This document shows, one piece after another, positions 1-24,182 of a stretch of DNA of 24,182 bases; position 1 is the first letter of the stretch; each line of letters begins with the position of its first letter. This stretch comes from a virus, in IMG/VR virus record IMGVR_UViG_3300022925_000172, positions 1-24,182 of that record; one strand, 5' to 3'. Under the pieces are notes generated by a model that worked only from the letters and a program-made list of their open reading frames with translations, ran no database searches and was not told the origin of the DNA. The position numbers and the translations under genes are program-made.

Positions 1-235
1 GGGACCATATACCTAGAAAGTAATCATTCTCCATCATAGCCTTTACAGCCATGTGTTGAAAAGGAAACAACTCAACTCCAGTCAATAGTTCTGTTGTAAA
101 TGTTACATTTTCCTTTAAGAATTTATATAAATAATACTTAGCTTTATTATCTTCAAGGTAGCCATCGAGATCTAAAATTTGTTTATTTATATCTTCCCTA
201 TCTAGGGGTTTTTGATTTCCTTTATCCCAACTCAT
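1..235 (-). CDS. terL: Terminase large subunit, N-terminal part (gene continues beyond window)
   Basis: This is the first 78 codons of a minus-strand gene that runs off the left edge. The product would be the packaging motor ATPase/nuclease that loads DNA into the prohead. The end of the visible part reads FPFQHMAVKAMMEND and then YFLGIWS. This matches the stretch just before the Walker A region in T4-type and marine-phage large terminases, where WSRG(F/M)SKS follows; that motif itself lies outside the window. The start at 235 is well supported: an AGGAGG Shine-Dalgarno lies 8 nt upstream, the only strong one I found in the window. The ATG overlaps the stop of the kinase-like gene as ATGA, so the two are probably translationally coupled. 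Identification rests on N-terminal motif recognition only. Confidence 0.8.
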   Translation of the reverse strand, partial: MSWDKGNQKPLDREDINKQILDLDGYLEDNKAKYYLYKFLKENVTFTTELLTGVELFPFQHMAVKAMMENDYFLGIWS

Positions 236-657
236 TGATATCTCCTCCTATAGTTTTGTTCTCCTTTTATCAGAAAATAAAGAAAAGAATCACAGCCACT
301 AACCAAGCAAGAGCTTACATTTAAATATGGAAACTCCTCCTTATCTTCTGACGCGTATCCAAAGTCTATCAAAAACACCTCATCATTTAAACATACAAAG
401 TTTTTTTGATGCATATCATTATGATAAATATTCTCTTTTTCTAAAATTTTAATTATTTCTTCTATCTGTGTTTTCCAAAGTTTTGGTTTTGAAGTTTCTT
501 GTAAAACTTCACCACAAAAAGACATCTCCAATTCCTTTCCCTCTTTATCTATATTTATGATTTTAGGAAACTGTTTATATCCAGACAATCTATCTAAAAA
601 ATAAACTTCTTTTTCCATCTGCGTTAAATATATAAATTTTTTCTTAAAAGTTTTCAT
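232..657 (-). CDS. Minimal protein-kinase-like protein
   Basis: The 141-aa product carries the catalytic core signature of the protein kinase/aminoglycoside phosphotransferase superfamily. It has a catalytic loop HND(M)HQKN at residues 79-86 (H79, D81, N86) followed by the metal-binding DFG at 98-100. At 141 aa it is far shorter than a normal kinase. The N-lobe is reduced to about 50 residues and I see no clear glycine-rich loop. The C-lobe ends soon after DFG. It overlaps the upstream nuclease gene by 14 bp and terL by 4 bp, so it belongs to the packaging-region operon. The substrate is unknown. It could be an active small-molecule or protein kinase, or a pseudokinase scaffold. The superfamily call is fairly secure; the function is not. 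Confidence 0.65.
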   Translation of the reverse strand: MKTFKKKFIYLTQMEKEVYFLDRLSGYKQFPKIINIDKEGKELEMSFCGEVLQETSKPKLWKTQIEEIIKILEKENIYHNDMHQKNFVCLNDEVFLIDFGYASEDKEEFPYLNVSSCLVSGCDSFLYFLIKGEQNYRRRYQ

Positions 658-1561
658 TATCTAAAAAATACTGCACATCTACGCCCCAAAGCTTATTACC
701 TAAAAACAAAAGCTTGGGAATAATTTCTTCGCTATGTATTCTGTTGTCAGTAAAAACAAATTGACAATTGCCAGCGAACTCGTGTTGTATTGAAATCATA
801 TTAGAGAATACCCAACTCAGTTTTGGTGCCCTTCTACCCTTCGTAAAAATAGCTTCCTTTTCAATCGCTTTTATTGGTTTTTCTATAACTATATACATAT
901 AACTATCGAGTTCTACACATCTTTTCATTTCTTTTCTAAATCTATCGACCTGCCCCCCAAAGGTAGATAAAAAATCGCCAGAACTCTTTCTATCTACGAA
1001 TGTATTAGAAAAATCCTTACCACCTAATGTATAATCTCCAAAATCTAATTTTAAAATTTGGGATTTGGGAAATTCTAATGGCTGCTGCTCTCTAGTATCG
1101 ATTAATACTTCGACATCAATATCTTCCTTAAACTCTTTAGGCATGCCTTTATAAAATATTGGCTCAGCTCCCATCACGTCACAAGCTTTTGTATATGTAC
1201 CGAAATGCTCCTTAAAAACATCCAGGTCTGGTAATTGTCTTTTTAAAAGCTCAAGATGGAAAGGTGCATTTTTATAATTCTTTTGTTTGATTCTCCTTTT
1301 AGCTAATTCAATTATATATTCTTTAACTTCGGTGGGATCAGATTTTTTGCACCAAGCAACTAATTGAGATCTATTAATAAAATCATTCTCAAAATACTCT
1401 TCCTTCTTTTTGAATGGAAGGGGGTTGCCATTAAGTTTGTTAAAACGCGGGTAGTGTTTTACATAGTAATCACCAACATAAATTTTATGAGCTTTAAGGT
1501 GGCCATGTAGGGATTTTTCAGAAGTGAATTCTGATCCGCATTCCTTGCATTTATAAGACAT
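644..1561 (-). CDS. C2H2 zinc finger-ERCC4 nuclease fusion
   Basis: The 305-aa product starts with a perfect C2H2 finger, C-x2-C-x12-H-x3-H (C5, C8, H21, H25). It ends with an ERCC4/XPF-type nuclease domain at about 150-300. The nuclease motifs are VLIDTRE (D155, R157, E158), then GDYTLGG (D176), then VDRKSSGD (D190, K192, D196), corresponding to the family pattern GD-xn-ERK-x3-D with Asp in place of Glu. Known ERCC4 nucleases cut branched or flap DNA; here a role in resolving DNA before packaging is an inference from its position three genes from terL. I chose the ATG at 1561 because the frame's earlier start, at 1573, is TTG. This start overlaps the upstream gene by 11 bp. The 14-bp overlap with the kinase-like gene suggests one operon. 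Confidence 0.75.
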   Translation of the reverse strand: MSYKCKECGSEFTSEKSLHGHLKAHKIYVGDYYVKHYPRFNKLNGNPLPFKKKEEYFENDFINRSQLVAWCKKSDPTEVKEYIIELAKRRIKQKNYKNAPFHLELLKRQLPDLDVFKEHFGTYTKACDVMGAEPIFYKGMPKEFKEDIDVEVLIDTREQQPLEFPKSQILKLDFGDYTLGGKDFSNTFVDRKSSGDFLSTFGGQVDRFRKEMKRCVELDSYMYIVIEKPIKAIEKEAIFTKGRRAPKLSWVFSNMISIQHEFAGNCQFVFTDNRIHSEEIIPKLLFLGNKLWGVDVQYFLDNENF

Positions 1562-2597
1562 CTTCAATACCAATCCCGAGAACTCTAGCCTTCCACGCAG
1601 CCATACCTTCTAGATGTTCAGCTTCTTTTTTGATTACTTGTTTTTGCATTTCAGCTATCTTGACCATATTTTTTCTTTCCTCTTCTTCTTGAAATAATTG
1701 GACAATAGATAGAAATGATGCTGTATCCTTTTGTTGGTTAGCTAAACGCGTACCACGGTCGCCTTGTAGCTTCTTTGTCAGGTTTTCGATGCGGGTCTCG
1801 CATTGATGGTATTCAGAGCTTTTGGCTTTGATAATTTCCGCTAAACGGACAGTCATTTCATCTTGGTGACCAGCATCCTCAAACATCTCGTTTAATTTTT
1901 GCAAATGACCAGTAATTAACTCTAAGTTAATAATTTCCTTGCCCACGTTCATATATAAATTAAGTTCATCAGCAGTTAGGTCTGGCTTGTCCCAAGTAAG
2001 TCGTATAAACTCTTGCTCGAATAATTCTTTGTCTCTGGGGCTGATATAATTATTGACAATAGCGACAAACCTAGAGTTACTAAGATTTATCCGCAGTTTA
2101 TCGCAACAAGTACGTGCTGTTCTAGATAGCTTTCCCTCTTCCAGTCCGACACCAGTTGAGTCATTAATCTTTTTAATTAACCTGGAGATGGCTTGCGGCG
2201 CGATATAGTTTCCAGAAGAATCCTGTCCTTTTTCTTTTTCTTCTTCTCTTTCTTGATTAACCAACTCGTTAATAACACGCCATTCCTTAGAAAGTCTTTT
2301 TACTGGTTCTTTAAAAACAATATCAGCGATCTCTGATGTGTTCATCCCATCTCTTTTAAACTCTTCAATTTCAGATAACTGTGACTCGGTAAGCGTTATA
2401 TTATTTGCTTTATCGTGTTTTGTTGTTTTCGTTTTGTAACCATTTTTGGCCAGAAATTTCGTAACAGCTCTACCTTCCTTAGCTCGCCCATCAAGACTTT
2501 CATCCTCAAAAACAATCCTGGTAATGTTTATGATGTTGGGATCAGTTTTAAAAATCTCTAAAATTAAACCTTTCTGTTCTTCGGTGAGGTTAATCAT
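1551..2597 (-). CDS. Possible small terminase or other DNA-binding protein with duplicated helical domain
   Basis: The 348-aa product is not securely recognised. Its N-terminal third holds two related helical segments, at about residues 4-49 and 69-112. Both start LTE(E/S)Q, have an I(T/A)(R/D)IVF core and end in a basic helix, which looks like a duplicated helix-turn-helix unit. The C-terminal half is highly charged and predicted helical or coiled-coil (roughly 220-330, rich in Glu, Lys and Gln). A DNA-binding N-terminus with a coiled oligomerisation region, two genes upstream of the kinase/terL pair, fits a small terminase subunit. It could equally be a replication or transcription accessory factor. 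Its start overlaps the stop of the sigma-like gene as ATGA. Confidence 0.4.
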   Translation of the reverse strand: MINLTEEQKGLILEIFKTDPNIINITRIVFEDESLDGRAKEGRAVTKFLAKNGYKTKTTKHDKANNITLTESQLSEIEEFKRDGMNTSEIADIVFKEPVKRLSKEWRVINELVNQEREEEKEKGQDSSGNYIAPQAISRLIKKINDSTGVGLEEGKLSRTARTCCDKLRINLSNSRFVAIVNNYISPRDKELFEQEFIRLTWDKPDLTADELNLYMNVGKEIINLELITGHLQKLNEMFEDAGHQDEMTVRLAEIIKAKSSEYHQCETRIENLTKKLQGDRGTRLANQQKDTASFLSIVQLFQEEEERKNMVKIAEMQKQVIKKEAEHLEGMAAWKARVLGIGIEDVL

Positions 2598-3265
2598 ATT
2601 ATATCTTTTGATTTTATTATTTGCTTAGCCTTCTCCTGAAATATTTTTTTTAAGTTTTTAATTTGTTTATATCCAGCTGAGCGTTTTCTTTCGTTAGTTT
2701 TAAACCCCAAATATTTAGCAACCTCTTCTTCGGAACAATTTTTAACAAACATCATTTTAAATGCCTCGAAATGTCTTGGGGTAAGGTGGGTCATCATTTC
2801 CATAGATAATTTGTGAGTAGCTGATTCCAGATCTAAGTAGGTGTCTTTTCTCGACTCCATCTCGTGAGCGTGATTTTCCATAGTCACCGCTAGTTTAATA
2901 TCATATGCGGCTTTTTTCTTTTGCCCCCATTCTTTATATTCTACACAAGAGCTATCTTGTATGGAGCTTTTTGTTTTCCCGCACGAATCGCCGCCGTTAT
3001 TAAATTTACAACGCAAGCAAGGTCTTACATAATTACCATAATGGTTTCGTAATAAATTTTTAAATTGATTAGACACTACCCTACTCAACCAAGGCTCAAC
3101 AGGTTTAGATTGATCCCATAAGTGCCATTTTTTATAGATATGAGCCATTATTGTTTGCTTAATGTCGTCGTAATCTACATAAGCTACAGCATCTAAATCC
3201 CACTTTGATCTTTTTCTTTCTAAGGCTATTTCTATTTTATCTATTTTGTCTTCAAAAGAATACAT
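2594..3265 (-). CDS. Sigma-70 family-like RNA polymerase factor with zinc-binding insert
   Basis: The 223-aa product has the layout of a small sigma factor. A region-2-like helix set at about 30-75 contains DYDDIKQTIMAHIYKKW and PWLSRVVSNQFKNLLR. A region-4-like helix-turn-helix lies at about 158-205 (LTPRHFEAFKMMFVKN, SEEEVAKYLGF, then a basic helix). Between them is a four-cysteine cluster (C83, C86, C95, C107), probably a zinc knuckle, which is unusual in ECF-type sigma factors. It would redirect host RNA polymerase to phage promoters. A natural candidate target is the GTGTAA motif found upstream of the virion genes; that link is inference. It overlaps its neighbours by 1 bp (TAATG with the zinc-ribbon gene) and 4 bp (ATGA with the next gene), so it is co-translated with them. 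Confidence 0.65.
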   Translation of the reverse strand: MYSFEDKIDKIEIALERKRSKWDLDAVAYVDYDDIKQTIMAHIYKKWHLWDQSKPVEPWLSRVVSNQFKNLLRNHYGNYVRPCLRCKFNNGGDSCGKTKSSIQDSSCVEYKEWGQKKKAAYDIKLAVTMENHAHEMESRKDTYLDLESATHKLSMEMMTHLTPRHFEAFKMMFVKNCSEEEVAKYLGFKTNERKRSAGYKQIKNLKKIFQEKAKQIIKSKDII

Positions 3266-3579
3266 TATAAATCATTAATATCCTTTATGTTTTTTTGCCT
3301 TCTTTTGGGGGCTTGCTTTCCGCCAATAGAACCTATTGTTTGTTGCACCTTCGCACCAAAATCCTCTAGCTCATATTCTAGTTTAGATATGCTGGGAATA
3401 AAACTAGCATCAGTGTAACCATCTGCATCTTCTATAGATTTTGCTGTTACATTTTTAGTAACGGTTTTAGCTTTATCTTTTTTTTCACCCGATATAGCAG
3501 TCCCACAACTGGGGCAAAAGTTAGGAGGGTTGAATTTATATTCTAGTTTATTTCCACAATCAAAACAAAATTTAGTCAT
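3265..3579 (-). CDS. Zinc-ribbon protein
   Basis: The 104-aa product begins with a compact zinc ribbon of two CxxC knuckles, CFDCGNKL and CPSCGTAI, within the first 30 residues. A Lys/Thr-rich linker and an acidic-then-basic tail without a recognisable domain follow. Zinc ribbons of this type bind nucleic acid or protein partners. Because its stop overlaps the ATG of the sigma-like gene (TAATG), it may act with that factor, but no function can be assigned. Its own start is preceded by a TATAAT hexamer only 5 nt from the ATG, which suggests that it heads a transcription unit reaching terL. Confidence 0.6.
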   Translation of the reverse strand: MTKFCFDCGNKLEYKFNPPNFCPSCGTAISGEKKDKAKTVTKNVTAKSIEDADGYTDASFIPSISKLEYELEDFGAKVQQTIGSIGGKQAPKRRQKNIKDINDL

Positions 3580-3584
3580 ATCCT

Positions 3585-3612
3585 ATTATACAATAAGATA
3601 TTATTTTTTAAA
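3585..3612 (-). promoter_or_regulatory. Putative promoter for the zinc-ribbon/sigma/terminase operon
   Basis: On the minus strand TTTAAA (3612-3607) is followed by a 16-bp spacer and a consensus TATAAT (3590-3585). The ATG of the zinc-ribbon gene starts 5 nt further on. The -35 box is weak (4 of 6). The 16-bp spacing and the near-absence of a leader match the early promoters at the other end of the window. Confidence 0.45.
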
Positions 3613-4303
3613 ATTTATTTTTTTCGAGTTTAGAAACTATAAATTTTAATATTTCACTTCTTTTAATATCCTCTACACCAAATCTTGTGCAGTGAACTCC
3701 CCTATCTTTGGATTCTTGATCATCGAAAGTATCAAAAATGTTAGAAAAACCACTATTACGAATATCACTTTGCATCATATCGCCGCAAATAATAATTTTG
3801 GAATCTTCTCCAATTCTAGTGAGAACCGTCATTAATTCGTTATGAGAAAAATTTTGAGCCTCATCAATAATAACAATTGTATCATTCCAATTAGATCCCC
3901 TAACAAAATTTACTGGAATACAATTTAACAAGTTCTTTTCTTTCAAAACCCTTACGTCTGATGAATTCATCATTTCTTCTAGTTTGTCATAAAATGGGCC
4001 AGCGAACACCGAAAACTTCTCATCGATAGACCCAGGAAGAGACCCAAGGCTTTTTTCAGAGCTTTCAGCTATGCTTCTGATGTACAGAATATCCTTTTCG
4101 AGGTTGGCGTCCATTAAGATCTGCAAGGCCGAATATACGGCCATGTAGGTCTTTGCAGTACCAGCTGGTCCAGCTAGAAACATTAACTTAGTTTCTTCGC
4201 TTAACGCTGTTTTTAAAAAATCAACTTGATTTTGAGTAAATTTAAATTTACGTTCCTTGAATCTTATTTTGTGACTCAATTGTTTGAATTCTAAATTGGA
4301 CAT
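3608..4303 (-). CDS. phoH: PhoH-like P-loop ATPase
   Basis: The 231-aa product has a full PhoH core. The Walker A motif is FLAGPAGTAKT (G45 to T52) and Walker B is TIVIIDEAQNF (D147, E148, Q150). Between them lies the family segment ILYIRSIAESSEKSLGSLPG, and a sensor-like IIICGDMMQSD follows. PhoH proteins are cytoplasmic ATPases related to the helicase part of superfamily 1 and are common auxiliary genes in marine phages; their role in infection is unsettled. Its length is normal for phage versions. The gene sits just downstream of the virion genes, and a GTGTAA element lies 10 nt before the ATG, so it may have its own late start as well as read-through. Confidence 0.88.
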   Translation of the reverse strand: MSNLEFKQLSHKIRFKERKFKFTQNQVDFLKTALSEETKLMFLAGPAGTAKTYMAVYSALQILMDANLEKDILYIRSIAESSEKSLGSLPGSIDEKFSVFAGPFYDKLEEMMNSSDVRVLKEKNLLNCIPVNFVRGSNWNDTIVIIDEAQNFSHNELMTVLTRIGEDSKIIICGDMMQSDIRNSGFSNIFDTFDDQESKDRGVHCTRFGVEDIKRSEILKFIVSKLEKNKF

Positions 4304-4313
4304 TCAAAGCTTA

Positions 4314-4319
4314 TTACAC
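4314..4319 (-). promoter_or_regulatory. GTGTAA start-proximal element upstream of phoH
   Basis: GTGTAA on the minus strand lies exactly 10 nt before the phoH ATG and directly after the TAG stop of the upstream virion gene. It is the same hexamer, at a matching distance, as at five other minus-strand starts. A late promoter -10-like element is the favoured reading. Confidence 0.5.
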
Positions 4320-4320
4320 C

Positions 4321-5214
4321 CTAAGATATCTTTTTTACAGACCAGGCGTGAATTCTTGGTTTAATATCTTGGTTTGCTGTTTGGTCAAACCCGTTGTAAA
4401 AGAAAAAAGAATCAGGTAAGTCAATAGCGGTGGATGGGTTATCAGGATCGTAAAAAGGCAAACCAGTCATATTGTTTGTGTAGTCTCCAATCACTTGAGT
4501 GTTATCCAACAAAATATTCAATTGAGCGGAACTTGGATTGCTAAAAATATGATCGGGGTTTCCTATATGGGGGTCCGTGTTACTTGCTTGACACATTTGC
4601 ATTTTTATTTTTTGGGCGGGTATGCCTTTATTTATGGCTGTATATTTTATACCAAAATAAGAGCAAAAATTTCCAGTACTTTCTGTATCAGCATAAAAAG
4701 ATTCACTATCATTTAAACCAACACAAATTATAGCTCCTTGGTTCGGTGAGTCGAGTCCACTTGGAAGAATTTCCCCACTAGATAAAACATATCTTCCATG
4801 AGTCGCGATGCCCTCCGCATTCCCATTAGGAAAGTCATTCATTAATTTGTTATAATTCAAGCCTGTTGAATTTTCTAACGCGATGTTATTCCCCCTGTAC
4901 CCAACAAAACCCCCGTTAATTAGATCTAGAGGTAAACTTTTTGTGTGAGCGTTTTTTGTTATACCAATCCAGCTAAAAGTATCGTTAGTGCTGCCCCCAG
5001 AGTCTTTGGGCGCTTCGCCGCTATTAAAACCTGAATTAAGAGAATCTCCGCTTACAAAACTTAAAAATACACCAATATTAATTTCGTTCCAATCACTCCC
5101 AAAAGAGAAGGGAACTTGATACGCGTATTTTGCATCAATAATTAAATTATTATCCTCAGTACCTTGATCTACGCTAGACGCTATTGTTTTTTTGTATATT
5201 GTTCCTCCAGCCAT
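4321..5214 (-). CDS. Putative virion protein, unknown
   Basis: The 297-aa product has no family I recognise. It is rich in Asn, Gly, Ser and Asp and low in charge clusters, with many short beta-prone stretches (QVPFSFGSDWNEINIGVFLSF, for example, begins near residue 33). This is typical of tail, fibre or decoration proteins. It has no signal peptide, membrane segment or catalytic motif that I can see. It lies in the virion gene run, 17 bp downstream of the probable tail-tube-like gene, and has a GTGTAA element 8 nt before its ATG, suggesting high late expression. An adhesion or capsid-decorating role is a guess from composition and position. Confidence 0.55.
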   Translation of the reverse strand: MAGGTIYKKTIASSVDQGTEDNNLIIDAKYAYQVPFSFGSDWNEINIGVFLSFVSGDSLNSGFNSGEAPKDSGGSTNDTFSWIGITKNAHTKSLPLDLINGGFVGYRGNNIALENSTGLNYNKLMNDFPNGNAEGIATHGRYVLSSGEILPSGLDSPNQGAIICVGLNDSESFYADTESTGNFCSYFGIKYTAINKGIPAQKIKMQMCQASNTDPHIGNPDHIFSNPSSAQLNILLDNTQVIGDYTNNMTGLPFYDPDNPSTAIDLPDSFFFYNGFDQTANQDIKPRIHAWSVKKIS

Positions 5215-5222
5215 AGTTTCAT

Positions 5223-5228
5223 TTACAC
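5223..5228 (-). promoter_or_regulatory. GTGTAA start-proximal element
   Basis: GTGTAA on the minus strand lies exactly 8 nt before the ATG at 5214. It starts 3 nt after the TAA stop of the upstream gene, within a run AAAAAGTGTAAA. It shares context with the element at 6527-6532. Confidence 0.5.
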
Positions 5229-5231
5229 TTT

Positions 5232-6518
5232 TTAAGACGAAAGTTGAATTAAATTTCTGTCAGTTATGCCTGTGTTTGTCGATTCAAAGTTAATTTCATA
5301 AGTTTCGGGAGTAAATGTCTCTAATTTTTCGCTCAATACACCCAATAAATACAAATCACGACTTTCATCTCCAGGTATAACTGAGGTATCTCTAGACTCA
5401 AAATTTTCCTCATCCAAATCGGGCCTTAAAGAGAATATCATACCATTATTAGAAAACCCAGTTCCTTCCAGCGCATTTTCGAAATCATCTCCAGTAATTT
5501 TTGGTAGGTTAATAAAAAGGTCAAAATCTGCGATAGCTTCATCGACTTTACTTTTTATTTCATCTATTTTTGGTTGTATCTGTCCAGATGGGTTGTTTGA
5601 GGGGTCTCCAGTTGGTAAGTGAATATTAAACCCATCATAAGAAACATCGAGCTTAATCGTATCCTTTGTCGATATTGAAATTTTTTGAGATTTTAGTCCT
5701 AGTCCTGATACTAAAAAAGTATCTAGTTTTGCAAAACCAGTAGCAGTAAAATCAATATTATAGCGACCAGAGTCCAAGCCCAATGGGACACCATTACTAA
5801 TAAAAGAGTTATACCTTTCCTCTTGCGCCTGAACATCTTTTATAGCGTTTCTATCTACAAAAGACAAAGAAAAAGATCTATCATAATTTTCACTCTCCAA
5901 CAAACCAGTTACATCCTCATATTCTTGCTCTGTCATTTCAATTTCCGCAGAAACACTATGCGAAACTGGTGGTAATATTTTTATATTTGAGGATTTAACA
6001 GAATCTATTTCGTAGGTAGGCTCTACAATAAAATTTGTAGAAAAATTAAACCCGTCAATTGCGGAATTTTTATTTAAAAAATCAAAATAAATAGAATCCT
6101 CATCTATTTGTCTTATGTCATTATCCTCTAAAGCCGATCCTGTTTTTAGGTTTGTCGTCGGACTCAAATCTCCAAAAATTTCAAAATTAACACTTATCTG
6201 TGGCTCTGTGTTGGGCTTCATTGATATGGTGTAATTGGAGATAGCTGCATCGGTAAAATCCAAAGCGTTTGACCCATAAATGAATTGTCCAGACAATCCC
6301 GCAAACCCAGTTAACTCCTTTAAAAAATCTAAACCCAAATAATTTTTAGTTATAGAGCAACTTGCGACTTGTGGTCTGTGTATTCTTCTGTTTATGCCTT
6401 TATTTGATAAAAGCATAGTGTTTTGTTGACTTGCTGTGTATGAAAATGACACATTTTGTATACCCGTGAGAAGGGTATTTTGTAAAATTATAAGGGTTTC
6501 CTCTGAGCCTACGAACAT
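5232..6518 (-). CDS. Probable tail-tube-like or related structural protein with duplicated domain
   Basis: The 428-aa product appears to contain two related beta-rich halves. The first (about 10-115) has the pattern NVSFSYTASQQ, RRIHRPQVASCSITKNYLG, LDFLKELTG, then NYTISMKPNTEPQISVNFEIFG. The second (about 150-305) echoes it with ILPPVSHSVSAEIEMTEQEY and ending KLDVSYDGFNI. Alternating strands with 'PPVS...EI' and 'FEIFG' features resemble the tail-tube/tail-completion fold of several tailed phages, but this is recognition by pattern, not alignment. The C-terminal 120 residues are acidic and unassigned. The ATG is preceded by GTGTAA at 8 nt, and a 204-bp gap separates it from the plus-strand gene, so it probably starts its own late transcript. 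Confidence 0.45.
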   Translation of the reverse strand: MFVGSEETLIILQNTLLTGIQNVSFSYTASQQNTMLLSNKGINRRIHRPQVASCSITKNYLGLDFLKELTGFAGLSGQFIYGSNALDFTDAAISNYTISMKPNTEPQISVNFEIFGDLSPTTNLKTGSALEDNDIRQIDEDSIYFDFLNKNSAIDGFNFSTNFIVEPTYEIDSVKSSNIKILPPVSHSVSAEIEMTEQEYEDVTGLLESENYDRSFSLSFVDRNAIKDVQAQEERYNSFISNGVPLGLDSGRYNIDFTATGFAKLDTFLVSGLGLKSQKISISTKDTIKLDVSYDGFNIHLPTGDPSNNPSGQIQPKIDEIKSKVDEAIADFDLFINLPKITGDDFENALEGTGFSNNGMIFSLRPDLDEENFESRDTSVIPGDESRDLYLLGVLSEKLETFTPETYEINFESTNTGITDRNLIQLSS

Positions 6519-6526
6519 AGTATGTT

Positions 6527-6532
6527 TTACAC
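6527..6532 (-). promoter_or_regulatory. GTGTAA start-proximal element
   Basis: GTGTAA on the minus strand lies exactly 8 nt before the ATG at 6518, preceded by an A-run. Unlike most copies it lies in a true intergenic region, so its position is not constrained by coding sequence. Confidence 0.55.
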
Positions 6533-6584
6533 TTTTTTAGATATATGTTGGTGTTTTATTTTTTTTCTCTTTTTAAAATTTTAA

Positions 6585-6590
6585 GTGTAA
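6585..6590 (+). promoter_or_regulatory. Plus-strand GTGTAA element before a putative small RNA
   Basis: TTAAGTGTAA occurs here on the plus strand, in non-coding DNA between divergent genes. No start codon follows at the usual distance; instead about 60 nt of unassigned sequence leads to an intrinsic terminator. If GTGTAA is a promoter element this would start a short non-coding transcript. Confidence 0.35.
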
Positions 6591-6596
6591 CACGTA

Positions 6597-6686
6597 TCGC
6601 CCTATGGCTTAAGCGCGTAAGGCTATTATTATACGGTCGTTCAAAACTTTGCCCCGAATCTCTTAAAGGATTTTCGGGGCTTTTTT
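6597..6686 (+). ncRNA. Putative small RNA ending in an intrinsic terminator
   Basis: About 90 nt of plus-strand non-coding sequence lie between a GTGTAA element (6585) and a strong intrinsic terminator (6651-6686). No plus-strand gene precedes the terminator in this gap, so it needs an upstream transcript, and a short RNA beginning near 6597 would explain it. The body (GGCTTAAGCGCGTAAGGC and following) has no open frame of note. The 5' end is inferred from the element and is not seen directly. Read-through from plus-strand transcription elsewhere is the alternative. Confidence 0.35.
6651..6686 (+). terminator. Intrinsic terminator, plus strand
   Basis: GCCCCGAA (6651-6658) pairs perfectly with TTCGGGGC (6673-6680), followed at once by six T (6681-6686). 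The 14-nt loop can form a few more pairs. On the minus strand the stem is not followed by a T-run, so the terminator works in the plus direction only. It sits just before the promoter at 6688. Confidence 0.85.
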
Positions 6687-6687
6687 G

Positions 6688-6715
6688 TTGACAATTGTAT
6701 TTTTGTGCATATATT
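6688..6715 (+). promoter_or_regulatory. Early-type promoter, near-leaderless (77-aa gene and tRNAs)
   Basis: TTGACA (6688-6693), a 16-bp spacer and TATATT (6710-6715). The expected transcription start is about 6722, and the ATG begins at 6723. The same 16-bp spacing and start proximity recur in the right-hand early array. The unit probably also transcribes tRNA-Asn and tRNA-Lys. Confidence 0.7.
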
Positions 6716-6722
6716 CCTTTAA

Positions 6723-6956
6723 ATGATAATTGAAGAAATACGACACTTACTTGATGACGGAGCCATTATACTTGATGGCCTAGACGAAGCAATTATGGGA
6801 TATAGCCAAGATGGTTTGCTGATTTACGGCTACGACTTAATGCTTGATCTTTTTATGAAACAAAACGAATGGACGCAGTTTGAAGCTGAAGAATGGATTG
6901 ACTTCAATGTTTTGGGGCTTCTGAATAATGGTTTAGGTTTTGTTGTTTGTTTTTAA
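6723..6956 (+). CDS. Small conserved phage protein of unknown function
   Basis: The 77-aa acidic protein has the pattern ILDGLDEAIMGY, then IYGYDLMLDLFMKQ, then EAEEWIDFNVLG. It resembles a short family widespread in phages, usually of the form 'DEAI(L/I)G ... YD ... L ... M(T)xEEAxEYxxFN', with no known function. The usual C-terminal tail after 'FNV.G' is replaced here by a hydrophobic end (LGFVVCF). Its ATG lies about one nucleotide from the predicted transcription start, so the mRNA would be essentially leaderless, and no Shine-Dalgarno is present. It is a plus-strand gene inside a minus-strand virion region, followed 10 bp later by tRNA-Asn. Confidence 0.7.
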   Translation: MIIEEIRHLLDDGAIILDGLDEAIMGYSQDGLLIYGYDLMLDLFMKQNEWTQFEAEEWIDFNVLGLLNNGLGFVVCF

Positions 6957-6966
6957 ATTTTTTTTT

Positions 6967-7041
<75 letters not shown>

Positions 7042-7065
7042 TTCTTAATGATTGAGTTTGTAATT

Positions 7066-7124
7066 CCTGCGACGGCAGGTAGATAATGAGGATAAGGACT
7101 GGAAGCTTTCGGTCGACTCCCTCA
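7066..7124 (+). other. Structured inter-tRNA spacer
   Basis: The 91-nt spacer between the tRNAs can form CCTGC/GCAGG (7066-7079, loop GACG). It can also form a TGAGG/CCTCA helix (7087-7091 with 7120-7124) enclosing a 7-bp hairpin (7097-7103 with 7108-7114, loop AGCT, including G-U pairs). It has no cloverleaf I can complete and no open frame. It may be a processed small RNA, a degenerate tRNA or only a processing spacer. Confidence 0.35.
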
Positions 7125-7132
7125 CACTTTAC

Positions 7133-7208
7133 GCATCCTTAGCTCAATCGGTAGAGCAGTTGACTTTTAATCAATTGGTTCTGGGTTCAAGTCCCAGAGG
7201 GTGTACCA
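7133..7208 (+). tRNA. tRNA-Lys (TTT), CCA encoded
   Basis: The acceptor is GCATCCT/AGGGTGT with two G-U pairs, and the D-arm is GCTC/GAGC. The anticodon stem is GTTGA/TCAAT with loop CTTTTAA, giving anticodon TTT. The T-arm is CTGGG/CCCAG with loop TTCAAGT, then discriminator A and an encoded CCA. It ends 2 nt from the stop of the convergent virion gene, so its primary transcript must run into antisense of that gene or be cut. Confidence 0.95.
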
Positions 7209-7210
7209 TT

Positions 7211-7936
7211 TTAAGCTGGGTAAGTGTAAAGTTCTATACTTTGTATCTCTAAAGTTATTGAAGGGAAAGACGGTGCGTTTTCGAAAGCAGCAGTTGCTGT
7301 CATACTAGTTGAATTAAATTCACCAGAATCACCAACAGAAAATCCACCACATACCCCAGCCAAACTAGAAGAATCGTTCGTAATAGGAACAGAACAATGG
7401 CCCGCTTCGACATTGTAATCGGCATCGTCGATACGCCAGTACCCAGATACATAAACCAAAGCAAAATAATTGCCCTCATTTAAACCGATCGCTCTCTCTC
7501 CAAAACCGTAACCAATAAAATTAGCCTCATTAGATACGTCTCCTTTGTACATTTTACATGGAATTATATCAAGGTCTACTTGTATTTCATCAGTGAGTTC
7601 TCCTATTCCATCAATTGTTTTAGAAATTGCAACATTGCCTGAAATTCTTTCCTTCGGGGTTAAAATTCGCCCTCCCGCGTCATTCTCCGAATCCACAGAC
7701 CTGATAGTGATTCCATCGATAGTTGCTTCGCAATTCAATTTATATCCATTCCAGAACAACTTAACTGCAAGTGCAAATGAATTGTCTATTTGGGTTTGCG
7801 TCGGCGCACCTCCTGATTCATCATTAAATCCACTAAACGTGGTCCATTTAGTGTATTCAAGTACGTTAACTTTCGGCAAGCAAAACGGAAATCCGTTGCC
7901 TGCTCCCAATGCTTTAAATTTTTCTGCTACTGGCAT
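7211..7936 (-). CDS. Virion/fibre paralogue 1 (constant ends, variable centre)
   Basis: The 241-aa product is one of three tandem paralogues. The shared N-terminus reads MPVAEKFKALGAGNGFPFCL, followed by a LAVKLFWNGYK segment (the 'A(V)xxxWN' motif). A shared motif EANFIGYGFGERA occurs in the second half, and the shared end is ELYTYPA. The middle differs strongly from the other two copies. It has no catalytic motif and no signal peptide. The arrangement fits exchangeable surface or receptor-binding modules; that role is inferred. The gene lies 6 bp downstream of paralogue 2 and ends 2 bp from tRNA-Lys. Confidence 0.6.
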   Translation of the reverse strand: MPVAEKFKALGAGNGFPFCLPKVNVLEYTKWTTFSGFNDESGGAPTQTQIDNSFALAVKLFWNGYKLNCEATIDGITIRSVDSENDAGGRILTPKERISGNVAISKTIDGIGELTDEIQVDLDIIPCKMYKGDVSNEANFIGYGFGERAIGLNEGNYFALVYVSGYWRIDDADYNVEAGHCSVPITNDSSSLAGVCGGFSVGDSGEFNSTSMTATAAFENAPSFPSITLEIQSIELYTYPA

Positions 7937-7939
7937 AAT
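7880..7939 (-). repeat. Paralogue 5'-end repeat, copy 1
   Basis: This 60-bp segment covers the first codons and start of paralogue 1. It is nearly identical to 9242-9301, with only a few substitutions over 60 bp. It is long enough to serve as a homology block for recombination between paralogues. Confidence 0.75.
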
Positions 7940-7942
7940 GTT

Positions 7943-8662
7943 TTATTCTGGGTAAGTGTAGAAGTCGAAACCATTGAAAGTTACAGAGGCTCCAGCGCCA
8001 CTATTCTCGCTTGGGTCTTCCTTAACAATAATAGGAATTCCATCTTTTTCTGTTACAGTGCCTCCTTCAGTGAAACTTGTAATTTCCATGTATGCTCTGC
8101 CTAACTCTTCGCTGTAGTTTGTACCGCCGCCTTCGCGGGTTCCGTATTTTTTAGCCCCCGCCCTACCAATATTGGAAAAACCATACCCTATAAAATTTGC
8201 CTCGTCTGAAGTGGGGCCGTCGTACATTCTATACGGATGGTTCACATATGATTCCGTCCAACAAGCTTCATATCCTTCAGAGTACGCGTCATACGGCTCG
8301 CCTCGATAAAGAAATTGAATATCAAAAGGGCCTTGAAGGAACTCAGCGGGGGAGATGCTTACGAGTAACGAGAAGGTTATCTCGTCAACAGTTTTTTTTA
8401 TTCTATCCTTTGGCTGTGCATCTTCCTCGCTTAATGTCATATACGGGGTACTTGTATTCCCTGCATTCCGAACACCTTTTGAGGAGGAAAAACCATCGTC
8501 GCCTACCGTAGTAAATTTGACATAATTCAAATTCCAATAGATTTTAACCGCTTGCGCAAGGGTCATTGGCGCTGAGTTCAGCTCGGAGACGTCTTTTTTT
8601 TCCAAAGAGTCGCGAAATCCGTTACCTATTCCTAATACTTTAAATTTTTCTGCTACTGGCAT
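7943..8662 (-). CDS. Virion/fibre paralogue 2
   Basis: The 239-aa product belongs to the same set. The start is MPVAEKFKVLGIGNGF, with LAQAVKIYWN at about 35-45, the motif DEANFIGYGFSNIG at about 150, and the end GFDFYTYPE. The N-terminus differs more here (RDSLEKKDV in place of PFCLxKVxV). The centre is unrelated in sequence to paralogues 1 and 3. It is translated without a visible Shine-Dalgarno, from an ATG preceded by TTAAAACATT. Spacing to both neighbours is 6 bp, so the three genes form one transcription unit. Confidence 0.6.
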   Translation of the reverse strand: MPVAEKFKVLGIGNGFRDSLEKKDVSELNSAPMTLAQAVKIYWNLNYVKFTTVGDDGFSSSKGVRNAGNTSTPYMTLSEEDAQPKDRIKKTVDEITFSLLVSISPAEFLQGPFDIQFLYRGEPYDAYSEGYEACWTESYVNHPYRMYDGPTSDEANFIGYGFSNIGRAGAKKYGTREGGGTNYSEELGRAYMEITSFTEGGTVTEKDGIPIIVKEDPSENSGAGASVTFNGFDFYTYPE

Positions 8663-8665
8663 AAT
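8606..8665 (-). repeat. Paralogue 5'-end repeat, copy 2 (diverged)
   Basis: This is the equivalent segment of paralogue 2. The last 30 bp, around the start codon, match copy 1 closely, but the inner half has drifted. Just past the start codon the junction to the upstream gene end (TGTTTTA, then GGGTAAGTGTA) also recurs at 7940-7960, so homology spans the gene boundary. Confidence 0.65.
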
Positions 8666-8668
8666 GTT

Positions 8669-9298
8669 TTAAGCTGGGTAAGTGTAAAAATCGATTGCTG
8701 TTACGTCTCCTGTAATATTTTCTTGCGCTTCGGGGAAACCGTAACTAGTAGTAACTTTAAAAACGGGTATTTGGTTGCTACTCGGACCTATTGTAAGGGA
8801 TTCTATTTGGGGGCCGCTAGATTCAATCATTCCTTGATAAGCAACGTGATGCTCGGCGTCTAAATAGAATTCGCCAGCCTCGGCATGAGCAATTTCACCG
8901 AAAGAATATCCGAGAAAATTATTTTCGTCTCCAGTGCTACCTTGGTAAATCCTATAAACATCTGGGATTTTAACCCCCACACCCACATAAGCAACTGAGC
9001 CACCCCCCAATTGGTCTGGATCTGTTTCGAATTCAACTCTCGAAGAGACTCCTATATTAGTACCTCTGTTTTTTGGTTCTTTGATTAAATCAGTAGGTCC
9101 TATGGACACTGATTCCAAACCACCTTCGAATTGACTAGAAGCCGTAGCTGTAGCTGATGCCACATTCCAATACAAAAATACCGCTTGATTAAGCGTCAAT
9201 GTCTTGTATTGAAAGTAATTAGATACGTCTACTTTTTGTAGGCAAAACGGAAATCCGTTGCCTGCTCCTAATGCTTTAAATTTTTCTGCTTCTGGCAT
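8669..9298 (-). CDS. Virion/fibre paralogue 3
   Basis: The 209-aa product is the first gene of the paralogue set in transcription order and the shortest. The start is MPEAEKFKALGAGNGFPFCL, with LNQAVFLYWN at about 36-46, the motif ENNFLGYSFGEIA at about 125-137, and the end AIDFYTYPA. Its first 60 bp are almost identical in DNA to those of paralogue 1, while the centres differ, pointing to recent exchange or selection for central variation. A GTGTAA element lies 8 nt before its ATG, so it probably heads the unit of three. Confidence 0.6.
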   Translation of the reverse strand: MPEAEKFKALGAGNGFPFCLQKVDVSNYFQYKTLTLNQAVFLYWNVASATATASSQFEGGLESVSIGPTDLIKEPKNRGTNIGVSSRVEFETDPDQLGGGSVAYVGVGVKIPDVYRIYQGSTGDENNFLGYSFGEIAHAEAGEFYLDAEHHVAYQGMIESSGPQIESLTIGPSSNQIPVFKVTTSYGFPEAQENITGDVTAIDFYTYPA

Positions 9299-9301
9299 AA
9301 T
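9242..9301 (-). repeat. Paralogue 5'-end repeat, copy 3
   Basis: The matching 60 bp of paralogue 3 are nearly identical to copy 1. Beyond the start codon the sequence differs, because this gene is preceded by a different gene and by a GTGTAA element. Confidence 0.75.
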
Positions 9302-9306
9302 ATATA

Positions 9307-9312
9307 TTACAC
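9307..9312 (-). promoter_or_regulatory. GTGTAA start-proximal element
   Basis: GTGTAA on the minus strand lies exactly 8 nt before the ATG at 9298. Its first G is the last base of the upstream TAG stop codon. Confidence 0.45.
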
Positions 9313-9764
9313 TAGACGTCTTGCTCCAGTATTAGTTTGAATGAATTTTGTTGTAGGATGAAACTGTTATCTTGTGACTGCAAGAAATCATCAAATCCAG
9401 GAGTTGGTATATCACTAAAGAAAGAGAAAAAATCTGTAGGTCTAAACCCAGCGTCTACTGGCCCCGCCACTTCTCCGCCGAAGCTTTTAAGCTTTCTATT
9501 GTACTCCTGCATTGCGTGTATGTACATGTGATAATTCTGAGGATCGCCCATCGGATAGGTCAGATTCAAATTAAACATTTTCTCTACAAAATTTCCAGAG
9601 TTAAGTTGCGCGATATTTTGACACGAATGTATTTCGTGCCTTATAAAATGCAAGCTCTCGTTTCGGGGTGAGAAATTTACACCAAAGAATACATTCTCAC
9701 CATCTTCGGTTAAAAAGAGACCTTCGTCATCTGTTAAAAATTGTTCTGTATTGTGTTGAGTCAT
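9312..9764 (-). CDS. Putative virion protein, unknown
   Basis: The 150-aa product is not recognised. The N-terminus holds a short repeat-like phrase, FLTDDEGLFLTEDGENVFF, and the C-terminus has a similar alternation, NSFILQQNSFKLILEQ. Such short self-similar strands are common in phage head-tail and fibre-associated proteins. The middle has HFIRHEIHS, which is not a metalloprotease signature. It lies 9 bp downstream of the HExxH protein gene and 13 bp upstream of the paralogue array, in the same late unit. An assembly or connector role is possible but unproven. Confidence 0.5.
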   Translation of the reverse strand: MTQHNTEQFLTDDEGLFLTEDGENVFFGVNFSPRNESLHFIRHEIHSCQNIAQLNSGNFVEKMFNLNLTYPMGDPQNYHMYIHAMQEYNRKLKSFGGEVAGPVDAGFRPTDFFSFFSDIPTPGFDDFLQSQDNSFILQQNSFKLILEQDV

Positions 9765-9773
9765 TTTTTTAAA

Positions 9774-11807
9774 TTATGGGATTAATACATCTGCCTGAAT
9801 GTTTTCATAAGGATCTGTTAATGTATATGATGTAAAACCTGAGCTTGATGGTGCGTTAGCAACAATTACATAATATTCTTCGCAAGAAATCGATCCATCG
9901 GGTTTTTTTATTTCGAGTTCTTGTCGGCATTTTCTACCACCGAAATAAGATTCAATAATATCATCTATGCCTCCAGGAATTGCTGAATCTGCATCATATT
10001 CGTCCGCTGTTTTTTTTGAAACTATGAGGTTTTCCTCTCTTATTGTTGATGTACTCAATGTCCCTGGTATCCGTGTATTTTGGGACTGTGAAACTTTCTT
10101 TAAAATCTCTCCATTCATGACGGTCACGATTTTTTCTACATAACGGAATCCCACATAGTCCAGCACCGCGCTTGAATGATTTGAATAATAATTTACAGCA
10201 CCCCGTATACCACTGTCGGCACGGCTCGTAAACGGGGTGTTGAGAACCGTTGGGTTAAGACTATCTGTTTTAAAAAGTATAACAGATCCGTTATTAATTG
10301 CATTTAAATTAGTATCTGAATACGGCAAATCATATTCATCTTTATAAATCTCTTCGAACTTGTTAAAAAGATCACCCGTTCTTAAAATAATTGTTCGACT
10401 ACTGGGTCTCGGGACTGTTGGGAAAAAACCGTAACAAGATAAAAAAAGCAGAAAATAACATTTTGTTTGTTCCATTTTTTGAAATTCGCTTTTAACATTA
10501 TCCGTCACAAACCTATTAGGTGGCTCTCTTCCATACGCAAGATTTGAATATTCCCAAGTTAAATTATTACACAAAGACGTCTTAAAAACACTTTTATCTT
10601 GGGGCGCAAAATTTTCAATCGGCTTTGACACGAAACTTGCATCTTGCTCCTTTAAATAAGCGTATTCAAGAAACGTATACTTAAGCCCTCCAATCCCATA
10701 GCTCGAAATACCAAACGGGACAGGGTGCGGGATACCACCGACCATGAAAAAAGGATTAACTACTTTCAGGGCAATACTGTTCGCAGGTAAATTATGCCCT
10801 TTGTCTTCTATCGGTATTTCTGTTAAGTTAGGATTTCCCGCCCATGTCTTGTAATATCCAAGAGGTCCAGCTAGCTTGTTAAAACCTTTCATTGCTCTTC
10901 CTTGCGGCGAAGGTACATTTGTGTCAATCAAGATTGGGAATGCATGAATAAATTCATGTGCAATTCCTGCATGACCGATCTGACTCAAAAACATAAAAGA
11001 CACATTCGATGGCTGAAGCGGGGCTCTTCTATTGTCCCCTTCATATTGCCCGCAATAAGTATTTAAGCCTATAAAACTCTTATTTGCTTGTATTTTGACT
11101 ATTTGGTTCTCTTTGTTAGCTGTATTGACCCAAGCTCTATTGTTCGCGATCAGGTGTGCTTCTTTATCAGGCCTGTAACCATTCTTAAATTTTCTGCTAA
11201 AATCTCTTTGTTGAGCGAAATCCACTGCCCCACAAATGAATATTTGTTGTTTTTGAGGTATAGATACACCTCCTTTGTTAACAAAATCTTTTACGTAGTT
11301 GGTGAGGATGTCTTTATAAACAACCGCTTGATTAAGAAAGTTTAACTCAAAATTGCCTACGTTAGTTGTTTCTATACTTGCGGGTATAATTGTAATAAAT
11401 ATCTTCCAGTCCCCATGTTCGTTAAGGAGGTCTTGAGTAGCAGCTGAATCAGTTTGGAAATCAAGCTCCCCATCCCAGCCATCTCGCGCATTCAGGGTTC
11501 TACCAGTTGTTGTTCTTGGTACGCCGCCATAAGATATCTGAGGAAGTATATTTCCTTGACTTAGTGTAAAACTCACTGAGTTACCTTGTATCTCTCTTTC
11601 TATACAATTATAACACGAATAAGTTTGTAATCTTCCAAATTTTGGGCTTGTAGTAAGCTGAAACCCTCTCACCATCAACGCAGCACCCGCTCCAGGGTTA
11701 ATTTCTAATACCTTTGTAATTGGTCGGGGCTGTTTAAAGAAATCCCAAAGATTTTTGTTTTTGAGGATATAGAAGAATGTGTCGGGTTCGGGGTAGTGAC
11801 TGCTCAT
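9774..11807 (-). CDS. Large virion-region protein with HExxH metalloprotease-like motif
   Basis: The 677-aa product contains GHAGIAHEFIHAFPILID, with H284-E285-F286-I287-H288 matching the zinc-binding HExxH of metallopeptidases. The preceding 150 residues (a KIFITIIPASIE strand, then a helix DILTNYVKDFVNKGG, then the IFICGAVDFAQQRDF region) recall the layout of M64-type peptidases, but the usual downstream LADEY motif is absent and I cannot fix a third zinc ligand. The rest is beta-rich and fibre-like. It may be a structural protein with a protease domain acting on host surface protein or virion maturation, or the motif may be accidental. It lies 22 bp after the 589-aa gene. Confidence 0.45.
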   Translation of the reverse strand: MSSHYPEPDTFFYILKNKNLWDFFKQPRPITKVLEINPGAGAALMVRGFQLTTSPKFGRLQTYSCYNCIEREIQGNSVSFTLSQGNILPQISYGGVPRTTTGRTLNARDGWDGELDFQTDSAATQDLLNEHGDWKIFITIIPASIETTNVGNFELNFLNQAVVYKDILTNYVKDFVNKGGVSIPQKQQIFICGAVDFAQQRDFSRKFKNGYRPDKEAHLIANNRAWVNTANKENQIVKIQANKSFIGLNTYCGQYEGDNRRAPLQPSNVSFMFLSQIGHAGIAHEFIHAFPILIDTNVPSPQGRAMKGFNKLAGPLGYYKTWAGNPNLTEIPIEDKGHNLPANSIALKVVNPFFMVGGIPHPVPFGISSYGIGGLKYTFLEYAYLKEQDASFVSKPIENFAPQDKSVFKTSLCNNLTWEYSNLAYGREPPNRFVTDNVKSEFQKMEQTKCYFLLFLSCYGFFPTVPRPSSRTIILRTGDLFNKFEEIYKDEYDLPYSDTNLNAINNGSVILFKTDSLNPTVLNTPFTSRADSGIRGAVNYYSNHSSAVLDYVGFRYVEKIVTVMNGEILKKVSQSQNTRIPGTLSTSTIREENLIVSKKTADEYDADSAIPGGIDDIIESYFGGRKCRQELEIKKPDGSISCEEYYVIVANAPSSSGFTSYTLTDPYENIQADVLIP

Positions 11808-11829
11808 TGTAAATTTTTATTTAAATATG

Positions 11830-13599
11830 TTATTTTCTCACTAGTATGTATCTATAATTATAATTATGATCTAGTCTTGTTTTATTTTGTTCTAATTCGT
11901 CATCAACAGCATCTGCCCCTACGCAGAATTCAACCTGTAAAAGCTCAGCATTAAAAAGTCTGGCTAAAGCATCATTCGCCTTGCCAAGCGCTAGTAGCCC
12001 TAAATTCTCATGATCAAACGATCTGTTAGCACTTATATAAAAGTTATAATTGGCGCGATTAACATCTTCGGTCATGTTTGCTATATAATTTTGAACTACT
12101 CCATCCTCTATAACGACAGACCTCTTACCCTCTAATGATATTTGATTTGTTCCAATGTTGCTCAGGTCTCCATAAGGGACGAAGCCAAAATATCTTAACG
12201 CCTGTTTAACAGATCTGTCAAACCCCTCGGCATAGGGTAAAATTTTATTTGGGTGGCATAATATATGTCTCAATTCTGTATCACCTGTTACTGTTTTAAT
12301 GAGATATTTTTCTTTGGTGAAGGTCCTAATTTCACTATCATTTTCGATGTCTGACTCCAAGTTAAGTGTTTCAACGGTCTGGTTGCCAGGGTGGTAATGG
12401 GAAATACGTACGTCATCAAGGCCATTATCTAGTTGCCCATCATCAAATTCCACATAAAGCATCTTCATGGCTTCTTTGGTTACAATATATCCTGGGCTTT
12501 TATAGGTTTCTCCTTCTGAGTCGAGGCGGGTATAAAAATTTTGTGCTAAACCGTTTTTTTCATTATAAGCAAGCATTTCTCTATGTAAAGCTGGGTGAGG
12601 AACCTGCTGGTTTAGCGGGCCGCCCTTAACTTCTTCGGAAAAATAAAAATCATAGACTGGTTCGTCTATAGAATCTTTGCTGTACCCATCCGCAAAAAAT
12701 ATTGGGTTTGTTTTGGACATTGGTGCGCCTATTACATCTGGAATCGCGCTAAATTCTTTGTATTTTTGCAAAACACCCGCATCGATACAAAAAGACCTAT
12801 CCCCGCCAAGAGATATCTCCCCCAAAGATGAGGTAAGCTCTGTAAATGACGAGCTTAAATTATTTGAAATAACTTCCTCATTCCAACCAAGACTCTCAAA
12901 AACTGCTGGATAAAATAGATTTTTTATCATATACCCCGAAGTTTGTTTGTCTAATTCCTCGGAGTCTTTGTTAATGTTCATTTTCAAACCCCACATAGCA
13001 CCATCCAACCCACTCGCAGTATCGATGGAGCTTTGGGGTTTTCGTGCAAAAACATAAGGTCTACCACTAACGGTTGGATTTGCAGTCTCTTGGAGTACTT
13101 CGATAGTTTGAGCCGTTTCTGGTTTGAAGGATTGGGTAATTAAGTTTGAAAACGGCACATGTCTTATGTGTGGGCTTATTTCAGAAGAGGCGGCTTGAAA
13201 CATTTCTGCTAAATATACATAATCTTCATCTGCTGAATAAAAATCAGCAATAATGCTTTGTATGCCATTATAAAAGTATCTAGGGTTATCGCTTAGACTG
13301 CTGCCACTAAAACCCGTAAGCTCAGCGCTTACAATATTACCCAAAAAGTCTGTTTGTATTGGTGTGTCGCTAAAATTTATTTCTGCGCTTTTACTTGCTA
13401 AATTATTAAAATATGGCAACTTAAACAAAACACCACAAGATGAATTAGGCTCAATAGTCACTAAATTAGAAAGGCTTGAGCCAGTAGAGGTTAATTCATA
13501 ATATGATTCGAGTAGATCTATGGCATTAAAGCCCATATCACTAATTAACAGTTTTTGCTCCTCTGTTAGGGTTTTTTTAGTTATATTTAGTTGGCTCAT
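11830..13599 (-). CDS. Putative virion structural protein, unknown
   Basis: The 589-aa product has no family I recognise. It starts MSQLNITKKTLTEEQKLLIS and is rich in Asn, Ser, Asp and Tyr, with scattered beta-prone segments and no membrane segment or signal peptide. The C-terminal 60 residues contain a helix, LGLLALGKANDALARLFNAE, and end in a basic RYILVRK. It lies 2 bp after the 852-aa gene, so the two are surely co-transcribed and probably coupled. Position among long fibre-like genes makes a tail or baseplate component likely. No enzymatic motif is visible. Confidence 0.5.
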   Translation of the reverse strand: MSQLNITKKTLTEEQKLLISDMGFNAIDLLESYYELTSTGSSLSNLVTIEPNSSCGVLFKLPYFNNLASKSAEINFSDTPIQTDFLGNIVSAELTGFSGSSLSDNPRYFYNGIQSIIADFYSADEDYVYLAEMFQAASSEISPHIRHVPFSNLITQSFKPETAQTIEVLQETANPTVSGRPYVFARKPQSSIDTASGLDGAMWGLKMNINKDSEELDKQTSGYMIKNLFYPAVFESLGWNEEVISNNLSSSFTELTSSLGEISLGGDRSFCIDAGVLQKYKEFSAIPDVIGAPMSKTNPIFFADGYSKDSIDEPVYDFYFSEEVKGGPLNQQVPHPALHREMLAYNEKNGLAQNFYTRLDSEGETYKSPGYIVTKEAMKMLYVEFDDGQLDNGLDDVRISHYHPGNQTVETLNLESDIENDSEIRTFTKEKYLIKTVTGDTELRHILCHPNKILPYAEGFDRSVKQALRYFGFVPYGDLSNIGTNQISLEGKRSVVIEDGVVQNYIANMTEDVNRANYNFYISANRSFDHENLGLLALGKANDALARLFNAELLQVEFCVGADAVDDELEQNKTRLDHNYNYRYILVRK

Positions 13600-13601
13600 T
13601 T

Positions 13602-16160
13602 TTATGTTACGGTTGTTCCTGACGGAATATAAATGTTAAAATCCTCAGATCTAAAATCAACCTCTAGACCAGTCACATCAAAGGAAATCGTGTTGTCGGT
13701 TTGTAGTTGAATTGGAGACTCCCCGCTTATACTATAAGTTGTTAGAAGATTATATGTTTCGCCAGTAGCATTTATTACTACATTCCCACCATACGTAATA
13801 TCATAATTGTCGCTGTATGGTTGCCCAATCAATTCTACGAAATAAGTATTAGAATCACCCTCAAAATTTACATATTCTGGCAACAGTTCGAAGTAGGTGT
13901 TGAAAGTAACCAAGTTAGCAAATTCAAAATTCAAAAATAGACCACTTTTAGTTATTTCTTTCAGGTATGATTCTTTACCCAACTCAAGCAAAAGAGCATC
14001 TTCTTGCTCTGATGAATCAATTTTTATCCACCCGCTTTCTAGACCTATCGGGCTTATTCCTGATACATTTCCTGGATAATAATATCTGTTTTTATTAGCA
14101 GCAAAATAAGTGTTCAATCTAAAATATTGGTACCCATCCAACTCGGATATAAGATAACTTCGTGTTATAGTTTCCGAAGATCCCGCTACAGAAGCTTCGA
14201 AAACTTCCCAATCATCACCTAGTGATCTAATTGCCTCTATATCGAAAATTAAATTTTCCGTATTATCTATGGCAAGATCAAGTCTCAGTTCCCCATTATT
14301 AGTAATAGAGGGAGATAGGCTTGCTTGAAAGTTTGTTCTTATATCTGCGCTTCTTATAACCCAATTTAAATTCTCGTCGTTACCTAACTCTCTTTGCGCT
14401 CTTAAAGATTTTATATTACTGAAAGAAAAAGGGGAATTAGTTAATCCATCTGTATTTTGAATCCAATCTGTCGTTTGTAGTCTTAATGTCGCTGATTGGT
14501 TGATTCCCTCGTTTAACAAAGTAAATTCATATTTTTCAGGTATATCTGTAACTGTGTCACTATACAATTCAATAGCTAAGTTTTCATCGGGTTCATTTGC
14601 AACTTTATAAATTTTTCTAGCATTGTTGAATGGAGTGGTTATATTATCAAATTCTATTCCATAAACGACACCATAATCTAGACCCGAAAGGGTGAGTTCG
14701 TAGTGACCCAAGCTAAATGTTAAATCTTCGTCATATTCTAAAGTCTCTGTTATACTTTGGACTGTTGGGTTAGATCCTCCAGTGGTAGCATACACCAATT
14801 CGAATGTTTTGTCTTCCGATAGATAAGACATTTTATCGTTGTTGAAGTTTTCATAAAAATAAGTTTGATTTACTTCGCTTTCGCTAAGACCGTCTATAAA
14901 TATGATCCCTTCTTTATGAGGTGGGGCACCATCCCGAGACGACCCGTCAGAATTAAATAAAATACTATCGTACCAATCAGCAGGGGCTAAATTGTGATAT
15001 CCGCCGCCTTCCATCAGAACACCATCAACTATTGTACCTAATTTATCTTCAAATGGGTTAGATTCCGACGGTACAGAAACAACAATATCATTTTCCAAGT
15101 ATGAAGATTTTAAATTGTTGTAATCTATGCTTGATTTTTCAAAAACAATATCTACGGCGGCTATTTTTAAATAATTATTGGAAACGTTTGTGCGATCCGC
15201 CTCTGAAGTTTTACCAATATCCATCATTATTCTATTAATAAATGTGGTTTCAGTAAAAATATTACCATTCTTCATTAGGGTGTTCGAGGCGTCTCCTTTT
15301 ATTTCTCTAGCTACGTGATAATTAACATCAGAGTTTGATATCTTAACCTCGTCAGTTCCTATATCTGGTCCCGATTTTTTAATGCAATCTACTAAAAAAT
15401 TATAACGTGTATCTATTAAATAGTTTGTATTATGTATAGCCTGAACTTGATCAGGGAAATCGTCAATGATCACAGCTGGCCCTACCTGGTTGTCGTTAAA
15501 CTCACCAATTCTAATTAACGACCCAAGATCAAAAGGATCGAAACGGTCAAAAAGACCGTTGGAGCTACTATCAGATAACGACCTATTAAAAACACTGTTT
15601 ATATCGTTTATCGCGGCGGCAGATGCTGCGCTGAGACTAAGACCATCGATAGTGCGGTAAAGAGCGGTTAAGTGAGCGTGTAACGAAGACAGGTTTGAAA
15701 AAATAAGAGATATGGGCTGTATCAAAGAATCAAATTCAAAGTGTTTGGGGTCTATGAATCTTTGAAGCGAATTAAGTGTAGTATCCTGATTTCTTATTGT
15801 TATGTAAGTGAGATTAAGATTATCTATATTTTCGCTAACTAGGGTTCTTGTTCTTTCTGAAATACTATAAGGCGGTTCAGTATCTATAAGAGTATTGCCT
15901 ACCTCGTCTCTTATTTCGGCTCGTTCAAAATTGGATTCGTCGTAAAATTGAATATAAGCACTACCCGTCTCAGTGGAGGTCATATAAAAATCTGAGGCAG
16001 CCACTATGTTATTAGTAGAGCTGTCAACCTCTTCAGATTCCGCCAACTTATTGGAACCCGAGATCGACATCGCCGTATCACTTGTGTCTAATAAAAAAAT
16101 ATCGTCACCAGGATTTAGATCATCCAGTGTTACTTCTTCTGTATCGTATATATTTGGCAT
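13602..16160 (-). CDS. Long fibre-like virion protein
   Basis: The 852-aa product opens with TEEVTLDDLNPGDDIFLLDT. This recalls the attachment-type N-termini of tail fibre proteins ('x-L-x-D-L ... D-x-F-L-L'), and the dockerin protein just upstream has a related start. The following helical stretch (about 105-200) could trimerise. The remaining 600 residues are beta-rich, low in Cys and full of Asn, Asp, Ser and Thr, as expected of an extracellular fibre. No catalytic motif is seen. It lies 8 bp after the dockerin gene and 2 bp before the next gene. A tail fibre or baseplate-associated adhesin is the best guess. Confidence 0.5.
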   Translation of the reverse strand: MPNIYDTEEVTLDDLNPGDDIFLLDTSDTAMSISGSNKLAESEEVDSSTNNIVAASDFYMTSTETGSAYIQFYDESNFERAEIRDEVGNTLIDTEPPYSISERTRTLVSENIDNLNLTYITIRNQDTTLNSLQRFIDPKHFEFDSLIQPISLIFSNLSSLHAHLTALYRTIDGLSLSAASAAAINDINSVFNRSLSDSSSNGLFDRFDPFDLGSLIRIGEFNDNQVGPAVIIDDFPDQVQAIHNTNYLIDTRYNFLVDCIKKSGPDIGTDEVKISNSDVNYHVAREIKGDASNTLMKNGNIFTETTFINRIMMDIGKTSEADRTNVSNNYLKIAAVDIVFEKSSIDYNNLKSSYLENDIVVSVPSESNPFEDKLGTIVDGVLMEGGGYHNLAPADWYDSILFNSDGSSRDGAPPHKEGIIFIDGLSESEVNQTYFYENFNNDKMSYLSEDKTFELVYATTGGSNPTVQSITETLEYDEDLTFSLGHYELTLSGLDYGVVYGIEFDNITTPFNNARKIYKVANEPDENLAIELYSDTVTDIPEKYEFTLLNEGINQSATLRLQTTDWIQNTDGLTNSPFSFSNIKSLRAQRELGNDENLNWVIRSADIRTNFQASLSPSITNNGELRLDLAIDNTENLIFDIEAIRSLGDDWEVFEASVAGSSETITRSYLISELDGYQYFRLNTYFAANKNRYYYPGNVSGISPIGLESGWIKIDSSEQEDALLLELGKESYLKEITKSGLFLNFEFANLVTFNTYFELLPEYVNFEGDSNTYFVELIGQPYSDNYDITYGGNVVINATGETYNLLTTYSISGESPIQLQTDNTISFDVTGLEVDFRSEDFNIYIPSGTTVT

Positions 16161-16168
16161 CTATTTTT

Positions 16169-17467
16169 TTAAAAAAGTTTTAACAAATTTTCCTTCAGTT
16201 GGTTGTCGGTCATTCTGTTTTTTTCTATAGTATTTGAAGAACTAATACGACCATGTATTGTATAAAACCTTATTAAATCAACATCGCTTTGGTCAAAGTG
16301 TCCATCTTCATTAATGTCGAAAGCGCTAGAACTAATACCGCTTTGAATGTACTCCGCTATTTCCTCATGACCTGTTCTAGTGCCAGGCGAAACTTCGAGC
16401 CCCGTTATTAGTTCTGATCCCGATATGCCAGAAAAATATCTTTCTAATAAAACTACATCAGGACTGTAATCGACACTGCCGTCGCCATTCATATCGAGAC
16501 TAAAAGGCTGACTAGTTGGCTTAAACCCAGAAAATTCGAGATCCCCATTAATCAATACACCTATTTTTGTTATTGGTGTGGGAGTTATTTTTTTTGAGAA
16601 ATTTTGCCCAAAAGAATAATACCCGTTTTCCCCACTAATTTTTTCGCTTACTTTGTTAATCGTGAAGCCCTCTAAAGAGTACTCAAATATAATTGGATAG
16701 CTTTCGTTGTTTGTGGGAATAAAACCAAGAGGACTATGTGTTTGGTAATTATTATTAACGCCAATTTCAACGGTTTTCGGCGCAAATTTTGTTTGTATAT
16801 CACCCGAGCCATAAGAGTAAAAATTTTGGCTGCCAGAGTAACTTACATCAACATATTCTTTGTTACTAATAGATAAGTTGGGTGTAGCTCCAAACAAGTT
16901 GTCAGTTTTACCTAAATAACTATTTATGACTATTGGGCTTTCTTCTGTTTTGGCGTGATGTAAATTTACAGATTTTGAAGTGGACAACCCAGCACTGTCC
17001 AATAAATCAATTTTACCAAATTTTGGATAACACTCTTGCCCAGAAAATTTATATAAAAGATTCGATTGTTGGTCATAAATCCCCCAATATTCAGCCCCAT
17101 TATTTTTGGTTATTTCTACATTATTGAAACTTCTCCAAAATAGGTTGTTATTTTTTATTCCAATGAATTCGTATTCAGCAGAAATTTCAACCGCATCTAC
17201 ACCGCTAATGGTTATAGTTTTGGGCGCATAATACACCAAATCACTATTAATGTCTCCTACAGAAAACTGAATAGAGGAAGCATCAAAGTCAGAAACTCCG
17301 TCTCTAGAGAATTCATATCTATCAAATACGTTCGAGCTGTCAATTTTAATTAGGTTTTCGACCGATATTTTTTTTGCGGTTCTGGTTTGCTTATTCATCA
17401 GCAAAACAAAATCACTGGGGTCTGCTACTAAGGATTCATTTAATTGCGATAGTTTTTTGGTTGCCAT
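16169..17467 (-). CDS. Fibre-like virion protein with C-terminal dockerin-type domain
   Basis: The 432-aa product has a fibre-type N-terminus (KKLSQLNESL, DFVLLMNKQTRTAKKISVEN), a beta-rich middle, and two calcium-loop repeats near the end. Repeat 1 (324-347) has LDMNGDG and then DVVLLERYFSG; repeat 2 (383-406) has FDINEDGHFDQSD and then LIRFYTIHG. This is the type I dockerin pattern D-x-N-x-D-G ... D-xx-L-xx-Y-xxG. Repeat 2 is canonical (D384, N386, D388, D395); in repeat 1 the last ligand is shifted by one residue (P336, D337). Dockerins bind cohesins on scaffold or surface proteins. Here it could dock another virion part or a host surface cohesin. It heads the large virion unit, with GTGTAA 10 nt before the ATG. 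Confidence 0.65.
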   Translation of the reverse strand: MATKKLSQLNESLVADPSDFVLLMNKQTRTAKKISVENLIKIDSSNVFDRYEFSRDGVSDFDASSIQFSVGDINSDLVYYAPKTITISGVDAVEISAEYEFIGIKNNNLFWRSFNNVEITKNNGAEYWGIYDQQSNLLYKFSGQECYPKFGKIDLLDSAGLSTSKSVNLHHAKTEESPIVINSYLGKTDNLFGATPNLSISNKEYVDVSYSGSQNFYSYGSGDIQTKFAPKTVEIGVNNNYQTHSPLGFIPTNNESYPIIFEYSLEGFTINKVSEKISGENGYYSFGQNFSKKITPTPITKIGVLINGDLEFSGFKPTSQPFSLDMNGDGSVDYSPDVVLLERYFSGISGSELITGLEVSPGTRTGHEEIAEYIQSGISSSAFDINEDGHFDQSDVDLIRFYTIHGRISSSNTIEKNRMTDNQLKENLLKLF

Positions 17468-17477
17468 TTGGTATTGT

Positions 17478-17483
17478 TTACAC
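17478..17483 (-). promoter_or_regulatory. GTGTAA start-proximal element heading the main virion unit
   Basis: GTGTAA on the minus strand lies exactly 10 nt before the ATG at 17467, in the 49-bp gap after the small secreted protein gene. This is the most important copy if the motif is a late promoter, because about 13 kb of virion genes follow. Confidence 0.5.
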
Positions 17484-17516
17484 CTAAAATCAAGCTTGAT
17501 ACTATCCCAAATCTAT

Positions 17517-17792
17517 TTAAGAGTAACTTTTGATGATAGCTACTACGACACGATTAGAGATTATATCTTTTTTATACTTTTCGCACTTTCCACTTGGCGT
17601 TATGACTAGCATACCTTCAGTTGGGGTATGATTCTTGTATAAGATGTGGTCACCCTTATTTGCGTATATTGTTTTTTCGCTGGCAACCTCATGTTGCATA
17701 TTTCCGTTCTCACATAGTATTTTGACGGCGTCTGTTTCTGGGGAAGCAAAAAGAGAGAAAGGGATCAGTAAAAAGAGTAGTAACTTGTTCAT
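17517..17792 (-). CDS. Small secreted or periplasmic protein
   Basis: The 91-aa product starts MNKLLLFLLIPFSLFA, a typical signal peptide (Lys3, hydrophobic core, likely cleavage after Ala16). The mature part of about 75 residues has just two cysteines (C27 and C70), well placed for one disulphide. It is otherwise soluble and beta-prone (MLVITPSGKCEKYKKD, VVVAIIKSYS). I chose the ATG at 17792 because the longer frame would start on ATT and push the signal peptide inwards. There is no lipobox, so it is not an obvious spanin lipoprotein. It lies upstream of the virion unit and may modify the envelope during infection. Family unknown. Confidence 0.6.
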   Translation of the reverse strand: MNKLLLFLLIPFSLFASPETDAVKILCENGNMQHEVASEKTIYANKGDHILYKNHTPTEGMLVITPSGKCEKYKKDIISNRVVVAIIKSYS

Positions 17793-17868
17793 ACTACATG
17801 ATCGCAAAATCAACTCAAAAAAACATCGAGTAAATCACGTATTTTTTCATCTTTGTTTTCGTATTTTG

Positions 17869-17896
17869 TTGACAAAGCCCCAAAATGCCACATATT
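17869..17896 (+). promoter_or_regulatory. Early-type promoter of the HNH gene
   Basis: TTGACA (17869-17874), a 16-bp spacer and CATATT (17891-17896). The ATG at 17905 lies 8 nt past the -10 box, so the leader would be at most a few nucleotides. It has the same geometry as the early array and no Shine-Dalgarno. Confidence 0.6.
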
Positions 17897-17904
17897 AACC
17901 CACA

Positions 17905-18507
17905 ATGTTGAAAGAACAAATACTAGAACTAAAATCAAAAGGTTTGAACCAAAAAGACATAGCGGAAAAACTTGGCTGCTCGCCCTCCACAGTTTGTTGG
18001 CACTTAAACCCCGAAAAACAGCTAAAAAAATCTCAAGAAAGGAAGAAAAAGATTGCGCCGCACATTGTTAAGCTACAACGCAACATCTCTCGCTTTAATA
18101 CAAACAAAACAAAAGAAAAACAAAAAAGAGAAACTAAAACGTTGACATTATCAGAGGCTTATGCCAATGTTCGTTCAAGGCTAAAGGATTATGCCAAAAA
18201 ACATAAATCAGATACAGAAAGGACTAAAGTGGTAAACATAAAAATAGTAGCGGAAAAATATAACATCACAGAACATAATACTAAGATTATTTGCAGATAC
18301 ACGGGCAAACCGCTCGACTGGACTAGACCAGAAGAATTTCAAATTGATCATATTATTCCCCGCTCCAGGGGTGGAGACAATACAATCGAAAATTTACAAA
18401 TCATTTCTAAAAAAGCAAATCAAGCAAAAGGCGACATGACTCATGATGAATTCATGGTATTTATGAAGCAATGCTTAAATTATTGCTCCGATAGCTCAGC
18501 TGGATAG
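17905..18507 (+). CDS. HNH endonuclease with N-terminal helix-turn-helix
   Basis: The 200-aa product has a helix-turn-helix at about 13-35 (GLNQKDIAEKLGCSPSTV), a basic linker, and an HNH nuclease domain at about 130-178. The HNH motif is CRYTGKPLDW, then FQIDHIIPRSRGG (D148, H149), then IENLQIISKKANQAKGD (N163). This layout is typical of free-standing phage homing-type endonucleases, which cut related genomes and spread their own gene. The last eight codons lie inside tRNA-Arg: the TAG stop is formed by the D-loop of the tRNA (18505-18507), a 23-bp overlap. It therefore seems to have been inserted against, or trimmed to, the tRNA gene. Confidence 0.85.
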   Translation: MLKEQILELKSKGLNQKDIAEKLGCSPSTVCWHLNPEKQLKKSQERKKKIAPHIVKLQRNISRFNTNKTKEKQKRETKTLTLSEAYANVRSRLKDYAKKHKSDTERTKVVNIKIVAEKYNITEHNTKIICRYTGKPLDWTRPEEFQIDHIIPRSRGGDNTIENLQIISKKANQAKGDMTHDEFMVFMKQCLNYCSDSSAG

Positions 18508-18561
18508 AGCAACGGTTTTCTAAACCGTGGGTCGCAGGTTCAAGTCCTGCTCGGAGTACCA
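18485..18561 (+). tRNA. tRNA-Arg (TCT), CCA encoded
   Basis: The acceptor is GCTCCGA/TCGGAGT and the D-arm is GCTC/GAGC. The anticodon stem is ACGGT/ACCGT with loop TTTCTAA, giving anticodon TCT. The T-arm is GCAGG/CCTGC with loop TTCAAGT, then discriminator A and CCA. It reads AGA, a codon favoured by AT-rich genomes. Its first 23 bp are also the last codons and stop of the HNH gene. Confidence 0.95.
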
Positions 18562-18578
18562 CTTTAAAATTTACAACA

Positions 18579-18653
18579 GGGCCCTTAGCTCAGAGGAAGA
18601 GCAAACGACTCATAATCGTTAGGTCGAGATATCGTAATTCTCAGGGCCCACCA
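18579..18653 (+). tRNA. tRNA with CAT anticodon (elongator Met or Ile2), CCA encoded
   Basis: The perfect 7-bp acceptor is GGGCCCT/AGGGCCC, the D-arm is GCTC/GAGC with GG in the loop, and the anticodon stem is AACGA/TCGTT with loop CTCATAA. It is not an initiator: position 1-72 is paired and the GGG/CCC anticodon stem is missing. The T-arm is odd, with GAGA/TCTC closing a loop that lacks the usual TTC start (TATCGTAAT). CAT could be Met or lysidine-modified Ile; sequence alone does not decide. Confidence 0.85.
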
Positions 18654-18673
18654 TTTTTATCCTACTACCTTCC

Positions 18674-18691
18674 TACTGCATACGAGCAGTA
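18674..18691. other. Hairpin between convergent units
   Basis: TACTGC (18674-18679) and GCAGTA (18686-18691) form a perfect 6-bp stem with a 6-nt loop, in the 39-bp gap between tRNA-Met and the convergent Ala-rich protein gene. No T-run follows on either strand, so it is at best a weak terminator or an RNA-stabilising end. Confidence 0.4.
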
Positions 18692-18692
18692 A

Positions 18693-19712
18693 TCAGAACC
18701 AACTAAGAAAGGTTTTAGCGACATTTACTATTGGAGCAGTCACCGCTTGCATTACTACAACTGGAGCTGGAGGAGCTTTTGGATACTGTGTCATATGATG
18801 CACATATGCCTGCTGCCAATATATAACAGCTTTAATATCTCCTCTATAAAATGCAGCATATACCTGCTGCACTATTTTATTATATTGGAGTTTCCACGTC
18901 GCTCTTCTTTGAATAAGTAACTCAGGCGCGGGTAGATTCATAAACACCTTTGATGTTTTCTCTAGTTCGTTAACTACTATATTTACACCTTTCTCAATAT
19001 CCTCAGCAACGTGTTGAATTTCATGACTAACATCTTCTGCTGCATCGATAATTGGTTCAAGGTCTACAGTAACGTTTAAATCAAGTTCAATTCCAACTAA
19101 TAGAGCTACTTCGCCTTCTACTCCAATAGTGAGTTTACCATCTTCAACTCCAAGTTCACCACCTATATCTGCTCCAATTTGCGCGCCAATACTAACACCT
19201 GCGCCCATATCTACATTATAATCATCATTGCCTATAGTCGCAGATGTATCTGCCCCAACACTAACACCAGCCACCGCCCCTGCTCTTATGTCTATACCGT
19301 CTTCACCTATTGTTGCTCTTGCGCCGACATACGCATCGGCATCAGCACTTACATTAGCCTCTGTAGCTACATCGACACCAGCAATTGATATTTTATTTTC
19401 TGCTCCAGCGCTTGCTGAGGCTTCTGCTTCAACTTCTGCTTTTACCAATAGATTGCTTCCATCAAAACCTGCTCCTGCATTAGCATCTGCCTCAACCTCC
19501 GCTTCTGCTTTAGCTCCGCCTCCGATTTCTATTCCTCCTCCTAAATCAGTATATGAATTTATATGAGCTTCTGCTCCAGCATTAGAAGTAGCATTTGCCT
19601 TAACATAAGTATCACCTTGTTCAGCATTAGCTTCTACACTAACAGTCGCTGTAGCTCCTTCAGTTTCATTACCAATTGAGGCAGTCTCTTCTATCTTTGT
19701 ATTTTCTTTCAT
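18693..19712 (-). CDS. Ala/Glu/Gly-rich low-complexity repeat protein with hydrophobic C-terminus
   Basis: The 339-aa product has about 200 residues built from short alternating units such as AEAEVEADANAGAG and VEAEASASAG, then more regular beta-type repeats (VGARATIGEDGIDIRAGA, VSIGAQIGADIGGELG). From about 225 it becomes helical (an EDVSHEIQHVAEDIEKG amphipathic stretch). The last 70 residues are aromatic and basic, ending in a hydrophobic AVTAPIVNVAKTFLSWF. This looks like a beta-solenoid or extended virion/surface protein with a membrane-active end; no enzyme motif is seen. It starts 5 bp after the 105-aa membrane gene, so the two are coupled. It could be a tail-associated, lysis-associated or host-envelope protein. 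Confidence 0.5.
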   Translation of the reverse strand: MKENTKIEETASIGNETEGATATVSVEANAEQGDTYVKANATSNAGAEAHINSYTDLGGGIEIGGGAKAEAEVEADANAGAGFDGSNLLVKAEVEAEASASAGAENKISIAGVDVATEANVSADADAYVGARATIGEDGIDIRAGAVAGVSVGADTSATIGNDDYNVDMGAGVSIGAQIGADIGGELGVEDGKLTIGVEGEVALLVGIELDLNVTVDLEPIIDAAEDVSHEIQHVAEDIEKGVNIVVNELEKTSKVFMNLPAPELLIQRRATWKLQYNKIVQQVYAAFYRGDIKAVIYWQQAYVHHMTQYPKAPPAPVVVMQAVTAPIVNVAKTFLSWF

Positions 19713-19717
19713 ATAGT

Positions 19718-20035
19718 TTATTCTTGCTGGTTAGCGTTAATCTCTAAAGCACGAGCAATCTTTTGTACTTCGTATAAGTGTTTTTCTATATATTGCAGTC
19801 TCAGGTTTTGTTCAGCATCTTCAGGTAAAGCGCCAAGTTCGCCTCTCGGCCATTTAATACGAAACTCTGTATTCGCTTCAATAGCTACATCACGTATGTT
19901 ACGATCATGTTCAAGCTGAGTAATTCTAGATGTAACATTGACATACCCAGTGACACTAACTGCTACTATAAAGATTAGAGCTAAAAGGTTGCGAAGTGGT
20001 ATGTTTATATTGGTGTTTTCGTTTAAATCAACCAT
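19718..20035 (-). CDS. Small membrane-anchored coiled-coil protein
   Basis: The 105-aa product has one membrane segment at about 14-34 (LRNLLALIFIVAVSVTGYV). A helical tail follows with TQLEHDRNIRD, ANTEFRIKWPRGELGALP and AEQNLRLQYIEKHLYEV. The EFRxKWPRGELG-LP phrase is one I associate with a small membrane protein family seen in marine phages; its function is unknown to me. Short N-terminus, one membrane helix and coiled tail would suit a spanin-like, holin-accessory or virion membrane role. It forms a two-gene unit with the Ala-rich protein, headed by GTGTAA 8 nt before the ATG. Confidence 0.6.
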   Translation of the reverse strand: MVDLNENTNINIPLRNLLALIFIVAVSVTGYVNVTSRITQLEHDRNIRDVAIEANTEFRIKWPRGELGALPEDAEQNLRLQYIEKHLYEVQKIARALEINANQQE

Positions 20036-20043
20036 ATAAACAA

Positions 20044-20049
20044 TTACAC
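20044..20049 (-). promoter_or_regulatory. GTGTAA start-proximal element
   Basis: GTGTAA on the minus strand (context TTAGTGTAATT) lies exactly 8 nt before the ATG at 20035, in intergenic DNA. An early-type promoter points the other way 12 bp further on, making a back-to-back early/late control region. Confidence 0.5.
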
Positions 20050-20060
20050 TAATTTTTCTC

Positions 20061-20088
20061 TTGACTTTTGTTTGGCTGGCAATAAAAT
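20061..20088 (+). promoter_or_regulatory. Early-type promoter of the thioredoxin-like operon
   Basis: TTGACT (20061-20066), a 16-bp spacer and TAAAAT (20083-20088). The ATG at 20113 implies a leader of about 18 nt, A-rich and without a Shine-Dalgarno, so this unit is not leaderless. Confidence 0.6.
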
Positions 20089-20112
20089 ACTATTTCCACC
20101 AATTTAAAAAAT

Positions 20113-20322
20113 ATGAAACTAGCAACAGCAACATGGTGCGCTCCATGCAAAACATTAAAAGCCAGAATCGAAAGTTCTGGGGTAAAGGTCGAATTTAAAG
20201 ATATGGATGTTGATCCCAATTTTTTTGCTCAAAATCACATTCGCACAGTACCCACGCTGGTGACGGATGACGGCGAACTTATTTTTGGGGCAAGCGCTAT
20301 CGCGGAAAGGTTGGGCTTATGA
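20113..20322 (+). CDS. Glutaredoxin/thioredoxin-like protein
   Basis: The 69-aa protein has a redox-active ATWCAPCKTLK (C9-A-P-C12) at the end of the first strand and a cis-proline segment RTVPTLV (P47), the two hallmarks of the thioredoxin fold. A DGELIFGASAI strand-turn follows. It is a minimal glutaredoxin/thioredoxin, much shorter than bacterial thioredoxin (about 105 aa), as is common in phages. Known roles include electron donation to ribonucleotide reductase; none of those partners is visible in this window. Its stop overlaps the next start as ATGA, so the two are translationally coupled. Confidence 0.88.
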   Translation: MKLATATWCAPCKTLKARIESSGVKVEFKDMDVDPNFFAQNHIRTVPTLVTDDGELIFGASAIAERLGL

Positions 20323-20783
20323 AAATTCAACTAGACCCAGATGAAATAACCGTCTGCCAGATGATTGGCAGGATGAGATCCCTTATTGCTCGAAGTTCGG
20401 GCGTTAAGGACGCGAAGATTGGCAACCAAGACGGAAGCGAGGCCGATGTTTTGGGCATGATGGCTGAATACGCATTTGCCAAACTTTTTAATGTTTTTCC
20501 TGATTTGGGTTTAACCCCAAGGAGTGGAAGTGAAGACGGTACATACAAAGGTTACAGATACGACATCAAGTCTACAAAATACAAAAAAGGAAGACTTTTA
20601 GCCACAACAAAAGTAAATAACGATGTGGACATTTATATCTTAGCTATTGTAGATGGAAGCGAAATTTCATTCCCAGGTTGGGCTTTTAAGAAAGAGTTAA
20701 TCAAAGATGAGAATTTGGCAGATCTGGGTCATGGCAAAGGATATTGTCTTGAGCAGTCTCAACTCAGGGTTTTTGCGCCTTAA
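20319..20783 (+). CDS. Putative PD-(D/E)XK-like nuclease
   Basis: The 154-aa product has features of the restriction-endonuclease-like fold. An N-terminal helix carries a conserved acid (LGMMAEYAFAKLF, E50). Then come acidic D73 before a turn and the strand YRYDIKSTKY, whose D82-x-K84 fits the (D/E)xK pair, followed by a strand DVDIYILAIV. Such phage proteins may act as nucleases on host or competitor DNA, or as repair enzymes. No specificity domain is visible. The start overlaps the thioredoxin-like stop by 4 bp. The fold call is by motif spacing and is moderate; a catalytically dead relative is possible. Confidence 0.55.
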   Translation: MKIQLDPDEITVCQMIGRMRSLIARSSGVKDAKIGNQDGSEADVLGMMAEYAFAKLFNVFPDLGLTPRSGSEDGTYKGYRYDIKSTKYKKGRLLATTKVNNDVDIYILAIVDGSEISFPGWAFKKELIKDENLADLGHGKGYCLEQSQLRVFAP

Positions 20784-20789
20784 ATTTTT

Positions 20790-21227
20790 ATGAGATATAA
20801 AATGGGAGATCCACACCCCGATAAATCTTTAGTTTTTTATAAATATAGAGGTGAAAAGGAAAGGTGGGTCTCTCATGAGTGGTTGCGCGAACAAAGGCTC
20901 AGAGCTAACAAGTCTAATCGCAAACACTACAACAAGGAAAAAGCATATTACATTGAGAAAGCTCAAGCAAGAAAAGGAAGAACCAAGGAAATCCTTCTTT
21001 CTGATTTTCACAAGAATGAAATTAAAAAAATATATGCCAGCGCCAAAAATAACCATGTAGATCATATCTTTCCTTTGGTTCATCCCCACTTTTGTGGTTT
21101 GCATGTGCCTTGGAATCTGCAAGTGCTTACGATTTTTGAGAATCTCTCTAAAGGTAATAAAGTCGAAGCTTGTTATTTTAATATACTAGGAGACGGTACA
21201 TTAAGGTTTGAGAAAAAAGGGTTGTGA
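20790..21227 (+). CDS. HNH endonuclease
   Basis: The 145-aa product carries an HNH motif in its C-terminal half: HVDHIFPLVHPHFCGLHV (D91, H92), then PWNLQVLTIFENLSKGNK (N109, N118, N123). The 'GLHVPWNLQ' phrase is characteristic of one small phage HNH group. The N-terminal half is basic and Tyr/Lys-rich (SNRKHYNKEKAYYIEKAQ), likely DNA-contacting. It lies 6 bp after the nuclease-like gene and ends the three-gene unit. It may be a homing endonuclease or a packaging or replication nicking enzyme. A start at residue 5 (Met) is also possible; there is no Shine-Dalgarno to decide. Confidence 0.85.
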   Translation: MRYKMGDPHPDKSLVFYKYRGEKERWVSHEWLREQRLRANKSNRKHYNKEKAYYIEKAQARKGRTKEILLSDFHKNEIKKIYASAKNNHVDHIFPLVHPHFCGLHVPWNLQVLTIFENLSKGNKVEACYFNILGDGTLRFEKKGL

Positions 21228-21454
21228 TTTTTTTTGTTTTTTTTATTTGCCCGCAAGAAAGAAGTGCGCCTGTTTTCTGAGAAAGGTGGGGTGCTTGCGC
21301 GGACGCTCCGCCGTTGTTTCCAATCGTGAAAATGTGTTGGGAGATTGAAGAAACTCTCCCCCCCGCTTGTTCTGTGTTCTCTTGGGTCGCGTTTTTTGAC
21401 AATGGGTGGGGGTGTATCCTAGAAAAATATTTTATTTTTTTTTCGATTAGGGGG
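21228..21454. other. Non-coding gap between middle and early regions
   Basis: No convincing gene is seen. The segment opens with T-runs just after the HNH stop (possible weak termination). It contains GCGGA/TCCGC (21298-21310) and GGGAGA/TCTCCC (21339-21360) hairpins, the latter followed by a C-run, and G-rich tracts near 21400-21415. A TTGACA at 21396 lacks a -10 at the 16-bp spacing used elsewhere. It marks the change from AT-rich to more GC-rich sequence. Confidence 0.5.
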
Positions 21455-21482
21455 TTGACTTTGGGGATCACGCCTATATACT
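21455..21482 (+). promoter_or_regulatory. Early promoter P1
   Basis: TTGACT (21455-21460), a 16-bp spacer and TATACT (21477-21482) continuing GTA. The ATG starts at 21493, so the leader is about 3 to 4 nt (likely ATA before ATG). Confidence 0.75.
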
Positions 21483-21492
21483 GTAAGGCATA

Positions 21493-21669
21493 ATGAAGAA
21501 CACAGAAAAACTAATCGCCGAAGCAATCGACCACCTGACTCAGTGCAGCTACACACACAACCGCCTACTAGGTGAAACACCTAGCCGCCTCGCCTTAATC
21601 TTTGGCGAAAAAAAAGTTGAGATAATGGAAAAAAACTTTGCTACACGCTTGACAATCGCACAAAAATAA
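21493..21669 (+). CDS. Small early protein, family A copy 1
   Basis: The 58-aa product starts MKNTEKLIAEAIDHLT and ends RLTIAQK. It is a clear paralogue of the gene at 23946: same start, shared SYxHNR motif, shared L(I)xGxxKVxxMEKxF segment, shared LTxxQK end. It is helical and acidic, with no known domain. Its final codons contain the -35 box of the next promoter (TTGACA, read as part of LTI), so coding end and promoter are fused; the same is true of its paralogue. The start is placed by paralogy and by the promoter just upstream. Likely an early host-interaction protein, function unknown. Confidence 0.75.
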   Translation: MKNTEKLIAEAIDHLTQCSYTHNRLLGETPSRLALIFGEKKVEIMEKNFATRLTIAQK

Positions 21670-21676
21670 CCATACT
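21649..21676 (+). promoter_or_regulatory. Early promoter P2, embedded in the end of the upstream gene
   Basis: TTGACA (21649-21654) lies in coding sequence, then a 16-bp spacer that includes the TAA stop, then CATACT (21671-21676) continuing GTA. The ATG at 21684 is 7 nt past the -10, so the mRNA is essentially leaderless. Confidence 0.75.
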
Positions 21677-21683
21677 GTATAAC

Positions 21684-21839
21684 ATGATAACAAATAACAC
21701 ACCTACCTCCGCTACACTCGACAACGCTCAATGGGTTGAGATCTTACAGATCGATTCACTAAACGGCTTCGCCATCGTTCGCGATGACGATGGAGGCGAG
21801 ATTGAAGTATCCCTCAACCGCCTCGACAACGTCGAGTAA
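21684..21839 (+). CDS. Small early protein, unknown
   Basis: The 51-aa product starts MITNNTPTSATLDNAQW and has strands WVEILQIDS, GFAIVRDDDGG and EIEVSLNRL, suggesting a small beta-barrel-like fold (a short SH3-like shape is a guess). It is acidic with no Cys. It starts at the expected transcription start of P2 and has no Shine-Dalgarno. It shares a transcript with the 50-aa gene that follows after 24 bp. Family not recognised. Confidence 0.65.
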   Translation: MITNNTPTSATLDNAQWVEILQIDSLNGFAIVRDDDGGEIEVSLNRLDNVE

Positions 21840-21863
21840 TCTAACCTCCAACCCTTACACACC

Positions 21864-22016
21864 ATGGAAATCACAAAAGAAATTAAAGTCTCATCAATCC
21901 TAACCGAAGAAGTCTTACGTCAAAAAGATGAGCTTCTTGCTCAAGGCTTTAAACACGCCAACAATATCCACGTTCGCGGCGATTGTTATACAATGCTTTT
22001 CTTTAAAAAAGTTTAA
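21864..22016 (+). CDS. Small early protein, unknown
   Basis: The 50-aa product MEITKEIKVSSILTEE... has a helix VLRQKDELLAQGFKHA, then a strand pair NNIHVRGDCYTMLFFKKV. It has one Cys and a basic, hydrophobic end. The ATG is preceded by a C/A-rich stretch with no Shine-Dalgarno; it is the second gene on the P2 transcript, so it must initiate internally. The stop codon lies in the A/T-rich block that leads to promoter P3. No family recognised. The frame is supported by position and clean spacing more than by similarity. Confidence 0.55.
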   Translation: MEITKEIKVSSILTEEVLRQKDELLAQGFKHANNIHVRGDCYTMLFFKKV

Positions 22017-22033
22017 AAAACTTTGCGATTAGC

Positions 22034-22061
22034 TTGACTTCCACCTCTCTCAACCTATACT
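22034..22061 (+). promoter_or_regulatory. Early promoter P3
   Basis: TTGACT (22034-22039), a 16-bp spacer and TATACT (22056-22061) continuing GTA. The ATG at 22071 leaves a leader of about 3 nt. Upstream is the block A-run, CTTTGCGATTAGC, also seen before P4 and P5; no 79-bp palindromic element precedes this copy. Confidence 0.75.
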
Positions 22062-22070
22062 GTAAGCATA

Positions 22071-22211
22071 ATGAAAAACGAAAAACTACAAGACCTCTCG
22101 CGCCAATACTGGGATGCTCTCGACCGTCAAGATTATGAGTGGGCTGACTTCATCGACTCATGCTTAGAGCGTGAGGGTATGGAGCGTCTTCCTCTCGAAC
22201 AAATCAAATAA
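22071..22211 (+). CDS. Small early protein, family B copy 1
   Basis: The 46-aa acidic protein has core KLQDLSRQYWDALDRQDYEW, then a second stretch ADFIDSCLEREGMERLPLE. It is a clear paralogue of the product of the gene at 23252, sharing (D)LSxQYW(D/E)A, RQDYEW, CLEREG and RLPLE. It is predicted all-helical, with no known domain. The conservation of this core between two copies in one genome supports both reading frames, though each is under 60 codons. Function unknown; a small early host-takeover protein is a reasonable guess. Confidence 0.75.
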   Translation: MKNEKLQDLSRQYWDALDRQDYEWADFIDSCLEREGMERLPLEQIK

Positions 22212-22223
22212 CCGTTAGACACT

Positions 22224-22352
22224 ATGAAAGCATTCGATATCTTCGCAGTAATTCTCATCGCGCTCATCGCAACCATCACAGTCCTAACGGGCTTACGGTT
22301 AGACGATGAGGCACAGGACATACAGCAAGCGACGTGGCACATCGCTAACTGA
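22224..22352 (+). CDS. Tiny single-pass membrane protein
   Basis: The 42-aa product has one membrane helix at about residues 5-24 (DIFAVILIALIATITVLTGL), with Lys2 before it and an acidic tail LDDEAQDIQQATWHIAN after it. It is the second gene of the P3 transcript, 12 bp after the family B gene, with no Shine-Dalgarno. The stop is followed after 4 bp by the first 79-bp palindromic element. Small early membrane proteins of phages often alter host envelope functions or block superinfection; no evidence here selects one. Confidence 0.55.
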   Translation: MKAFDIFAVILIALIATITVLTGLRLDDEAQDIQQATWHIAN

Positions 22353-22356
22353 GTTA

Positions 22357-22435
22357 CCTAAGTCGTTGAATACCAACGACTTACGCGCGCGGGGCGGGCC
22401 TGGCCGCGTAAGTCCTTGATACTCAGGCACTTACG
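22357..22435 (+). repeat. 79-bp compound palindromic element, copy A
   Basis: Two 29-bp imperfect palindromes (22357-22385 and 22407-22435) are separated by a 21-bp GC-rich spacer. The first has a perfect 10-bp stem, TAAGTCGTTG/CAACGACTTA, with a 5-nt loop. The second has arms CGTAAGT/ACTTACG plus an inner TTGA/TCAG-type stem. The spacer contains GGCC-T-GGCC. It begins 4 bp after a stop codon and ends 48 bp before the -35 of P4. Confidence 0.85.
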
Positions 22436-22483
22436 ACACATCTAATAAAAATGCAAAAAAACTTAAAAAAGATTGCGATAAGC

Positions 22484-22511
22484 TTGACATTCCGACTCAG
22501 CCACCTATACT
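22484..22511 (+). promoter_or_regulatory. Early promoter P4, leaderless
   Basis: TTGACA (22484-22489), a 16-bp spacer and TATACT (22506-22511) continuing GTAGGT and then ATG at 22518. The A of the ATG sits at the expected transcription start. Preceded by the A-run, GATTGCGATAAGC block. Confidence 0.8.
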
Positions 22512-22517
22512 GTAGGT

Positions 22518-22727
22518 ATGATTAAAAATAACACATACACAGTCACCACAGTCGAATTTTCTAGCACAGGCGAAATGCGCGAGCAGGTTCGCGACTTCCC
22601 CAAATGCCGTGAGGGTCTCATCGCCGCTTACGCTTTCGCTAATCCTTGCGACGAGTGGGCAATCTGGTTCGGCGACGAGCTGGTAGACGACAGCTGCTGC
22701 ACCCCTGCTCACCTAGTGGTAGCGTAA
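22518..22727 (+). CDS. Small early protein, unknown
   Basis: The 69-aa product has an N-terminal strand pair (NTYTVTTVEFSSTGEM), a helix region KCREGLIAAYAFANP, then DEWAIWFGDELVDDSC. It is acidic with four Cys (one near residue 30, one near 44 and the pair CC near 60), too irregular for a clear zinc site. Its ATG coincides with the predicted P4 transcription start, so translation must begin on a leaderless mRNA. The following 47-aa gene shares the transcript. No family recognised. Confidence 0.65.
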   Translation: MIKNNTYTVTTVEFSSTGEMREQVRDFPKCREGLIAAYAFANPCDEWAIWFGDELVDDSCCTPAHLVVA

Positions 22728-22750
22728 ACTTTACTAACGCAATAATAATT

Positions 22751-22894
22751 ATGACATATAAAATAATCCGCTTCTTTTTCGACAGCTCACCCCGCACAAT
22801 CCAAAAAGGCTTGACACTTGAGGAGGCTCAAGAGCATTGCCGCCGCGATGACACGCACGGTGACGGCTGGTTTGACGGCTACGAACGCGAGTGA
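22751..22894 (+). CDS. Short member of a widespread phage protein family, unknown function
   Basis: The 47-aa product MTYKIIRFFFDSSPRT, then GLTLEEAQEHCRRD and GWFDGYERE, matches a pattern I know from many phage hypothetical proteins: '(K/R)IIRF ... RTI(K)xGLTLEEAQxHC ... WFDGYxEE'. Those usually have a longer insert between the HC and WFDGY parts; this copy is trimmed to about 10 residues there. A longer open frame starts at 22646, but the ATG at 22751 gives the family N-terminus and follows the previous stop by 23 bp. The stop codon directly abuts palindromic element copy B. Function unknown. Confidence 0.75.
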   Translation: MTYKIIRFFFDSSPRTIQKGLTLEEAQEHCRRDDTHGDGWFDGYERE

Positions 22895-22973
22895 CGTAAG
22901 TCCTTGACAGTCAACGACTTACGCGGCCGAGGCCGCCCCGCGCGCGTAAGTGCTTGATACTCAACGACTTACG
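22895..22973 (+). repeat. 79-bp compound palindromic element, copy B
   Basis: 29-bp palindromes lie at 22895-22923 and 22945-22973, again 21 bp apart. The arms are CGTAAGT/ACTTACG with inner TTGA/TCAA and 3-nt loops; one or two mismatches fall at the arm-inner junction. The spacer holds GCGGCC-GA-GGCCGC (22923-22936), a perfect inverted repeat. It starts at the base after the TGA stop of the 47-aa gene and ends 45 bp before the -35 of P5. Confidence 0.88.
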
Positions 22974-23018
22974 ACACAAAAAAAACTTTAAAAAACTTAA
23001 AAAAACTTTGCGATAAGC

Positions 23019-23046
23019 TTGACTTTCGCGTTTCAGCCGCTATACT
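23019..23046 (+). promoter_or_regulatory. Early promoter P5, leaderless
   Basis: TTGACT (23019-23024), a 16-bp spacer and TATACT (23041-23046) continuing GTAGGT and then ATG at 23053, exactly as at P4. Upstream is a long A/T tract and the CTTTGCGATAAGC block. Confidence 0.8.
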
Positions 23047-23052
23047 GTAGGT

Positions 23053-23211
23053 ATGATAAAAATTAAGAATACTAAAGCTGAAACTCGCATCACTGAAACC
23101 ATCAACGGCGTTACTCGCGGTTCTACGATTATACATGATCGCGACCTCTACGAAAAAGAGTTGTTCGCTCGCATTAAGAAAATCAACAAAGCGTTAGCAG
23201 AAGAGTGCTAA
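23053..23211 (+). CDS. Small early protein, unknown
   Basis: The 52-aa product starts MIKIKNTKAETRITETINGV and continues TRGSTIIHDRDL, then a helix YEKELFARIKKINKALAEE and a final Cys. It is a basic strand-turn-helix protein, possibly nucleic-acid or protein binding, with no family I recognise. The ATG is at the predicted P5 transcription start. The stop (23209-23211) lies 6 bp before the -35 of P6, so this gene has its own transcript. Confidence 0.65.
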   Translation: MIKIKNTKAETRITETINGVTRGSTIIHDRDLYEKELFARIKKINKALAEEC

Positions 23212-23217
23212 TTCGGG

Positions 23218-23245
23218 TTGACAACCACACAAAAATAACCATACT
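23218..23245 (+). promoter_or_regulatory. Early promoter P6, leaderless
   Basis: TTGACA (23218-23223), a 16-bp spacer and CATACT (23240-23245) continuing GTAAGC and then ATG at 23252. The spacer (ending ACACAAAAATAAC) is almost that of P2, where it encodes the C-terminus and stop of a family A gene; here it is non-coding. Confidence 0.8.
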
Positions 23246-23251
23246 GTAAGC

Positions 23252-23431
23252 ATGATTAACTACCACAAACTACACGACCTCTCCTGCCAATACTGGGAAG
23301 CAATCGCCCGCCAAGACTACGAATGGTCTGATTACATTGACTGCTGTCTAGAACGTGAGGGTGTGGCTCGCCTTCCTCTCGAAGATTGCGAAGAGTCTAT
23401 CCTCGACCTTTCTCCTCTCGAAGTAAACTAA
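23252..23431 (+). CDS. Small early protein, family B copy 2
   Basis: The 59-aa product MINYHKLHDLSCQYWEAIAR, followed by QDYEWSDYIDCCLEREG and RLPLE, is the longer paralogue of the 46-aa protein encoded at 22071. It adds a 13-residue acidic tail, CEESILDLSPLEV. Three Cys lie in the core, one of which is shared. It is predicted helical, unknown function. The ATG is at the P6 transcription start, so the mRNA is leaderless, whereas copy 1 has about 3 nt of leader. The DUF3846-type gene follows after 13 bp on the same transcript. Confidence 0.78.
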   Translation: MINYHKLHDLSCQYWEAIARQDYEWSDYIDCCLEREGVARLPLEDCEESILDLSPLEVN

Positions 23432-23444
23432 CCTAATAACGATT

Positions 23445-23771
23445 ATGACAAAAGCAATACTGATTGACCCTTTCCTCCCCGCGATCTCAACTGTTGAGGT
23501 TGACGGGTTCGAAGATATCCAACGCATGATTGATTGCCGTTGCTTTACCTGTGTGCGCTTTCCCGATGGTAAGCACGTTGCATACGTTGACGACGAAGGT
23601 CTGATCAACAATACGCGAGTGGGCGTTAGGTTTATCGATAAGATTTATCCCGATGCTTTGGCTGGGCGTATTCTTATCCTTGCCGACGACGGGCAAGGCG
23701 GCGACGCTGACTGCGAGCTGACAGGCGCGGATGTCCAAGCGATGATAAAAGGAATCGTGGAATTCGGATAA
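23445..23771 (+). CDS. DUF3846-like protein
   Basis: The 108-aa product has the shape of the DUF3846 family. An N-terminal AILIDPFLPAISTVEVDGFE (family 'vidP...i..veid.l.e') is followed by IQRMIDCRCFTCVRFPDG, then YVDDEGLINNTRVGVRFI, then a glycine-containing GRILILADDGQGGD strand. The 'vddEGl' motif is the family's most conserved point. These proteins occur in phages, plasmids and mobile elements; their role is unknown. It is second on the P6 transcript. It ends 13 bp before palindromic element copy C, and a TTGACA lies in that gap without a good -10. Confidence 0.65.
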   Translation: MTKAILIDPFLPAISTVEVDGFEDIQRMIDCRCFTCVRFPDGKHVAYVDDEGLINNTRVGVRFIDKIYPDALAGRILILADDGQGGDADCELTGADVQAMIKGIVEFG

Positions 23772-23784
23772 AAAGCTTGACACC

Positions 23785-23863
23785 CGTAAGTTGCTGACTA
23801 TCAACGACTTACGGGCGCAGGGCGGCCCTGGCCGCGTAAGTGCTTGGTATTCAACGACTTACG
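23785..23863 (+). repeat. 79-bp compound palindromic element, copy C
   Basis: 29-bp palindromes lie at 23785-23813 and 23835-23863, once more 21 bp apart. The arms CGTAAGT/ACTTACG are unchanged; inner stems vary by single substitutions. The spacer has GCGGCC-CT-GGCCGC, a perfect inverted repeat. It ends 45 bp before the -35 of P7, after which an A/T tract follows as in copies A and B. Confidence 0.88.
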
Positions 23864-23908
23864 ACACAAAAAAACTTTAACTTTTTTTAAAAAAACTTCG
23901 TGATTTAG

Positions 23909-23936
23909 TTGACAGCACCAAAAAATCTGTCATACT
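23909..23936 (+). promoter_or_regulatory. Early promoter P7
   Basis: TTGACA (23909-23914), a 16-bp spacer and CATACT (23931-23936) continuing GTAAGC. The ATG at 23946 leaves about 3 nt of leader (ATA). The upstream block has drifted to CTTCGTGATTTAG. Confidence 0.75.
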
Positions 23937-23945
23937 GTAAGCATA

Positions 23946-24128
23946 ATGAAAAACACGGATAAATTAATTGCTGAAGCCATCGACCACCTAACGTATTCTA
24001 GCTACGCGCATAATCGCGAGCTTAGCCCCGAGATCGAACCTACTCGCTGGGGATTGATCTACGGCGCGGAAAAAGTCAATTTGATGGAAAAAATATTCGT
24101 AAAGTCATTGACAGCCAAGCAAAAATAA
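23946..24128 (+). CDS. Small early protein, family A copy 2
   Basis: The 60-aa product MKNTDKLIAEAIDHLTYSSY, followed by AHNREL, LIYGAEKVNLMEKIF and LTAKQK, is the paralogue of the protein encoded at 21493. It carries a two-residue insertion near the middle (LSPEIEPTRW in place of LGETPSRL). As in copy 1, its last codons include a TTGACA that forms the -35 of the next promoter (P8), so the gene-plus-promoter unit was duplicated as a whole. Helical, acidic, unknown function. Confidence 0.78.
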   Translation: MKNTDKLIAEAIDHLTYSSYAHNRELSPEIEPTRWGLIYGAEKVNLMEKIFVKSLTAKQK

Positions 24129-24135
24129 ACATACT
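24108..24135 (+). promoter_or_regulatory. Early promoter P8, embedded; next start not at the usual place
   Basis: TTGACA (24108-24113) lies inside coding sequence, then a 16-bp spacer including the TAA stop, then CATACT (24130-24135) continuing GTAAGT. At the position where an ATG is expected (24142) the sequence is ATA, and no ATG follows before the window ends. Confidence 0.65.
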
Positions 24136-24182
24136 GTAAGTATATAATTCTGAAACGTAAATAAAAACAAAAAAGAAAATAT

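Follow-up and report, generated by a model that had tools for sequence, protein, structure and literature searches.

A 79-bp element, consisting of two 29-bp palindromes separated by a GC-rich spacer of 21 bp, occurs three times in the window (the whole 24,182-bp IMG/VR virus record analysed here) and may act, with a probability of about one half, as a protein-bound two-way boundary between adjacent early transcription units of a lytic phage. In the proposed mechanism, a protein dimer would bind each palindrome through its repeated half-site, so that every element would carry two dimers, set apart by the same distance throughout most genomes, with the hard-to-melt spacer between them. The bound complex would halt or buffer RNA polymerase, and perhaps supercoiling as well, arriving from either side, with the outcome that dense and strong early units would not read into one another. 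The same complex could switch the early block off as the protein accumulates, and the repeated element could double as a homologous seam for the exchange of early-gene modules. The binding of a protein, its encoding by the phage and the block or insulation of transcription are what we infer from sequence. A more far-reaching version is tentative: two dimers of a phage protein at a genome-specific distance might insulate units in both directions, with distance and half-site shifting in concert across the copies as the specificity of the protein changes between lineages, which would constitute a new class of phage boundary element.

How large lytic phages keep strong side-by-side early units apart is mostly not understood. 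The element is abundant in environmental viromes and its anatomy is testable in terms of half-site, spacing, GC-rich spacer and two-way placement. It offers a handle on early-region insulation, the shuffling of accessory early genes and the concerted change of spacing across a set of sites, and compact two-way insulators for synthetic biology are a possible use.

The preliminary description of this DNA had placed the three copies at 22357-22435, 22895-22973 and 23785-23863, each of 29 + 21 + 29 bp, and all three were borne out. Copy 1 is composed of a left palindrome (CCTAAGTCGTTGAATACCAACGACTTACG) at 22357..22385, a spacer at 22386..22406 and a right palindrome at 22407..22435. The corresponding parts occupy 22895..22923, 22924..22944 and 22945..22973 in copy 2, and 23785..23813, 23814..23834 and 23835..23863 in copy 3. 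The palindromes, located by consensus scan, and the spacers, read from the sequence (with spacer class analysis for copy 1), are assigned to neither strand. With up to three mismatches to the consensus allowed, exactly six sites are found in the window and none in 100 dinucleotide shuffles. Each copy follows an open reading frame (ORF) on the plus strand. A 42-aa ORF read from the sequence (22224..22352) stops 4 bp ahead of copy 1, a 47-aa ORF likewise read from the sequence (22751..22894; a longer TTG-start version exists) has a stop abutting copy 2 with a gap of 0 bp, and a 108-aa ORF (23445..23771) stops 13 bp ahead of copy 3. Putative early-type promoters, recognised by consensus only and also on the plus strand, follow at 22484..22512 (TTGACA-N17-TATACT, a member of a repeated family), 23019..23047 (TTGACT-N17-TATACT) and 23909..23937 (TTGACA...CATACT). 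Their TTGAC-type -35 boxes start 48, 45 and 45 bp past copies 1 to 3, and these measurements agree with the 0 to 13 bp from stop codons and 45 to 48 bp to promoters first reported. The copies are 79-80% alike across 90 bp and are thus not recent identical duplications of a block. The small early genes among which the elements are interspersed form paralogous pairs (21488-21564 / 23941-24017 and 22057-22199 / 23241-23383), with DNA 78-79% identical over the repeat. An Rfam search of the window returned tRNAs only, with no match of the element to any curated RNA family.

The search of virome data that the preliminary description had suggested recovered the palindrome in 109 IMG/VR stretches of viral DNA. 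A half-site weight matrix located 1,018 sites in the carrier loci, of which 959 (94%) are paired and 59 have no partner inside 65 bp. The start-to-start distance is mostly one value per genome and differs between genomes (42, 46-53 or 58 bp), with a single spacing in 56 of the 78 loci having at least two distinct pairs. The fixed 50-bp unit spacing described for the window therefore holds within its own lineage, while other lineages have other fixed distances. In the 1.45 Mb made up of 11 long contigs and the window, nearly all sites lie inside one early-gene block of ~10-16 kb, and reversed-sequence controls of the same set gave zero sites. Seven pairs at 53 bp are present in G002, fourteen at 42 bp in G007, eight at 52 bp in G008 and eight at 50 bp in G012; more complex arrays occur in G005 and in the L015, L020 and L022 loci. 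The exception to the single block is G001, where sites lie near both contig ends and part of the block is duplicated. These long duplicated blocks (11-21 kb and 130-146 kb) include DUF932 and RuvB-like genes and may reflect terminal redundancy, duplication or assembly.

The long contigs have ~45 core proteins in common, including terminase, UvsX-like recombinase, DnaB-like helicase, PhoH, a sigma-like factor, rIIA and rIIB, and the carriers look like one family of large, lytic, uncultured phages. With regard to a T4-type affiliation, matches to rIIA/rIIB, UvsX-like and terminase proteins were obtained, and a Pfam search for gp23 was uninformative, its controls being silent as well. None of 50,697 phage records proved to be a close relative of the carriers, and no convincing match to the element was obtained among the isolated phages searched. 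Neither an integrase or serine recombinase nor a Y1/RAYT transposase (a search with positive controls) was detected in 16 carrier records, some of them perhaps incomplete. The window also encodes, on its minus strand at 644-1573, a protein found throughout the carrier family in which a C2H2-type zinc finger is joined to an ERCC4-type nuclease domain. A neighbouring gene at 1551-2597, also on the minus strand, encodes a core protein present in 11 of 12 compared records, with no family match and two HTH-like repeats discerned by eye. In relatives, the large subunit of the terminase is encoded two genes away from its homologue; because of the repeats and this location, the product is perhaps the small terminase.

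The element is placed at the end of a transcription unit, regardless of the orientation of the neighbouring unit. A junction census of the element regions, based on a codon-model gene caller whose simple calls will be wrong for some short genes, found it at 39 of 49 convergent, 14 of 23 divergent and 226 of 684 codirectional junctions. At codirectional junctions it lies between stop and promoter, and the median gap is 211 bp with the element versus 28 bp without it, although some element-free gaps resemble unit ends too. Promoter-like sequences are enriched downstream of the element (59/275 versus 10/275 shuffled), at a median of ~50 bp past it in relatives. Divergent gaps are usually wide enough to hold a promoter on either side of the element. 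At several convergent junctions (L038, L051, L076 and L098) the element takes up the entire gap of 69-91 bp, which makes a promoter function impossible there. Of the two roles first listed together, insulator and operator, a boundary or insulator is favoured over a promoter operator because promoterless convergent junctions carry the element most often. It counts against the boundary reading that avoidance of genes would equally be expected of a neutral intergenic repeat.

The suggestion of an unusual terminator did not hold. On the sense strand, the flank that directly follows the element is rich in A (A 0.45, T 0.23) and has no U-tract, and a hairpin with a T-run was found within the element in just 8 of 371 cases. 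A classic intrinsic terminator is situated just upstream in 65 of 275 codirectional cases (~23%), so the element is not the sole stop signal there. Together, these three observations indicate that the element is not itself a terminator; it stands alone or between terminator and promoter.

The half-site is CGTAAGTNNYTGA, in which A4, A5 and T11 are essentially invariant and positions 8-9 are loose. The palindromic arms reported earlier are present as dyads, but they are imperfect and often unpaired at positions 8-10, with non-Watson-Crick pairs at 8/22 and 9/21 in 47-62% of sites. Covariation between the arms was looked for by shuffling half-sites within genomes and was not found, the arm match being 53% at 8/22 (shuffled 55%), 38% at 9/21 (38%), 69% at 6/24 (67%) and below the shuffled value at 10/20; the filter used here admitted at most 3 mismatches in the arms and may bias positions there, with positions 8-10 unaffected. 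Mismatches read on the sense strand were G-U in 472 cases and A-C in 476, with no G-U excess. There is no sign of selection on RNA pairing. Since the arms do not covary and G-U is no commoner than A-C, each palindrome is most plausibly a double-stranded DNA site recognised by a symmetric protein dimer, not an RNA hairpin. Where a protein-bound or folded structure had been proposed, the protein-bound DNA is thus favoured, and the A-rich flanks likewise speak against the folded RNA. The inner half-sites are slightly better conserved than the outer (17.8 versus 16.6 bits), and the whole element is therefore symmetric around its spacer.

The spacers are GC-rich as described, with a median of 90% GC in genomes of 30-41% GC. 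Their palindromy is weak beyond composition, as self-complementarity is only slightly above that of shuffles (mean fold z -0.49), and the term "triple palindrome" was an overstatement; so was the notion of co-varying spacers, which found no support. The spacer of the 58-bp class has a clear hairpin, GACCCC-N3-GGGGTC. Within genomes, spacers are 73% identical in their best orientation versus 79% for the arms, and some are exact inversions of one another (L022, L033). In some genomes the same-orientation identity of spacers falls to 0.32-0.40, with length unchanged. The identities and the inverted spacers indicate that the copies within one genome are related by descent, so the constant length is not readable as pure selection on distance. 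The constant spacing may arise partly from copying instead of a spacing requirement.

Related genomes indicate how the element has changed. In a tree of gp88, the spacing classes interleave with element-free relatives; as gp88 is transferable between phages, this gene tree is not the genome tree. The loci L045 (42 bp) and L068 (47 bp) have nearly identical gp88 (distance about 0.01), and at a junction shared by both, the end of the upstream gene and the left arm are kept, while the spacer, the right site and the downstream gene differ. An additional element-bounded module is present in L090 compared with L030. Non-collinear joins coincide with the element in 48% of cases versus 27% of random windows, a comparison biased by masked elements ending alignments there. 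Through these clear examples, the element also appears to mark seams of module shuffling.

Element-free relatives (L220, L225, L229, L247, L267 and L290) have different repeated sites at comparable junctions. In L220 (2680-9390) there are no CGTAAGT pairs, and CTAACAG arrays of TCTAACAG/CTGTTAGA units, phased at 10-11 bp around GC-rich centres, lie between genes. In L229 (1130-9916), TTTTTTAT is joined through a GC-rich stretch of about 20 bp to ATAAAAA in nine scattered copies; the usual interval between them is about 1 kb, and CTGTTAGA follows most of them. The dyads TCCGTAAGATAC...GTATCTTACGGA stand at gene junctions in L247 (2885-9650) and have CGTAAG in common with the element, while the inner half is different. 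L225 carries a degraded version of the element with an AT spacer. The gp88-bearing L276, L290 and L267 have dispersed sites between stop and promoter, and those of this group comprise CCTTGATCTGACACGG..CCAG, CGATTGTAACGAA (L290) and the perfect palindrome TGTCATAAATATGACA (L267).

The binder was sought among the phage proteins and was not found, as no protein proved universal to the early loci. DUF932 was considered as a candidate, being present in 12 of 16 carrier records, but it also occurs in 13 element-free loci and its predicted structure is poor (pLDDT 54), so it is not put forward. No host regulon of the site was found in 84,980 bacterial and archaeal genomes, which points to a binder that is probably phage-encoded. 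The bacterial palindromes were mostly single hits, read as chance perfect hairpins, or repeat copies of one MAG. A perfect CGTAAGTCGTTG palindrome lies upstream of the transposase-like gene carried by a multi-copy repeat in a Verrucomicrobiae MAG (L115, L127, L130, L131, L133, L135). The one case with phage-like pairing, on a 5.7-kb contig in a MAG (L117), is probably viral.

A phage repressor occupying all elements could instead shut the early block in a stoperator-like manner, acting on both initiation and elongation, for early shut-off or to keep a second phage out. Cluster A mycobacteriophages likewise have numerous sites scattered between their transcription units (PMC9283540), and the lineage-specific sites at like junctions in the six element-free relatives are as diversifying repressor specificity predicts. 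However, the window sites lie upstream of promoters, not over them, as do those of relatives at their median of ~50 bp, and sites elsewhere stand at convergent ends. The 16 carrier records yielded no integrase or serine recombinase, no repressor is among the core families listed, and orientation cannot matter for symmetric sites, unlike stoperators. Such silencing is rather unlikely as the main role; most evidence is shared between a boundary and early shut-off repressor sites, and these may be one system at different times. The paralogy of copies within a genome, the switch of spacing class between the close relatives L045 and L068, the joining of one upstream gene to different downstream genes across the element, the extra module of L090 and the masking-biased excess at non-collinear joins could all be accounted for by a mobile repeat of REPIN-like or PeSL-like kind, in essence a cassette that spreads itself or is prone to recombination, with regulation secondary. 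This is the less probable of the two, as the same 16 records contain no detected Y1/RAYT transposase, and the element is confined to unit boundaries in one early block and has persisted, its invariant half-site letters included, throughout a divergent phage family.

Two other readings are more remote. Sites of the parS type cluster in one block, and the clustering within 10-16 kb would suit a nucleoprotein site that does not act on transcription directly, be it a replication origin cluster, a partition site or one that organises DNA, the unit ends being merely intergenic. This is very improbable, as the elements follow unit boundaries, not an even spacing, and are missing from short within-operon gaps; the replication iterons once suggested are at odds with copies scattered among transcription units and forming no single array. 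A folded RNA or cruciform, serving as bidirectional terminator, RNase site or RNA-protein site, could draw on dyads able to fold, on the slight self-complementarity of the spacers and on the hairpin of the 58-bp class. It is the least probable of all, given the often unpaired positions 8/22 and 9/21, arms that do not covary, the nearly equal G-U and A-C counts and the missing U-tract; an RNA hairpin or intrinsic terminator is rejected on the same grounds, together with the A-rich flank and the rarity of a hairpin with T-run. The two-way boundary remains the favoured account.

Several known systems share parts of this architecture. The preliminary description knew of no described element with this architecture, which stands within the literature searched, although relatives in kind exist in stoperators and PeSLs. 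REPINs and REP sequences are paired imperfect palindromes, extragenic, with genome-specific spacing and paralogous copies, and the element shares all of these features. It differs from them in its GC-rich spacer, its restriction to one early block, its unit-end placement and the lack of a detected RAYT/Y1 transposase. Dispersed phage repressor operators are likewise dyad sites near early promoters; the element differs in being paired around a GC-rich spacer and in occurring also at promoterless convergent ends. The GC-rich hairpin followed by a U-tract of an intrinsic terminator is not seen, nor, in carrier records that are perhaps incomplete, is the recombinase expected of a tyrosine or serine recombinase site.

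The stoperators of cluster A mycobacteriophages (L5, TipsytheTRex) are spread genome-wide over the short intergenic gaps of temperate phages, where a bound immunity repressor is proposed to stop elongation; each is one asymmetric site of 13 bp that binds a monomer and follows the direction of transcription (PMC9283540). The element resembles them in its many dispersed intergenic sites and lineage-specific sequences. In contrast to their asymmetry, it consists of two-way pairs of 29-bp palindromes with the same half-site in both arms and at a fixed distance, and it is confined to one early block of phages that carry rIIA/rIIB and yielded no integrase. Among T4-type phages, promoter early stem-loops (PeSLs; Arbiol 2010 and Comeau 2014, as cited in PMC4503421) are reported to unite a promoter and a stem-loop terminator in one motif. 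Both are repeated cassettes between small early genes with an early promoter adjoining, although the element has no such promoter at convergent junctions; PeSLs lie at seams of module shuffling, and the element, by its examples, appears to do so too. PeSLs contain the terminator, whereas the dyads of the element are DNA sites whose arms do not covary and which have no U-tract; they are paired at a fixed distance, and in about a quarter of cases an intrinsic terminator of its own stands upstream of the element. As stoperators and PeSLs each differ from the element in at least one defining feature tested, it belongs to neither. Stoperators are nearest to it in presumed action, and PeSLs are nearest in setting.
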